The notes beneath the pieces were generated by a model. It did no database searches and had not been told where the DNA came from. It saw only the letters and a program-made list of their open reading frames with translations. From Candidatus Sumerlaea chitinivorans (GTDB lineage Bacteria; Sumerlaeota; Sumerlaeia; Sumerlaeales; Sumerlaeaceae), in the NCBI GenBank assembly GCA_003290465.1, contig CP030759.1:3172501-3236500 (forward strand): a DNA stretch of 64,000 nt. The letters run 5' to 3'. Shown in pieces: positions 1-64,000 of this stretch (positions within the stretch are counted from its first letter, which is position 1; every line of letters begins with the position of its first letter). The translations under genes and the position numbers were made by a program.

Positions 1-58
1 TCACGCTAAGAACAGGACTCTTTAGACGCCTCTTTCCCGTGACTGAGGTGGTCTTCGG

Positions 59-1015
59 CTATGCTCGACCGCCCGTACCAACGGTTTCCTGCTTCTTTAG
101 TTGTTCGAGAGCGTAGAGAATGGCCCCTTCGACAGGTTCACGTCTCGGATGAATCACGTTTACGCCGGGTAGGCGCTGCTCGACGGCCGCGCGGAAAAGA
201 GCAAAGTAATAAGCCGACTTTCGCAGGTTTCCTCCGCCGACAACGATCTCGAAGTCGCGGTCGGCACCGAAGAGTTTTTTTGCAACAGCTTCAGCAGCCA
301 GAGCAAGTTCATCGGCTTCTTCGCGAAGGATAGTTTGCGCTACCTCATCGCCCTGCTCTGCAGCCTTGTGCACAATGCGGCTGAGGGCACCGATGTCGGT
401 CTTGTTCGCTTGGATTTGTTTCACCCAGCCAAGGATTTGCTCAGGTTTTGAAAAGCCCATTTGCTCTTCCAGAAGCTGTTGAAGTAGCGTGGGAAGGCCG
501 CGACCGTCGTAGGCACGGCAAACGGCCCGCAAGCCCCGTAATCCAATTGCATAGCCACTTCCCTCGTCGCCCAAGATATGGCCCCAGCCACCCGAGCGGC
601 CTTGAACGCCTTCTTTATTGACCCCAACCGCAATGCTGCCCGTACCCGAAATTACCATAATCCCGTAGGCGCGCAAGGTGCCGCCAACCAAGGCGATCAG
701 CCCATCATTGACGGGCACGGAGAGGGCATTGGGCAAAAACTCGGCCATCATCGAGCGAACGAGTGCTTTATCATCGGGGCGATCAACCCCTGCCATGCCG
801 GTGCAAATGCAAGCAACGTCATCGCGCGCGACGCCGCTTTTTTGCAGGAGGGTGTCAATTAGCTCGGAAAGATTTCGCCGCACCACTTCAAGTGGATTCG
901 AATGGTGGTTCGTGGATCCTACCTCGTGGGTGGCCAAGACCTGACCATCTTCCCCCGCAATGGCACCTAAAGTTTTTGTCCCTCCCCCGTCGACCCCGAT
1001 CACATATTTTGCCAT
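59..1015 (-). CDS. N-acetylglucosamine kinase-like (BadF/BadG/BcrA/BcrD ATPase family)
   Basis: This 318-residue ASKHA-fold sugar kinase most likely phosphorylates N-acetylglucosamine or a related amino sugar in the cytoplasm using ATP. Seen directly: the N-terminal phosphate-binding motif GVDGGGTKT, a second phosphate loop (SGTGSIAVG) near residues 125-133, the GGWGHILGDEGSG segment typical of the GlcNAc kinase branch, and a C-terminal VVGGG adenosine motif. The start at 1015 (MAKYVIGV) is preferred over an ATG 18 bases upstream because it begins at the family's usual N-terminus and has AGGAG 11 bases before it. It diverges from rimO across a 200-base spacer. The BadF family also includes benzoyl- and hydroxyglutaryl-CoA dehydratase activators, but those have an Fe-S cysteine pair that I do not see here. 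Confidence 0.85.
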   Translation of the reverse strand: MAKYVIGVDGGGTKTLGAIAGEDGQVLATHEVGSTNHHSNPLEVVRRNLSELIDTLLQKSGVARDDVACICTGMAGVDRPDDKALVRSMMAEFLPNALSVPVNDGLIALVGGTLRAYGIMVISGTGSIAVGVNKEGVQGRSGGWGHILGDEGSGYAIGLRGLRAVCRAYDGRGLPTLLQQLLEEQMGFSKPEQILGWVKQIQANKTDIGALSRIVHKAAEQGDEVAQTILREEADELALAAEAVAKKLFGADRDFEIVVGGGNLRKSAYYFALFRAAVEQRLPGVNVIHPRREPVEGAILYALEQLKKQETVGTGGRA

Positions 1016-1215
1016 AATTTTACAGCTCCTCAACGCTCAACTTGGATATAACTACAAACCTAAATATATTGCTTGTCAATCCTGCTTTTCTCAAGAACTA
1101 CTGCCTAACATGGGGTGCTTCGAACAATGTGCTGTCCAGCATTAATTTTGTACCGCGGACGTTCGCTTTCCGCGAAACAAAACTAAGCAATCCGCGTATT
1201 GAACCTCATCGGAAG

Positions 1216-2571
1216 ATGCGTATAGGAATCGTCACTCTCGGCTGCGATAAAAACACTGTCGACTCGGAATATATCGGCGGGGTACTTGAACAGGCTGGGG
1301 CACGAGTGTTGCCCGCTGGGCTCGACCCAGACCCCGGCCAAGACTTGGATGTCGTCGTGATCCAGACGTGTGGGTTCATTGACGCTGCGAAAAGCCAATC
1401 GTTGGAAACAATTCTGACTTGGCTGGAGTACAAGCGCGAACGCGAAGCAGAAGGCCGACCGCTGAAAGTGTTTTTGAGTGGATGTCTCGTGCAGCGCTAC
1501 CAACGCGAGCTTCCTGCCGAACTTGACGGCGTCGACGGCTATCTTGGGGTGGGCGACTACGACCGAGTGGTAGCACTTTTGCAAACCGGCCCTCTTTCTG
1601 GGCCTGTGAACCTTGTGCGAGAGATGCCGGCGACAGTGGTGGCGCATCCGACTCCGCGGAAACCCCTCTCGCCCAGCCGTCATTACGCCTACTTAAAAAT
1701 TGCGGACGGCTGTAATCACACTTGTGCGTTTTGCGCCATTCCTTCGTTTAAGGGCCGCCTGCGGAGCGTTCCCCGGCGGATTCTCGTCGAAGAGGCCCGA
1801 GCCCTCATCGCGCAGGGCGTCCGGGAACTCAACCTTGTGGCGCAGGATACGAGTGACTACGGCAAGGATCTGGAAGGGGGACGCAGCGCGCTCCCTCAGC
1901 TCCTGGCTGATTTGGCAGCATTGCCGGGAGACTTTTGGATCCGACTCTTCTATTTCTATCCGGGGGGTGTCACACGCGAGTTTCTTGAGGTCATGGCCTC
2001 ATCCCCCAAAATTGTTCCCTATCTGGACATGCCCCTTCAGCACTTACATCCGGATGTCCTTCGGCGGATGAAACGTCCTCATCTCAGCGTGAATGTCGAG
2101 AACACCATCGCGCGACTACGGCGTGCTATCCCGGAACTCACTTTGCGCACCACGTTCATTGTCGGCTTCCCGCAGGAGACGCGAGCGGAATTCGAGTACT
2201 TGCTGAATGAACTGCGGCGCCTGCGATTCGAGCGTGTAGGAGCATTCGAGTATTCCGACGAGGAAGGAACCCCGGCCGCCCGCCTCGAGCCAAAGGTACC
2301 GCGCCGAACTGCCCGCGCTCGGTATGACCGCCTAATGCGTACCCAAGCCGAAATCGCTGAGGAAGTAGCTCGCTCCCAAGTGGGCAAAGAGCTGCGCGTC
2401 TTGGTTGAGTCCCAAGTGGATGACATAACATTTCTTGCTCGTTCGCATATGGATGCACCCGAAGTGGACGGCGCGGTGGTGGTTCGCGCACCCCGTGGCC
2501 TACGTGTCGGCGAGTTTGCACTGGTCAAGATTACCGGTGCGGCTAATTACGATCTATTCGCTGAGGCATAA
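1216..2571 (+). CDS. rimO: Ribosomal protein S12 methylthiotransferase RimO
   Basis: RimO is a radical-SAM, two-cluster enzyme that methylthiolates the conserved aspartate of ribosomal protein S12. The 451-residue protein starts with the hallmark LGCDKNTVDSE. It has the three N-terminal UPF0004 cysteines (C10, the cysteine in QTCGF, and SGC), the radical-SAM triad CNHTCAFC at residues 166-173, and a C-terminal TRAM-like stretch ending at the stop. LGCxKNxVDSE separates RimO from the tRNA enzyme MiaB. The reading frame is open 58 codons further upstream, but that extension has no family counterpart. ATG 1216 is chosen, although only a weak GGAAG lies next to it. Three bases separate its stop from the downstream DUF423 gene, so the two are probably cotranscribed. 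Confidence 0.93.
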   Translation: MRIGIVTLGCDKNTVDSEYIGGVLEQAGARVLPAGLDPDPGQDLDVVVIQTCGFIDAAKSQSLETILTWLEYKREREAEGRPLKVFLSGCLVQRYQRELPAELDGVDGYLGVGDYDRVVALLQTGPLSGPVNLVREMPATVVAHPTPRKPLSPSRHYAYLKIADGCNHTCAFCAIPSFKGRLRSVPRRILVEEARALIAQGVRELNLVAQDTSDYGKDLEGGRSALPQLLADLAALPGDFWIRLFYFYPGGVTREFLEVMASSPKIVPYLDMPLQHLHPDVLRRMKRPHLSVNVENTIARLRRAIPELTLRTTFIVGFPQETRAEFEYLLNELRRLRFERVGAFEYSDEEGTPAARLEPKVPRRTARARYDRLMRTQAEIAEEVARSQVGKELRVLVESQVDDITFLARSHMDAPEVDGAVVVRAPRGLRVGEFALVKITGAANYDLFAEA

Positions 2572-2574
2572 GTC

Positions 2575-2961
2575 GTGGAAGATCGGCATGCGAAACTTCT
2601 ATTCGTCGCGGGCTGTCTGAACGCTTTGTGTGCCGTGGCTGCCGGGGCCTTTGCGGCCCATGTTCTCACACGGCAGCTGGACGAATACCGCCTCGAGTTG
2701 TTTCGCACAGGGGCGGCATATCAAATGTACCATGCTCTCGGCATGCTGATCGCCACCCTCGTGGCAGCTCCGAGTCCAAGTCGCTGGGCGTTGCGCGCGG
2801 CGGTTCTCTTTCTCTTCGGCATCCTTTTGTTCAGCGGTAGCCTGTACTTGCTGGCACTAGTAAAAATCCGCTTTCTTGGGCTGATCACTCCGGTGGGCGG
2901 AGTGCTGTTCTTGCTGGGATGGTTGCTGCTTGCGTTCGCAGCCCTCAGAAGGTCGGGCTGA
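2575..2961 (+). CDS. DUF423/TMEM256 family small membrane protein
   Basis: A 128-residue inner-membrane protein of the DUF423 (YgdD/TMEM256-like) family, whose function is not known. It has four hydrophobic segments (about residues 8-27, 48-66, 73-93 and 99-121). The first contains the family's typical small-residue stretch ending GAFAAH, followed by the conserved AYQMYHALGML segment. It starts at a GTG three bases after the rimO stop, and no in-frame ATG lies nearby. Its position suggests translation coupled to rimO. The family assignment comes from the sequence; no role can be inferred from context. Confidence 0.82.
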   Translation: MEDRHAKLLFVAGCLNALCAVAAGAFAAHVLTRQLDEYRLELFRTGAAYQMYHALGMLIATLVAAPSPSRWALRAAVLFLFGILLFSGSLYLLALVKIRFLGLITPVGGVLFLLGWLLLAFAALRRSG

Positions 2962-3107
2962 GGCCCGCCCACTGCCATTTGCGCAAGTTGAAGTGGGTAT
3001 GGATTATCCCCCTACTTTGAGTGCCGCCCCTTCGAGAGAGTGAAGAGTTGGGCGTGCATTCGTGGCCTTCACTCGTCGGGGCATTCAAAAAGACCGGTGC
3101 CGACTCT

Positions 3108-5177
3108 TCACTTCAGGGGCTGAACCAAATTCTTGAAAATGTAGCCTTTGCGTCCATTCGGGAGCTGCACGTAAAACCCGAGCCCATCCCCAGCATCTTC
3201 GGCGGGGAGCTCGGTGCCAGCGGGCAGGGTCGTCAGCTCATACTTGCTCTGGGCATCGGGGTAGATTTTTATCGGCTGACCCGGTTTAGCATCGGCTGGC
3301 CCAAGGCGGACCCACAAGCCTCTGCGTGGTGGTTTAGACGTTGGTGCTTGGTCACCCCATTTGCTGTCCAAATCTAAGTGAGCATGCTCTTGCAAGATGA
3401 GGGCAGGCCGTTGCTGCCACTTCACGCGGTAATATTTTTTCCCCTGGAGTTCAATGATGCCATCATAAGGAAGGCGCGTTCCAGCATTCGCGCGTGCGAG
3501 TTCCTTGCCCTCAGCGTCGTAGATGGGGATCATCACGCCAGCGACGGTGCCGGGGGCTCCAAGCACGATCCAGTTGAGCTGCGTGGGAGGCACGGTCTGG
3601 ATGAGAGGTGTGCCGGTCGGCCGGACCTCAGGTGGGAGCTCGGGCTCCCGAGGACCTTGGGCAGGCGGGGGTGGGCCAACTTCCGCGCGTTGTTGAGGAG
3701 AAGGAACTCTCCTACCCATGTCGGGCCTTTCAACTCTGGGGCCGGGCATATCGGGCGAGGGTGGGACACGGAGATCCTCTGTCAGAGGAGGCTTTGGAAT
3801 TCGCGGAGCTTCTTTTTCCGGAATTCCCGACGGTGAGGGTCGAAGCGGGCCTGCTGAAATCGGGCTTCCGGCTGGGACAGATTGTGCGGATGTTGGGGTC
3901 GGTGTGGCGGCGGACGCGGGCGTCGGTGTGCTCTTGCGATCAGAGATTCGGTATGCCTCAACCGATGGCTGAACAGAACGCATCTGTAAAACGGCGACGA
4001 CCCCAACAACTGCTAATGCCACAATTGCCACGGAGGCAAAGGCGAACACAAGCACGTTGGATTTCTCACGTGGGGGCGCGGCCGGTGGGGGTAAAGGCTG
4101 AGGTGGGGCTTGGGCCTTTGTTTCAGCGTGGTCCTCTGTGGGCTCCAACCGGGTACTTGCGGCAGAGAGCTCGGTTGGCTTGTCCGGACTTGGCGGAATT
4201 GGCTCTTCCCTTTTCTCTTTACCCTTTGAAACTCCCCCGGGTGGCGTCGGAACGGTACTCGTTACCGCGTGGGCAGCAGGTTTGACCCGTACGTTGGGTG
4301 CTAATGCAGCCAATGCCGCTGCCAAACCACCGTAGGTCTGGAAACGGTCTTCCGGTCGCTTTGCCGTCATCTTTTTGATGACTTCCAGTGCTTTGCCGCC
4401 GGCCAACTCTTTTAGAAACTCTGGCTCCGGCAGAGGTTCTTGGATCTGCTTGAGCAGCACGCTCAGTGGTGTCTGACCTGTGAAAGGGAGCTCATTGGTG
4501 AGCATCTGATAGAAGCTAATTCCGAGGGCATAAATGTCGCTGCGGTGGTCTGCTTCTTCCCCGCGAGCCTGTTCGGGTGACATGTAATTGGGGCTGCCAA
4601 TCGCTGTGCCAGCCACGGTCATTTGCGAGTCGTGCTCCACGATCTTCGCAAGGCCAAAATCGGTGATCTTGAGCCGATAATCCGAGGTGAGCATCATGTT
4701 GCTCGGCTTGATGTCACGGTGGATGATGCCACGGGCACAGGCGTAGCCGAGCCCTTCAACCGCTTGAAGGAGGAGTTGCACGCATTCATCAAGGGGGAGC
4801 GGCCCCAATCTCTTGAGGCGTTGCGCGACGGTCTCGCCATCCACGAGCTCCATCACCATGTAGATCATGTTGTGCTCTTCGCCGATGGCGTACACTTGCA
4901 CGATGTTCGGATGGTTCAGGCGTGCAACCGCGCGGGCTTCCCGGTAAAAGCGCTTCACCGCGTCCTCACGCGCAATCAGCTCCCGGCGCATGACCTTGAT
5001 GGCGACATCCCGCTCGAGTTTGGTGTCGAAGGCCAACCACACTTCCCCCATCCCGCCACGTCCGAGCATGCGACGGAGTTGGTAAACACCCAGTTGATTC
5101 GGGACATCGAGCTGCATCGTAGGATCGTGCGCGGTTACCGAATCCAGTGAATCCTTGGTCTCGCGATCATCAGCCAT
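3108..5177 (-). CDS. Membrane Ser/Thr protein kinase with two C-terminal SH3-like domains
   Basis: This 689-residue Hanks-type (PknB-like) kinase has its catalytic domain at about residues 30-290. Visible motifs are the glycine loop GRGGMGEVW (39-47), the ATP-anchoring lysine K61, catalytic HRDIKPSN (153-160), DFG (173-175) and SPNYMSPE (195-202), so the kinase should be active. A Pro/Thr/Lys-rich linker leads to one membrane helix (374-399). The exported part has a long proline-rich stretch and then two beta-rich modules of about 65 residues resembling bacterial SH3 domains. The usual sensors of this class are PASTA repeats, so SH3-like modules suggest a different ligand, possibly a cell-wall component (inference). 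A good promoter lies upstream at 5208-5235. No partner phosphatase is visible nearby. Confidence 0.88.
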   Translation of the reverse strand: MADDRETKDSLDSVTAHDPTMQLDVPNQLGVYQLRRMLGRGGMGEVWLAFDTKLERDVAIKVMRRELIAREDAVKRFYREARAVARLNHPNIVQVYAIGEEHNMIYMVMELVDGETVAQRLKRLGPLPLDECVQLLLQAVEGLGYACARGIIHRDIKPSNMMLTSDYRLKITDFGLAKIVEHDSQMTVAGTAIGSPNYMSPEQARGEEADHRSDIYALGISFYQMLTNELPFTGQTPLSVLLKQIQEPLPEPEFLKELAGGKALEVIKKMTAKRPEDRFQTYGGLAAALAALAPNVRVKPAAHAVTSTVPTPPGGVSKGKEKREEPIPPSPDKPTELSAASTRLEPTEDHAETKAQAPPQPLPPPAAPPREKSNVLVFAFASVAIVALAVVGVVAVLQMRSVQPSVEAYRISDRKSTPTPASAATPTPTSAQSVPAGSPISAGPLRPSPSGIPEKEAPRIPKPPLTEDLRVPPSPDMPGPRVERPDMGRRVPSPQQRAEVGPPPPAQGPREPELPPEVRPTGTPLIQTVPPTQLNWIVLGAPGTVAGVMIPIYDAEGKELARANAGTRLPYDGIIELQGKKYYRVKWQQRPALILQEHAHLDLDSKWGDQAPTSKPPRRGLWVRLGPADAKPGQPIKIYPDAQSKYELTTLPAGTELPAEDAGDGLGFYVQLPNGRKGYIFKNLVQPLK

Positions 5178-5207
5178 TCAAGTGGACACTCCCTCATTCC
5201 TAAAACA

Positions 5208-5235
5208 GTTATAGGACCCGCCACTATTAATGCAA
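5208..5235 (-). promoter_or_regulatory. Sigma-70-type promoter for the Ser/Thr kinase gene
   Basis: On the minus strand, TTGCAT (5235-5230) and TATAAC (5213-5208) are separated by 16 bases, a close match to the -35/-10 consensus. It lies about 30 bases upstream of the kinase start at 5177, and GGGAG lies between promoter and start. Confidence 0.55.
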
Positions 5236-5332
5236 GTATGGAACCCATGGCTGGAGAAATGTTGCACGAGCCTCACACCCGAACCCCTAAACCAGACAGG
5301 GAAAGGTTTCCGGCATCGTGCTAAATGGAACC

Positions 5333-7027
5333 CTACTCGTAAATCTCAAAAAACTCGGTCTCGCGTACCTTTTGCCAAGAGGTTCGCAGTTGTGCGGTGA
5401 GTGGATAGCGGGGTCGGAGGGGGCGCAGGCGCGTGGCCAGCTCGTCTGTCTCGTACTTGCACACAAACACGACAACTTTACCTCGTTGTTGCGCAAGCGT
5501 CTCCTCAGCCTGTTTCAAAATCGCAGGGTTTCCGAATTCGACTTCGTTGTCCCAGTCAAACGTCAGGGGATTCCGAATGGGAGCAGCAACCCACCACGCG
5601 GCACAATCCGGGAGGATCGCATACCTGGTGCCGGCAGGCAGAGAATCCGTGAGGTGCCGCAACTCCGCGAGAAACCGGACGGTCTCCTTATTCGTATAGA
5701 TACCCTTCGCACCCCGTACGACACCGTTCAATTTGTGGCGAAGTTCTGTTGCCGGTGCATCGCGGTAGATTCGGTGATAGCGGAGAGGCACAAAAATACA
5801 TGCCAACACCGCTGTTGCCGCGAGCAACCAACGTCCGGTCGAGCTGGGAATGTGCGCCGGGGCGGGGCTAAAGCTTACCATGAGCGCGACGCTTCCGATT
5901 CCCAAAATCCCCATCGCTAATGCAGGAGAATTCTGCGCCACCGAAAGACTTGTGCACCATGCGATGAGCAAGCTGGCCCAGATCAGACGCGTTGCACGCT
6001 GGTAAGCGGGGGGGCGGGGAAGTCGGAAAAGCCGGCTGGTCCACGGGCTTAGTCCGAGGCCAAGCGCAAACGAGAACAGGGAGAAGGACCCCATTTCTGG
6101 CCAAGCCAAAGCAAAGGATGTCAGAGCGAGATACGCAGGCGCAGCAAACTTTCGGATCGCACGACTTAGCCCACGGTACTGTCGGGTTGCCAATCCAGCG
6201 GTCGCAATGGCTGCGCCGCCAACGAATAACAAGAAAGTGTCCACAAGCCGTAGGGCGTACGTGAAGTAGCCAACGGCGATCAAATTTCGTTGGGCCGTAA
6301 GCTGGTGAATGGCGGGTTGAAGAGCATCACGCACGAGAAGAAAAAGGATTCCTCCAAGCGCTGGCACGAAGAGGAGCCCAATCTCCCCACGGAGGACACG
6401 GCGTGCTTGGGCGAGGAGCAGGCCAAGCGGTGCAAGGAAGAAACTCTGCTTGCACAAGGGTGCCATGCCGGCGAAACACCAACCAACTGCGCGTACCCAC
6501 CTCCGCCGCGACGTCAGACACCACGCGCCAAGCGACAGAAAGAAGAGGCCATCCAGCGTATGCCACGCCATGACCGGAAAAGTGTGGATTCCCAGCATGA
6601 GGCTGGCACAGGCGAGGCTAAGACGCACTGGCGTCGCGAGAACCCGTCGCGTAACGTATGTTTCCACAAAGCGGAGCCAACCCCACGCCACCACGGCCCA
6701 CTGAACCCAAGCCAGCGCACGGGATAGCAAAAACGTGTATTCACTTCCCAGCGCCACGATCGGCGCCCAAAGATAGGCAGGCAATACGGGGCGGATAGAA
6801 AGGAAGTCGCGGTGAGGCACCTGCCCTTCCCAGACCCGCCGAGCCTGCGCAAGCGTGAACCCTTCGTCTGTTGGATTGAATCCAAATCGTGAGAAAAGAA
6901 CATGGCAAATGAGGGGAATCCCCACCAAAAAAGCGAACGTCACAAGCCATCCAGAACTGCTTTCCGGTGGACGCTGGGCACTCTCACAACGCAGGTTGTC
7001 TTTACCGATAGGTGGAGAAAGAAGCAT
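5333..7027 (-). CDS. ArnT-like polytopic membrane glycosyltransferase (GT-C fold)
   Basis: A 564-residue protein with about ten hydrophobic helices between residues 28 and 410, and a soluble C-terminal domain of roughly 140 residues. After the first helix, the loop NPTDEGFTLAQARRVWEG followed by GQVPHRDF matches the first periplasmic loop of GT-C enzymes of the GT39/GT83/ArnT type. There the acidic residue (here D-E) acts with a polyprenyl-phosphate sugar donor. The likely role is therefore transfer of a lipid-linked sugar on the outer face of the inner membrane; donor and acceptor are unknown. No lipid A or wall-polymer genes lie beside it. The family call rests on topology and the first-loop motif only. 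Confidence 0.68.
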   Translation of the reverse strand: MLLSPPIGKDNLRCESAQRPPESSSGWLVTFAFLVGIPLICHVLFSRFGFNPTDEGFTLAQARRVWEGQVPHRDFLSIRPVLPAYLWAPIVALGSEYTFLLSRALAWVQWAVVAWGWLRFVETYVTRRVLATPVRLSLACASLMLGIHTFPVMAWHTLDGLFFLSLGAWCLTSRRRWVRAVGWCFAGMAPLCKQSFFLAPLGLLLAQARRVLRGEIGLLFVPALGGILFLLVRDALQPAIHQLTAQRNLIAVGYFTYALRLVDTFLLFVGGAAIATAGLATRQYRGLSRAIRKFAAPAYLALTSFALAWPEMGSFSLFSFALGLGLSPWTSRLFRLPRPPAYQRATRLIWASLLIAWCTSLSVAQNSPALAMGILGIGSVALMVSFSPAPAHIPSSTGRWLLAATAVLACIFVPLRYHRIYRDAPATELRHKLNGVVRGAKGIYTNKETVRFLAELRHLTDSLPAGTRYAILPDCAAWWVAAPIRNPLTFDWDNEVEFGNPAILKQAEETLAQQRGKVVVFVCKYETDELATRLRPLRPRYPLTAQLRTSWQKVRETEFFEIYE

Positions 7028-7282
7028 CGCATGTGATCATGGCTAGCCAGTGCATAGAATCAAGAATGGAGCGCGTCTGGAAGCTGCGAAAATGCGCAAC
7101 GATCGTTTTTCCGAAGGCAACGCGAGAGATTTCCCTCAGCGATGGCCAGTAGCTGTACGAGAAGTTGCTGGTCCGCACTGGCTGGGAGGAAGCTTGAGGG
7201 AGCGGTTCCCATGCGAAACTAAAGGAGCGGGCAGCTCAGGGCTGCTCCGCTCCTCGACCAATGACAATGGAGCGTCAGCTCT

Positions 7283-8155
7283 TCATTTCTTCCACGGAGC
7301 GTCGGCCAATGCCGAGGCAGGGGTGGGGGAGGGAGCCGCCGCTTGCGGAGTTTTCTCCTCAGCTGGTGGGGCGGGCGTGGCCGCAGGCGTAGGAGTCGGG
7401 GCGGGAGTTGGTGCCGGAGTTTGTGTCCCCTTGAGTGTCACAGAAACGCTGGCACGGCCACTCTGCGCACCCTCCATGATCCCCTTCACATTGAGATCAA
7501 GCTTCCAGCCTTCCTTCGTCTTCAACAGGTCAAAGTGGAACTTTGCTGTCGAGTTGTCCGAGTAGACGATTTCTGTGTCCACCCGAGCCCCTTCGCCGCG
7601 CAGCAGGGATTCGCCCGTCACTTGGCGAATGGTCCCATCGCGCGTGATGGTATCTAAAACGCGTTTGAGACTACCATGGACTGGAGCCAGCTCGCTCTCA
7701 AAATATCTCTGACACGAGCCCGTGAGGCTCCGTGCCGCGTCAAAATACTTTCCTTCGTTGGCCGCTTGGAGGAAATCTGTGACCAATTGGAGTGTGGCCG
7801 AGAGCTCCCGGTTTGCTTCCTTGAGTGCTAACTCTTCCTGAGTCGGCTTAGCTTTTTCTGGCTCTTTGGGTTTTTCGGTCGCCTTCGGCTTGGGTGTTTC
7901 CCGCGGTTTTTCCCGCTCGGGCTCGCGCGTGGGGCGAGGCCGCGGAGTGGCCTCTTCTTTGGCTGCGGGTCGGGCTGTCGCCCGCGGAGTAGGAGTGGAT
8001 TCGACAACCGCTGGCACCTGTGCCTCAGGTGTCGGCCGGGGACGGCGGAAGATACTACGGGGCGTCGGCGCGGTTTCTTGCCCCACCCCGGGGACCTGCG
8101 CTTCCGTCATCACGGGTATCAACGCAATCATTGCGAGGGTTAGGGTTCGTTTCAT
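7283..8155 (-). CDS. Exported Pro/Thr-rich protein with an NTF2/DUF4878-like domain
   Basis: A 290-residue protein with an N-terminal signal sequence (MKRTLTLAMIALIPVMTEAQ). It has a low-complexity linker rich in Pro, Thr, Arg, Glu and Lys (about 30-105), a folded region at about 110-235, and a C-terminal run of TPAP/TPTP repeats. The folded part (residues TDFLQAANEGKYFDAARSLT onward) begins like NTF2-fold DUF4878 proteins, with a helix followed by a curved sheet containing VDTEIVYSDNSTAKFHF. That resemblance is from memory and uncertain. Function is unknown. The repetitive tails suggest a flexible periplasmic or surface protein. It is monocistronic, with about 145-255 bases of non-coding DNA on each side. 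Confidence 0.72.
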   Translation of the reverse strand: MKRTLTLAMIALIPVMTEAQVPGVGQETAPTPRSIFRRPRPTPEAQVPAVVESTPTPRATARPAAKEEATPRPRPTREPEREKPRETPKPKATEKPKEPEKAKPTQEELALKEANRELSATLQLVTDFLQAANEGKYFDAARSLTGSCQRYFESELAPVHGSLKRVLDTITRDGTIRQVTGESLLRGEGARVDTEIVYSDNSTAKFHFDLLKTKEGWKLDLNVKGIMEGAQSGRASVSVTLKGTQTPAPTPAPTPTPAATPAPPAEEKTPQAAAPSPTPASALADAPWKK

Positions 8156-8300
8156 AGAGCTTGTTCGTCCTTTCTGCTCAATTGCATCACACTATTTCAA
8201 AAGCTCACTTCACGAAATATCCGCTACGTTCATTTCAGGAAGGCAAGTGATTCCTCATGAAAGGAAGCCCTTTTCGTCGGGGCAATAGGCAACCACACCC

Positions 8301-9773
8301 TCACGGCTTCAAGCTGGTATGTTTGAAAAGCCGCGCAGCACCCGCTTTTAACAGACGCTCGACAACGGATTGTGAATGGGACCCCACATAGATCCGGCCA
8401 AGGGGCTCCGTGTCCGAAATCCGCATGAGCATCCACGAGCCGTCGCGGAAGTAGAACTTGAGGCCGTCCACGGTGGACACGCGTTCAACCGCGATCCCTG
8501 CCAGAGTTTTCGGAGGCGAGGATTTTAGCTCCGCAAAGTTGATCCGAAGCTCGTGCGTGGGGAAATGTTTGTCGATGCGGCCATAGGCAAAGGGGCCCGT
8601 CTCTCGCCGTAACTCAGCCACCAAATCGGCAATTGATTTTCGGCGCCGCGCCAACATTTCCACCACCAGCAGGCAGGAAAGCACGCCGTCGCGCTCGGGA
8701 AGATGATTCTTGTAGCCGAACCCCCCGCTTTCCTCGCCCCCGATCAAAACGTCGCGCTCAAGCATCTGTTCACACACGTTTTTGAACCCGACCGGCACCT
8801 CAACGGTTTGGCGCCCAGCGGCCGCAGCAATCCGATCAATCGTGTCGTGCATTGAAGTCGTGCGCACCACGTCCCCCGACCAGCCCCGTGTTTCGATGAG
8901 GTGTCGGAACAATAGCGGCATCAGGTCATGCAACTGAACAAACTCGCCATGGGCATCAAGTACACCAAAACGATCCGCGTCGCCGTCGGTTGCGAGACCC
9001 AGTACTGCTCGCTCATTGCGAATGGCCTCACGCAATGGGCTCAAATTCTGAGCGATGGGCTCGGGTCCCCCGCCATCAAAGAGGGGATTCGGTTCACTCC
9101 GGACGCTACTCACCTTGAGGCCATATTTGGCTAAGAAAGCGTCCACCGAGGCGATCCCCGCTCCGTGCATAGGATCAAACACAATTTTCCCCCGCATGCG
9201 TGCAAGCACGGCCGTATCCACAAATCGTTCAATTTGCCGCCAGTACGCAGGGGCAAAATCCTTCACGATAACTCGGCCGCCTAAGGCTTGGGCCATCGCC
9301 GCCGACCCCAGCGCGTGGAGGTATTCTTCGAGGCGGCGCGTGATTGTCACCGTGGCGGGGCCCCCGTACGGACCTTTGAACTTGATACCGTTATAGCTAT
9401 AGGGGTTGTGGCTTGCAGTGATCATGACGCCGAGAGCGCACCCCAACTTGCGCACTGCGAAGCTAAGCATCGGTGTGGGGCAAAAACGCGGGCTGAGGTA
9501 TACGAGCGCGCCACATCCAGCCGCTGTTTCGGCAAATGTTTGCGCGAATTCTTTGGAGAGAAAGCGCGTGTCGAAGCCCACAGCAATTGGCTGATCCAAC
9601 TTCCCTTCGTCGCGGAGAAAACGTGCAGTCGCAGCAGCAATGCGACGCACATTTTCAAAGGTGAACTGTTCGGCAATGATTGCCCGCCATCCGTCCGTGC
9701 CAAAGCGAGGAAGCGTGGAGTCAGGAATGAGATTGGGGGGTGGAACGCTTCCGCCAGCCTTTTGCTTTGCCAT
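8301..9773 (-). CDS. Phosphoglucomutase/phosphomannomutase family phosphohexomutase
   Basis: A 490-residue alpha-D-phosphohexomutase that interconverts 1- and 6-phospho sugars. All four signature loops are present: RFGTDGWR near residue 23, catalytic serine 121 in TASHNPYSYNG, the metal loop ATDGDADRFG, and the sugar-binding GGEESGGFG with the phosphate-binding SDTEP near the C-terminus. The start at 9773 is preferred to one 48 bases upstream because AGGAT stands 7 bases before it and the N-terminus then fits the family. Sequence alone does not decide between glucose, mannose and glucosamine phosphates. The window's GlcNAc kinase and Leloir genes make hexose-phosphate traffic a reasonable context. 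Confidence 0.9.
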   Translation of the reverse strand: MAKQKAGGSVPPPNLIPDSTLPRFGTDGWRAIIAEQFTFENVRRIAAATARFLRDEGKLDQPIAVGFDTRFLSKEFAQTFAETAAGCGALVYLSPRFCPTPMLSFAVRKLGCALGVMITASHNPYSYNGIKFKGPYGGPATVTITRRLEEYLHALGSAAMAQALGGRVIVKDFAPAYWRQIERFVDTAVLARMRGKIVFDPMHGAGIASVDAFLAKYGLKVSSVRSEPNPLFDGGGPEPIAQNLSPLREAIRNERAVLGLATDGDADRFGVLDAHGEFVQLHDLMPLLFRHLIETRGWSGDVVRTTSMHDTIDRIAAAAGRQTVEVPVGFKNVCEQMLERDVLIGGEESGGFGYKNHLPERDGVLSCLLVVEMLARRRKSIADLVAELRRETGPFAYGRIDKHFPTHELRINFAELKSSPPKTLAGIAVERVSTVDGLKFYFRDGSWMLMRISDTEPLGRIYVGSHSQSVVERLLKAGAARLFKHTSLKP

Positions 9774-9956
9774 GTGTCGTATCCTGTCTTTCTGAAAGAG
9801 GTAGGTCGCAGTCGCCCTCAATAGAATTCAGCGGCGGCTTCGCGACGCGTACTGGTGGGCATTCCGAGAGTTTCTGCGCAAGCAGGTCAACGAAAAGAAG
9901 CCTGTGAGGCGTGTCCATCGCAAGCACGCCACAAAAGCCTTACTTGTGGCTGAGAC

Positions 9957-10343
9957 TCAGAGTTTTGGCTTGCGGTTTGGACGCAGAATCTCTGCTGCGC
10001 TATAACCGACGCCATAAACAGACTTGAGCGCCTTGATCTTCTGAGCAACTTCCGGCGGGATCACGCCTCGCCCACCTGCGAAAAAGTTCTGACCTTCCAT
10101 CGCAGTGAGGAAAACTTGTTCGATAAGTTCTCCTAAGGGCAAATCATAAAGCTCTGCTAACCCGCGCAAGACACTGGCAAGCCGCTCCTCGATTCGCGCC
10201 CCCACAAGAATGCGCGTTACTCTGGGGCGTCTTCCGGCAGCGGGCATCGCCTGACGTGTTGCCGGATTGCTCGTTGCACGACCCGGCGATCGGGTGGGTT
10301 TAGCGTCTTTTGCATTTGTTTTGCGTGAACGTTTCGGATTCAT
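9957..10343 (-). CDS. Small basic protein with ribbon-helix-helix-like fold, possible regulator
   Basis: A 128-residue protein with a very basic, probably disordered N-terminus (about residues 1-45, rich in Lys, Arg, Thr and Pro). A segment VTRILVGARIEERLASVLRG follows, then a second helix ending LIEQVFLTAMEG. One strand plus two helices in about 45 residues is what a ribbon-helix-helix DNA-binding domain looks like, but I cannot confirm the family. The start at 10343 (MNPKRSRK) has GGAAGGAAAG upstream; an open extension of 42 codons has no such support. It diverges from etfB, and the spacer holds two adjacent copies of an octamer that could be its operator. Confidence 0.6.
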   Translation of the reverse strand: MNPKRSRKTNAKDAKPTRSPGRATSNPATRQAMPAAGRRPRVTRILVGARIEERLASVLRGLAELYDLPLGELIEQVFLTAMEGQNFFAGGRGVIPPEVAQKIKALKSVYGVGYSAAEILRPNRKPKL

Positions 10344-10455
10344 AGTTTCGTGACTTTCCTTCCTCTTGCAATTCCACACCGAGTGAACGGGCAAACTCAC
10401 GCCTACACGAAGATGTGTTTGTTTACCCCACAGATCGTTCGGCCGCAGACAAAAA

Positions 10456-10471
10456 TAACATGATAACATGA
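10456..10471. repeat. Tandem octamer TAACATGA x2 in a divergent spacer, possible operator
   Basis: TAACATGA occurs twice head to tail with no gap, followed by TATTAT, which could serve as a -10 element reading toward etfB. It lies about 115 bases upstream of each divergent start. Tandem short direct repeats are typical binding sites for ribbon-helix-helix repressors, and such a protein may be encoded at 9957-10343. The link is inference. Confidence 0.35.
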
Positions 10472-10589
10472 TATTATTCTGGTGAGCCCGGAAACGCCAT
10501 CCGCCCTACGCTCATTTGTGCTTGCTTCTAAAATGTTTCGTGTTCCGCCTACAGGCAAAATCTGTGCAGAAAAAGCGGAGTGTAACGCA

Positions 10590-11402
10590 ATGCCGAACGC
10601 TTTTCATTTTGTGGTCTGCGCGAGTATCGTACCGGATCCGCTCCAAGCCTTGGAGCCGGTAGCCGGGCCAGCAGGCCCAAGTCTAAAGAACGAAACGATG
10701 CTGCCGGCGGTGCTGGATCCGTGGGCTGCGCATGCACTGTATCATTGCGCAGCGTTGGCAAAGGAGAACGCCGGCAGTAAGCTTTGGCTCGTCAGCATGG
10801 GGCCGAAAGCAAAGTTGCAGCAAGTCATGATGACCATCGGACAAAAGGTTCCGTTCGAATTCGTCGCGATTGACGGTCCGGCCAGTGGTTTTACCGATGC
10901 CGCGGAAACAGCTGTAGTGTTGGCTGAAGCCATTCGTGGGATCAACGGCCTTGATCCCAGTCGGCTAATCTTAGCAGGTGGCTGGGAGTCGGCAAGTCGT
11001 GGAGCGGGTGCCACACTCCAAATAGTAGGGGAACTTCTCGGCATCACGGATCAATTTCAGGGAGTGGACAAAGTCGAGATTGCCCCGGATGGCGCGATGC
11101 GCATTAGCGAGCGCGTGGAGGGAGGAGCATATCAGGTGTCAGTATGTCCCGCCCCGCCCGTCGTGCTGGGCTGGGCAACGGGGACGCTGCCTGAGCCGCC
11201 CAACAATCCGCAAATTGGCATGTCGAACATGCGCCAAATTATGCCCGCGCTTCAACGCGCAAAGTCGGTGAAGCTCGAGAATCAAGCGCTGCGGTTTGTC
11301 TCTGTTGAGCTACCTAAGCAGCGGCGTGAAACCCGCATCGTCAAAGACGCAAGTGTCGACGAAATCGCGCGGGAAATTGTCGAGTGGATCCGCAGTCACT
11401 AA
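10590..11402 (+). CDS. etfB: Electron transfer flavoprotein beta subunit
   Basis: The 270-residue beta subunit of a cytoplasmic electron transfer flavoprotein, which carries AMP or FAD and takes electrons from acyl-CoA or similar dehydrogenases. It has the family pattern VVCASIVPDP at the N-terminus (usually K-x-V-P-D) and the DPWAAHAL segment (usually N-x-x-D-x-x-A). ETF-like ATTRIBUTES further in are AAETAVVLAEAI and DPSRLILAGGWESAS, where canonical proteins have the D-x-Q-T-G-Q-V loop. ATG 10590 with GGAG 9 bases upstream is preferred over an upstream start 36 codons earlier. etfA follows after 36 bases. The pair is divergent from canonical ETF and no dehydrogenase or ETF-quinone oxidoreductase lies beside it, so its electron partner is unknown. 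Confidence 0.78.
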   Translation: MPNAFHFVVCASIVPDPLQALEPVAGPAGPSLKNETMLPAVLDPWAAHALYHCAALAKENAGSKLWLVSMGPKAKLQQVMMTIGQKVPFEFVAIDGPASGFTDAAETAVVLAEAIRGINGLDPSRLILAGGWESASRGAGATLQIVGELLGITDQFQGVDKVEIAPDGAMRISERVEGGAYQVSVCPAPPVVLGWATGTLPEPPNNPQIGMSNMRQIMPALQRAKSVKLENQALRFVSVELPKQRRETRIVKDASVDEIAREIVEWIRSH

Positions 11403-11438
11403 CACGGTTGCTCTTAGGAAAGGATGTGTGTCGTTGCC

Positions 11439-12464
11439 ATGGATAAAATTCTTCTGATTGTTCATCCGGACGAACAAGGTCAGCTTCCCAAAATCGCCCG
11501 CGAAGCGGTGAGCGCCGTGCGTGAGCTTAGTAATACGCTTGGCGTGGGGTTCGACGTTGGAGCTTTCGGGGGCGCAGTGCAGGAGGTGCTCCGCGCAGTA
11601 GGTCAGTGCGGGGCACAGCGCTTCTATGCGATGGAAGGGGAGGCCCTCGCAAGTGCGCGCTATAGTTCGGACTGTGCGGCGGTGACCGCGCTGGCAAAGG
11701 CCGCCGGTGCCACAGTCGTGGTGCTCCCTGCCACGTCACGCGTTAACCGTGTGCTCGCAGGAGCTGCGCATCGACTTGGCGGGCGCGCCGACAGCCACGT
11801 GACCCGTCTCTCCTTAACAGATGGCAAGCTGCAGGCGACCCGCTGGTATTATCGGCAGCGCATGATGGCGGTCATCGAGCGCGAGGCGCGGCCGTGGCTG
11901 CTTGCGCTTGAGAGCGGTGTTGCCCCCGCATGGCAAGGTGCGTCCGCTGAGGTCGCCGTGGAGAACGTCCCCCTGACTCTTTCGACAAATGAGCAGCGCA
12001 CACGAGTCGAAGGCCTCGAGCAGCCGCCCGCAGATCAACAGACCATTCGGCCGGACGCCGATCTCCTCTTTGTCGCAGGGGCTGGATGGACAAAGAAGCA
12101 ACGTGATGGTCAGGTGCACGTCGAGGAAGCCGATCAGATTATCCGCGAGTTTCTCGCGAAAAGCGGCGCTTCCCTTGGTGGATCCAAGTCGATTGTCGAT
12201 CAGACGAGCGAAGGCGGGGCCGTGTTGTCCTGCATGAGCCACATGAATCAGGTGGGACAGACGGGTTCAACCCCACGCCATCCGAAAGGGCTTGCAACCT
12301 GCTGTCATGGGGAGGAGCCCCACGTGGTGGGATGGCGTTTCATCAATGAACGCCGCGCAGTGAACCTCGATCCGAATTGTGGTTGGGCCCACGGCAAAGC
12401 CGATGTCCTCTATGTCGCCGACGCTTTTGAGGTCATGCGCAAAGTCAACGAGCTCCTCGGGTGA
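11439..12464 (+). CDS. etfA: Electron transfer flavoprotein alpha subunit, divergent
   Basis: The 341-residue alpha subunit pairs with EtfB. The N-terminal domain begins MDKILLIVHPDEQGQ, and DCAAVTALAKAAGATVVVLP fits the Rossmann-like ETF domain. In the C-terminal FAD domain the order is recognisable: VAGAGWTKK, LGGSKSIVDQ, then NQVGQTG and RAVNLDPNCGWAHGKADVLYVAD before a final helix. However, the stretch that normally reads GISGAIQH is replaced by one containing CCHGEEPHVVGW. The start is uncertain: an ATG at 11424 directly abuts AGGAAAGG, while 11439 matches the family N-terminus but is 15 bases from it. It forms an operon with etfB. Confidence 0.75.
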   Translation: MDKILLIVHPDEQGQLPKIAREAVSAVRELSNTLGVGFDVGAFGGAVQEVLRAVGQCGAQRFYAMEGEALASARYSSDCAAVTALAKAAGATVVVLPATSRVNRVLAGAAHRLGGRADSHVTRLSLTDGKLQATRWYYRQRMMAVIEREARPWLLALESGVAPAWQGASAEVAVENVPLTLSTNEQRTRVEGLEQPPADQQTIRPDADLLFVAGAGWTKKQRDGQVHVEEADQIIREFLAKSGASLGGSKSIVDQTSEGGAVLSCMSHMNQVGQTGSTPRHPKGLATCCHGEEPHVVGWRFINERRAVNLDPNCGWAHGKADVLYVADAFEVMRKVNELLG

Positions 12465-12585
12465 GTTCGCCTCTTCGGGCAAAGGGCGTAGAGCGCCTCA
12501 TTTGCGCCTGCGCCGCACTGTGAAGTGTCGTTCAAGCCGCAACATCGGGCAAGGGGGCACGGCGGCCGCCTGGTCGCGCATTTCC

Positions 12586-12615
12586 TTGCAGGCCCCTCTG
12601 TGTCTTTTGTATAGG
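12586..12615 (+). promoter_or_regulatory. Possible sigma-70 promoter for the DUF1257-like gene
   Basis: TTGCAG at 12586-12591 and TATAGG at 12610-12615 are separated by 18 bases, about 75 bases before the start at 12689. It lies in a 224-base spacer after etfA that otherwise shows nothing recognisable. Confidence 0.35.
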
Positions 12616-12688
12616 CTGGAATGAGAGCACGGCATCAAGCGCCCCACTCAAGGGTTTTCGTGCGCTGTGCGGCGAGGACGGTTAGAAA

Positions 12689-13183
12689 ATGTTGGGTACC
12701 ATTTTTGTGGTGACACCGACGGTGGGATGGGCGTTTCCGCTGTTGTGGCCAATCCTGCTGAGTACTGCGGGTGCTCTTGGGTTCAAACTTTACACCTCGA
12801 CGGCGGATGATGCCCCGCTACGCGGCAAGCTCAGCAAACAATTGCGCAACCTGCGCACGGTGACATTGCGTCTCGATGAGCTGGTTCAAGGAATTGCCGC
12901 GGAGGAGGTCGGCCGCGATCAAGTGGTCCGATTCGTCAAGGATGACATCGTGCTGGTATTTCGCCGAGATCCGCGGGGCAAGTTTTCGATCGAGGTCATG
13001 GGCCCTGCCGCGAAGAGTGCGCGTGAGCTTGAAGCAATCGGGCGCGAGTTTGCTTTCACGCTCATTCAACAGTTTGCCTACAATCGCATGGTGCAGGAAA
13101 TGGAACGACGCGGTGCTACCCTTGCCTCAGAGGAGGTCAATGAAAACGGCGACATTGTCCTACGTCTGCGTCACTGGAAGTAG
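12689..13183 (+). CDS. DUF1257/Ycf35-like protein with N-terminal membrane helix
   Basis: A 164-residue protein with one N-terminal hydrophobic segment (about 5-33) and a charged soluble domain. The end of the domain (FAYNRMVQEMERRGATLASE, then a short loop and IVLRLRHW at the C-terminus) resembles the closing part of DUF1257/Ycf35 proteins, which typically finish with a tyrosine helix, 'E-E-V-x-E-x-G-x-I' and a strand ending in R-R/H-W. Function of that family is not known. The membrane segment is unusual for it. It stands alone, convergent with the FKBP gene 66 bases downstream. The assignment is from pattern memory and moderate. Confidence 0.55.
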   Translation: MLGTIFVVTPTVGWAFPLLWPILLSTAGALGFKLYTSTADDAPLRGKLSKQLRNLRTVTLRLDELVQGIAAEEVGRDQVVRFVKDDIVLVFRRDPRGKFSIEVMGPAAKSARELEAIGREFAFTLIQQFAYNRMVQEMERRGATLASEEVNENGDIVLRLRHWK

Positions 13184-13249
13184 CATCTTTTTACAGGGTG
13201 GCCGCTGAAGCCGCCTCGGCAGCCCCAGCAGCCACCTTGTGCATTCCCG

Positions 13250-13729
13250 CTATTTGACGCCGACAAGCTCTGTCTCGAAGATGAGGGTTGAATTGGGAGG
13301 AATCAGTCCGGGCACTCCCCGTTCACCGTAGGCCTGCGAGGGAGGAATCGTGAGACGGCGTTTGCCACCCACCCTCATGTGGGCGATCCCTTCATCCCAG
13401 CCTTTAATCACTTGGCCTGTTCCCAACCGAAACTCGATGGGCTCCTTACCCGGATGGTCGAAGGAACTATCGAACTTCTTCCCGGTGGTGAGGCGACCGG
13501 TATAGTGAACCCGGACTACCTTACCGGGCAAAGCTTCCGGCCCACTGCCAACCAGCAAATCTTCAATAACGGTGCCGGAGGGCAAGGTGGTGACATTCGA
13601 GTGCACGGCAGACGTGTTCGAGTCAGATTTCTGGGTGAGTGGCGTCGTGGCGGGTAGGTGGGAGGCGCCCCACACGAGGAGGCTTGCACTCAAAACGCCC
13701 ACCAATCCGTAGCGGCATCGAATGTTCAT
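13250..13729 (-). CDS. Exported FKBP-type peptidyl-prolyl cis-trans isomerase
   Basis: A 159-residue protein with a signal peptide (residues about 1-28) and one complete C-terminal FKBP domain at about 52-159. The active-site pattern is clear: VRVHYTGRL, then [34 protein letters not shown] and a final [11 protein letters not shown]. Typical single-domain FKBPs have the same length and order. It probably assists protein folding in the periplasm. It lies upstream of, but opposed by a hairpin from, the fasciclin gene: the two are in the same direction, separated by a terminator at 13817-13847, so they are probably separate transcripts. Confidence 0.93.
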
Positions 13730-13816
13730 TTCGTGTCCTTTCGCAACCTGTTTGGGTTTATTAGTTTGCTGCTAACACCGGCTGGCAAAATGTGCGAGGG
13801 GGCAAGTCGAGGACAA

Positions 13817-13847
13817 GAAAAAAGCCACGGCCAAAAGGACCGTGGCT
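13817..13847 (-). terminator. Rho-independent terminator of the fasciclin gene
   Basis: On the minus strand, AGCCACGG (13847-13840) pairs perfectly with CCGTGGCT (13830-13823) around a 9-base loop and is followed by a T-run (TTTTTTC). It lies about 25 bases after the fasciclin stop. Confidence 0.8.
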
Positions 13848-13872
13848 CAAAAAGGAGCACATGGGTGGAGGA

Positions 13873-14412
13873 TTAGTCTTTGGGAAGAATCACTTTGTCG
13901 ATCACGTGGATGACGCCGTTATTTGTCTCGATGTCGGTTTTCACGACATTCGCGTCGTCCACCTTCACCTTACCGTCCTCAACGGTAATCTTCACCTCTT
14001 TGCCGTTGACGGTCTTGGCGGATGACAACTTCACAACGTCCGCTGCAAGGACTTTGCCCGGCACGACGTGGTAAGTGAGAATGCTGGCAAGCTTCTCTTT
14101 GTTCTCTGGCTTGAGCAGGTCTTCCAGAGTCGCCTTTGGCAGCTTGCTAAAGGCCTCATCCGTGGGGGCGAAAACAGTGAAGGGGCCTTTCCCGCGGAGG
14201 GTCTGTTCGAGCCCAGCCGCTTGGACTGCTTTTACCAGCGTGTTGAACTGCCCCGCACCGATTGCGGTGTCCACGATGCATTTCTTGCTGACGGTGCTCG
14301 TTGTTTCTTTCTTCGATTCGCCATGCTCCCCGGCAAAGGCAGCAGGTGCGAAGGTCGTCAGCGCAACGACTGCGCTCGGTACTGCGGTGAATCGGGCAAC
14401 CCTTAGTACCAT
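13873..14412 (-). CDS. Exported fasciclin (FAS1) domain protein
   Basis: A 179-residue protein with a signal peptide (residues 1-27, cleavage near AFAGE) and a single FAS1 domain at about 43-178. The two conserved FAS1 boxes are visible: [15 protein letters not shown] (H1) and, at the end, [14 protein letters not shown] (H2), with the central YHVVPG. FAS1 domains mediate adhesion or matrix binding in the periplasm or at the surface. AAGGAG lies 8 bases upstream of the start and a terminator follows, so the gene is a well-marked single unit. About 45 bases upstream of the start is an imperfect palindrome that may be an operator. Confidence 0.93.
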
Positions 14413-14603
14413 TGTTCTTCTCCTTAAAGAGAATGATCAATTCGGCTAATTCAGTACTAAATTGGTCCTATTTTACAGAGACTCGTTTTTTGCTATTCGC
14501 TGGAATTCGTGAAAATCGGCACACGTCCCTTTCGTCGGATGCGCGAACAGACTTGAAAAATGCGATCGAGATTCAGCCTATACACACGTCCCATGACAAA
14601 AGG

Positions 14604-14924
14604 ATGGTGTTGTGCGTGGCGGTGCCGAAGGACGAACGCGCAGAAGCTAAGGAGTCCGTATCGGAGGAGGAGTTGCTGGAAGATATTGCCGGCCGTATAT
14701 GCCAACGGCAAATGGCCTCACCAGCAATTTTTCTTCTCGAGTCGCTGAAGCCCGTGAATTTTATAGGCAGTCAGCTTATGCTTGCGCTGGGTCCGCTTGC
14801 AGGGCTGATTGTCGAGCCATCGCGTTGGGAACAGTTGGCCCACGCCCTCGAAAAGCGCAGCACCATTGAAAGGTTGATCCGGAAAATCGAAGAACGGGAG
14901 CGGGAACCATCGGTGCGCAACTGA
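14604..14924 (+). CDS. Conserved small protein at the head of the MutL/DUF6754 operon
   Basis: A 106-residue soluble, mostly helical protein that I do not recognise by name. It has an acidic N-terminal helix (SVSEEELLEDIAGRICQRQM), then a hydrophobic segment containing FLLESLKPVNFIGSQ and LMLALGPLAG, and ends in a charged helix rich in Glu and Arg. The KPxNFxGSQ motif looks like a conserved contact surface rather than a membrane span. The start is uncertain: ATG 14604 directly abuts AAAAGG, and in-frame GTG 14607 or TTG 14610 are possible. Its TGA overlaps the CTG that appears to start the MutL gene. First gene of a six-gene same-strand cluster, so its function is probably tied to that complex. 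Confidence 0.62.
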   Translation: MVLCVAVPKDERAEAKESVSEEELLEDIAGRICQRQMASPAIFLLESLKPVNFIGSQLMLALGPLAGLIVEPSRWEQLAHALEKRSTIERLIRKIEEREREPSVRN

Positions 14925-16702
14925 ATTGGATACTTGCTACGGATTGTGGCAGCACAACCACCAAGGCCATCTTGATAGGTCGAACCCCTCAGGGCTACCG
15001 CCTGATGGCTCGCGGCGAAGCGCCCACGACGGTGGAAGCTCCGTTCGACGATGTCACCGTCGGTGTCCGCAACGCGGTGCGCGAGCTGGAGGAGGTGACC
15101 AACCGCTGCCTTCTCGACGAAGAGGGGGTCTTGGTGCGACCATCCAGCCACGGGAGGGGAGTAGACGTCTACGTCAGCACCTCCAGCGCGGGTGGTGGTT
15201 TACAGATGCTGGTTATGGGGGTGGTGCGCTCGATGACCGCCGAAAGTGCGCAGCGAGCGGCCCTCGGAGCGGGGGCGATCGTCATGGATACCATCTGCAG
15301 CAACGATCGCCGGCCGACCTACCAACAGATTCAGCGGATCCGGCAACTGCGGCCCGACATGATCTTACTTGCCGGTGGTGTGGACGGTGGGACGGTCTCG
15401 CATGTGGCGAAGCTGGCGGAATTGGTGCGGGCAGCACGCCCAACGGCGCGCCTTGGCTCGGGTTATCGTCTTCCGCTTGTTTATGCAGGCAATCGCGACG
15501 CCGCAGCCGAAGTCCGCGCAATTCTCGGCGATCTTGTGGATTTCCATGAGGTCGAAAATGTACGCCCACGCTTAGAGCTGGAAAACTTGGGACCAGCCCG
15601 CGACGAAATCCATAAGCTGTTTATGGAGCACGTCATGGCTCAGGCACCCGGCTACGACAAACTCAAGGCCATGACCGATGCTCCGATTATGCCCACGCCC
15701 GGAGCGGTTGGGAAGCTGGTGGAAATCGTGGCGCGCGAGCGCGGCATCAGTGTTTTGGGCGTGGACATTGGTGGCGCAACTACCGACGTCTTCTCCGTCT
15801 TCCAAGGCAAATTCAACCGCACCGTCAGCGCCAATCTTGGGATGAGCTACAGTGTTGGCAATGTGCTCACAAGTGCAGGCTTTGCGAATGTGCGCCGTTG
15901 GTGCTGGATGGACCTTCCCGAAAATGAGGTGCGGAACCGAATCAAAAACAAGGTCATTCGTCCGACCACAATCCCGCATCTCTTAGAAGATCTCATCATC
16001 GAGCAAGCACTTGCTCGTGAAGCCCTACGGCTCTCGCTTGCTCAGCATGCGGAGTTTGCCACTACGCTAAAGGGGGTACAGATGCGGCGGACGGTGGCGG
16101 ACGCGTTTGCTCAGACGTCCACTGGCGCTACCCTTGTCAACATGATGGAGCTGGATCTCATCATAGGCAGTGGTGGCGTGCTCAGCCATGCCCCGCGCCG
16201 CGAGCAAGCTGCTCTCATGATGATCGACGCATTTGCTCCGTTAGGCGTTACCCAACTCGCTGTGGACAGCATTTTCATGATGCCGCACCTTGGGGTGCTC
16301 AGTGAGCTTGATGCGGAGATTGCCATGGAGGTCTTTTGGCGCGATTGCCTCATTCCTTTGGGTGCGGTGGTGGCGCCTGCAGGAAGAGCTCGGCCGGGCA
16401 AGCATCTGTTGCGGGCGAAACTTACGCGCGACGACGGAAGCGAGGAGACGGTTGAGCTCCGCGGGGGTGAACTTCTCCGTGTGCCTTTGGGCGAAGGTCA
16501 CAGTGCGACGCTGGAGATCGAACCGGCGTGGGGAGTGGATGTAGGCGCGGGCCGTGGGAAACGGTTGGTTCGCAAAGTTTGGGGAGGGCGCGTCGGCGTG
16601 GTCTTTGATGGCCGTGGCCGCCCGATTCAGTTTGCTTCAGGGGACGCCGACCGGCGAGAACAGTTGCGGTCGTGGAGTCGCGCAATCGGAGCGTTTGAAT
16701 GA
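14921..16702 (+). CDS. MutL/GlmL family ASKHA ATPase, apparent CTG start
   Basis: A 593-residue protein of the glutamate mutase L (MutL/GlmL) family, an ATPase fold related to hydantoinase A and actin/Hsp70. Phosphate-1 motif ATDCGSTTTKAI sits at residues 6-17, a second GVDIGGATTDVF around D282, and LAGGVDGG and GSGGVLSHAP form further nucleotide-binding loops. No in-frame ATG, GTG or TTG precedes the phosphate-1 motif before the upstream stop. The best start is CTG at 14921, overlapping the previous gene's TGA as CTGA; a later TTG at 14972 would delete the motif. Known MutL proteins are linked to B12-dependent mutases, but no mutase subunit is encoded here. Instead it heads a run of membrane proteins, suggesting an ATPase or chaperone for that complex (inference). 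Confidence 0.85.
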   Translation: MNWILATDCGSTTTKAILIGRTPQGYRLMARGEAPTTVEAPFDDVTVGVRNAVRELEEVTNRCLLDEEGVLVRPSSHGRGVDVYVSTSSAGGGLQMLVMGVVRSMTAESAQRAALGAGAIVMDTICSNDRRPTYQQIQRIRQLRPDMILLAGGVDGGTVSHVAKLAELVRAARPTARLGSGYRLPLVYAGNRDAAAEVRAILGDLVDFHEVENVRPRLELENLGPARDEIHKLFMEHVMAQAPGYDKLKAMTDAPIMPTPGAVGKLVEIVARERGISVLGVDIGGATTDVFSVFQGKFNRTVSANLGMSYSVGNVLTSAGFANVRRWCWMDLPENEVRNRIKNKVIRPTTIPHLLEDLIIEQALAREALRLSLAQHAEFATTLKGVQMRRTVADAFAQTSTGATLVNMMELDLIIGSGGVLSHAPRREQAALMMIDAFAPLGVTQLAVDSIFMMPHLGVLSELDAEIAMEVFWRDCLIPLGAVVAPAGRARPGKHLLRAKLTRDDGSEETVELRGGELLRVPLGEGHSATLEIEPAWGVDVGAGRGKRLVRKVWGGRVGVVFDGRGRPIQFASGDADRREQLRSWSRAIGAFE

Positions 16703-16850
16703 GAAAGCCGTTTTCGGAAATCTCAACGTCTTGGGGTTGTTTCGAGGCTCCTCGTCGCGTGTCGCCAGCTTGTTCCCATGGCGGGCGCGCGAGGTGGAAG
16801 CGACGGTTGGCACCGCGTAGTGCCCAAGTTTTGGGCGGAGGGAACGTGTG

Positions 16851-17969
16851 ATGGCTCACGCGTACACGCCCGGGCTCAAGGTTAGCGAGCGTACGGTGAT
16901 CCGCAAACGGCGCATGTTGCCGATTGCTGGCGAGGTACGAGTGCGACTCGGCGACCGTGTCCGCCCGCGCGACGTTGTGGCGCGCGCAGAGCTGCCGGGA
17001 AACGTCCAACTGGTGAACATTGCTCACCATCTTGGAATCGAGCCTTCGGACGTGCCGGCTAAAATGAAGGTTGAGGTGGGGGAGCGTGTTCGAAAAGGAC
17101 AAATCATCGCCGAAAATGTCGGCCTATTCGGGTGGTTCCGCTCTCACGTCGAAGCTCCGTGTGATGGGGAGATTGAAGCGTTGAGCAAGGTCACGGGGCA
17201 ACTTCTCATCCGTGAAAATCCCATTCCCTTGGAGTTGACCGCCTACGTTGGCGGCGAGGTGGTGGAGGTCATCGAAAACGAAGGTGTGGAAATCGCGACT
17301 GTTGGCGCCATGATTCAAGGGATCCTTGGCGTGGGTGGGGAAAAGCATGGCCGCATCGCGATTTGTGTCAAATCGCCGGACCAAGAGCTTCAACCCGAGG
17401 ATATTCCCTCAGATGCAGAGGGGTTGGTGTTGGTCGGTGGTGCAGTCGCAAGCTTGGCTGCCTATCGGCGCGCCTCCGAATGCGGAGCAACGGGTCTCGT
17501 GGTCGGCAGCTTCAGTGATCCTGATTTGGGAGAAATCCTCGGCTACGACCTTGGCATTGCGATTACGGGCGGAGAAAATCTCACCACAACCTTGATCATC
17601 ACGGAAGGTTTTGGTCGTCTGGCGATGGCGGAGCGCACATTCCAGCTTCTGCGGAAACTGGAAGGGAATGAAGCAAGCATCAACGGGGCCACGCAGATTC
17701 GTGCGGGGGTTATCCGCCCCGAGATTATCGTGTCCACAGAAGAATCTCCCGAAGATGTCAAGGAGATCGTCCAGACGGAGACGCGGGTGGGCACCCGCGT
17801 TCGCATTATTCGGGAACCTCATTTTGGGGAGATTGCGCGCATCAAGGCTTTGCCTCCCGATCCCGTTGTCATCGAATCGGGTGCCACCGTGCGCGTCATG
17901 GTGGTCGAATTGCCGAATGGAACCGAGCACGTGGTACCGCGAGCAAACGTGGAGCTAATCGAAGAATGA
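16851..17969 (+). CDS. Barrel-sandwich/KOW-like protein of the MutL operon
   Basis: A 372-residue soluble protein without a signal peptide. The N-terminal 130 residues read as two barrel-sandwich hybrid (biotinyl/lipoyl-like) units: RKRRMLPIAGEVRVRLGDRV and KVEVGERVRKGQIIAE with EAPCDGEIEAL. No lysine sits in a biotinylation context. The middle contains a Rossmann-like region (GLVLVGGAVASLAAYRRASE) and the C-terminal 60 residues look KOW-like (VMVVELPNGTEHVVP). ATG 16851 has GGAGGG 8 bases upstream; a GTG directly before it is also possible. It overlaps the next gene by ATGA (17966-17969), so translation is coupled. Possibly a soluble adaptor docking the MutL ATPase to the membrane proteins; this is inference from order. 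Confidence 0.68.
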   Translation: MAHAYTPGLKVSERTVIRKRRMLPIAGEVRVRLGDRVRPRDVVARAELPGNVQLVNIAHHLGIEPSDVPAKMKVEVGERVRKGQIIAENVGLFGWFRSHVEAPCDGEIEALSKVTGQLLIRENPIPLELTAYVGGEVVEVIENEGVEIATVGAMIQGILGVGGEKHGRIAICVKSPDQELQPEDIPSDAEGLVLVGGAVASLAAYRRASECGATGLVVGSFSDPDLGEILGYDLGIAITGGENLTTTLIITEGFGRLAMAERTFQLLRKLEGNEASINGATQIRAGVIRPEIIVSTEESPEDVKEIVQTETRVGTRVRIIREPHFGEIARIKALPPDPVVIESGATVRVMVVELPNGTEHVVPRANVELIEE

Positions 17970-19009
17970 CCCAGCCGAGCTTGATGCAACGATATCAGAC
18001 TGTTGGGGCTCTGAGCGCAGGTTGTTGGCGAAGGATCGCTCTGGGTGTGCTGGGTTGGATTCGGCTCCGTATTGCGCGCGGAGGGAAGCGTTACTTTAGC
18101 GCACACGGACTCACCGTATTATTATTAGTGATGAGCCTTTGTCCGTCGCTCAGCGAGGCAGCGCCCACGACCAATCGCCTGCTTCCTGCCACATGGGGCT
18201 ACCTTGATCTAACGAAGCTCCCGGTCCTCGTTGCGCTTGTTCTTTTTGGGGCCTTCTATTTCTACCTTGACCGCCGAATGCGCGCTGGCGCCCAGATCCA
18301 TCTCCGGCGACTGCCGGGCATTGATGCGATTGAAGAGGCGATTGGGCGCGCGACCGAGATGGGGCGCCCAGTCCTTTTCATTCCGGGAATCAACGATATT
18401 GATGACATCCAGACGCTGGCGGGCATCAACATCCTCTCGCACGTTGCTTATATTGCGGCTGAGTACGATACCCCGGTGATCGTTGCATGTCGTCGCTCGG
18501 TGGTGCTTACCATTTCTGAGGAGGTCGTGAAAGCCTCGTCGCTGGCAGCCGGCCGCCCGGAAAATTACATTCCAAACAACATGCGCTATCTGTCCGACGA
18601 CCAATTTGCGTTCACTGCGGGAGTCAATGGCATCATGTTGCGTGAGCGGCCGGCATCCTGCATTTATCAAGGATGTTTCTACAGCGAGTCGCTCATCCTC
18701 GCAGAAACGGGCTACGTCAGTGGGGCGATTCAGGTTGCAGGCACTGCGAATATCGCTCAGTTGCCATTCTTTGTCGCGGCGTGCGACTTCACCTTGATTG
18801 GCGAAGAGTTCTTTGCGGCGTCTGCCTACTTGTCGCGCGAGCCCACGATCGTGGCAAGTATTCGCGCCTCCGACCTCCTGAAAATGGTCATCCTACCGGT
18901 GATCTTGCTGGGAGTGGTGGGGGCGACGGTCGCGGCGACAGCTGGCGAGGCGACGTGGCTCGGAGCTTACAGCGTAAAATTCGTAGAGATCCTCAAGGAG
19001 TTGTTCTGA
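17966..19009 (+). CDS. DUF6754 membrane protein
   Basis: A 347-residue protein of the DUF6754 type, function unknown. It has an N-terminal hydrophobic segment (about 48-66), another at about 82-102 and one at about 308-330, enclosing a conserved soluble domain. The domain shows GRPVLFIPGINDIDDIQTLA, EYDTPVIVACRRSVVL, NMRYLSDDQFAFTAGVNGIM and CIYQGCFYSESLILAETGY, dense with conserved-looking Gly, Asp and Asn as in a ligand-binding or enzymatic site. It starts at the ATGA overlap with the previous gene and is followed after four bases by the next membrane gene. The family name rests on memory of similar sequences linked to MutL-like genes. Confidence 0.7.
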   Translation: MTQPSLMQRYQTVGALSAGCWRRIALGVLGWIRLRIARGGKRYFSAHGLTVLLLVMSLCPSLSEAAPTTNRLLPATWGYLDLTKLPVLVALVLFGAFYFYLDRRMRAGAQIHLRRLPGIDAIEEAIGRATEMGRPVLFIPGINDIDDIQTLAGINILSHVAYIAAEYDTPVIVACRRSVVLTISEEVVKASSLAAGRPENYIPNNMRYLSDDQFAFTAGVNGIMLRERPASCIYQGCFYSESLILAETGYVSGAIQVAGTANIAQLPFFVAACDFTLIGEEFFAASAYLSREPTIVASIRASDLLKMVILPVILLGVVGATVAATAGEATWLGAYSVKFVEILKELF

Positions 19010-19013
19010 CGCC

Positions 19014-19763
19014 ATGCGAACGCGTGTTCCAGTGTTCATCTCGGCCTTTGTCGGCGTCTTCATGATCTTGAAGTATTTTAGCACCGTGAAGGCGTTCACC
19101 GCGATTGCCGACGAGCTCGAGCAATGGGGCGTCGTCACGCTCTCGTTCTCGATCATCCTCGGCGTGCTGAACCTCATCAAGATCAACCTGAAAGCCGTTA
19201 TGGAGCGCAAAAAGGATTGGGGCTATAAACTGCTTCTGTTGGTGAGCATGTTCAGCATGATGATCGCCGGCGGGGTGAAGTGGTATCGCGACGAAGTTGC
19301 GGCACGCGCCTCCAAGGCGGTGGAAGCAGCCGTTGCTGCCGCTGCGGCAAACCCGACACCCGAAGCGCAACGCGCGGTCGAACTGGCCCGAGCTGCAGAG
19401 GCAGAGGCCTTAGCTGCGGCGAACCAAACAATGTTCCAGTTCTTTTTTGATAACTTCTACTTCCCACTGTCGGCGACCATCTTTGCGTTGCTGGCTTTTT
19501 ACGTGGCGAGCGCCGCATTCCGCGCATTTCGCGCAAAAAATGTGCATGCGACCCTGCTGCTGATCGCGGCGGTGATCGTCATGATCGGGCGTGTTCCCAT
19601 TGGTGGATATCTCTGGAAAGGATTTCCGTGGCTTCAGGAGTGGCTGATGACGTGGCCCAATACCGCAGGACAACGAGCGATCCAAATGGGAGCAGCCATC
19701 GGAATGATTGCCACGGGACTACGCGTCATTTTCGGGATTGAGAAACCTTACCTCAAGGGCTGA
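19014..19763 (+). CDS. Six-helix membrane protein with Ala-rich periplasmic or cytoplasmic helix
   Basis: A 249-residue membrane protein that I cannot assign to a family. Hydrophobic helices lie near residues 5-21, 39-57, 71-88, 150-169, 178-195 and 222-241. Between helices 3 and 4 is a 45-residue Ala/Glu-rich segment (94-138) that should form a long helix or coiled coil, apt for contact with another subunit. It begins four bases after the DUF6754 stop and its own stop (19761-19763) is four bases before the next start, consistent with stoichiometric production of one complex. Confidence 0.72.
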   Translation: MRTRVPVFISAFVGVFMILKYFSTVKAFTAIADELEQWGVVTLSFSIILGVLNLIKINLKAVMERKKDWGYKLLLLVSMFSMMIAGGVKWYRDEVAARASKAVEAAVAAAAANPTPEAQRAVELARAAEAEALAAANQTMFQFFFDNFYFPLSATIFALLAFYVASAAFRAFRAKNVHATLLLIAAVIVMIGRVPIGGYLWKGFPWLQEWLMTWPNTAGQRAIQMGAAIGMIATGLRVIFGIEKPYLKG

Positions 19764-19767
19764 GACC

Positions 19768-20655
19768 ATGGCAAAACCTGAGAGCCAGAGCCAACGAATC
19801 GAGTCCCTCCTCCGGGGTTTCGTGGGGCTGGATCGTCGTTGGATTTTTCTCACCTTAGGTTCGCTTGTATTACTCTTTTTGATCCTTCCCATCTCGATGC
19901 CAATCACCGTTTCCGAACAAGCGGCCTCGATGCATCGTGCCCTAAGCTCGCTAAAGCCGGGCTCGCGAGTTCACCTCTCGATTGATTACGGTCCGGGAAG
20001 CGAGGCCGAGTTGTGGCCGCAACACATCGCCATCCTTCGCCAGCTGCTTGAGCAGGACTGCAAAGTGATCTGCTCGAGCTTGTGGACCGACGGTCCACCT
20101 ATGATCGAGAAAGCGTTTCGGGTTGTGGTGGGCGAACTGGAGGAAAAAGGCATCAAGAAGGTGCGTGGGGTGGACTACGTAAACCTCGGTTTCAAAGCCG
20201 GCGACCGGGTCGCGATCGCAAAAATTGGTAGCTCGTTCAAAGAAACATTCCCCACGGATTATCAGGGCAACCGGACTGCCGAGCTTCCCATCATGCAAGG
20301 TTGGGACACCTACAAGGACATTGACATGCTGATCACGATCGCAGTCGGGGATCCGGGGGCTGTCGAATACATTCAGCAGGCGCAAAGTCGCTACAATGTT
20401 CCGATGGTTGCCGGCGTCACCGCCGTCATTTCGCCACAACTATATCCCTACTATCAGTCGCGGAACTTACTTGGTTTTTTGGGTGGGCTCGCGGGCGCGG
20501 CGGAGTACGAGAAACTTGTGGGGCGTCCGGGCTACGCCACGCGCGGCATGGTGATCCAAAGCGCTGTGCACATCCTGATCGTCGTGCTGGTCCTGCTTGG
20601 GAACCTTGCCCAGTTCCTGCTTTGGCGGATGGAACGCAAGAAGGAGGGCGTGTAG
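19768..20655 (+). CDS. Membrane-anchored protein with large extracytoplasmic domain
   Basis: A 295-residue protein with one membrane helix near each end (about 25-46 and 263-286) and a soluble domain of about 215 residues between them. The domain has an alpha/beta look: LSIDYGPGSEAELWPQHIAI, DCKVICSSLWTDGPPMIEKAF, KAGDRVAIAKIGSSF, DIDMLITIAVGDPGAVEYI and VPMVAGVTAVISPQLYPYY. It suggests a substrate-binding or receptor-like fold, but no family is recognised. The start at 19768 has AAGGG upstream and lies four bases after the previous stop; an open extension into the preceding gene is not needed. Fifth gene of the MutL operon. Confidence 0.72.
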   Translation: MAKPESQSQRIESLLRGFVGLDRRWIFLTLGSLVLLFLILPISMPITVSEQAASMHRALSSLKPGSRVHLSIDYGPGSEAELWPQHIAILRQLLEQDCKVICSSLWTDGPPMIEKAFRVVVGELEEKGIKKVRGVDYVNLGFKAGDRVAIAKIGSSFKETFPTDYQGNRTAELPIMQGWDTYKDIDMLITIAVGDPGAVEYIQQAQSRYNVPMVAGVTAVISPQLYPYYQSRNLLGFLGGLAGAAEYEKLVGRPGYATRGMVIQSAVHILIVVLVLLGNLAQFLLWRMERKKEGV

Positions 20656-20658
20656 GCT

Positions 20659-21465
20659 GTGGATAGCTTCTGGCAAATCATGGATGTGGTCGGCGTGTGG
20701 CTGGTCTGCTTCTTCACGCTGGCGGTGTTCAGCTTCCTCTATCGCGACAACCCAATTTATAAGGCAGTGGAGCACATCTACGTGGGGATCGCGGCGGGGT
20801 ATTACTTTTATCAAGCCTTCCGCGGCACGATCTATCCGAATTTTGTTCTCCATGTTGTGCGTGGAATGGACGAGATCGCAAAAGGGAATGCAGCGGCGTG
20901 GGCGACCCAATGGCGATGGGGGGCAGCCGTACTCGGCATCCTTTTGTTGTCGCGCCTGATTCCGTCCTGGAGCTGGCTCAGCCGCTGGCCCATGGCGCTC
21001 GTTGTGGGGGCGTTTGCAGCACTCAATCTTACAGGGTTTGCGAAAGCCAACCTTGTGGATCAAATCGGCGGAACCATGTTGCCTTTAGCCGGGCGCTTGG
21101 CTAACGGCAGCGTTCTCCCGTGGCTACCTCAGGCGCAGGCCAGCGCACCAAGTGCGTTCAATCACTTTGTCCTCATCGTAGGTGTGGTGTCGGTTCTCAC
21201 CTATTTCTTTTTTTCCACATCCCGGCGGGGGATTGTGGGGCGCCTCGGTACCCTTGGGATCTGGTTTGTCATGGTCACGTTTGGTGCGACCTACGGCAGC
21301 ATTGTGCTCGCACGAATATCGCTGCTCATTGGGCGCGCTACCAACGTTATGGACTACAATCTGCCGAAATATGGTTATCCTGCCTACGTGTGCGCTATCC
21401 TCGTGGTGGGTGGATTGCTGATCTGGCGCTGGAAGTTCTTCCGACCTGAGGAAGAAGAGCGCTAA
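20659..21465 (+). CDS. Polytopic membrane protein, last gene of MutL operon
   Basis: A 268-residue protein with about six to seven hydrophobic helices spread over its whole length and no recognised family. Conserved-looking features are FLYRDNPIYKAVEHIYVGIA in the first loop and a C-terminal RFxRPEEEER-like charged tail. It starts with GTG four bases after the previous stop, and GGAGG lies 12 bases upstream. It closes the six-gene cluster; a 128-base non-coding gap follows, without a clear terminator. The first-loop motif resembles proteins that sit near DUF6754 genes, but I cannot name it. Confidence 0.7.
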   Translation: MDSFWQIMDVVGVWLVCFFTLAVFSFLYRDNPIYKAVEHIYVGIAAGYYFYQAFRGTIYPNFVLHVVRGMDEIAKGNAAAWATQWRWGAAVLGILLLSRLIPSWSWLSRWPMALVVGAFAALNLTGFAKANLVDQIGGTMLPLAGRLANGSVLPWLPQAQASAPSAFNHFVLIVGVVSVLTYFFFSTSRRGIVGRLGTLGIWFVMVTFGATYGSIVLARISLLIGRATNVMDYNLPKYGYPAYVCAILVVGGLLIWRWKFFRPEEEER

Positions 21466-21593
21466 GGCTGCTTGAGTCGTGCCATGCGGAGAGGTGATTT
21501 CCGCCCAAGCTCGTGACCGAATGCCTTTGCGTGGTTTAGCTATGAGTTTAGAAGTGTTGAATTCGCGCTCATGAAAGAGGGAGAAGTTCGAGA

Positions 21594-22628
21594 ATGCGCG
21601 TAGTTGTTGTCGAAAGATTTGGTCCACCTGAAGTAATGACCTTGCGCGAGATGCCTGATCCGCAGCCACGCGCGGGCGAGGTCCGCGTCCGGCTCACAAG
21701 CATTGGAGTCAACCATGCGGACCTGATGGCGCGTCGTGGCGAATATCGGCTTTATTCGGGCGAACCACCTTTCATCCCCGGCTTAGAAGGAGGCGGCATC
21801 ATTGATGCGGTAGGTGATGGCGTGTCGGCCGAGCGACTGGGTCAGCGCGTTATCCTGAGTGCTGAGGCTCCCCGTCGCCCCGGTGCTCCAAATCCCGTGG
21901 AAGGCACTTACCGTACCCATTATGTCGTGCCTGCCGAGCAGGCGTTGCTAGCTCCCGACAATCTTCCGGATGATGCTTTGGGTACCGTTTGGCTGTCGCA
22001 CCTCACGGCGTGGGGATGCTTGGTCTGGAAGCAAGGCATCAAGGAGGGGGACGTTGTGGCGATCCCCGCGGCCACAAGTAGCGTCGGGCTTGCCGCTGCA
22101 CAGGTGGCACGTGCTTGCGGCGCCGTGGCAATTGGCTTGACCCGCACCGAACGAAAGGCGGAGGAGCTAAAGGCTCTTCAGCCCCTCGAGTTCGATCACG
22201 TCGTGGTGACTCACAACCCGGACGGAAGCATGCGGCCGTGGGCGCGTGAGCTCAAGCGCCTGACCGATGGCCGTGGTGTAGATGTGTTTTTCGATCCCGT
22301 CGCAAACGGACCCTACCTTGACTCAGAGATTCAGGCGTTGGCCCAGCGTGGCACGATTTGGATCTACGGCCTATTAGGAAAACCCGGCGTTGTAGATCTC
22401 ACACCTCTCATTCGCAAGCAGGCAAGCATTCGAGGTTGGGTGCTGGGGGAGTTACTTACCGCAGATCCCGCCGAGCGACTCGAAATGCAGCGAGAGGTTC
22501 TGCGCCAATTTGAAGCGGGTGTCTACCGGCAGCGGATTGCTGCGCGGTTTGCCTTGGAAGAGGTCCGCCAAGCGCATGAGACGATGGAACGTGCTGAGCA
22601 TATTGGCAAAATCGTCCTTATTCCGTGA
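21594..22628 (+). CDS. Zinc-free MDR-type quinone/alcohol oxidoreductase
   Basis: A 344-residue medium-chain dehydrogenase/reductase. The N-terminal GroES-like domain has the family core VRVRLTSIGVNHADLMARRG and FIPGLEGGGIIDAVGDGV. The Rossmann domain has VAIPAATSSVGLAAAQVARACGA for NAD(P)H binding, followed by DGRGVDVFFDPVANGPYL. The catalytic-zinc cysteine/histidine pattern of true alcohol dehydrogenases is absent, which fits the quinone oxidoreductase subgroup. The substrate is unknown. GGGAGAAG is placed upstream of the ATG. It stands alone after the MutL operon and converges with the glycosyltransferase gene. Confidence 0.85.
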   Translation: MRVVVVERFGPPEVMTLREMPDPQPRAGEVRVRLTSIGVNHADLMARRGEYRLYSGEPPFIPGLEGGGIIDAVGDGVSAERLGQRVILSAEAPRRPGAPNPVEGTYRTHYVVPAEQALLAPDNLPDDALGTVWLSHLTAWGCLVWKQGIKEGDVVAIPAATSSVGLAAAQVARACGAVAIGLTRTERKAEELKALQPLEFDHVVVTHNPDGSMRPWARELKRLTDGRGVDVFFDPVANGPYLDSEIQALAQRGTIWIYGLLGKPGVVDLTPLIRKQASIRGWVLGELLTADPAERLEMQREVLRQFEAGVYRQRIAARFALEEVRQAHETMERAEHIGKIVLIP

Positions 22629-22687
22629 GCACGTTTATTGCGGTTTGGAGGCGCTGCTGGGAGGGGAAGGTTTGCGCCACCCTTCTT

Positions 22688-23398
22688 TCAGCGACCAAAA
22701 CGCAACAGCCACGGCCGAATAATCGCCTCGCCGATGACGCCCTTGCTCATCTTCGACTGGCCTTCGCGCCGCTCGCTATAGACGATCGGTACCTCCGTGA
22801 TCCGCATGCCTCGCTGGTAGGCGCGGTAGAGGACTTCGACGAGGAAAGAATAGCCTTTCGAGTTAACCCGACTCGCGAGGATCGCTTCGACTGCAGGCCG
22901 TCGGTAGGCGCGGTAGCCACTTGTTGCGTCCTCCACAGCCATGCCGAGAATCGTGCGAACATAGCGGTTCGCAAATAGGCTCAACAGCAGGCGCGAGACA
23001 TGCCAATTCAGCACCCGCACGCCGCCATAGTAGCGCGACCCGATGGCAACATCGGCGTCTTTCAAACCTGCCAGCAAACGCGGGATCTCTGCTGGATCAT
23101 GCGAAAAGTCGGCATCGAGGGTGACGATAGCGTCTGCTCCAAGCTCGAGGGCGCGGCGAAACCCGTCCAGCACGGCGCTCCCATAGCCAAGCTTGCCGCT
23201 GCGGATCACGGGCGCGAGTTTAGGGTACTTCTGCTGGAGGGACTTTAGTAGTTCTGGGGTTCCATCCGGAGAATTGTCGTCCACCACTACAATCCACGCG
23301 TCAGGGACAATCTCGGCCAGACGCGGGATCAACGCGCTCAAGTTCGCCGCCTCGTTATAAGTTGCGAGCACGATGGCTGTTTGCATAGTTTCGTTCAT
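22688..23398 (-). CDS. Dpm1-type polyprenyl-phosphate glycosyltransferase (GT2)
   Basis: A 236-residue GT-A fold family 2 glycosyltransferase resembling dolichol/undecaprenyl-phosphate mannosyl- or glucosyltransferases. It has ATYNEAANL at the start, the VVDDNSPDGT nucleotide site, LDADFSHDP with the DxD metal ligand, SRYYGG, and a C-terminal EVPIVYSERREGQSKMS segment. The length and absence of a C-terminal membrane domain match the short bacterial form. It would make the lipid-linked sugar donor for GT-C enzymes such as those at 5333 and 46845 (inference). Methionines 1 and 5 are both possible starts; neither has a clear Shine-Dalgarno sequence. Confidence 0.88.
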   Translation of the reverse strand: MNETMQTAIVLATYNEAANLSALIPRLAEIVPDAWIVVVDDNSPDGTPELLKSLQQKYPKLAPVIRSGKLGYGSAVLDGFRRALELGADAIVTLDADFSHDPAEIPRLLAGLKDADVAIGSRYYGGVRVLNWHVSRLLLSLFANRYVRTILGMAVEDATSGYRAYRRPAVEAILASRVNSKGYSFLVEVLYRAYQRGMRITEVPIVYSERREGQSKMSKGVIGEAIIRPWLLRFGR

Positions 23399-23599
23399 TT
23401 TGTATTTCGTCTGAGTGGCCAGAGTCCTAAGAGGTTATCGCGTCTTCAAGCATAGAATTCGTGGGTTTCCCGCAACGTGGTGCGGTGAGCGTTTCGCGTT
23501 GCGGTTCTTGCTGATGCGATTTCATTTTCAAAACAGTTCGACAAGCGGAACCTAAAGTATCAAATCAGATCATGCATGATGCGAAGAAGAGGTGATTCG

Positions 23600-23917
23600 A
23601 TGTACATTGTGCAAGTCTTTGTTCATGTGAAGCCTGAGTATGTGGAGGCATTCAAGGCCGCCACAATTGAAAACGCGTCAAACAGCCTGAAAGAGCCCGG
23701 CGTTGCGCGGTTCGATGTCATCCAGCAACTCGAGGATCCCACGCGTTTTGTTCTCGTGGAGGTGTACCGCGATGAATCAGCGGCTGCTTCTCACAAGGAG
23801 ACTGCACACTACTTGAAGTGGCGGGATGAAGTGGCGCCCATGATGGCAGAGCCACGCTCCAGCGTGAAGTACGTGAACGTTTTCCCGGACGAGGGAGGTT
23901 GGGCCGTTGCTCGCTGA
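23600..23917 (+). CDS. ABM-domain (antibiotic biosynthesis monooxygenase-like) protein
   Basis: A 105-residue dimeric alpha/beta barrel protein. It has [20 protein letters not shown], the central [20 protein letters not shown] and [16 protein letters not shown] typical of the LsrG/YgiN type. Such proteins act as cofactor-free oxygenases, isomerases or degraders of small metabolites. The ATG at 23600 has GAAGAGGTG upstream and is preferred to one 24 bases earlier. Its stop overlaps the start of the iron-type alcohol dehydrogenase by 11 bases, so the two are translationally coupled and probably act on the same aldehyde- or hydroxyketone-like metabolite. Confidence 0.85.
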
Positions 23918-25061
23918 GTGGGTCACGCCCGATCGAATCCTCTTTGGCCCCGGGGCTGCCCGACAAGTGCCCGAGATTGTCGTTGGGCTGGCGAGCCGGG
24001 TTATGGTCGTGTGTGGCAGTAACCCCCAGCGTCACGAGTGGCTTCTAACCGCATTGGCAGCGCGCGGGATCGCAACCATGGTCTATTCTGTGGTGGGCGA
24101 ACCCAGTGTTGCCGTGGCGGAAGAAGCGCTGCAGCGAGCGCGTGAGTACGTCGCCACAGCGGTCATTGGGATTGGTGGGGGGAGTGCCCTCGACGTCGCG
24201 AAGGCGGTCGCTGGTTTGCTTGTGAACGACGGTGAACTCGTGGATTATCTTGAAGTGGTCGGGAAGGGGCGGCCTTTGGCGAAGCGCGCTGCCCCAATGA
24301 TTGCGATCCCAACGACGGCTGGCACCGGTTCGGAAGCCACCCGCAACGCAGTCCTCGAAGTGCCCGAGAAAGGCGTGAAGGTCAGCATGCGGAGCCCGCT
24401 CCTTGTGCCCACGTGGGCAGTCGTTGACCCCGAACTTACACTGGATTTGCCTCCGGGCCCGACCGCAACGAGTGGTTTCGATGCCTTAGCGCAACTCTTG
24501 GAAAGTTTTGTATCCGTGAAGGCGAACGCATTCACGGATGCCCTCTGCCGGGAGGCGTTGCCGCGTGTGGGACGCTCGCTGCGGACCGCGTGCTTGAGCG
24601 GACGCGATCTCAGCGCGCGCAGCGATATGGCGTTGGGCGCGCTTTTCAGCGGTATGGCACTCGCCAACGCTGGCCTTGGGGCTGTTCACGGTTTGGCCGG
24701 ACCTCTGGGTGGGATGCTCCATGCTCCCCATGGGGCGCTGTGCGCTGCATTGCTCGCGCCCGTTGTCGAAGTAAACGTGCGTGCTCTGCGCTCGCGTGCT
24801 CCGGATTCACCTGCGCTTGCGCGCTATGAGGAAGCGGCTCGGCTGGTCACTGGAAAACCTCAGGCAACTGTAGCCGACCTCTTGGCGTGGATCCAAACAT
24901 TGGCCGCCGAGGTAGGAATCCCGCGCCTAAGTCAGTTGGGTTTACGGAAAAGCCACTATGATCAGGCGGTCGAGCGCTCCCAAGCCGCAAGCAGCATGAA
25001 GGGAAATCCCATCGTCCTCCTTGATGAAGAAATTGTAGAGATCCTCGATCTTGCCGGTTGA
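23907..25061 (+). CDS. Iron-containing (group III) alcohol dehydrogenase
   Basis: A 384-residue dehydrogenase with the NAD-binding [16 protein letters not shown] and the family-typical [16 protein letters not shown]. The metal region has [13 protein letters not shown] with the aspartate, then the [21 protein letters not shown] segment with three histidines. Substrate could be a small diol, aldehyde or lactaldehyde-like compound. It starts with TTG at 23907, inside the ABM gene; GGGAGG lies 8 bases upstream. The ABM plus Fe-ADH pairing suggests a short detoxification or catabolic unit; it is followed by about 230 bases without a visible gene. Confidence 0.9.
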
Positions 25062-25293
25062 GGCGTTGCTTGAAAACGCCGAGCTATGGAAGCGTTGGCC
25101 TCCAACAATGTCGCTCGAGCAGCGGCAAGTGGCTCGTTTTGCACGCGTTACCTAAGAGCAAAGCTGTTGGCTAAAGGAGCGTAAGGCGCCACGAATCCGA
25201 GAAAGGAACTTGTGCCTGCGGGCAAACTATCTTGGAAAAGAATCCGTTCGTATCCCAGCCCGGAAAAAGCGTCGCTCAGAGTCCGCTTTCCCT

Positions 25294-28125
25294 CTATTCA
25301 AGCTCCACCCGGCTAAGACTCACAGGGAGATAATATCGGAGCGGGGAGATCCCTTTTGTTTGAAAGTTCGGGCGCCACCCCAAATTCCCCGTCGGTGAGG
25401 CCGGGGGCAAAAATTGGTTCGACCAGTAACCCGAGGCTCCGGAAATCCCCACAAGGAGGTCGTAGGGACCCGGCCCGAGCAGCGTGACTGGAATCGCAAT
25501 CTCAAGCCCCGTCGCGGCGCCTGCCCCCGTCGGGTTTGCGGCACTGGTGCCGGCAGCCACCGGGCCGGTATGGCTATTGTTGTAGGCCACATGAAACGTG
25601 TAGCTTTGGCCATTCACGGTACCTGTGATCGTGCCAATCGTAGGGTGGCCGGGATTTGCTTCCACGTGCCCCACGGTGTCTTCGCTTTTTAACTTACCCT
25701 GCGCGTCGAACGTGAAGGCGTGGAGTGTCAGAGTCTGATTGGGGGAGTGCAACTGTACCTGCAGAATGAGGTCCGCGGTCATGCCGGTTGGCAGACGCGT
25801 GCCCGCAGCACTGTTGGGTTGCGATCCGAGGAAGGTCGAGGTCGCTCCCGTTCCATCCAAGATATTTGCGCCCCCGGCGGGCCCGTTCGTGTCAAAGATC
25901 AGATTGATTGCGTTGCCATTGGGCTCCAAATTGCCGGAAACGGCAATGTAGAGAGTCGTGCTCGTGTTCTCCACGAATAGCTCGTCGGCTTCGCTGCCGC
26001 CGCTATTCGTGTCAGGGCCGGGGTCTGTGTTGTCGCCGAATCCCGTTCGGACAGTTTGGGTGGCGCGCGGCGTGATCCATCGCGGATCCCCGGCAATGGT
26101 CCCATCAATGGTGGGTTCTACTTCGTTGCCGCCCCCGCTCCCGCCACCGGGATTGAAGGCGGTCGTAAATTCCCGTTCAAAACCGCCGCGGAGTGGGGCA
26201 CCGAGCGCGTCTGACGCGCTTTCGCTGATTAGCAAGCGCATAGCCGTGGAGCTGGGCCAAGACGGTTGGGGCGTAAGCGTGAGCACCGTGGACGAGCTAT
26301 CCCATGACAGAGTCGGAGTGGTGATGGCCGGCGCGAAAGAGAGCGCTTGCTCGACACTCGAGCGGTTCATGGGCTCGCTAAAGGTGATGGAGATGGTATC
26401 TGTGGGTGAGGCGAGTGTACCAGCTTGAGCTACGCTTACCGCCACGACCTCCGGCTCGATGTTGATGACCTCGCTCGAGGGTACAAAGACGCCGTAACCG
26501 TTGCCTGCGATCGTTGTGCCCGCGGGAACTTGTTTGGCAAGATTGACCGTAACGGTTTGGCTCGGGTTCAGGAGGTTCACGAGTACTGTGCCGGCGGCGA
26601 AATTTGTCTGCCATGCTTGCCCGACTTGACTGCTGTCCGATGTGTTGACGACAACCAAAACCTCGTTTGCCCCGTCCACACGCGAGTACGCAAAAATACC
26701 GGGTGAGGAGTGGACTTCGCGCACGACCAGCGAGCCCCGCCGCAAGGCCGAATAGGCCCGCCGAAATTGGTTGAGCTTGCGTACAAGGCGGTAGCCGAAG
26801 GTGGTCTGATCAAAGTTGTTTCCGAGCGACGGGCCAAACTCAAACTGGCCGTCAAACATATCCTCCCTGCAATAGGGGTCCCCGCCACCGTTGAAGTACT
26901 GCTCGGTGCCATAGTAGATGCACGGCACCCCGAGCGAGGTTAGCTGAAACACAAGCGCTGCATGCAAACGCGCAGTTCGATTGTTGGCCAGTCCGGACGA
27001 GAGGAAGCGAGGATTGTCGTGGTTGTCCAAGAAGGTGACCAAGCGCGATTGGGCCGCGGGGTCGTAGTAAGTAGGGATCGCGCTATAGTGGGATGCGATG
27101 TTTTGTGCCCCTGCCGACGCGGTGGCAAAAGCTCCGTTCGTTTGATAATAGAGCGGGTAATCGAGAACGGAATCCAACGCGAAGGGGCCGCCAGCCTTTG
27201 TCCCCGTGTAACTGCCACACTTGGCTTCGTTCCCATCGAAAACCTCACCGAACATAAAGAAATTCGTCTTGCCGAGAGCGGCTACGTTTGCCCGCACCGC
27301 GGGGGCCCACGTCTGCCAGAATTCCATTTCCACGTGTTTGACGGTATCGATGCGGAATCCGTCGGCGTCTGTTAGCGCAACCCAGTTCGACCAGATATTG
27401 ATGAGTTGAGTGCGTACATAGGGATCTTCCGTCTTCAGGTCGTCCAACCCGAACAGCTCCCCCAAGATTTGCTCGGGGTCTGTCCAATTGCCGATTGAGC
27501 CGTGAGCGTGCCAATACGCCGTGGAATTGAACGGGAATGCATGCGTGCGCATCGGATCACGGTACGTGAGTGTGTAGGTGGAGGGTGGGGGCAAGTAGGA
27601 GTTGTCGTTAAAGAGGTTCCCGCCATGGTTACACACAACGTCGAGAATGACACGGATTCCTGCTGCATGGCACGCTGCAATCATATTTTGCAGGTCGGCT
27701 AACGTGCCCCAGTGCGGGTCCACTTGAGTGAAATCGCGCGCCCCATAACCATGGTATTCGCCATAAGCGTTCAGGGGTATTGGCGAGATCCAGATTGCGG
27801 TAATTCCGAGTCCCCGCAGATAGGTCAGACGGCGTTGGATGCCTTTGAAATCCCCACCATGGGTGCGATCTCCAGCTGACGGGTTGTAGGTCGTGTTGAG
27901 GGTGTTATTGGCGGAATCCCCATCGTCCCAGCGATCGGTGATGATCTGATAAATGGTCTCGTCGCGCCAGTCGTCGGGAGAAGGATAAACCGCCGAGCTT
28001 CTCTGGATCGCCAATGTCCAAAGGGCAAAAACCGCCAAGCTAATGGTAATGGTACGGCTGACCCATCCTCGAAGAGCCAGAGAGGGTGCAGTGAGTATTT
28101 GTTGGTGGACCTTTGCTTTCACCAT
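25294..28125 (-). CDS. Secreted GH13 alpha-amylase family protein with C-terminal beta domains
   Basis: A 943-residue exported glycoside hydrolase. After an N-terminal hydrophobic segment, the GH13 (beta/alpha)8 barrel covers about 48-480: VVCNHGG, then the nucleophile region DGFRIDTVKH near residue 258, acid/base MFGEVFDG near 292 and FLDNHDNPRF near 368. All three catalytic residues are present, so it should cleave alpha-glucans. A beta-domain, an Ig-like Big_5 module (DTISITFSEPMNRSSV), a Gly-rich linker and a C-terminal beta-sandwich (LYIAVSGNLEPNGNAINLIF) follow. The start at 28125 is preferred to a TTG 37 codons upstream because a promoter ends just before it. No Shine-Dalgarno sequence is visible, and the message may be leaderless. 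Confidence 0.9.
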   Translation of the reverse strand: MVKAKVHQQILTAPSLALRGWVSRTITISLAVFALWTLAIQRSSAVYPSPDDWRDETIYQIITDRWDDGDSANNTLNTTYNPSAGDRTHGGDFKGIQRRLTYLRGLGITAIWISPIPLNAYGEYHGYGARDFTQVDPHWGTLADLQNMIAACHAAGIRVILDVVCNHGGNLFNDNSYLPPPSTYTLTYRDPMRTHAFPFNSTAYWHAHGSIGNWTDPEQILGELFGLDDLKTEDPYVRTQLINIWSNWVALTDADGFRIDTVKHVEMEFWQTWAPAVRANVAALGKTNFFMFGEVFDGNEAKCGSYTGTKAGGPFALDSVLDYPLYYQTNGAFATASAGAQNIASHYSAIPTYYDPAAQSRLVTFLDNHDNPRFLSSGLANNRTARLHAALVFQLTSLGVPCIYYGTEQYFNGGGDPYCREDMFDGQFEFGPSLGNNFDQTTFGYRLVRKLNQFRRAYSALRRGSLVVREVHSSPGIFAYSRVDGANEVLVVVNTSDSSQVGQAWQTNFAAGTVLVNLLNPSQTVTVNLAKQVPAGTTIAGNGYGVFVPSSEVINIEPEVVAVSVAQAGTLASPTDTISITFSEPMNRSSVEQALSFAPAITTPTLSWDSSSTVLTLTPQPSWPSSTAMRLLISESASDALGAPLRGGFEREFTTAFNPGGGSGGGNEVEPTIDGTIAGDPRWITPRATQTVRTGFGDNTDPGPDTNSGGSEADELFVENTSTTLYIAVSGNLEPNGNAINLIFDTNGPAGGANILDGTGATSTFLGSQPNSAAGTRLPTGMTADLILQVQLHSPNQTLTLHAFTFDAQGKLKSEDTVGHVEANPGHPTIGTITGTVNGQSYTFHVAYNNSHTGPVAAGTSAANPTGAGAATGLEIAIPVTLLGPGPYDLLVGISGASGYWSNQFLPPASPTGNLGWRPNFQTKGISPLRYYLPVSLSRVELE

Positions 28126-28130
28126 TCTGA

Positions 28131-28158
28131 AGTATAGTGGCGGATTAGAACGATTCAA
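28131..28158 (-). promoter_or_regulatory. Probable promoter of the GH13 gene, next to the start codon
   Basis: On the minus strand, TTGAAT (28158-28153) and TATACT (28136-28131) are separated by 16 bases. The start codon at 28125 follows TATACT by five bases, so transcription would begin at or about the ATG and the message would have no leader. Confidence 0.5.
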
Positions 28159-28352
28159 TTCAAATCGGAGAGAAATAAGCTTGGAACGAAACGCGGCGTA
28201 TCGTGCGTCTGCTCCAACACTTCTGCTGCTTGTCAAAGAGCATACCTCGGGCTCTATCTTATTTGGGGGGAACTCGTACTATGTTGCAAAAGGTCTGCGC
28301 GAGCTAAAGCGCATTGACCCCTAACTCTTCCCCATGTAAGCGCGTATTTACC

Positions 28353-31300
28353 ATGGAATCCTATCGGTTGGCTTTCGGAAAAAAGTGGACAGCGTTGTTG
28401 ATCCACGCGGCCTTGGGTATGCTCGTTCTGTCGGCACCTTTTCTGTGTAAGGCTGCGGCACCAGGTGCTCAGCCCGCTCCCTTTTTACGGCTGCGTGGTG
28501 CCAACCTTGCGCGTGCGAAGTGGTACGTTTCGCCTACGCTCCCCCCAACCGCGTCCCCGGACGAGATTACGTCCAAGGCCTTGGCGACTACCCCGACCCT
28601 CACACTCACAACACCTCCCGGCGGGGCGATCACGCTATTTACGATTATCGAGATTCCGGGACAACCCACCTACGGCGCTGAGTTTGTAGTCGGTGATGTA
28701 GACGGTGACGACGAGACCTTTTTCAATGGAGTGCGGATTGGCGCAACCGCAGGTCGCGGGATTGGTGATACCGCTAACAGTCGGCTGTACTACATTCCAC
28801 CCTCGGCCATGCGCGAAGGCAAGAATGTGCTGGCTATCCGCTTGCGCGGCTCATTTGGTCGCCAGCAGGTGGCGCTGCGGCGGGAACCTATCACGATTGG
28901 CTTTGTGCCTGTTGCTCCAAGGATAACTACCGAATCCGCAAAGCGCTCGGTGACACTGTTTCCCGATACTTCTACGATTCCAGAAAGCGTTGCCACATCT
29001 GCCATTGGCCGCCGCGATCCAGAAACTTCTGGCGGGGAGCTCGTCTTTCGCAAACGCCCATCGTTTGGACGATTTGGACTCACTTTATTTGATGGCCTGC
29101 CTGCTTTGAGCGAAGTGAGTCCAACTGGACTAAAAATGCGAGCTGGACCGGAGTTTCGCGTCGAGGTGGACTCTGTGCGGGAGGCGCAGGTCGCTCAGAC
29201 CAAGACCGGTCCTGACATCGATGGGTGGCATAAACGAATCGTGGTGACAGCTCGCGCCAGTGAACAAGACGTTCGCTACACCGTTCACTGGCACCTCTTT
29301 TACCCCGGCGCGATCTTTACTCTCCGCGAAGGGAAAGCTTTGGTACTGCGCACGAGCGCCGGTGACAAACCGCTTTTTGCTGTCCAAGTTGCTGACGAAG
29401 AACTTGCGGCTGCTTTGGGAGGAACACCAGACGGTTCCCTGACGGGATATCTGGTTGCCCCTCTGACTTCGAAGGGAGTTCCAGCCGTGGTTATGGTGGC
29501 AAACGGGCGTGCCACGCTTTTACAGGATGAACAGGAGGTGCTTCTGACTGTTACGCGTCTCCCCGATGCGTCCGCAGAGCCCCGAATCTATGTCTTCTAC
29601 CCCACAGGTCTACGGACCGTGGACCTAAGCGGAAGACTTCAGACCGCCTTTGACGTTGTGCGGCAAGCTGAGAGGGGATCGGAGCCGGTTGAAGCGCTGA
29701 GACGGTGGTTGCGCATCGGCCTCAACGAACCCGTGGCTACGGACGAGTACTTCATGGTGCGCTCGCCAGCGAACGCCGTGCGGATCTATCAGGTGGCCCG
29801 ATTCCAAAGCCCGACGGGGGGGCGGCTGAATCCTTACCTGCCTTTGCCGCCTCAGTTGGAGTTTGCCCGCCGAATTGGTTATCCCGTGGGATTGCCTCCC
29901 ACGACATCACCGGGTGTTCTCACGTTTTCGGGCGAGCTTCTTGCAGCGACTGATGGGACCAGTGTGACGACAAGAATTGCACGCAGCAGGACACCTCGAA
30001 CCGACGATGAGCTTTGGGTGTGGTCGTACGACTTGCCGATTCCACCGCTCGCTGAGCGGGCGCTGATTGCGCGGTCGAGTGAGGAAAATCCACTGCGTGC
30101 GTTACTCAACGAATCCCTCGGTGATTTGCCCACCACGATTGCCATGAGCGGCGTGGATGCGCTCTATAAGAGTCGCACCCAAGGTTTTCAGGCCTTCAGC
30201 TTCTTGACACCGGAGAATCGGGAGAAACTTGTCGCGAATACGCGACGGATTGTCCCCGCCTACTTACAGGCTGGCCCTCTTTACGGCGGGCGAGAACCTC
30301 TCTCTGGAAGAGAATTCTGGTGGACGTATTTTTTGGAGGGTCCGTACTTCGATCAGTATGATTATGAGTGGGGGAACGGATTATCGCTTTACGGACTCTA
30401 CACCGCCTGCAAGTATCTGGGAGAATGGGAATGGGTCGCGAAGAATTGGACGACAGTGGAGCGTCTCTTCTCGTGGTTCACCGTAAGCGATGATTGGGAG
30501 TGGATGCGTGCTTCCAATGGACTTCACGGCCACGGCTCGGGTGCCGGTGATTGCACGAATGCCACCTACGCAGGGGCAATTGCGTACGCAAAACTGGCCC
30601 GCGAAACAGGACGCGCAGAGGAATTTGCTTATGGCGTCTACACCGCAGCACGGGCTGCCCTGCCCGTCCTCACGCGCTACCTCTACAATGAATTTGCTGA
30701 GGAGCTCAACCTAAAGCCAAATCGGACGCTCGTGGTCGGCTTCCACGAAGGACGTGGGTTTCTCGTGGGAGAGCTGGATCGTTATCCGTGGAATGTGACC
30801 TCAAACCTTTCGGGCAATGGGGTGCAGCCTGAGATTTTCGACCTCTACGTTCGCTTTGCTCCCGAAACTTTGCGGGACTACGAGCGTGTATTCGAAACAG
30901 CGTATCCGAACTGGATGGACGGCAAGTACGTCTATCCGTTCCCGACCATTTACCGAAACAATTCCGGCTATATTACGTTGCCGCATCTGTATCTGCGTGC
31001 CCGTCTCAAAATGGCGGGTCAAGGAATGCTCGAAGAACTTGTCGAACGCGCACGCACCAACAAGCATTTGTGGTGGCTGGCGCCGCCCGTCCTCGCGGAG
31101 GTGCTCTCCAGTCAGTTTGAACTCTACGTTGCGGACTGGGGCAAGTGCGCGTTTCTTGGCGGTGAGCTCACGCGCATCGAGCGCAGACGCCTCCGTGCTG
31201 AAATACAGTTCGAGAACCGGTATCCCCCCGATGTGGTCGAGGTTGCGGTGCCTCGCACGCCGACAAAAATAGAGCTCAATGCTGGCCCCATTCCCTTGCC

Positions 31301-31379
31301 GGATCTCAAACAGGAGAAAAATCTTCTCAAGGTGCGGTTCCGCAAGCCGGGACGCAACACCCTGACCCTCTACTTTTAA
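28353..31379 (+). CDS. Very large exported protein, probable (alpha/alpha)6 glycosidase
   Basis: A 1008-residue protein with a signal sequence (about 10-35). I do not recognise the family. The N-terminal region (about 45-190) has a beta-galactosidase-like jelly-roll look, with VVGDVDGDDETFFNGVRIG. A beta-rich middle part follows. The C-terminal 400 residues are helix- and Trp/Tyr-rich: FDQYDYEWGNGLSLYGLYTA, LFSWFTVSDDWEWMRASNGL and GVQPEIFDLYVRFAP, as in six-hairpin glycosidases. Acidic residues in YDYEWG, DDWEW and ELDRYPW are catalytic candidates. It lies divergently next to the GH13 amylase, so a polysaccharide substrate is likely. No clear Shine-Dalgarno is seen for 28353. Confidence 0.72.
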   Translation: MESYRLAFGKKWTALLIHAALGMLVLSAPFLCKAAAPGAQPAPFLRLRGANLARAKWYVSPTLPPTASPDEITSKALATTPTLTLTTPPGGAITLFTIIEIPGQPTYGAEFVVGDVDGDDETFFNGVRIGATAGRGIGDTANSRLYYIPPSAMREGKNVLAIRLRGSFGRQQVALRREPITIGFVPVAPRITTESAKRSVTLFPDTSTIPESVATSAIGRRDPETSGGELVFRKRPSFGRFGLTLFDGLPALSEVSPTGLKMRAGPEFRVEVDSVREAQVAQTKTGPDIDGWHKRIVVTARASEQDVRYTVHWHLFYPGAIFTLREGKALVLRTSAGDKPLFAVQVADEELAAALGGTPDGSLTGYLVAPLTSKGVPAVVMVANGRATLLQDEQEVLLTVTRLPDASAEPRIYVFYPTGLRTVDLSGRLQTAFDVVRQAERGSEPVEALRRWLRIGLNEPVATDEYFMVRSPANAVRIYQVARFQSPTGGRLNPYLPLPPQLEFARRIGYPVGLPPTTSPGVLTFSGELLAATDGTSVTTRIARSRTPRTDDELWVWSYDLPIPPLAERALIARSSEENPLRALLNESLGDLPTTIAMSGVDALYKSRTQGFQAFSFLTPENREKLVANTRRIVPAYLQAGPLYGGREPLSGREFWWTYFLEGPYFDQYDYEWGNGLSLYGLYTACKYLGEWEWVAKNWTTVERLFSWFTVSDDWEWMRASNGLHGHGSGAGDCTNATYAGAIAYAKLARETGRAEEFAYGVYTAARAALPVLTRYLYNEFAEELNLKPNRTLVVGFHEGRGFLVGELDRYPWNVTSNLSGNGVQPEIFDLYVRFAPETLRDYERVFETAYPNWMDGKYVYPFPTIYRNNSGYITLPHLYLRARLKMAGQGMLEELVERARTNKHLWWLAPPVLAEVLSSQFELYVADWGKCAFLGGELTRIERRRLRAEIQFENRYPPDVVEVAVPRTPTKIELNAGPIPLPDLKQEKNLLKVRFRKPGRNTLTLYF

Positions 31380-31573
31380 AATGGTTGGAAAAAGTCCATC
31401 GTTTGCAGCCAGCGACGGTCCAGAATTGGCAGGACGCAACAACGCAACCATCGGTCCCGAGGGAAGGAGCAGGCAGACGAAATTTTCTTACTTGGTAGCT
31501 GGTGCTTGACAGACAAAGTTCGACACACATTCACCTGAGTGGCGCAGAGAGGAAATCCTCGGAAAATCGTCCA

Positions 31574-32497
31574 ATGAATTTCATAGAACGCTTTGAAACC
31601 GCGTGCCGACGCCAGCGCTCGCACCTATGCGTGGGTCTTGATCCGGACTTTGCCCGCATCCGCAAACTCTACCGCGACGAAATCCTTGCTGCGCTGCGTG
31701 CTCGACCTCTGAATCTTAGTGTTCTCGGCACGGGGGACGAGCCTGTGCCGAGCCATGTGCGTCTTGAACCAGAACAATTGGCCGAAGAACCTGAGATTGC
31801 GAAGGATATCGTCTGCGAGATCGTCGCTCGGGCCACAGCACCATTCGCTGCCGTGTATAAGCCCAATGCTGCTTTCTTCGAACTGGAAGTGAGCGGAAGC
31901 GGCGGGATTCCAGCGCTTGTGCGGGAAATGCAATCGGAGCATCTTGTGATTTACGATGCCAAACGGGGTGATATTGGCAGCACCAGTGAGCAGTACGCGC
32001 GCGCGATTTTCGAGGTGGGACACTATGACGCAGTGACGGTAAATCCCCTCATGGGCTACGACGCGGTCGAGCCCTTCCTGCGTTACCCGGATCGCGGGGT
32101 GTTCTTGTTGTGTCTGACGTCGAACCCCGGCGCCGAGGATTTCCTTCTGAAGCACGACTTGTATAAGCGCATCGCGGAAAAAGCTGTGCAATGGAATCGT
32201 CACGGAAACATTGGACTGGTGGTGGGAGCGACGCGGCCTGAGCATGCCGCTGAGGTTCGTTCGATCGCCCCAGAATTACCACTGCTGATTCCCGGCGTCG
32301 GTGCCCAGGGCGGGAACCTGGAAGAAACGCTGGATGCGATTGCCGCCCACACCAATCCGCGCTTCGTAGTCAACGCGTCGCGCTCGATCATGTTTCCAGA
32401 GGTGGGCGACGAGCATGGCAGTTTGCTCGAGGCGGTGATTGCAGCCGCGCGTGACCTGCGCGACCGAATCGCAAAGTTTTTAGGTGCTGCCCCTTAG
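31574..32497 (+). CDS. pyrF: Orotidine 5'-phosphate decarboxylase
   Basis: A 307-residue OMP decarboxylase of the longer type-2 subfamily, which makes UMP in pyrimidine synthesis. Seen directly: VGLDPDFARI at the N-terminus, the active-site Asp-Lys-x-x-Asp at residues 128-133 (DAKRGD), LTSNPGAEDF, GLVVGATRPEHAAEVRSIAP and the phosphate-binding VNASRSIMFP. The ATG 31574 is preferred to one 24 codons upstream because the family begins near NFIERF. It precedes galT by 54 bases in the same direction. The UMP/UTP supply is a natural companion of a uridylyltransferase, but the pairing could be chance. Confidence 0.93.
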   Translation: MNFIERFETACRRQRSHLCVGLDPDFARIRKLYRDEILAALRARPLNLSVLGTGDEPVPSHVRLEPEQLAEEPEIAKDIVCEIVARATAPFAAVYKPNAAFFELEVSGSGGIPALVREMQSEHLVIYDAKRGDIGSTSEQYARAIFEVGHYDAVTVNPLMGYDAVEPFLRYPDRGVFLLCLTSNPGAEDFLLKHDLYKRIAEKAVQWNRHGNIGLVVGATRPEHAAEVRSIAPELPLLIPGVGAQGGNLEETLDAIAAHTNPRFVVNASRSIMFPEVGDEHGSLLEAVIAAARDLRDRIAKFLGAAP

Positions 32498-32551
32498 CTC
32501 GGGCCATCCGCCTTGAGGTTTTGGGGTGAATCTGAAGGGGAGGACATTACT

Positions 32552-33658
32552 GTGGAATGTGAACAAAGGGTGCCGCCAGAGGGGCGTTCGCTTTTCGTGT
32601 CGCACCAGCTTTTTCAACGTCCACACCGTCGCTGGAATCCACTCACGGGCGAGTGGGTGCTGGTCAGTCCCCATCGCCTCCAGCGACCTTGGCAGGGGAA
32701 AGTTGAATCGCCACCGGCAGAGGATCTACCCGCGTACGATCCACAGTGCTACCTTTGCCCGGGCAATGCTCGGGCCGGTGGACATCGCAATCCGGTCTAC
32801 AAGGATATTTTCGTTTTCGATAACGATTTTCCTGCCTTACTCCCCGAGGAGCAGCCGACTTCCTACTCGAACGGACTGTTGAGAGCCGAAAGCGAAGGTG
32901 GAGTTTGCCGCGTTGTGTGTTTCACCCCCCGCCATGACGTTACGCTCTCCCGAATGAGCCAGCAAGCCATTCGGTTGGTGATAGACACATGGGCAGAGGA
33001 AACCCGGCGGCTAAGCGCGCGGCAAGAGATTGGGTATGTCCAGATCTTCGAGAATCGCGGGCAGCTCATGGGCTGCAGTAACCCCCATCCCCATTGCCAG
33101 ATCTGGGCCACCACTTCAGTGCCTGTTGAACCCGAAAAGGAAGATGCTACGCAGCGCGTCTGGTACGAACAAACAGGGATGCATCTGCTCGGGAACTATT
33201 TAACCACCGAAATGCAGGAGCGCGAGCGGATCGTTTGCGAGAACGAACATTGGGTGGCCCTTGTTCCCTTCTGGGCAAAATGGCCGTTTGAGACGCTCCT
33301 CATTCCGCATTCCAAAGCCTCAACTCTTCCGGAGCTTATGGATTCGGAGCGTGACGCCCTCGCGGACATCCTTAAGCGGCTCACAACTCGGTACGATAAC
33401 CTCTTCCAGATTTCCTTTCCATATACGATGGGTTTTCATCAGGCGCCGTGCGAGGGCCGTCCGACCGCCCATTGGCGCCTGCACGTCCACTTCTATCCTC
33501 CACTTCTGCGGTCAGCGACCGTCCAGAAGTTTATGGTAGGCTTCGAGATGCTTGGCACGCCCCAACGTGATCTCACGCCCGAAGCCGCAGCAGAGAGACT
33601 ACGCGAACAAAGCGAAGTGCACTACCGCGAAAGAACACTCGAGGAGTCCGTGTCATGA
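32552..33658 (+). CDS. galT: Galactose-1-phosphate uridylyltransferase
   Basis: A 368-residue HIT-family enzyme of the Leloir pathway, exchanging galactose-1-phosphate and UDP-glucose for glucose-1-phosphate and UDP-galactose. The catalytic HPHCQ motif is at residues 179-183, with [26 protein letters not shown] begins the domain, and CYLCPGN supplies zinc-type cysteines. The HQAPC segment near residue 295 and the later [12 protein letters not shown] are typical. GTG 32552 is chosen because GGGGAGG stands 8 bases before it and the N-terminus then fits the family; a TTG 13 codons upstream has no ribosome site. The stop overlaps galK as ATGA. Confidence 0.95.
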
Positions 33659-34860
33659 TTGCGCCGCTGACGCAGGTTGAGGGATTTATCAAAGTCTTTG
33701 GTAGCCCCCCACGCTGGGCCTCGTTTGCGCCAGGGCGGGTGAATCTGATTGGCGAGCACACAGACTACAACGGAGGGCGGGTCATGCCATGCGCTGTGCA
33801 TTTGGGGGTGACCATGCTTGCGCAGCCTGCTTCTGGCGACGCTGCCCGTATCGTAACTTGCGCACCAAACGGAACTTCGCCGCTGCCTCAGAGTTCGGAA
33901 TTCGTTTGGCCGCAGGGAGTTTCTGCCGAGTCGCTCTTCGATCAGCCTCCGCGGTGGAAAAACTACCTGCTTGCTGTGGCGGTCGTGCTGCGTGAAAACG
34001 GGATAGAGGTGCCAGCTCTCGATGTGCTGATCGTTTCAGATCTACCCACCGGGGCAGGCCTATCCTCAAGTGCTGCGCTTGAATTAGCCTACGCCTACTT
34101 GGTCACTTCCATTGTTGGAGCCCACGTGGACCTTCGCCAGTTGGCCCTTCTGTGCCAGCGCGCGGAGCACAGTCCTGGGGTCGGTGTCCGTTGCGGAATC
34201 ATGGATCAGTTTGCGTCCGCACTCGGTCATGACGGCCAACTCCTCTTTCTTGATTGCGATTCCTTGGACTATGAGTACGTTCCGTTCGATTCCGGTCAGT
34301 ACCTTCTGGCGATTCTTGACTCCCGCGTGCCGCGTGAACTTGCCGGATCGGCCTACAACAGACGCCGTCAGGAGTGCGAAGAAGCACTTGAGATGTTACG
34401 CGCGTACACGGGGCGGCCATTACGAAACCTGTGTGAAGTGAGCCGTGCCGAGCTCGATGCGGTCCGTGGGGTTTTCCCGACGACCCTTTGGAGGCGCGCT
34501 CTTCATGTGGTCGAAGAGCATGCCCGGGTATTTGCGATGGCTGAGGCACTCCGCGCGGGAAAATGGCAGGAGGCAGGCCAGATTCTTTGCGCCTCTCATG
34601 AGAGCCTGCGGAATTACTTCGAGGTCTCCTGTCCGGAACTCGACGAGCTGGTGGAAATTGCGATGTCGGTGAATGGCGTACTTGGGGCTCGGTTGACAGG
34701 TGCCGGCTTCGGAGGCTGTGTGATTGCCTTGGTGGAGCAGCAAGCTTTCCACGCCCTTGTGGAAGCCGCTACGCAGCATTATTATGAGCCAAAGGGGATT
34801 GCGTCAGCTACGTTTGCGACGAAACCTTCATATGGTCCAGTCTTCGAGACTCTCGGCTGA
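33655..34860 (+). CDS. galK: Galactokinase
   Basis: A 401-residue GHMP kinase that phosphorylates galactose. It has the GalK signature [15 protein letters not shown] (residues 27-41), the ATP-binding loop [16 protein letters not shown] at about 131-146, and the closing [11 protein letters not shown] motif near residue 347. The start codon overlaps the galT stop as ATGA, so galT and galK are translationally coupled. No galE or mutarotase gene is visible here, so UDP-glucose 4-epimerase must lie elsewhere. Confidence 0.96.
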
Positions 34861-34977
34861 GGCGCTTGCGGTCACCTATTTGGCCTCGAGCTTGAGACAA
34901 CGCTGGGCGTGCCGCTGTGAAAAACAATCCCTCGCAGCCGATTCTAATTGAATCTTTCGGTCAGCTGCTCAGTGGAG

Positions 34978-34983
34978 TATAAA
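34978..34983 (+). promoter_or_regulatory. Possible -10 element upstream of the amidase gene
   Basis: TATAAA stands about 135 bases before the start at 35119; the 17 bases upstream show only a weak -35 (TTTCGG). It is the best promoter-like site in the 258-base spacer after galK. Confidence 0.25.
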
Positions 34984-35118
34984 TTGAATGTACTCGGTTG
35001 GCATTGGGCGTGCCGAGTGCAAGTCAGAACATATGGTCCAAAGCCTTGCGGCAGGTGAGGTGCGCAAAAGTACTCTGCCTTTAGGTTGGATTTGGGCGAG
35101 GGAAAAGGGAGTTGCTTC

Positions 35119-38100
35119 ATGCGGGTAAGGGCGTTTCGGATATTCGTGAGTTTGTCGGTTGCGATGATTGCCGCCAGTGCACTGGCGGATAAATTAGCAG
35201 ACTTTGGCCTTGATTCGAGCGGTAAACCTATTGCTCGGGAAGAGCGGCAGCCGCCGGTCCCAAGTATCGTACTGCCCGGTGCGGGAGGATACTCGAAATT
35301 GGCGCGTCCTGAGTTAGCGGCTAGTGGGAGCGCCGATGTCGCCGAGAGGGCGCGGCTAATTTCGAAGCTCATTGTGGCTGGCCCGACGGCCGAAGAGCGC
35401 AAGTTGGGTGCGAGCACCCCCCTGCCCGCTGGCACCTCCCTAACGGATGTGATTGTCAGCGGCGACAGTGTGAAAATCCTTCTCGATCTTCCCGAAGATT
35501 TTGTGACCTCCGCGACCCGCGTTGCGGATAAGTTCGACGCTATCTCCGATGCGTTTATTCGCAATCTCCAGCAGTTGCCTCTGCGCAGCTTCGAGGTGCT
35601 CGCGCGCAAGCCAGGCTCGTCGGACTATCTGCCTCTCGATCGTTTCCTTCCAAAGGAGGCAGCTCCAGAAGTTGATTTGACACCGGATACGGCTACTCCA
35701 CCAGCCCTACCAGAAGCGGATATCACAACTCGCTCGCAAGAAGCTCGGCTCAACCAATACCCACGCCCAGCCGGTTCGCGGCCAGTCGGGGCACTCACCG
35801 GCAAAGCAGTGTATTTGAACCCGGGGCACGGGTGGGACTGGCGTGAGTCGGATTACTGGGGACTTCAGCGCGGCTTCGTGCAAAACAATATCGAGGACTT
35901 TTCAAATGTCGAGCTCATCAACCAGTGGTTGTGGGCCTATTGCTATAACGCCGGCGCCGACGTCTTTAGCTGCCGGGAGCTCGACTTCAACACGAACATG
36001 GTCATCGTGGATAACGATGACGGCTGGGATGGCTCCAAGGGCTACTACGAAACCGGGAGCGGCTGGTTCAATAGTACCCTGAAGGGCTTCGCAAACGGGT
36101 ACATCCCTTACCTCTCGGGAGCGGATCCCTTCTCTTCGGGAACAAACCGCTTAGTTCAGTGCGTGGTCGGCACCCCAACGGCATCAGCCCGATGGGTGCC
36201 TCAAATTCCAGCGTCAGGCTGGTACAATGTCTATGTGAGCCACGGGGCGTTCTCTAACCGCTCGCCTCAGGCTCATTATCGCATTTACCACGCAGGCGGA
36301 GTCACCGAGACGACAATCGACCAACGGATGCGCCGCTTTACGTGGATCTATCTCGGCACGTTTTATTTTGAAGCTGGCGTGGACGCGCAGCACGCAAGTG
36401 TCGAGCTCCTCAACGACTCAAGCTCGACCTCCCATTATGTGAGCGCCGACGCCGTGCGTTTCGGGGGAGGCATGGGTCTCATTAGTCGTGGCACAGCGGG
36501 CACGAGCGGCAAGCCACGCTTTGAAGAAGAAGCCCGCTATCACATTCAGTTCTCGGGTGCTCCCACGTCAGTTTACGATTCGAGTTCGAGTGATCAGGCA
36601 GATGGCTGGTCGGGTCGGCCAAAGTTTGGGCGTTGGCTGCGCGATGCGGCGGTGGCCTATGGTGCCCCAGCGCAGGATAGCGTCTTCATCAGTTCCCACA
36701 CGAATGCCTTCGACGGAACAGCTCGCGGCTTGGACACCTACGTCTACACCGGCTATGAGGGAACATGGCATGATCAGTTCCGCAATTTCGTCCATGACGA
36801 AGTACTGAACGACTGTCAAAAGGGCTACAGCTCTCTCTTTGTGAACCACGGCGTCGGGAAACGTTACGGTACTTACGGAGAGAATAACCCCAGCAATGTG
36901 GGCGATCTGATGCCCATCTTTCTGGGTGAGTGGCTCTTCCACGACAATGCCACCGACATGTCACTCTACCACGATCCCAAATTCCGTCAGGTCATGGCGC
37001 GGGCAATCTATCAAGGGATTGTGAAGTTCTGGGCGAACCGAAATGGGACAACGGTTAATTTGTTGCCGGAGCCTCCTCGCAACGTGCGGGTTCAACAGCT
37101 TTCGTCCACAAGTGTTCGCATCAGTTGGGACCAACCGCAAACCGACACTCAGGGGATTCGTGGCGATGCGGCCACGGGCTACGCGCTTTATGTGAGTTCC
37201 CACGGCCGCTCTTTCCCTGCTCCGATTACCATTAGTGGTGGCAGCACGACGAATTACGTGCTGAGCGGGATTACCCCGGATACGACGTACTTCTTTTATC
37301 TTACCGCCCGCAATGCTGGTGGCGAAAGCTTCCCCACCGAGACGCTCGCGTTTCGCACAAGCGTGGATCCGATGGCGCCGAAACTGCTCATCGTGAATGG
37401 ATTCGACAAGCTCGACATCGCGACGCGCCAAGCGGTTCCGTGGAGCGGCGGGACGCTTTACCGCCAGCGTTTGGCGAAGATGAACACCTACGATTACATT
37501 GTTGAGCATGCGCGAGCCATTGAACAGTGGGGCAAGTCCGTGGCTTTCGATTCGTGTGAGGACGAGGCCGTTGAGCTCGATTATGTTACGCTTGGTGGTT
37601 ATGGGGCGGTAGTTTGGGTCGGCGGCATTCAGGCGGAAGTCAGTACCACCGATCCCACGAATGACATTTCGATTTCGGCGGCTCAGCAAACGCGACTGAC
37701 CAACTACTTGAACTCGGGCGGCAAGCTTTTCCTTTCGGGTTCGGAAATTGCGTGGGATTTGGATCGTGCGGGCACAACCACATTTGTGGACAATACGTTG
37801 CGTGCAAACTACGTTGCGGATAGTGCGGGTGTCTTCAGCGCCAGTGGTGCAAGCGGTTCCATCTTTGCTGGCATTACCGGCATCAACTTCGACGATGGCT
37901 CTGGACCCACCTACAAGGTGAATTATCCCGACGTCATCACGAACACAGGTGGGTCGATCGCGGCACTTACTTACGGAGGAGGCGAGACTCTCATCGATGG
38001 TTTCAACGATCTTGGCGGATGGAAAGATCCAAACTACTCGTCGCAAACCACCGCCGACGCAGCCAGTGCCTTTGCAATTGTGAGTTCTCCTGTGCTGGAA

Positions 38101-39969
38101 GGGAGTGGGTCGGGCGATCTCTATTACGTTTGGGGCTCGGGTAGCTACATCCGGGAGTATAATTCTACACTCCCGGAATTCCCTGCCAACTCGACGTTAT
38201 CCATTTGGGTTTATGGGGATAACTCGGGGCATCAGGTGCGCATCTGCCTGCGCGACTCGGACAATGAGCTTTACGTCAATGATTGGGTGACAATCAACTT
38301 CTCGGGTTGGCGGCAGCTCACGTGGAATATCCCCACCGATCCGCGAACGGTCTGGGCAAATGTCGCGAACAACACTCTCGATGGACCCAACGTAAAGTTG
38401 GATTCGATCCATGTTCAGAAGGTTACAGGGGTGGCATCCGGACATCTTTACTTCGATAAGGCCAGTTACACGTCGCTGCAAGGTGGTGGGTCGGTGGCGG
38501 GTGTGCAATATGCCGGGACCTACAAATTGGTGTACTTAGCCTTCCCGTTCGAAACCATTGTCTCGGAATCCAAACGCAATCAGCTCATGGCACGTGCGCT
38601 CGACTTCTTTTTCCCCACCGTGGTGAGCACCGCGCGTGTTGAGCCTCTTACCACTGCCACCGGTTGGATGGTGCTGGCGCAGACACCGTCGGACGCAGCT
38701 TCTCTGAGCTACGACGCTGCGAACACAGCCCTGCGTGGTACCGTGAGCTCGGATCCCACTCGGTTCCGGATCGCGGGCTGGATGACGGACCAAAGCAAGT
38801 GGCTTCCTTACAGCACCGTCGGCACCAATCAGTATGTCCGCGGGAAATTCTATGTGTACTGTGGTGGGCAGACCAATCCCGCACAGACGAATCAGATTCC
38901 GGCAGCTCGCATGCGTCTTTCCATTCGTTTCGCACAGAATTCGATGCTTGAAGTTTTCAACCACACGAACCTCTCCGCGAGCGACGAACTCTTGGAACGT
39001 GAGCTGCGCCCATCGTCCGATCCTACAAAGCCGTCGCTCTATCGCGTGGATTTTGATCCAGTGGACGTTCCCTACCTCGTGGCGAATGCCGCTACCGAGG
39101 GGATCGCACAGGGCTTCGAAACGTACGCTTATTTCCCGCAGGATAATGGCTACCTTGCGTTGACAGAACTCTCGCTGGGGACGTATCCCGTCACGGAGGT
39201 TCCCAACAGCGTAGCCCCGGCGAAAATCTACGCAACAAGTGCATCGGACGCGGGTGATCTGAGCGCCGCACGTTCTGGCGCGATTCTCGAGCTTTACAGC
39301 ATCATTTTCGGTGCCGAGGGAAGCTATGGCACGCGGGACAATTCCTATGGGCCAACTTACAGCGAATCTGCCGCCGGTGTCACGGTCAGCTCGCGCGGGT
39401 TCGATAATTATCGTGGTGGTACACGCCTTGCCGTTGCTACCCTGGATTTCGCAGCGGACTCGGATCTAACTGCTCGCGTGCGCGTCGAACCAGCCCGACA
39501 ATATAAGATTCGCTTCCACGTGACATCGTCTCAAGATTCAAACAAGAATCCGCAGCTGCGGTTGCGCGCGCGCTCGATCCGGTTTGCGTGGTCGCAGAAA
39601 ATGGAAGTGGGTGGAGCGTTTGCAGCAGGGGCCGTCAACAATCTCATTGCGGCACAAAGCCTGCCCGGTGTTGGCTGTCTGAATCCAGACAAGAACCCGG
39701 GTGACACGGCTGGGGGATGGTACACCATGATTTTCCATACGCCGATGAGTCTCGACATTCGCCCAGAAGTGAGTGGCGATCTCTCCGCTCGTATGCCAAA
39801 CATTTCTGCCGAGCCCGGTCCCGGACAGAATGCTATTTCGCGGCGCGATTTGCGAGTTGGGTTCGACCTGCTCGACACGCTTAGTCCTCCGCCGAACGCG
39901 GTATTTGAAGAGGGGGATTTCACCCTTGATCGTATTGAGGTTCGGTCGTATCCGCTCGTGCGCGACTAA
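35119..39969 (+). CDS. Giant exported N-acetylmuramoyl-L-alanine amidase with nested domains
   Basis: A 1616-residue exported protein. After a signal peptide and about 200 residues, an Amidase_3-type catalytic domain begins with LNPGHGWDW (H237) and NNIEDFSNVE. It resumes with SSHTNA (H527), GLDTYVYTG and LGEWLF (E604), giving the zinc and catalytic residues of peptidoglycan amidases. The roughly 290 residues between the two histidines are far more than the usual 60-70; they hold a golvesin-C-like domain (YNVYVSHG, then SADAVRFGGG). An FnIII domain (about 650-750), a glutamine-amidotransferase-like region interrupted by a beta-sandwich module, and further beta domains follow. AGGGAG lies 8 bases before the start. 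A strong terminator follows. Probable wall-remodelling or predatory enzyme; the target is unknown. Confidence 0.82.
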   Translation: MRVRAFRIFVSLSVAMIAASALADKLADFGLDSSGKPIAREERQPPVPSIVLPGAGGYSKLARPELAASGSADVAERARLISKLIVAGPTAEERKLGASTPLPAGTSLTDVIVSGDSVKILLDLPEDFVTSATRVADKFDAISDAFIRNLQQLPLRSFEVLARKPGSSDYLPLDRFLPKEAAPEVDLTPDTATPPALPEADITTRSQEARLNQYPRPAGSRPVGALTGKAVYLNPGHGWDWRESDYWGLQRGFVQNNIEDFSNVELINQWLWAYCYNAGADVFSCRELDFNTNMVIVDNDDGWDGSKGYYETGSGWFNSTLKGFANGYIPYLSGADPFSSGTNRLVQCVVGTPTASARWVPQIPASGWYNVYVSHGAFSNRSPQAHYRIYHAGGVTETTIDQRMRRFTWIYLGTFYFEAGVDAQHASVELLNDSSSTSHYVSADAVRFGGGMGLISRGTAGTSGKPRFEEEARYHIQFSGAPTSVYDSSSSDQADGWSGRPKFGRWLRDAAVAYGAPAQDSVFISSHTNAFDGTARGLDTYVYTGYEGTWHDQFRNFVHDEVLNDCQKGYSSLFVNHGVGKRYGTYGENNPSNVGDLMPIFLGEWLFHDNATDMSLYHDPKFRQVMARAIYQGIVKFWANRNGTTVNLLPEPPRNVRVQQLSSTSVRISWDQPQTDTQGIRGDAATGYALYVSSHGRSFPAPITISGGSTTNYVLSGITPDTTYFFYLTARNAGGESFPTETLAFRTSVDPMAPKLLIVNGFDKLDIATRQAVPWSGGTLYRQRLAKMNTYDYIVEHARAIEQWGKSVAFDSCEDEAVELDYVTLGGYGAVVWVGGIQAEVSTTDPTNDISISAAQQTRLTNYLNSGGKLFLSGSEIAWDLDRAGTTTFVDNTLRANYVADSAGVFSASGASGSIFAGITGINFDDGSGPTYKVNYPDVITNTGGSIAALTYGGGETLIDGFNDLGGWKDPNYSSQTTADAASAFAIVSSPVLEGSGSGDLYYVWGSGSYIREYNSTLPEFPANSTLSIWVYGDNSGHQVRICLRDSDNELYVNDWVTINFSGWRQLTWNIPTDPRTVWANVANNTLDGPNVKLDSIHVQKVTGVASGHLYFDKASYTSLQGGGSVAGVQYAGTYKLVYLAFPFETIVSESKRNQLMARALDFFFPTVVSTARVEPLTTATGWMVLAQTPSDAASLSYDAANTALRGTVSSDPTRFRIAGWMTDQSKWLPYSTVGTNQYVRGKFYVYCGGQTNPAQTNQIPAARMRLSIRFAQNSMLEVFNHTNLSASDELLERELRPSSDPTKPSLYRVDFDPVDVPYLVANAATEGIAQGFETYAYFPQDNGYLALTELSLGTYPVTEVPNSVAPAKIYATSASDAGDLSAARSGAILELYSIIFGAEGSYGTRDNSYGPTYSESAAGVTVSSRGFDNYRGGTRLAVATLDFAADSDLTARVRVEPARQYKIRFHVTSSQDSNKNPQLRLRARSIRFAWSQKMEVGGAFAAGAVNNLIAAQSLPGVGCLNPDKNPGDTAGGWYTMIFHTPMSLDIRPEVSGDLSARMPNISAEPGPGQNAISRRDLRVGFDLLDTLSPPPNAVFEEGDFTLDRIEVRSYPLVRD

Positions 39970-40007
39970 CGAAGCCGCCTGGCCCCGCACCCCTGTAGTA
40001 ATATTCT

Positions 40008-40048
40008 GGCGACGCGGAATCTTCCCTCCGCGTCGCCGCCTCTTTTTT
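40008..40048 (+). terminator. Rho-independent terminator of the amidase gene
   Basis: GGCGACGCGGA (40008-40018) pairs perfectly with TCCGCGTCGCC (40027-40037) around an 8-base loop; GCC then TCTTTTTTC follows. It lies about 40 bases after the amidase stop. Confidence 0.85.
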
Positions 40049-40328
40049 CGCCCCCCCCTCCGCAGAGATGCCCAACCCGCAAGCACTTCAAGAGTGAACG
40101 CCTTCTCCTGCGGATTCCTTGGCGGCCGTCCATCGTTACAGCTTGGCCATGCGCAGTCGGTAGGTATTGAAGAGACACTTGCGAATTTGTCTGGCTGTCC
40201 GTTGCGGAATAGGTGAAACCAGCTTGCGCGCCGCCTTCTCTCGAATGGGGTGCTTTGGTTAGCTGCAGGCCCGATGGCAGTGGCATCCGCTTTACCGCTT
40301 CGCTCGGCGGGAGAGGGCCCCGCCTAAA

Positions 40329-40344
40329 TGGTACCTATTTACCA
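40329..40344. repeat. Inverted repeat, possible activator site upstream of amtB
   Basis: TGGTA-CCTATT-TACCA is a perfect five-base inverted repeat centred about 100 bases upstream of the -24/-12 promoter, a usual distance for an NtrC-type enhancer. The match to known NtrC sites is only partial. Confidence 0.3.
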
Positions 40345-40427
40345 CTTTTTCTGCTCCGTGTGCACAGAAAGTACCGCTCTAAGCCCTCCTATAGCCGCCA
40401 AAATCTCGACTAAGTGCCATTTTCAGT

Positions 40428-40443
40428 TGGCCCACCTTTTGCC
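40428..40443 (+). promoter_or_regulatory. Sigma-54 (-24/-12) promoter of amtB-glnK
   Basis: TGGCCC, five bases, then TTGCC matches the TGGCAC-N5-TTGCA consensus with the invariant GG and GC at the right spacing. Transcription would start near 40455, giving a leader of about 48 bases to amtB. Nitrogen-scavenging amtB-glnK operons are classic sigma-54 targets, and an NtrC-type activator gene lies at 55054-56448. Confidence 0.6.
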
Positions 40444-40502
40444 TTAGGGACGCAGGAGCTCGCGAGCACGTCAACATTGAGAGGAAAGGTCGGATCCAAT
40501 TT

Positions 40503-42298
<1,796 letters not shown>

Positions 42299-42311
42299 GC
42301 AGTGAGTCCGG

Positions 42312-42349
42312 GCCACGGCCATCCTCAGGCGTACCATGGTGGCCGTGGC
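42312..42349. terminator. Ten-base-pair hairpin between convergent glnK and peptidase genes
   Basis: GCCACGGCCA (42312-42321) pairs perfectly with TGGCCGTGGC (42340-42349) around an 18-base loop. It lies 13 bases after the glnK stop and overlaps the last codons of the opposite-strand peptidase. No T-run follows on either strand, so it would be an imperfect bidirectional terminator. Confidence 0.45.
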
Positions 42350-43386
42350 TCATCATCTTCGTCCTCTTCCGGATCAGCGTAGCGACTCGCCGAAGACTTC
42401 TCTTCTTCGTCCAGAGCTTGATAGATTTTCTCCTCTTCTTCCCATTCCCTGCGGCGAGCTCGGTTTCGCAGATATTTCACCAGCCAAGCCGCTAACGTCA
42501 ATACGGCCACAAATGCCCAAAACAGGCCCGAGTGGAAACTCAGCAGAGCCCAGTTCCGAAAAGACCGGAGCTCCTTACGCCAGCTGAGTTCCAATGGATC
42601 TCGATAGATCGGGTTCCAAAGTTGAGCGATCTCTGGCAGCCCTTTCTCACCCGTGAAGTTGCTTACGAAGCGCGCAAAGCTTTGCTGGCGTTGGGTCATC
42701 ATAAATTGCACAAGAGATGCACTCTGTCGATAGGCAAGCTGCTGAACGGCAGCATCCACCGGAAACGAATGCTCGAGTTGGTGGATGGGGATTAATCCTC
42801 CAATGAACGCCGCCCACGTCACGCTTGCCGCATCTTCTGTATCCCATTCCCCAGCGGCAAGCGTGGCCACCCCCTCTTCAAACCATCGCGGCAGCGGCCG
42901 CATACACCGGAGTCCAAGATAAATGTGAACGAATTCGTGAAGCAGGGTAGCTTGAAAATTCGCAGGGGTGCCCCGGCGGATAGCCTCAGCATTTAGTACC
43001 ACCGTTGGTTCGGCTCTGCGCACTGCCGCGACGGCCACGGAGTTCTCTGCCCATCGGCCGACCATCTTCACGAAAAGCTCGCGTGTCGGCGCCACCACAA
43101 GGCGTACTTGTACCAATAAGGCCTCACCCACCACCGACCGGAGGCTGTTTCGTGCTGCCCCAGCGCGCGAAATCACATCGTCGATCCACGGTTCATCTTC
43201 AGCAAGGTACTCCACCACAAAGTTCATGGTTTCGCGCGCCCGCACGCGCTCCTTTGGAAAGTAGCTGCGCAGCGTCAACGTCGTCGTGGCGTAAGCCGCA
43301 TAGGAACAGAGAATAAAGACGGCGCAAACTAACCTTGAAACCCTCCAAGGCTTCCGCCATGCCACGATGTTCGTGATAAGGATCAT
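42325..43386 (-). CDS. Exported gluzincin-type peptidase (peptidase MA-like)
   Basis: A 353-residue protein with an N-terminal signal anchor and a second hydrophobic helix at about 288-308. The zinc site is HEFVH at residues 150-154 with the downstream WFEEG containing the third ligand E171, as in peptidase-MA-like gluzincins. The C-terminal 45 residues are strongly acidic and basic by turns (rich in Glu, Arg and Asp), probably cytoplasmic. Substrate unknown. The start at 43386 is taken because the upstream six codons overlap the divergent promoter region; neither start has a clear ribosome site. It converges on glnK. Confidence 0.78.
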   Translation of the reverse strand: MILITNIVAWRKPWRVSRLVCAVFILCSYAAYATTTLTLRSYFPKERVRARETMNFVVEYLAEDEPWIDDVISRAGAARNSLRSVVGEALLVQVRLVVAPTRELFVKMVGRWAENSVAVAAVRRAEPTVVLNAEAIRRGTPANFQATLLHEFVHIYLGLRCMRPLPRWFEEGVATLAAGEWDTEDAASVTWAAFIGGLIPIHQLEHSFPVDAAVQQLAYRQSASLVQFMMTQRQQSFARFVSNFTGEKGLPEIAQLWNPIYRDPLELSWRKELRSFRNWALLSFHSGLFWAFVAVLTLAAWLVKYLRNRARRREWEEEEKIYQALDEEEKSSASRYADPEEDEDDEPRPPWYA

Positions 43387-43454
43387 TACGATTCCAGATT
43401 CCAAATCATTGAGTGCCAGAGCTTACGGTAACTGGTGAAGAGAAAAGGGTAAAC

Positions 43455-44255
43455 ATGGCGAATGTTGTGGTTGAATTGTCCGATGTCTCCCTAACGAGAG
43501 AGCGTCGCCAGATTCTTTCCGAGATTCGCTGGCTGGTGCGCGGCGGCGAACACTGGGTACTATTTGGTCCGAATGGCGCGGGTAAAACGACCTTGCTCAA
43601 TCTCCTTACGGGATACATTTGGCCTACTGACGGCGAGGTGGCGGTACTGGGGCAGCGGTTTGGAGAGACGGACCTGTCAGTATTGCGCCGACGAATTGCC
43701 ATGGTCAGTGACCAGCTGGCGCAGCGTATTCATGGTGAACTTACTGGATTAGAGATTCTCATCACGGGGGGCCGGGCGCACCTCAATCTCTTTCAGCCAG
43801 CCAGCACGAGCGAATTGCGCACGGCCGCCGAGGTTGCCACCGCGATGGGTGTGGTGGAGCTACTGGAAAAGCCGTTTCGTGTGCTGAGCTCTGGGGAGCG
43901 CCAACGGCTGCTCATTGCTCGCGCCCTGATGCGTCGGCCGGCACTGCTCATTCTCGACGAGCCTTGTGCGGGGCTCGACCTCGCCGGCCGTGAATTTGTT
44001 TTGGAGACCATTCGGCGAGCGGCAAGTTGGGCTCATCCCCCGACCATCATTTTCACGACGCATCATGTCGAAGAAATCACACCTGTCTTTACTCACGCTT
44101 TGCTGCTGCGGGCTGGGCGAGTCTTTGCTTCCGGCCCCTTGCGCAAAGTGCTTACCTCCCGGACGTTGAGCTCGCTATTTGAGATGCCGATCCGCGTCGT
44201 GTGGCGCGACGGCCGTTGCAGCGCAAGGGCAGAGTCTTTAGACGAATTTCGTTGA
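43455..44255 (+). CDS. ABC transporter ATP-binding protein
   Basis: A 266-residue stand-alone ABC ATPase. Walker A GPNGAGKTT is near residue 38, the signature is LSSGERQR (a variant of LSGGQ), Walker B LLILDEPCAGLD, and the switch region has TTHHVEEI. The sequence resembles the molybdate/iron-type YlmA/ModF subgroup of ABC ATPases, but no permease or binding protein is beside it, so it may serve distant permeases. Start 43455 has AAAAGGG upstream. The gene converges with the CDF transporter 17 bases downstream. Confidence 0.88.
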   Translation: MANVVVELSDVSLTRERRQILSEIRWLVRGGEHWVLFGPNGAGKTTLLNLLTGYIWPTDGEVAVLGQRFGETDLSVLRRRIAMVSDQLAQRIHGELTGLEILITGGRAHLNLFQPASTSELRTAAEVATAMGVVELLEKPFRVLSSGERQRLLIARALMRRPALLILDEPCAGLDLAGREFVLETIRRAASWAHPPTIIFTTHHVEEITPVFTHALLLRAGRVFASGPLRKVLTSRTLSSLFEMPIRVVWRDGRCSARAESLDEFR

Positions 44256-44272
44256 TGGCTGAACTGCCCGCC

Positions 44273-45178
44273 TCACGTTTGCACGCTGCCCGGACTCTCA
44301 ATTTCGGGCTCCAGCGTCGCATGCTCGATATGCCATTCCTTGCGCAGATACTCGCGGATGGCGGGCAGTTGGGCGACCTGTGCACAGAGGTTGTCGCCAT
44401 TAAACACTACGTGCGCAGTCAAAACGTGATATCCCGAGCCGAGCTCCCACACATGAATATGGCGAACGTCGCGCAAACCGAATTGGGCAATAAGCTCGGC
44501 ACGAAGTTCCTCAATGGCTACGTCAGGGGGCGTGCCCTGCATGAGAATGTGCAGAGCCCGGCGGGTCAATTGGTAGGTGCCTCGCACCACGAACAAAATC
44601 ACAACGATGGAGGCAATGGGATCCAAATAAACGCCGCCGGGGACTTTGACGAGCAGCGCCGCCAAAACAACAAGAACCGACGAGACGGTATCCTGCAGCA
44701 AATGCAGGAATGCGGCTCGAACGTTGAGGTCTTCGCGATCGTGGCCGTGGAGCAAAACGACTGCGACGAGATTTCCGACAAGACCCACGGTCGCGACGAC
44801 CAGCATCGTCATCTGTTCCACAGGCGTGGGATGAATCAGCCGCACCACAGCTTCCCGGATGACTAACGTTGCGACGACAAGCAACGTTGCGCCGTTGAAG
44901 AGTGCGGCAATGACCTCAAGGCGGTGAAAGCCGAATGTATGCCGCAGCGAAGGACGCCGGCGCGCCAGCAGCCGCGCGACCAGGGCAATCAGCAACGCCG
45001 CCACGTCGGTAAGGTTGTGGAGTGCATCGGATAGCAGCGAAAGGCTGCCCGACACCAACCCGCCAATAACTTCGGCGATGACAATAAACGCATTGAGAAG
45101 GACCGAAATCCCGAGGCGCGTATCAAATCTCTGTCGCTCAGCCTCAGATTTCAGGCGAATTTCACAGTGGTCGTTCAT
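44273..45178 (-). CDS. Cation diffusion facilitator (CzcD/ZitB-type) metal exporter
   Basis: A 301-residue CDF transporter with six hydrophobic helices. The metal site in helices 2 and 5 is seen as SLLSDALHNLTD and HLLQDTVSSV, and a cytoplasmic C-terminal domain carries HIHVWELGSGYHVLTAHVVF. It probably exports zinc, cobalt or cadmium in exchange for protons. Its ATG overlaps the TGA of the upstream chromate transporter (ATGA at 45175-45178), which supports this start over one 14 codons earlier and indicates coupled translation of a metal-resistance pair. Confidence 0.92.
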   Translation of the reverse strand: MNDHCEIRLKSEAERQRFDTRLGISVLLNAFIVIAEVIGGLVSGSLSLLSDALHNLTDVAALLIALVARLLARRRPSLRHTFGFHRLEVIAALFNGATLLVVATLVIREAVVRLIHPTPVEQMTMLVVATVGLVGNLVAVVLLHGHDREDLNVRAAFLHLLQDTVSSVLVVLAALLVKVPGGVYLDPIASIVVILFVVRGTYQLTRRALHILMQGTPPDVAIEELRAELIAQFGLRDVRHIHVWELGSGYHVLTAHVVFNGDNLCAQVAQLPAIREYLRKEWHIEHATLEPEIESPGSVQT

Positions 45179-46446
45179 TGGACTAACTGGGGAAATAATA
45201 CGCCTAACCCAATGCCGCATGCAATGACGAGGGCGGGAGGAACTTTGCGGAGCAGTAGGATAAGGGCAGCGATAGCAATTGCGATTCCCGCAGGATGAGA
45301 TAGCGAGACCCCACTTGCCGGAGCAAGGGTCACAGCACTTTCAGCTACAAGCCCCACCACTGCGGGTGTGACGCCACCAAGCACATCCCGAATTGCCGAA
45401 TATCGGTTTAAGAGTGCGTAGGACCGCGACAAGAGTGCCATAAGAAGGGTTGCGGGCATATAGAGTGCGGCTGTGGCAATGACCGCCCCGGCGGCACCTG
45501 CTGTATGGAACCCCACAAAGGTTGCTAAGACAGCAATCGGCCCCGGTGTCAGCTGACTAATTGCCAGTCCGTCTACAAACTCTCGCTCCGTGAGCCACCG
45601 GTAGCCATCCACAAAATACTCGTGGAGCAAGGGCACAAGTAAATATCCGCCGCCAAAAAAAACGAAACCTATCTTTAGGAAAACCACAAGACAGGTGAGA
45701 AGCGATCCCATCGTAACCAGAGAACTCGGCGAGGTCGCGCCTAATATAGCGAGGGGAATCACGCCATTTGCCGAAAGACGCTGCTGATCCTTGTGTGAGG
45801 TTTTCAAACGTATCGGTTGGGGGGGGCTTGATTCGGATGGCAGCGCATCCTCCGCCTCACTTGCATCCTGACCGAGTCTCAAAAGAATCCCCAACAGCGC
45901 TGCTACGGCAAGAATGGTAAGCGTGGAGACTCTCCACAAACCCACTGCAAATGCCACACATGCGATGCCCCAGCGCGGAAGTGAGTGCAGTGTTTTCTGC
46001 CCGAGGGAAAGCGCTGCTGTTACAATAAGCGCGATCACGACCGGGCCAGCAGCAGCCAGGAGGTTCTCGAGTTGCGGTATGGTCCGCATGCGAAAGTAAA
46101 TCCACGACAGTAGGATCACCAGCGTGACCGACGGGAACAAAAAGGACGTAATTGCAACGAGTCCTCCTGCCAGCCCTCGCAGTCGGTAGCCAATGAAGAA
46201 TGCTGTGTTGACTGCAAACGAACCTAAGAATTGCCCGAGGGCCACGCCGTGTATGAATTCTTCGGGTCGAAGAAGACGACGTCGTTCGACGCACTCGCGC
46301 TCCATGAGGGCGATGACTGCGAATCCACCGCCAAACCCAATAGTCCCAATCTTGGCAAAAAGCTTCGCGATCTGCCACAGGGACAGAGGGGAGGAAGTAT
46401 CTCCTTTCTCCGGCTCAACTTCTTGAATGTTGGTTTGGCCACTCAT
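45175..46446 (-). CDS. chrA: Chromate transporter family protein ChrA
   Basis: A 423-residue bidomain CHR protein. Each half has the signature: FGGGFAVIALMERECVERR and FGGGYLLVPLLHEYFVDG, followed in each by GLALGQ- and GLAISQLTPGPIAVLATFVG-type segments and several hydrophobic helices. It probably exports chromate, or a similar oxyanion, through the inner membrane. The two halves are complete, unlike short single-domain CHR pairs. An inverted repeat lies 55 bases upstream. Downstream it overlaps the CDF gene. Confidence 0.93.
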   Translation of the reverse strand: MSGQTNIQEVEPEKGDTSSPLSLWQIAKLFAKIGTIGFGGGFAVIALMERECVERRRLLRPEEFIHGVALGQFLGSFAVNTAFFIGYRLRGLAGGLVAITSFLFPSVTLVILLSWIYFRMRTIPQLENLLAAAGPVVIALIVTAALSLGQKTLHSLPRWGIACVAFAVGLWRVSTLTILAVAALLGILLRLGQDASEAEDALPSESSPPQPIRLKTSHKDQQRLSANGVIPLAILGATSPSSLVTMGSLLTCLVVFLKIGFVFFGGGYLLVPLLHEYFVDGYRWLTEREFVDGLAISQLTPGPIAVLATFVGFHTAGAAGAVIATAALYMPATLLMALLSRSYALLNRYSAIRDVLGGVTPAVVGLVAESAVTLAPASGVSLSHPAGIAIAIAALILLLRKVPPALVIACGIGLGVLFPQLVQ

Positions 46447-46501
46447 GGGCGGAGTTCGTGCTTTGCTCCCAAAGGTCTTGTCAAATTAGCTTGATCCTCA
46501 C

Positions 46502-46519
46502 GTGTTTGCGCTCAAACAC
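46502..46519. repeat. Perfect inverted repeat upstream of chrA
   Basis: GTGTTTG and CAAACAC flank CGCT, 55-75 bases upstream of chrA. Stable enough as a hairpin, but its position before the gene fits an operator better. Confidence 0.4.
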
Positions 46520-46782
46520 ACGATTGCAACAGCCATATTGAGGGAAATCGACGTGGAGTGGAACGACTGAGCGCACGGGTGGTTCCATGATGTTGCCGTG
46601 GTTCCAGACAGAGTCGTTTGCGCAACACGCGAGACTGTCTACGAGCCTCACGTTTTGAACCCGTGGGTGCGAATGAGGAGCCAAGTCGAACTCAACTGGC
46701 TAAGCGGTCAAAAACACCTCACCGCCTCGCCTGTGATTTGGGCACAACTCGGGACGGGCACGAAACCCCTATCAATGGCCAG

Positions 46783-46800
46783 ATTCCCAGCCGTGGGAAT
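46783..46800. repeat. Perfect inverted repeat upstream of the TMTC-like gene
   Basis: ATTCCCA and TGGGAAT flank GCCG, 45 bases before the start at 46845; candidate operator or leader hairpin. Confidence 0.4.
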
Positions 46801-46844
46801 TTCATTGCATCTCATGGCCAAAGCTTTCCAACCCTAACTGCGGT

Positions 46845-48752
46845 ATGCCCAAAACACGCCGTACCTCGCAAATTGCACAATCGGGGCAATCCGACAATCT
46901 TCGTGTCTGGTGGATTGTCGCTGGGTTGGGACTCCTCATCCTCCTAACGTATGGACACACTCTACGGTTTGGGTTTACCAATTGGGACGACGACACGAAC
47001 ATTACCCAAAATCCTTATATCGTGGCGCGGCCGTCACTCACCAACCTCCTGCACTTATGGCTTCAGCCCTACGCGACTCTCTATATCCCGCTCACCTACA
47101 CGCTCTTTGCGATCGAGTGGTGGCTTGGGGGTGGCAAACCGGTGGTTTTTCATGCGACAAATCTGATCCTTCATTTCGGCGCCACAATCGTCGTGTTTTG
47201 GATGATCCGCCAATTGCTGGGTGCCCAACGCAGCGAGGAGTTACAGCGAAAGCCGCCGCCAATTTCCCCCTTTGCCGTAGACTTCTCGGCTGCTGTTGGC
47301 GCGGCTCTCTTCGCGGTTCATCCAATTCAGGTGGAGGTCGCGAGCTGGGTGACCGCCCAAAAGGATTTGTTGAGTGGTTTGTTTGTGCTGGGGGCTTTGG
47401 CTCTTTGGCTTGCGCGACCTTTAGAGCCTCAGGCCGAAAAGCCTTGGTGGTCGCAGATGCCCCGGGCGTGGAGACATGATCTCTTACCCATCGTCTGCTT
47501 TTGCGCCGCGCTTCTGGCGAAGCCGTCCGCGGTCGTTGCACCTTTGCTCGTCTTGGCTGTGCCCATCTTTCTTGGACGTCGCAACGTCTCACATGGGCTG
47601 TTTCACCTTGCTCGCCTCGTGCCCTGGTTCGCGATTGCGACTCTCTGGACGTTGATTACAGCGAGGGTTCAGCCCATCACGGAAGAGCTCAAAGTGGCCA
47701 CCCCGTGGCCTCAGCGCTTACTCGTCGCGGCGGATAGCCTCGTGTTCTATGTCCGGCATATCCTGTGGCCTCAGACGTTGTTGCCCGTCTACGGCCGTAC
47801 ACCCACAAGCATCGCCTTCTCGTGGATCCAACTCACGCTTGCGGTCGCTTTGCTGGCCGCGATTGGCATCGTCTTCTGGCGGAAGGGGATCCCTGCGGTG
47901 GCCGTGGCATGGTTTGCTGCCGGTATTTTTCCGACATTGGGGTTTCAGCCATTTCGATTTCAGGCGTATTCCACGGTGGCCGATCGATACGCCTATCTTT
48001 CGATGGCCGGCGTCGCGTTGGGAGTCGGCTACGTGATGCTGCGAATGAGTGCCCCGGCGGCGCGCTGGCGTGCTGCACAAGTTTTTGCCGCAGGCGTGAT
48101 CGCTTTATGCGCGTGGTGGAGCTCCCACCAGACGCGGATTTGGGCTTCTTCGTACACGCTGTGGACCCACACGGTGGGCCGTGGGATTGCACAAGCAGAG
48201 GTCTTCAACAACCTTGGAAACGCTTACTTGGAGATGGGAAAACCTCAGGAAGCGCTTGCGGCGTTCCGGCGAGCCCTTGAATGCAACCCGAACCATCCGG
48301 AGACCAATAATAATGTGGGGAATTTGCTCCTCGATGCGGGGCAAACGACCCAAGCCATCACGCACTTCGAGCGGGCCTTGGCAAACCGACAGAATTATGC
48401 TGTCGGCTACAGCAACCTTGGCAATGCGTTGTTTGCCGCAGGTCGCCGCCAGGAAGCACTCGCTGCCTATCGCCGAGCCTACGAGCTGAACTCCCGACAC
48501 CCTGACATCGTAATGAATTATGCTTTGGCGCTTTTGAAAGAGAGACAGTTCAGCGAGGCGCTCAAAATTCTTGAACCCTTTGTTCAGGAACGCCCTCGAA
48601 TTGGGCGGGGGTGGTTGCTCTACGGACTGGCCCAGCGCGGATTGGGCAATATCCAGAGCGCACGTGCTGCTTTGCAGCGCGCACAGGCGCTTGACCCATC
48701 GCTTGCGGCTCAGGTGGGCCAGTTTCTTTCGCAGCCCAATCCCGGACGGTGA
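46845..48752 (+). CDS. TMTC-like polytopic protein with C-terminal TPR repeats
   Basis: A 635-residue protein. About ten hydrophobic helices lie in residues 22-435, and about five TPR repeats at 445-630 (NLGNAYLEMGKPQEALAAFR, then NVGNLLLDAGQTTQAITHFE and later repeats). The first loop has GFTNWDDDTNITQNPYI, whose Asp pair matches the GT39/TMTC family of GT-C O-mannosyltransferases in other organisms. It may transfer a lipid-linked sugar to secreted proteins; this is inference from topology and motif. The SGNH hydrolase gene follows 87 bases downstream in the same direction, so the pair may modify one glycan. Confidence 0.72.
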   Translation: MPKTRRTSQIAQSGQSDNLRVWWIVAGLGLLILLTYGHTLRFGFTNWDDDTNITQNPYIVARPSLTNLLHLWLQPYATLYIPLTYTLFAIEWWLGGGKPVVFHATNLILHFGATIVVFWMIRQLLGAQRSEELQRKPPPISPFAVDFSAAVGAALFAVHPIQVEVASWVTAQKDLLSGLFVLGALALWLARPLEPQAEKPWWSQMPRAWRHDLLPIVCFCAALLAKPSAVVAPLLVLAVPIFLGRRNVSHGLFHLARLVPWFAIATLWTLITARVQPITEELKVATPWPQRLLVAADSLVFYVRHILWPQTLLPVYGRTPTSIAFSWIQLTLAVALLAAIGIVFWRKGIPAVAVAWFAAGIFPTLGFQPFRFQAYSTVADRYAYLSMAGVALGVGYVMLRMSAPAARWRAAQVFAAGVIALCAWWSSHQTRIWASSYTLWTHTVGRGIAQAEVFNNLGNAYLEMGKPQEALAAFRRALECNPNHPETNNNVGNLLLDAGQTTQAITHFERALANRQNYAVGYSNLGNALFAAGRRQEALAAYRRAYELNSRHPDIVMNYALALLKERQFSEALKILEPFVQERPRIGRGWLLYGLAQRGLGNIQSARAALQRAQALDPSLAAQVGQFLSQPNPGR

Positions 48753-48839
48753 TGTATCTGAAGGTAACGGAACGGGTCGGACGCAAGGCCTGAAGCAAAG
48801 ACTTGCAACAGATCCCTCATCGGCGCAGCGTCACACTCC

Positions 48840-50396
48840 ATGGGAAGCCTGACGCGACGCATCGAACGACAGCTGCTTTACTCGCGCCTGACGGCCGCGC
48901 AGCGTCGGCGTCGTCGTTGGCTTGCAGCCTTTCTCGCATTTGCCACCACCCTGCTCGCCGCGGAACTTGCACTGCGCCTTGCCGGCTATCGCGTCGAGCA
49001 ACTGCTCCCGGCACAACAACGAGAGCTTCGCGAGTCAGCCTCCCGCATGCTCAACGAACAGCTCGGGACGGATGCTTTTCTCCCGGATCGCTTTCTCCTT
49101 TGGAAGATGAAAGATGGTGCGAACGTAGCTGGACGCGATGTGAATCCCCTTGGCCTCTTTGGAACTCCTCCTTCGGATAAGAAAAGCTCGGGCACGGTCC
49201 GGATCTTATGTATGGGCGACAGCGTCCCGGCTTTGACTTATGTGACGTTCCCGGTTATCGCAGAACGATTTCTTTTCCGCTCGCGGATTGCGCGGCGCTT
49301 TGAGATCTTGGATGCTTCGGTTGTGGGCTACACGAGCGAGCAGGTTCTGCGTCGCTATCGTCAGTTGCGGCGTCTTCAGCCCGATCTTGTTCTTGTGTGT
49401 GTTGGGTGGAACGATCATGCACCACCACTCAATTTGCCGGATTGTCATCTCGGATACCGCACGCTTTTCAGTGAAGTCCTGCAACGCCTTTTCTATTGGT
49501 CGCGCATCTACCAGTGGATGAGCGCTCCCCCCGCGGGGGGCTCCCGCCACAAGGGTCCAGCGGACTTCGCAATGCGAGTTAGCAAAGAACAGTTCGAAGC
49601 GAATCTGCGTTCACTTATTCGGGAGGTGCGCAAAGCAAAGGGCGAAGTTCTCCTTGTAACTCAGCCGTGGCGTGATCCTCAAGTTGGAGCAACGGCTTCG
49701 ACAAACTCTCCAGCAGAATCCACAGCCACCCTTCAGCTAAGTTATCACCGCGAATACAACGACATCGTCCGGAAGATTGCAGCGACGGACCGAGTGCTCC
49801 TTATGGACTTGGAAGAAGAGTTTACGCGACGCAGGCGCGAGTGGTTGCTGGAGTCGGACGGAATTCACCTATCCGGCGCGGGGCATAACCTTGCAGCCCG
49901 TATGCTCATTGGGGCGCTGCGAAACTGTGGCTACCTTTCGCCGCAGGAATTTGAAGTGGTGGTTGCCCGTGCCCGCTACGAAAGTGTTGCTCCCGATCGC
50001 CCGCGTGCGAGGTGGGCGGTAGAACCGTCGCACGCTGTGGTTGCGATCGGTCAGTCCGTCGTGTTTTATGTGCTTGTGCAGAATGTTGGGAATACGATTT
50101 GGCTACGCGAGCATGTCGTGCCACGTTTTGGTCTGCGTCAGCAGGTACCCTACGGTGGGGTGGAGATTTTTGCGCGTATCACAGGGCAAGACGCTCCTCT
50201 TGGTCGGGTAACGACCGCGCCTTTGCCGCAAAGTATCTATCCTGGGGAAAGCACATCGCAGACGCTAGTTTTGGCCCCGGTCGAACAACCGGGCAGCTAC
50301 ATCGTCGAACTTGGTCTCCGGGCCGCAGGGATCGGTGAGCTGACTCGCTTTGGTGCCGAATCCACGACCGTCTCGCTCACCGTGCGCCCTGAGTAA
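48840..50396 (+). CDS. Membrane-anchored SGNH/GDSL hydrolase
   Basis: A 518-residue protein with one N-terminal signal anchor (about 27-47). An SGNH-hydrolase domain is at about 110-365, with the catalytic serine in CMGDSV, the block III Asn in VGWNDH and the Asp/His pair in DGIHLSGAGH. These enzymes are esterases or acetyl-transfer enzymes acting on polysaccharides or lipids. The C-terminal 150 residues look beta-rich with an Ig-like or NEW3-type end. Its 3' end overlaps the end of the convergent glycosidase gene by 20 bases. It follows the TMTC-like gene in the same direction. Confidence 0.8.
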   Translation: MGSLTRRIERQLLYSRLTAAQRRRRRWLAAFLAFATTLLAAELALRLAGYRVEQLLPAQQRELRESASRMLNEQLGTDAFLPDRFLLWKMKDGANVAGRDVNPLGLFGTPPSDKKSSGTVRILCMGDSVPALTYVTFPVIAERFLFRSRIARRFEILDASVVGYTSEQVLRRYRQLRRLQPDLVLVCVGWNDHAPPLNLPDCHLGYRTLFSEVLQRLFYWSRIYQWMSAPPAGGSRHKGPADFAMRVSKEQFEANLRSLIREVRKAKGEVLLVTQPWRDPQVGATASTNSPAESTATLQLSYHREYNDIVRKIAATDRVLLMDLEEEFTRRRREWLLESDGIHLSGAGHNLAARMLIGALRNCGYLSPQEFEVVVARARYESVAPDRPRARWAVEPSHAVVAIGQSVVFYVLVQNVGNTIWLREHVVPRFGLRQQVPYGGVEIFARITGQDAPLGRVTTAPLPQSIYPGESTSQTLVLAPVEQPGSYIVELGLRAAGIGELTRFGAESTTVSLTVRPE

Positions 50397-51636
50397 CACT
50401 TGTCTCGCGATCTTGGGCAAGAGGCGGCCGCGCGGGCTTGGCATACGGTCCGCTCCGCAGTTGCTCCAGATCGTCGGTTACCGCTCCGGAATACCACGTG
50501 ATTTGACCAAGCTTTGTGACCTTGCGTGCTTCCTCAATGTTCGTCAGATAGGCTGCTGTCGGGACTTCGCATGAGATCGCACAGAGGAGGCGCGAGGAGG
50601 CTGGGCCGAGAATTTGCAAAGCCCGCTGTGCGTCGCGACGGATATCGGCCCCGTACATGCTCACGGCAATTGCGTCCAGCAGGCCTTCTTTCATCCACAG
50701 ATCCCAACTCTGAGCTTTGTTGTCCTTCTCGGCCGGTGGGACCACATACGACGTCAGCACAATCTGAGGATTGACTGCTTTGACTCTGTCGCGGATGAGT
50801 CGGACCGCTTTGACGAGCTGGGCCCGCTTCCACTCAAGGAACCGCTTGGCTTCGGGGCTGCCGGCGCTGAATGGCTTCAGCTCCAGCCCCGTGTCCTTTC
50901 GAAAGTGCTCGCGGCAGTAAGGGCAATAGCAGTACTTCTCTCCAGCAAAACGTATGCGGTCGAGGTTGATTCCTTCCACAGGATAACGTTTCACAATCTC
51001 CACGGCGATGCCCGCAATCAGCTCATGACATTTCGGATTGGCGGGACACATGGAATAAAAGTCGCCCCACGCGGGATTGTGGATAAAGCGCTGGCCGGAC
51101 GAGTCCACGGACACGAGCTCGGGATGCGCATCCAGCCAAGGCCCCATGGATTTATCCTTCGTCGCATCGGGAGTGTGGTAGGCGTAGAAACCATATTCAA
51201 GCCATGCGTGAACTTGCAATCCGCGTTGGTGGGCCGCTTCAATGAAAGACGCTAATGGATCCCGGCCTCGCGCCTCGGGAAACTGGGGAAGGTACTCCGA
51301 ATTCGGATAGATTACGTAGCCACGAAAGTATGCATCCGGGAACACCGCGTTAAAGTTTGCGCTGGTAAGCGCGTCCAGCTTAGCCAACACCTTGTCCTGC
51401 GGTTCGAGCAGTTCCTTACCGGGCAGCCATATGCCACGCAACTCCACTTCCCGGTGGGTCCATTGTTTTGGGAGTTCGACGTTGGTAACAGAGACCGGTT
51501 CAGGAGCTTGCCCGGGTTCGAGTGTGCCAGTGGTTGGGGCGGCAAGCACGATTGACGAGCCTAAGAGCAAGCTGACCGCCGTAAGGGCAAAAGCACATTG
51601 AAGAATACGCCAACGGGTGCGGTGGGACCTCAACAT
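50377..51636 (-). CDS. Exported GHL10/DUF187-like glycoside hydrolase
   Basis: A 419-residue exported protein with an N-terminal signal (about 10-34). The TIM-barrel domain resembles GHL10 (DUF187/YngK-type) glycoside hydrolases: REVELRGIWLPG, LDALTSANFNAVFPDAYFRG, GLQVHAWLEYGF, and GINLDRIRF with YCYCPYCREHF. The acidic residues in WLEYG and LDRIRF are the catalytic candidates; the family's substrate is not settled. The CYCPYC cluster might bind a metal. The start at 51636 has GGAGGGG 6 bases upstream and is preferred over an ATG 24 bases earlier. A distant relative lies at 58544-59749. Confidence 0.72.
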   Translation of the reverse strand: MLRSHRTRWRILQCAFALTAVSLLLGSSIVLAAPTTGTLEPGQAPEPVSVTNVELPKQWTHREVELRGIWLPGKELLEPQDKVLAKLDALTSANFNAVFPDAYFRGYVIYPNSEYLPQFPEARGRDPLASFIEAAHQRGLQVHAWLEYGFYAYHTPDATKDKSMGPWLDAHPELVSVDSSGQRFIHNPAWGDFYSMCPANPKCHELIAGIAVEIVKRYPVEGINLDRIRFAGEKYCYCPYCREHFRKDTGLELKPFSAGSPEAKRFLEWKRAQLVKAVRLIRDRVKAVNPQIVLTSYVVPPAEKDNKAQSWDLWMKEGLLDAIAVSMYGADIRRDAQRALQILGPASSRLLCAISCEVPTAAYLTNIEEARKVTKLGQITWYSGAVTDDLEQLRSGPYAKPARPPLAQDRETSVTQGAR

Positions 51637-51735
51637 CACGTACCCCTCCATTAAGTCCATAGTTTATCTAACAGTTTTTTATCCAACAGATTGAATGGGG
51701 TGCCGAGGTGTGAGCCTCGCTTTAGAAGCGGCACT

Positions 51736-52395
51736 TCACTTAACTTCTTTAAAGAGCTCCTCTTCAATCCGCCGGTAGTAGTCGCGTACTTTATCACGGA
51801 AGGCGGGGTCAGATGCAACAAATTTAAAATAATCCACAGCCTTGAGATAATTGCCGCGCTGGAACTCAATTTCGCCCAGGTAGAAGTGGGCCGCCTTGTC
51901 CTTACTGTTCGCCTCGATCCCTTTTTTCAGATAGGTTTCTGCGGTGTCGAGGTCGCCCTTACGCAAGTACCCAAGGCCGATGAGCGTGTTAAAATCGGCG
52001 TATTCGCGTGGCTTGTCATCGTCATCGGATGGGACGTTGGTCCGGTACTCTTGTGCGCGTTTGTAATACTCGATGCTTTTGTCGTAGTTCCCGATATTCA
52101 AATAGGCATTCCCGAGTTCTGCCAGATACGTGGGATTCTTGGCGCCCTCAGGACTTTGAATCAGCTTTTCCAGCTTTTGAATAGCAGCTTGGTAGTTTCC
52201 TTTTTGCTGGTAGCGCAAGGACTGCCAGCGGGTGAATTCGCGAACGAACTGTGGCGCCATCAACCAGACGATAGTAATTTCCACAATCACAAAGATGGCC
52301 ACGAGAATTTCCACCGCGATGAGGTCGCGTCGGCCCTCCCCACTGTGGGCTGGCCCCAACGCACTCGCAGCCACAGAGCTCGTTTTCTCGGTCAT
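51736..52395 (-). CDS. Membrane-anchored TPR protein
   Basis: A 219-residue protein with one hydrophobic helix (about 26-46) and, on the following side, about four TPR motifs (YQQKGNYQAAIQKLEKLI, LGNAYLNIGNYDKSIEYYKR, LGYLRKGDLDTAETYLKKG, LGEIEFQRGNYLKAVDYFKF). TPRs mediate protein contact, so it probably organises an envelope complex. It lies between the subtilase gene (92 bases upstream) and the glycosidase gene (100 bases downstream) in the same direction. Partners are unknown. Confidence 0.82.
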   Translation of the reverse strand: MTEKTSSVAASALGPAHSGEGRRDLIAVEILVAIFVIVEITIVWLMAPQFVREFTRWQSLRYQQKGNYQAAIQKLEKLIQSPEGAKNPTYLAELGNAYLNIGNYDKSIEYYKRAQEYRTNVPSDDDDKPREYADFNTLIGLGYLRKGDLDTAETYLKKGIEANSKDKAAHFYLGEIEFQRGNYLKAVDYFKFVASDPAFRDKVRDYYRRIEEELFKEVK

Positions 52396-52487
52396 GGGAT
52401 TCTTGCCTTTAGCTCATGCAATTTGTCGGATTCGGTATTTTCCCAACACATATTATCCCGCGGTGATCCCCTTCACGATGGCAAGAT

Positions 52488-55070
52488 TTATTCGTAGCCT
52501 TCCCAGTGGGAGACGGAGCTGGGACCAAGGAAAGGCTGAACCAGCTCGAATCGCACCGCATCCGCGGTCACTTGGACTCCGCTGGCGGTGCCTGCGTTCA
52601 GCTCGACCGATCCCCGCGCCGGATCGCGGCCGTAGCGCATGACGAATTCCCCCAGCAGATGCCAACGATGCGCATCTCCACTTTGCTGATTGCGAAGGAA
52701 TGTCGAACTTCCACCGTCATGGTGAACCGTCCATGTCACGTTCGTGGCATTCGCAGCGTAGCCATGCGTCACGTAGACGCGAAATATCCCATCCGTAGGT
52801 AAGAAGGGGGTGAACCGTGCTGTTGCTTCGCTTGTTCCTGCTGCCACCACCAACGCCGCTCCCCCTTCCAAGCGGGGCGCCGAACTCTTGCCGGGATCTT
52901 GAGCCCAGTTGCCGGTATAGTGGCACTCCGGAGCGGTCGTGACTTCGCCGAAAAAGTCCACCGTTTCCACCATCACTTCTTCGGTATACGGAACATCATT
53001 CGCGCCTTCCGAGATCCGGATGTCGTCCAAATAAACGCCATCATCCACAAACTGGTTGGCGTCGGCGATCACACGGAATCGAATAAACAGGTTGGGGGAC
53101 GCTGGGACTTCGTCTAAGGGAAGCGTGATCCGACGCAGCGGGCTCAGCGAAGCGCGAAACCGCCGGAGTCGCTGCCATGTCGCGCCTCCATCGGGTGAGG
53201 CTTCCACCTCCAAGCGATCTCCCTCTGCGAAACGATTGGGGAAAAAGTGCTGGAGATAGAAGCTTAGCCGGGGGCGAACGAGCGGACGCACGTCGAAGGG
53301 GCCGCCGGTGAGCATGGCCACGGTGCCCGAGGTGTATTGCACGCCGGGGCTATCTTGCCATGAGAGAGCGCCGGAGTGCGCATCGCCTCCCGCAAGCTCA
53401 AACCCGTTTGCGATCCACGCGGAAGCCGTGGTGTCGCAAGGATCATCGAAAACGGTCGCAGCTGCTGGTGTCGCAAAGGTTGCGTAAGCGAATGGGGCTG
53501 CGTTGCCGGCGGAATCCAGTGCGCGGAGCGCCACGCGGTAAGTTGTACCGGGCTCTAAGTTGGGTATCAACAACCACTCCGTCGTTCCCGGCTGGGATGG
53601 GCGTTTCCACACTGGATAAGCCTGCTGCAGAGCTTCAGTGGTGGCATCGGTCGCCGGCGCAATTTTCAATTGGTAGAAAGCTGCAGGCCCCCCGCCCGTA
53701 TCAGGGGGTGCCGACCATCGAAGGATCGTTCCGCTTGGGCCGATGCTGTCCGCGGATAAGTCTTGGACAGGTTCCGGCGGACCAAGATCGGAAATAGACA
53801 GCGCGGCATGCGCGTTCAGCCGGCCGCCTGAAACGCTACGTTCCGAAAGCCCGGGAACCAGGTCTGCCGTTCCCATGAGGCGGTATTTCAGTTGAAGGGG
53901 ATCGAGCAGCGGCTCGCGGGCAAGCACGAGACCACCAACGCCCGCAACCAAAGGTGCTGCGTACGAAGTCCCACTTCCCGTCCCGTAAGTGCTGGGGTAG
54001 CGTGCGAAATAGACTCCCGACGCTGGTGCCGAAAGCCCGAGGGTCGCCCGTCCATAATTGAAAATCCATTCATCGCGATTGGTCGAGCCACTCACCCCGA
54101 GCAAATTGTCAAAGCCGAAACAGGCCGGATAGTATGGGTGTGCATCGGTGTCGAAGTGAAAGTTGCCGGCGGCAATGCTGAGAAACACGCCCTTCTCGCG
54201 CGCATAAGCGATGGCATCGCGAAGCACGAGTGAGTAACCCGGCGTCCCCCAGCTTCCGTTGATGATACGCGCGCCATTGTTGCAGGCGTAAACAATGGCC
54301 TCGGCAAGGTCTGCCTCGGTCGCGAAGCCCTCAGGCGCAAAGCAACTCAAAATCATGAGCGGCGAGTTCCAGTTCGGAGAAGCGACTCCGATGCCGTTGT
54401 TGCTCGCTGCACCGGCTAAGCCAGCGACGTTGGTTCCGTGTCCCAAGACCGGGCCGACATTGTTGTTTTCCGCATAAAAGTTCCAACCGTTGACGTCGTC
54501 CACAAAACCGTTCCCGTCGTCGTCGATCCCATTGGCTGGAATTTCGCCGGCGTTGACCCAAATTCGTCCCGCGAGGTCTGGATGTGTGAGCTCGGTGCCG
54601 GTATCAATGATTGCGAGGATGACCGATGCACTACCGGTGGTGAGGTCCCATGCTGCGGGTGCGCGGATATCTGCGCCCGGCGTGCCTCCGCTTTGGCCTG
54701 TATTGCGCAACTGCCACTGGTTCGCGAAGAGGGGATCATTGGGCAAGGTGTCGGCGAGTTCCACGCGCCGATGGATCGTCGCCCACTCCACGTCCGGATC
54801 CGCTTTCAGGGATGCAAGTGTTGCCGAAATGTCCGAGGTGTGCGCGACGATCACAGCGCCTGGCATGCGAAGACGGCGCACAGACCCCAGCCGGTGTGTT
54901 CGCTGAAAATGGTCCAAATCCAGTTTGGTGACCTCGGACCCAGCAACGCGGAATATGACCTCCCCGCTGCTTGCCGCGCGCGCCGTGTTCGGGCCGATGC
55001 CACAACCGAGTGCCAGCATCAACAACGTGATGCAGACTCCCCAAAGCGGTATCCTAAGATTCGTTTGCAC
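52488..55070 (-). CDS. Exported subtilisin-like (S8) serine protease with C-terminal domains
   Basis: An 860-residue secreted protease. The S8 catalytic triad is visible: D156 in IIDTGTE, H211 in GHGTNVAG and S369 in SGTSYAAP. A signal sequence covers about 1-32; LALGC at residue 23 might be a weak lipobox. A Peptidase_inhibitor_I9-like prodomain precedes the catalytic part. Then come an FnIII module (about 434-530), a MAM-like beta-sandwich and a golvesin-C-like domain (GIFRVYVTHG, then QVTADAVRFE). The C-terminus ends SSVSHWEGYE. It begins at GTG 55070, 17 bases inside the end of the NtrC-type gene, so the two are probably cotranscribed and coupled. Confidence 0.9.
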   Translation of the reverse strand: MQTNLRIPLWGVCITLLMLALGCGIGPNTARAASSGEVIFRVAGSEVTKLDLDHFQRTHRLGSVRRLRMPGAVIVAHTSDISATLASLKADPDVEWATIHRRVELADTLPNDPLFANQWQLRNTGQSGGTPGADIRAPAAWDLTTGSASVILAIIDTGTELTHPDLAGRIWVNAGEIPANGIDDDGNGFVDDVNGWNFYAENNNVGPVLGHGTNVAGLAGAASNNGIGVASPNWNSPLMILSCFAPEGFATEADLAEAIVYACNNGARIINGSWGTPGYSLVLRDAIAYAREKGVFLSIAAGNFHFDTDAHPYYPACFGFDNLLGVSGSTNRDEWIFNYGRATLGLSAPASGVYFARYPSTYGTGSGTSYAAPLVAGVGGLVLAREPLLDPLQLKYRLMGTADLVPGLSERSVSGGRLNAHAALSISDLGPPEPVQDLSADSIGPSGTILRWSAPPDTGGGPAAFYQLKIAPATDATTEALQQAYPVWKRPSQPGTTEWLLIPNLEPGTTYRVALRALDSAGNAAPFAYATFATPAAATVFDDPCDTTASAWIANGFELAGGDAHSGALSWQDSPGVQYTSGTVAMLTGGPFDVRPLVRPRLSFYLQHFFPNRFAEGDRLEVEASPDGGATWQRLRRFRASLSPLRRITLPLDEVPASPNLFIRFRVIADANQFVDDGVYLDDIRISEGANDVPYTEEVMVETVDFFGEVTTAPECHYTGNWAQDPGKSSAPRLEGGAALVVAAGTSEATARFTPFLPTDGIFRVYVTHGYAANATNVTWTVHHDGGSSTFLRNQQSGDAHRWHLLGEFVMRYGRDPARGSVELNAGTASGVQVTADAVRFELVQPFLGPSSVSHWEGYE

Positions 55071-56448
55071 GGCTGCGCCGGACCTCTTTGAGTTTTTCTG
55101 AAATCTGCTCTTCTAAACCGTATTTCTTGATCCGGTATCCGAGCGTTCGCCGCGTGATGCCAAGGTGCGTTGCGGCTCGCGTAAAATTATATCGCGTCTT
55201 CTCTAACGCTGCAAGGATCGCCTGTTTTTCGAGGTCTTCCAGTTTCCATTGTTCGAGAGCTTCACGCGCCAGAGGTCGTTCCTGCGACGCGTTCTGAATT
55301 TGAATGGGAAGGTCGGCCGACTGGATCTCTTCTCCTTCACTGAGGACAACAGCATGTTCGATCGCGTTCTCCAGTTCGCGGATGTTGCCGGGGTAATCGT
55401 AACGCATTAGGAGTTGGAAAGCGTCGCGCGAAAGCCGCTTGGGGGAGGCCCCTTGCGCGTATTTCCTTAAGAAATGCTCAATCAGGGGGGGAATATCCTC
55501 GCGTCGCTCACGCAGAGGCGGAATGTAGATCGGGATCACGTTAAGCCGGTAGTAGAGATCCTGCCGGAAGCGGCCCGCCGCAACCTCCGCCTCGAGATTT
55601 CGATTGGTTGCTGCGATCACTCGAACGTCCACTTTGCGCGGGACACTGTCACCCACACGCTGAATTTCACCCTCTTGCAGTACCCTTAAAAGCTTGACCT
55701 GCAGATGCAGAGGAACTTCCCCGATTTCATCGAGGAAGATGGTTCCGCCGTGAGCGCTCTCGAACATCCCTTTTCGGGTTTCGATTGCGCCCGTGAACGA
55801 GCCCTTCACGTGCCCGAAAAATTCGCTTTCCATGAGCGACTCTGGGACAGCCCCGCAATTCACCACGATGAGAGGACCGGAGGCACGGGAGCTCATGAGG
55901 TGGATCGCCTTGGCGAGGACCTCCTTGCCGGTTCCACTCTCCCCATGAAGCAGGACGCTGGAGTTTGCCGCAGCCACCTTGCGTGCTCGCTCGAGCACAT
56001 CGCGCATTGCCCGCGATACCGCCACGATGTTCTCGATTGAAAACTTCTGCCGAATGACGTCGCGCAGACGTTCGTTTTCCTCCTTCAGATGGCGCGTCTC
56101 CTCAATGCGCTTCAAAAGCAGTTTGAGTTCATCGAAGGGGAACGGTTTGATGAGGTAATCGAGCGCTCCTTTTTTCATGCTTTCGACAGCGGTCGCAACC
56201 TCTGCGTATGCTGTCATCATGACAAAGTCGGTTGTGGGGCGTATTTGCTTCGCACGGTCGAGCACTTCGATCCCGCTCATCCCCGGCATGCGCAAATCGC
56301 ACAGTACGACGTCGAAGGCTTGTTGACCCAGCAGCGCCAGTCCCTCGTCGGGCGTGGTTGCTCGCGCCACTTCGTGGCCTTCCCTTTCAAGCATTCGGGC
56401 CAAAACGCCTGTGATCTTTTCTTCATCATCTATGACGAGTATTTGCAT
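55054..56448 (-). CDS. NtrC-family sigma-54-dependent response regulator
   Basis: A 464-residue regulator. The receiver domain (about 1-118) has the phosphoacceptor D51 (CDLRMPG) with K101. The AAA+ domain (about 140-380) has Walker A GESGTGKE (169-176), a sigma-54 contact loop GSFTGA (216-221) instead of the usual GAFTGA, and Walker B FLDEIGE (238-244). A C-terminal Fis-type helix-turn-helix (about 420-450) binds enhancer DNA. No sensor kinase is adjacent. asnB is 106 bases upstream and the subtilase overlaps downstream, so it lies in a leftward operon linked to nitrogen or protein use. It is the only sigma-54 activator in the window. Confidence 0.95.
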   Translation of the reverse strand: MQILVIDDEEKITGVLARMLEREGHEVARATTPDEGLALLGQQAFDVVLCDLRMPGMSGIEVLDRAKQIRPTTDFVMMTAYAEVATAVESMKKGALDYLIKPFPFDELKLLLKRIEETRHLKEENERLRDVIRQKFSIENIVAVSRAMRDVLERARKVAAANSSVLLHGESGTGKEVLAKAIHLMSSRASGPLIVVNCGAVPESLMESEFFGHVKGSFTGAIETRKGMFESAHGGTIFLDEIGEVPLHLQVKLLRVLQEGEIQRVGDSVPRKVDVRVIAATNRNLEAEVAAGRFRQDLYYRLNVIPIYIPPLRERREDIPPLIEHFLRKYAQGASPKRLSRDAFQLLMRYDYPGNIRELENAIEHAVVLSEGEEIQSADLPIQIQNASQERPLAREALEQWKLEDLEKQAILAALEKTRYNFTRAATHLGITRRTLGYRIKKYGLEEQISEKLKEVRRSRANES

Positions 56449-56554
56449 CGCCTTGATTTATCCCTTGGGGGTGAACAGAAAATCAACTTTTCATGAGACC
56501 CTCTTGGAGGTGGCAGCCGTTGCTGGGGGCTGTCGAGCAAACGAAGTTCTGTGC

Positions 56555-58300
56555 TCAGTTCTTTTCCAGTGGGGGTGGAATGCTCTCGTTCTGCGATAGA
56601 CCGTTTCCCCGGCTAAAGAACTGACGCGCGGCTTCCCAAAACGTGCGGCGGGGAGCGAATGAACTCGTAAAAGGGGACTTCTTACCCTCCATCAGTTCGT
56701 GCCACCGCACGATGTTGTCCCACAGAGCGCGATCCGCACCGAACCGTTCGTAGAGATAGAAGTGAAAGAGTGCCTCCTCATCAGTCCGGAACTCAATATG
56801 GCGGTGTCGCCGCCGGTGTGCACGGATCAGCGGCTTTTCTTCACGAAGTAACTGGTCCCACAAGTCCGGGAATCCCGCCCCCTCCGCAAACTGTCGTTTC
56901 TTGCCCCAGATGATCTCGGGTGGCAGTGCTGACTCGAATGCGAGGCGCAAGAGGTATTTGCTGATTTGGGTTCCATCTACCGGATTCTGCCCGATAAGCG
57001 CTTCAATGGGGAGGCTCCGAGCAAAGGCAACAACGTCGCGTTGCAGGAAAGGCACTCGGCACTCCACGCCGTGCCCCATGCTCATGCGATCTACGCGCTG
57101 AAGGTTGGTCCAGTGGAGATCGCGGAGACTGCGGTCCAGTTCATTTCGAGCGGCAACTGGATCAGCGAGTGCGAGCTTTTGCCAGTAGTCGTAGCCTCCG
57201 AACAGCTCGTCAGCCCCCTCGCCCACGAGAAGAACCCGAAATGGTGCAAAGTCCATTGAGAGCTTACTCAACGCACAAAACTTGGCTCCCATTTCGGTGC
57301 CGATGCGTTGAGCAGCCAAAGCGCAGGCAAACCAGGTGGGGATTGCGTGACGGACCAAAAAGCGGTCGCAGCTTTCGAGATGGTAGGCTATGTGGGGCAG
57401 AGCTTGTTGAATTGTCACGGGTTCCAAAATCCATTCATGGTGGATGGTGCCGAGGTAGTCTGCCACACAACGCGCCGCCTCGAAATCGGGAGCCCCGGGG
57501 CAAGCCACCGTGAAGGTGTGGAGGGGGCGGATGTGTTGCGCCGCCACTGCGGCAACGACACTGCTATCCAGACCACCAGAGAGGAGCACGCCCACGGGGA
57601 CATCGCTGGCAAGGTGGCTGCACACGGCCTTCTCGATCAAGCTTTGGAGTTTCGCTGCTAATCGTGGGAGTTCGATTGAGGCCTCTTGCTGGGCAGATTC
57701 TACTGCAACCCCGGCATAGCCAGCGAGAGGTGGCTGGAGTATCCCTGCTTCAGAATCGAAAACTTCGCCCGGCATAAGCGGCCGGACGGGCATGCGGGAG
57801 CCTACCAATGCCTTTAGCTCGCTTGCAAAACGGGCACAGCAGGCCGTCCCTCGTTGACCGTTCCACGCAAGGTAAAGCGGTTTGATGCCCATCGGATCGC
57901 GAGCCAGCACCAGCCGATCGCGAGTCGCGACTGCGCACGCGTACATTCCGTCCAACTGAGCAAACCCCGACACATCCTCCTCTTCGAAGAGGTGCAGTAT
58001 CGCTTCCGAATCCGCATGCGACCAAAAACGGTGGCCACGCGATCCCAGTTCGGCGCGCAGTGCCTCCAAGTTGTAGATCTCGCCGTTTGCCACGAGGGCA
58101 TGGGTCCCCGTCTCGTTGACTATCGGCTGGCTGCCACGGGAGAGGTCGCGAATGGCCAGCCGAACGGACCCGATTGCAGCCGTTTCGCCACAGGGCCATA
58201 CGCCGCGCCCGTTTGGGCCCCGATGAGCCAGTATGTCGAGCATTGAGTTGGCCAATTCCGATGCCTTGGCTTCGCCCCAGCATCCTGCGATTCCGCACAT
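56555..58300 (-). CDS. asnB: Glutamine-hydrolysing asparagine synthetase
   Basis: A 581-residue class-II glutamine amidotransferase plus synthetase. The catalytic cysteine is C2 of MCGIAGCWG, exposed after Met removal. The AHRGPNGRG motif and VANGEIYNL are in the N-terminal domain, and the synthetase ATP-binding loop VLLSGGLDSSVVAA, LLVGEGADELFGGYDYW and CRVPFLQ follow. The start at 58300 is required to place Cys2, although an upstream frame is open. It makes asparagine from aspartate with glutamine as nitrogen donor; paralogues also amidate secondary metabolites or wall peptides, which cannot be excluded. It heads a leftward run with the NtrC-type gene. Confidence 0.93.
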   Translation of the reverse strand: MCGIAGCWGEAKASELANSMLDILAHRGPNGRGVWPCGETAAIGSVRLAIRDLSRGSQPIVNETGTHALVANGEIYNLEALRAELGSRGHRFWSHADSEAILHLFEEEDVSGFAQLDGMYACAVATRDRLVLARDPMGIKPLYLAWNGQRGTACCARFASELKALVGSRMPVRPLMPGEVFDSEAGILQPPLAGYAGVAVESAQQEASIELPRLAAKLQSLIEKAVCSHLASDVPVGVLLSGGLDSSVVAAVAAQHIRPLHTFTVACPGAPDFEAARCVADYLGTIHHEWILEPVTIQQALPHIAYHLESCDRFLVRHAIPTWFACALAAQRIGTEMGAKFCALSKLSMDFAPFRVLLVGEGADELFGGYDYWQKLALADPVAARNELDRSLRDLHWTNLQRVDRMSMGHGVECRVPFLQRDVVAFARSLPIEALIGQNPVDGTQISKYLLRLAFESALPPEIIWGKKRQFAEGAGFPDLWDQLLREEKPLIRAHRRRHRHIEFRTDEEALFHFYLYERFGADRALWDNIVRWHELMEGKKSPFTSSFAPRRTFWEAARQFFSRGNGLSQNESIPPPLEKN

Positions 58301-58336
58301 AGCCTCATCCAAATCTGAGGAGCAACAGGAAGGCAA

Positions 58337-58365
58337 AACATAATTTAAAGCGTGAGTGGACGCAA
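58337..58365 (-). promoter_or_regulatory. Probable sigma-70 promoter of asnB
   Basis: On the minus strand, TTGCGT (58365-58360) and TATGTT (58342-58337) are separated by 17 bases, about 37 bases upstream of the asnB start. This promoter could serve the whole asnB-regulator-subtilase run. Confidence 0.55.
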
Positions 58366-58543
58366 GCGGAGGCATGGCGCATTTAGGCCGGCATTTGTCA
58401 GAAGGTAGGTGCTGGCTTCCCTTGTGCCGAATCCCACCCGCAAGAGCGCAGTGCCACGTTGCCTTCTCTGAGATGCCTTAAGCTAAAGCGGTAGACGGCG
58501 ATTCTCGTTGCCCTTACCATGTGCGAGTTGCAGCGGTGGAGCA

Positions 58544-59749
58544 ATGATTCGAGCCGCTTTGAGTCTGTTTGCATATTTGCTGTCAGTTTGCGCATTTGCA
58601 GCGCCAACCGCCGCACAACACGTGCGAGAAGAAAAAGGGGATCGGTCTTCAGTGAGCGAACGTAAGAAACATTTTAGCCGAACACTTCCCCACGATACCG
58701 CGGTCACCAGTGGCGTTTTCGGCCCTACGGTGTGTGTGGACCCACAGTTTGCCTACTATTCTCATCAGCCGCTGGCGGAAACGATGGAAAAGATTCGCGC
58801 TGCGGGTTTCACAGCCGTCCAAGTAATTGATACCGGTCGTTTGGCGCACGCAACGCATCGTGAATGGGTCAAGGGTGCCCACGCCGTTGGTATGGCAGCA
58901 GTGCTGAGGATTTATCCTCCCACAGACCTTGAAATCTACGAGAGTCATCCCGAATGGCGGCAGAGAATGCTGGGCGGTGCGGAGGGCCGCTTCGACTGGC
59001 GTGTGTACGTCTGTCCGCGCGAGCCAGCAGCTCTTGATGCTTTGTGCGATAAATTGGCGACGACGTTGCAGGCTGCCTCGTACGATGGCGTGCAGCTTGC
59101 CGAGTGCTGGTTCGAGCAATGGGGAGGACCAGAAATCGCCCCCGGGCAGCCACGACCTCACTACGCCTGTGTTTGCGAGCGATGCCTTCAGGCGTTTCGC
59201 GACCAAACGGGACTCGATGCTCGTGAGATGCTTACCAACCCCGCATCGCCCTATTACTGGCGAAGGGCTGGTGTCGGTGCGGACGCGTACGCCGTGTGGG
59301 TCCAGCAGCGAGTGGATGCAGTGAGCTCGATGACCTTGCGGTTAGTTCAAGCAGCTCGGCGGGTCTCGCCCAGAATAGTTGTGAATCTCATGGTGCTGAG
59401 CGATGCCACGGTCGAGCCCGGCAAAACTCGTGAGTACCAAGGGGTAGACTGGCAGGCGCTCCTGACCTCCGTCCAGCCTGAGATCCTCACCATCCAGGAC
59501 GCTTGGCAGGACTGGACGCGGGCGGATCTCCCACCGACCTTTATTCGTGAGTATGGCAAGGCGTATTGCGGCACAGCGAAGAGGTTGCTCCCCCAGGTGT
59601 TCCTAATGACCCATGCAGATGTTGGGTCGTTGCCAGCCTCGCGCCGTTCGTCTTCGTGGGTGGCAGAGTTCCAGCAAGAGTCCATTCGCTCGGGTTTTGA
59701 TGCTGCCTCGTTTTATGAGTGGAGTATCGGGCCATGGGTCCGCAGGTGA
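58544..59749 (+). CDS. Exported GHL-type TIM-barrel protein, glycosidase-like
   Basis: A 401-residue exported protein, signal sequence at about 1-23. It resembles GHL-type glycoside hydrolases only in pattern: TMEKIRAAGFTAVQVIDTGR, LRIYPPTDLEIYESHPEWRQ, YDGVQLAECWFEQWGG and a CVCERCLQAFRDQTG cluster like the CYCPYC motif of the gene at 50377. Catalytic acid candidates are E in QLAECWFEQ and D/E in the IQDAW segment. Function and substrate are unknown. Start 58544 has GGTGGAG directly upstream; a start 12 codons earlier has less support. It is alone on this strand between asnB (-) and the gene at 59894. Confidence 0.66.
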   Translation: MIRAALSLFAYLLSVCAFAAPTAAQHVREEKGDRSSVSERKKHFSRTLPHDTAVTSGVFGPTVCVDPQFAYYSHQPLAETMEKIRAAGFTAVQVIDTGRLAHATHREWVKGAHAVGMAAVLRIYPPTDLEIYESHPEWRQRMLGGAEGRFDWRVYVCPREPAALDALCDKLATTLQAASYDGVQLAECWFEQWGGPEIAPGQPRPHYACVCERCLQAFRDQTGLDAREMLTNPASPYYWRRAGVGADAYAVWVQQRVDAVSSMTLRLVQAARRVSPRIVVNLMVLSDATVEPGKTREYQGVDWQALLTSVQPEILTIQDAWQDWTRADLPPTFIREYGKAYCGTAKRLLPQVFLMTHADVGSLPASRRSSSWVAEFQQESIRSGFDAASFYEWSIGPWVRR

Positions 59750-59893
59750 GCATCCGTAATCCCAAATGCGACACCTACGTCCGCGACCCCAACTTCAATA
59801 ACAAATTTTTTCTCTTGCTTTTGACCTCTTGAGGACCTTACAGGAATCTAGAAGGGTACACCCGTAACCAAAATTTTAGAGGAGGACAGAAGG

Positions 59894-60685
59894 ATGAAAG
59901 GAAGACTTTTCATCGCAGGACTGGTCGCAGTCGCAGCAGCAGCTGCCAGCGGCGCAGTCATTCTGCAGGAAAATTTTACCGCGGCGCAGAATGGGACGCT
60001 GCCGGCTTCCCTGAGCGCTTCTTATGATGGCGGATCGGATGTAGTGGTGGTTCCGCTTGCAACCATGCAACCCACGATCGGGGGCGACCACACGGGTGGT
60101 GACGGCTATGTCTGCCGTGTGGGTGATTTGGGGAGTGCCGGTGGAGGATACAACTGGATTTATCCCACCTCAGCCTCGCCCCAGAGCGATGTCAGAGTGG
60201 CAGGTTGGGTTTATGTAGATTGGACGCAGTGGGATTCCACGCCCCTCGAGCGTGACTACATGATTATGGCGCGAATGACAAACACCAATCCGCAGAGCTC
60301 TCCAACTCGTCAGGGGTATTTCTTCTTGGTAACGGCAAACTCGAGCTGGACGGGAATTTCACCCAACCCACCAAACTTTAAGCCCTTCCTGATGAAAAAG
60401 GTGAGCACCAGCCATGCGGTTATTGGCACCTATGGGACGAATGACGTGACTACCGGTTGGCACTATTTCGAGCTGGAGATCAATGGGAGCAACCTTGTGG
60501 GCAAGGTGGACGGAACCACCGTGGCCTCCGGAACAGATACTGCGTATACCGCGGGTAATGTTGCGTGGGGTTACTACGATGACAATGGTGCCGCGTCGTC
60601 CTATCCGTATGCGGCAGCGTGGGACAACATCATTTACGAGACCACGACCCCGTCGAGCGCCAGTGACTGGGCTCTTTACGAGTAA
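59894..60685 (+). CDS. Exported beta-sandwich protein ending in SSASDWALYE
   Basis: A 263-residue protein with a strong signal peptide (residues 1-22, SGA-type cleavage). The mature part has an LamG/concanavalin-like beta-sandwich look: LQENFTAAQNGTLPASLSAS, GWHYFELEINGSNLVGKVDG and AAWDNIIYETTT. I do not know its ligand. Its last residues, PSSASDWALYE, repeat the end of the subtilase at 52488 (SSVSHWEGYE), suggesting a shared C-terminal signal. GGAGGACAGAAGG precedes the start. A strong terminator pair follows, so the gene is probably a highly expressed single unit. Confidence 0.78.
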   Translation: MKGRLFIAGLVAVAAAAASGAVILQENFTAAQNGTLPASLSASYDGGSDVVVVPLATMQPTIGGDHTGGDGYVCRVGDLGSAGGGYNWIYPTSASPQSDVRVAGWVYVDWTQWDSTPLERDYMIMARMTNTNPQSSPTRQGYFFLVTANSSWTGISPNPPNFKPFLMKKVSTSHAVIGTYGTNDVTTGWHYFELEINGSNLVGKVDGTTVASGTDTAYTAGNVAWGYYDDNGAASSYPYAAAWDNIIYETTTPSSASDWALYE

Positions 60686-60697
60686 GATCTGCTGACA

Positions 60698-60726
60698 CTT
60701 CTCACCGGTTACATACTGGTGAGAAG
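60698..60726 (+). terminator. First hairpin after the beta-sandwich gene
   Basis: CTTCTCACC (60698-60706) pairs perfectly with GGTGAGAAG (60718-60726) around an 11-base loop, 12 bases after the stop. No T-run follows, so it may be a 3' stabiliser preceding the real terminator. Confidence 0.5.
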
Positions 60727-60736
60727 GGAGATGTTA

Positions 60737-60776
60737 GCTGCAGGGAACTTGGGTGGTTCCCTGCAGCACTTTTTTT
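60737..60776 (+). terminator. Strong rho-independent terminator
   Basis: GCTGCAGGGAAC (60737-60748) pairs perfectly with GTTCCCTGCAGC (60756-60767) around seven bases, followed by AC and seven T (60770-60776). This is the clearest terminator of the window. Confidence 0.9.
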
Positions 60777-60965
60777 GCCGAATGTTCTGCGCCAACCGCA
60801 GGGCGAGAGCGAAGAATCGCCTGCCTCTGGGGGGTAATGGTGCAAGCAAGTTTGTTTCGTTCCCTGAAAAAGCTTGCGGAAAAGGTCACCTGCGAGTGTA
60901 CGCTTCGGACAAGTGGAGGCGTGTTTCGTGGCGCCCCTACCACCTAAAGCCAAGAGGTCTGGGAA

Positions 60966-62261
60966 ATGATCCATTCTGCGATTCATCAGTCCTTTGTGCG
61001 ATATGCACTGTGCTTTGCGATTTTGGGCGTAACCACCTTCGCCGTGGCGGACAAACGGGCGGAAATTGCGAAGAAAATTCAGGATCTTGCACAACCCGTG
61101 ACGTTGGTTTTCTGGCAAACGCACAATGCCGAGGAAACCGCGACGCTCAAGGACATCATCGCCGATTTTGAACGGGAACACCCGAAGGTGAAAATCGCGA
61201 TGGATACGGTTGCCTTTGCGGAAGCACAGACAAAATTCAAAACCGCCGCCAAAGCTGGTAACGCTCCCGATTGCTTCCGCTGTGAGGTGGCATGGACCGC
61301 CGAACTTGCGGAGCTCGGTTACCTTACCCCTCTCGACGACTATTTGGAGGAAGCAGACAAAGCGTCCTACCTTGAGCTTCCCATGCGGATCGCACAATAC
61401 AAAGAGGAAACGTGGGGCTTACCGCAAGTTACCGATTGCCTTGCGCTTCTCTACAATAAGCGAATCCTGCGTGAAGCGGGCGTGGAGCCGCCTAAGACCA
61501 TGGACGAGCTGGTGCAGGTGGGGAAGAAAATCACGAAGCCTGAGAAAAACCTCTATGCTTTTGCATATCCCGCGACGGATAGCTACTTTACCCTCCCGTT
61601 TATTTGGGCGTTCGGCGGCGGACTGATTGACGAGAAGACAAACGAAGTGTTGATCAATAATGAAGGGTCGGTGCGGGGGCTTCAATTCATGCTCGATCTC
61701 CGCGCGAAAGAGAAGATCGTTCCGCCCAACTTCGACATCGCAAACGACTATAACAATCAGCTCGAAGATTTCAAAGCGGGGCGAATCGCCATGATCTTCA
61801 TGGGACCGTGGGCGACCGCAAACATTCTAACGGGAAGCGAATTCAAAAATGACCCGAAGAACCTCGGCGTGGCCTTGTTGCCGTCCGGCCCAGCCGGTAG
61901 CGGCTCGCCTATTGGCGGCCACTGCTATGTGGTCTCGGCTTCATGTAAGAATGCAGACGTCGCTTTCTACTTCTTGGATTGGATCAACAGCCCCAAGAAC
62001 CAAGTGCGCTTTACGGTGAAGAATAATCTGTTGCCTACGCACCGTGCAGCTTACGACTTGCCCGACGTCAAATCGAACGAGATTGCGCAGGCGTTTCGCA
62101 AGCAGCTCGAGGTGGCCCGCGCCCGACCCGTGATTCCGGCGGGGGCGAGTCTTTTCCCGCCGCTTACACAAGCCTACCAAGATGCACTGCGGGGAGCGAA
62201 GACACCTAAAGAAGCCCTCGACGCAGTCGCGAAAGAGTGGAAAAAACTACTGGAACGGTGA
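60966..62261 (+). CDS. Sugar ABC transporter substrate-binding protein, orphan
   Basis: A 431-residue MalE/UgpB-type extracellular solute-binding protein of family 1. It has a signal peptide (about 1-28) without lipobox, TLVFWQTHNAEETATLKDII, GLPQVTDCLALLYNKRILRE, YAFAYPATDSYFTLPFIWAFGG and AGRIAMIFMGPWATANIL. It should bind a sugar or oligosaccharide in the periplasm. GGTCTGGGAA precedes the start. No permease or ATPase gene lies within 1 kb on either side, and a strong terminator precedes it, so it must use transport components elsewhere or has a sensing role. Confidence 0.92.
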   Translation: MIHSAIHQSFVRYALCFAILGVTTFAVADKRAEIAKKIQDLAQPVTLVFWQTHNAEETATLKDIIADFEREHPKVKIAMDTVAFAEAQTKFKTAAKAGNAPDCFRCEVAWTAELAELGYLTPLDDYLEEADKASYLELPMRIAQYKEETWGLPQVTDCLALLYNKRILREAGVEPPKTMDELVQVGKKITKPEKNLYAFAYPATDSYFTLPFIWAFGGGLIDEKTNEVLINNEGSVRGLQFMLDLRAKEKIVPPNFDIANDYNNQLEDFKAGRIAMIFMGPWATANILTGSEFKNDPKNLGVALLPSGPAGSGSPIGGHCYVVSASCKNADVAFYFLDWINSPKNQVRFTVKNNLLPTHRAAYDLPDVKSNEIAQAFRKQLEVARARPVIPAGASLFPPLTQAYQDALRGAKTPKEALDAVAKEWKKLLER

Positions 62262-62760
62262 GGACGTGTCCGATTGCGGAGTCCAACGGCCGCACCGACT
62301 GCCCCCCGGAGAGTGAGCAGAGCAGCCACGTGCGGGTAGGCGAGGATGAAAAAGGTAAGATGATCTTTTTTCGTCTGCTGTCGTTAGGGGAAAGCAACCA
62401 GGCCGGAAGGGGCAATGCAAAATAGGCGAACGGGCGGTGGCTGCGCACTTCGGAACTTCAAGGCTGTGCTAGTTACCTGCTGAGAGGTGTGACTCGAGAC
62501 ACTGAGGGGCGACTCTTTCAAACGCACAATGAGCCTCGCCTGACTTTTGAGAATCCAAGCATGATCAGAACCCTTAGTTACCTTGGTTGCTGTCCGGGCT
62601 AAGGTTCTGGCGCTGGCTCGCTCGTCAGTTTCGCAAGTCTGATCTTGTTTTCCTTTGAAAAACGCTTTCGCTTGTGGCGTAGGGTGTTGGCCGTTGGATT
62701 TCTTTCGTGTTGCGCACGAGGGGGTGCGATTACAGGAACTCGGATGGGAGGTATGCGCGG
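62262..62760. other. Non-coding spacer, nothing recognisable
   Basis: A 499-base stretch between the sugar-binding protein and the kelch gene. I find no open frame of convincing length, no tRNA-like cloverleaf, no repeat and no clear promoter consensus. GGGAGG at its end serves the kelch gene. Confidence 0.5.
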
Positions 62761-64000
62761 ATGTGTAAACGGTTTGTTTTGCTTTGGCTAGTCTCAGTCG
62801 TATTCATTGTTGGGGGAAATGCTCAGCGACTACCCACTGCGACCCCACGTCCCTTTTCTCTGCTCAGGTGCACGCCCCTGCCGGTGGGCACGCAAATGCA
62901 TGGCTGTGCGGTTGTGGGACAGCGCGTGTATGTGATGGGGGGCAATGCGGATAACCGCGGGTGGACGATGGAGGTTTATTCCGCTCCTATTTTACCTAAT
63001 TTTTACTTGGGCGCTTGGCGCCGGGAACGCCCCCTCCCAGAATATCGCTCATACATCAGTCAGTCGGTAGAAGTTGTGAACGATCGAATCTACATTGTGG
63101 GTGGCTCGGTGGCCGACACGTCGGCGACACGGGATCAAGACCTAAAGCACGTGGATGATGTGTTATGGACTCGTGTGCGCTCGGACGGGACCCTCGACGA
63201 GTGGCGTCGCAGCGAGCGATTCACTGCGTCACCAACTTCACTCATTGCCACGTGCTCGAACGATAAACATCTGTTCGTCCTTGGTGGCTCGAGCGATGCC
63301 GGTATCACCGCGAATACCTACGTGTGCGATTTTGACGAGAACGGTGCACCAGTCCGGTGGCGGCCGACGACTCCTCTTCCCACACCGTTGTGGTTTCACG
63401 GGGCGGCGATTCTTGAAGACACGGTGTACGTCTGGGGCGGTTTGACCGATAAATCCCCAGAAAGTATCAACCCCAAGACCTATTCTGCGACGGTTTTTGA
63501 TGATGGTACGCTGGGGATTTGGCGCGAAGAAACGCCCATGCCCTATCCCACGTATTCTTCGACGTTTTGTGGGTTCAATGACTACATTGTCGCAGTGGGG
63601 GGACGTTACAAAGGGGCCATCTACACCAATGCAATCTGGTTTGCCCGTCTCGATGACAAGCGTGTGGGCCAGTGGCAGGTGCTGACCACTGATTTGGAGG
63701 CGAGAGTCTACCATGGACTCGGTCTGGACAAAGCTCACGGGGTGGTCTATGTCACCGGCGGCCGAGTGCGGGATAAACAGAACATTGGCTGGATCATTCC
63801 TACAGTTCAGGCATTTCAAATCACGCAGCCCAAGCCAAAACGCTTGGAGCTGACGCCGCTCACGCAGGCAGCGACTCCTCGCCCGGTCTCTCCCGAGCGC
63901 ACGGAAACTCGTGCAGCCACTCCGTCCTCCTCGCCACAAACGGCAGGAGCGCTTGGGGATGGGTTGCGGTTGGACGTTGCCCGCCAAACGGCGAAAGCTT
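62761..64000 (+). CDS. Exported kelch/galactose oxidase-like beta-propeller protein, partial
   Basis: The frame is open from ATG 62761 to the window end (413 complete codons). A signal peptide covers about 1-21. Then come at least six kelch-type blades with the recurring pattern V-Y-V-x-G-G: VYVMGGN, IYIVGGS, LFVLGGS, VYVWGGL, IVAVGGR and VYVTGGR, each about 50-60 residues and with a Trp near the next blade (LGAWRR, LDEWRR, LGIWRE). A Pro/Thr/Ser-rich linker follows near residue 365, and the last residues may begin another domain. GGGAGG precedes the ATG. Kelch propellers in exported proteins bind or modify glycans; the function here is unknown. Confidence 0.85.
   Translation, partial: MCKRFVLLWLVSVVFIVGGNAQRLPTATPRPFSLLRCTPLPVGTQMHGCAVVGQRVYVMGGNADNRGWTMEVYSAPILPNFYLGAWRRERPLPEYRSYISQSVEVVNDRIYIVGGSVADTSATRDQDLKHVDDVLWTRVRSDGTLDEWRRSERFTASPTSLIATCSNDKHLFVLGGSSDAGITANTYVCDFDENGAPVRWRPTTPLPTPLWFHGAAILEDTVYVWGGLTDKSPESINPKTYSATVFDDGTLGIWREETPMPYPTYSSTFCGFNDYIVAVGGRYKGAIYTNAIWFARLDDKRVGQWQVLTTDLEARVYHGLGLDKAHGVVYVTGGRVRDKQNIGWIIPTVQAFQITQPKPKRLELTPLTQAATPRPVSPERTETRAATPSSSPQTAGALGDGLRLDVARQTAKA

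Follow-up and report, generated by a model that had tools for sequence, protein, structure and literature searches.

Several described systems each resemble one part of the locus analysed here. GlmL/MutL (PF13941, NF040745) and Or-4 (NF040744), the ATPases of B12-dependent aminomutases, are alike to its ATPase in the ASKHA domain over 450 positions. The Rnf and Nqr complexes offer a parallel to its soluble protein p3, which has an RnfC_N/NqrA_N-like barrel-sandwich domain and is encoded beside membrane subunits, and PilM/FtsA-type ATPases are alike in that an actin-like (ASKHA) ATPase is coupled to membrane proteins. The ASKHA fold is common to FtsA, PilM and ParM. Group II ECF transporters are alike in logic, with one energiser and several exchangeable membrane modules per genome. 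In the open-access literature that we searched, no paper was found for DUF6754, PF20539 or PF13941, and it is within that scope that we call the present system undescribed; we also call it real and dedicated.

The window that we analysed is a stretch of 64,000 nucleotides from Candidatus Sumerlaea chitinivorans (phylum Sumerlaeota), whose genome of 3.29 Mb is a single contig. Seven genes on its forward (+) strand span positions 14604-21465. The first, p1 (14604..14924), encodes a small soluble protein of ~106 aa with a KPxNFxGSQ motif and overlaps mutL (about 14909..16702), which encodes p2, a long-form ASKHA ATPase with a C-terminal extension of ~120 residues. After 148 bp, the sole real gap within the set, comes p3 (16851..17969), a soluble putative adaptor with a barrel-sandwich hybrid domain and a KOW-like C-terminal domain; its gene overlaps by 4 bp that of the DUF6754 protein, p4 (17966..19009). 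The membrane proteins p5 (19014..19763), p6 (19768..20655) and p7 (20659..21465) follow at spacings of 4, 4 and 3 bp, p7 being polytopic with an FSFLYKDNPxY motif. No Pfam or NCBIfam family was found over its cut-off for p1, p5, p6 or p7. The original prediction had described a same-strand set of a MutL ATPase, p3, DUF6754 and membrane proteins, and all of these are present. Its title count of six genes failed, as there are seven, and its statement that gaps are mostly below five bases has an exception in the 148 bp between mutL and p3.

Profiles of all seven proteins were built by iteration from the window sequence, and about 100 neighbourhoods were fetched. The genes are commonly arranged as p1-mutL-p3-[DUF6754-p5-p6-p7]n. 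The gene after DUF6754 is p5 in 79 of 88 cases (median gap 9 bp), the one after p5 is p6 in 77 of 80 (median gap 0 bp) and the one after p6 is p7 in 77 of 85 (median gap -1 bp), which shows an almost invariant four-gene cassette. The soluble genes are also ordered, with mutL followed by p3 in 41/61 cases and p3 directly before DUF6754 in 31/46. p1, which is kept at 41 loci in the first neighbourhood set, stands directly before mutL in 36 of 47 cases and directly before DUF6754 in 7 of the 47. Some exceptions to the order are contig ends or reflect the limits of the simple ORF caller. Since the seven families keep the same order in distant genomes, they are genes and not chance frames.

The distribution of the system was measured in 291 genomes from more than 200 families, chosen around the window genome. 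DUF6754 is present in 77 of them, 65 of which lie outside Sumerlaeota, while MutL is found in 81, p3 in 74 and glmE, at convincing scores, in 5. DUF6754, MutL and p3 are all present in 73 genomes. For DUF6754 and MutL, 73 genomes have both, 4 only DUF6754, 8 only MutL and 206 neither (Fisher 5e-54); for DUF6754 and p3 the corresponding counts are 74, 3, 0 and 214 (Fisher 3e-66), so that p3 never occurs without DUF6754 in this sample. This near-perfect co-occurrence is shown by the counts themselves, and the p-values are indicative only because the genomes are related and not independent. Two genomes, G096 (one closed contig) and G115, have the membrane genes with no detected MutL or p3, which suggests that in some bacteria the membrane module may work unaided or be powered by something else. 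In two small phyla DUF6754 is present in all genomes searched (10/10 and 8/8), and a divergent form occurs in 14 of the 51 genomes of the phylum to which G098 belongs. DUF6754 is absent from all 14 control genomes, which helps to explain the lack of study. Omp85 occurs in 270 of the 291 genomes and leaves little contrast for a link to the outer membrane; the DUF6754 genomes without it are G098 and G239.

We also considered a defence system or mobile element. A PADLOC search of the system gave no match, PHROGs gave one negligible match, to a partition protein (0.0034), and no DUF6754 relatives were found on phage (50,697) or plasmid (72,556) records. On these grounds the candidate was rejected.

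The ATPase p2 meets membership of Pfam MutL (PF13941) with an E-value of 1.1e-126 and 423.7 bits against a gathering score of 27. It does not meet membership of the NCBIfam GlmL equivalog, where its score of 230.8 bits falls short of the required 475, and it is likewise far under the Or-4 equivalog cut-off. The ATP-site motifs ATDCGSTTTK, DIGGATTDVFS and GSGGVLSHAP are kept; residues G10, S11, T14, D282, G284, G418 and G419 are invariant in long MutL, whose mean column identity is 57% over 34 distant sequences. From the kept motifs we infer that the long MutL likely has an active ATPase site, ATP hydrolysis itself being an inference.

One rival explanation is that this MutL is an ordinary accessory protein of glutamate mutase or ornithine aminomutase, adjoining by chance an unrelated membrane operon. 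The Pfam MutL match speaks for it, and several findings speak against it. Besides the equivalog scores, the canonical short forms (GlmL/Or-4) make up one group in a quick tree, separate from the long form, and it is the short forms that adjoin mutase genes: those of L155 and L159 adjoin MutS- and MutE-like genes, and those of L154 and L160 adjoin large proteins resembling an ornithine aminomutase subunit, all of these neighbours being identified by eye only. The tree is a quick one, and its long branches leave exact placements unsure. Unlike GlmL and Or-4, the long MutL has the ~120 extra C-terminal residues and, as partners, p1, p3 and DUF6754 cassettes instead of mutase subunits; the succession of mutL by p3 and the MutL-p3 fusions described below also argue against the rival. 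The glmE family (PF06368) is absent from the window genome, and 76 of the 77 DUF6754 genomes lack it. The sole genome with both, G157, has three MutL genes, and its glmE lies beside a short MutL and not the long one. We consider this rival all but excluded, already contradicted by the co-occurrence data, and reject an association of the system with glutamate mutase. Two outcomes that would have refuted the original prediction thus did not hold: the order is not limited to this genome, as the same cassette occurs in dozens of families, and glmE is missing here and in nearly all DUF6754 genomes. Long-form MutL is liable to be labelled a glutamate mutase accessory protein where no mutase exists, and the analysis corrects this naming.

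Among individual loci, L060 (G167) has a truncated long MutL that was labelled short by its length and groups among the long forms in the quick tree. mutL is divided into two overlapping frames in L060 and in L007.

The start of mutL is unusual in the family of the window genome. No shared ATG, GTG or TTG is found at the usual MutL start site in any of the seven Sumerlaeota loci of that family, and all seven (window 14909-14911, L003-L008) have ATC there with a GGAG-like stretch upstream. In other phyla MutL mostly starts with ATG, typically 7-15 codons upstream of the TDCGST motif. The simplest reading, which we think likely and which is inferred from sequence alone, is a non-standard AUC start that overlaps the end of p1; if true, it would be a rare non-standard start codon. 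A start at CTG, TTG or CTA about 12 bases downstream of the ATC is a possible alternative.

p3 gives a weak match to Pfam RnfC_N, a barrel-sandwich domain, just below the cut-off (E 2.2e-5), and its profile weakly matches SPT5/NusG KOW domains and the barrel-sandwich region of RNA polymerase beta' among PDB sequences. The earlier description of p3 as barrel-sandwich and KOW-like is therefore plausible. A redox pump of the Rnf/Nqr kind is not met: only the barrel-sandwich stretch matches, below its cut-off, the RnfC model scores 15.5 bits against 246 needed, no flavin, quinone or iron-sulphur subunit was found, and p3 has no conserved cysteine that we could find. Several loci have genes for lipoate ligase and glycine cleavage as neighbours, which raised the question of whether p3 is lipoylated. 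The lysine that would be modified, at hairpin position 97, is not kept: of 36 sequences 26 have K, 8 have R (as does the window) and 2 have Q. A role as lipoyl or biotinyl carrier was therefore rejected. Neighbours of this kind are restricted to a subset of loci and are not constant; gcvP and/or lipoate ligase flank the system in L063, L064, L065, L069, L070, L072, L073, L124 and L126.

Six genomes (G119, G144, G153, G187, G278 and G290) encode proteins of 862-1034 aa that join a MutL domain to a p3 domain on its C-terminal side. All six carry at least two DUF6754 copies, and the fusion is an extra protein. This observed gene fusion gives independent support for the partnership of MutL and p3. 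The fusions (L113, L114, L115, L116, L117, L161, L162) stand alone, distant from membrane cassettes.

The other soluble protein, p1, has no family in Pfam, NCBIfam, PADLOC or PHROGs. Directly upstream of p1, ten clustered loci (L060, L061, L062, L073, L086 and five more) encode a small two-helix membrane protein of about 117-150 aa. It looks PH-domain-like by eye, reaches the cut-off of no Pfam family and is the sole extra gene that recurs. It is not seen in the window, and it is possibly an eighth component.

The membrane module is built around p4, which meets membership of Pfam DUF6754 (PF20539) with an E-value of 2.6e-103 and 345 bits against a gathering score of 27. Along the protein we find an N-terminal hydrophobic, signal-like segment, a short ectodomain, a membrane helix at ~residue 94, a Rossmann-like domain and a membrane helix at ~residue 316. 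Family-mean hydropathy gives 2 membrane segments each for DUF6754 and p6, 6 for p5 and about 6 for p7. Together with the distribution of positive charge, it predicts that the DUF6754 domain is cytoplasmic and the p6 domain outside, in the periplasm, each between two membrane helices. In many relatives FN3 repeats replace the short DUF6754 ectodomain after a leader-like N-terminus, which agrees with the predicted topology; the Sumerlaeaceae copies are without the FN3 part. In AlphaFold models (DUF6754 core pLDDT about 90 or above; p6 pLDDT 96.4, pTM 0.89) both domains are alpha/beta and Rossmann-like by element order. Fold searches gave no match with E <=0.001, for DUF6754 against the PDB and for p6 against the PDB and viral models, and neither matched a known transporter fold. 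The order of strands and helices looks alike in the two models; profile comparison gave only 1.6% probability, and we do not claim homology between them. Homology of p5 and p7 was rejected on comparison.

p7 is a conserved family, and one member (L109:11142-13268) has an insertion of several hundred extra residues between membrane segments. An in-frame TGA lies in a DUF6754 copy of two same-family genomes (G144:C102:6718-7410 and G280:C3:6234-6926).

A second rival explanation bears on this module. Here the long MutL would be a reactivase or assembly machine, as are GlmL, EutA and the diol-dehydratase reactivases, remodelling a membrane module that is itself an unknown enzyme with a Rossmann-like domain on each side of the membrane. 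In its favour, MutL belongs to an ASKHA reactivase-like family, many polar residues of DUF6754 are invariant as in an active site (R114, R128, E131, E186, Q213, R226, E241, E247, C273, D274, E280, D303 and K306), and among the closest structures to both domains, all of them weak matches, are alpha/beta enzymes that bind nucleotides and sugars. Against it, those structural matches are not significant (E >0.001, TM <0.45), no cofactor-binding family was detected, and glutamate mutase is missing from all but one of the DUF6754 genomes. It remains possible.

The cassette is multiplied in many genomes. DUF6754 has 1-7 copies per genome, with at least two in 35 of the 77; several genomes carry the cassette in tandem (three in a row in L081), and in several the cassettes are distant from mutL. 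Of the 74 genomes with p3, only G215 has more than one unfused copy, its second p3 being divergent and adjoining a divergent MutL. These copy numbers, as observed, are those of a shared energiser. In a FastTree of DUF6754 cores, same-genome copies fall in different branches, each pairing with the counterpart of another genome (e.g. L055/L064), which suggests old, retained and functionally distinct cassettes. Unlike ECF transporters, the seven-gene system has an ASKHA ATPase in place of an ABC ATPase, EcfT or S component; no Pfam or NCBIfam match to ABC ATPase or EcfT was found in any of the seven proteins, and ECF-type membership is not met. The neighbouring genes vary between loci, with no conserved substrate-handling gene among them, and are too inconstant to name a substrate.

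The copy numbers also bear on a third rival, a structural or cytoskeletal envelope complex in which actin-like long MutL would anchor or polymerise at the membrane and FN3 ectodomains touch the wall or surface layer. The fold shared with FtsA, PilM and ParM, the very weak PHROG match to a partition protein and the FN3 ectodomains of DUF6754 relatives speak for it. However, FtsZ, PilN/PilO and other cytoskeletal partners do not recur among the neighbours, none of the partner families of PilM/FtsA was detected, MutL is of a different ASKHA subfamily, and 1-7 cassettes per soluble module fit interchangeable specificity better than a scaffold. We regard it as unlikely.

The seven genes thus likely encode a dedicated ATP-dependent complex of the cell envelope. 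Partnership by genome context is shown; mutual binding of the products is inferred from that context. The original prediction, that an inner-membrane complex dependent on ATP forms a system of its own without relation to glutamate mutase, is supported, its physical complex and its role still being inference. As the best explanation of the whole, which we favour by a modest margin, a shared soluble ATPase module drives one or several membrane modules. Against it stand the inconstant neighbours, the membrane genes without detected MutL or p3 in G096 and G115, and the lack of a known transporter fold in p6 and DUF6754. The soluble module of p1, long MutL and the adaptor p3 would act in the cytoplasm, where MutL would hydrolyse ATP and p3 and p1 would couple it to DUF6754. 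The ATP-driven movement would then cross the membrane to p6, the membrane module having one Rossmann-like domain inside and one outside, and a single soluble module may serve membrane modules of differing specificity. As for the job, ATP-powered transport of an unknown substrate through the membrane or into it is an inference that ranks first, above remodelling of a membrane enzyme and, least likely, a scaffold; even so, we would not quite wager on it.

A conserved, multi-part, energy-using complex of such breadth without known function is rare, and here about a quarter of the sampled genomes carry a strongly conserved envelope system of seven parts, apparently dependent on ATP, that has no described function. 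A bolder reading, put forward tentatively and with doubt slightly outweighing belief, is that it represents an undescribed class of envelope machine, present across many phyla of bacteria and in every member of some, with an ASKHA (Hsp70/actin-fold) motor instead of an ABC, AAA+ or ion-driven one and one cytoplasmic energiser common to several exchangeable membrane modules. The shared-energiser model, if true, would add an ASKHA-powered class to the membrane motors of bacteria.
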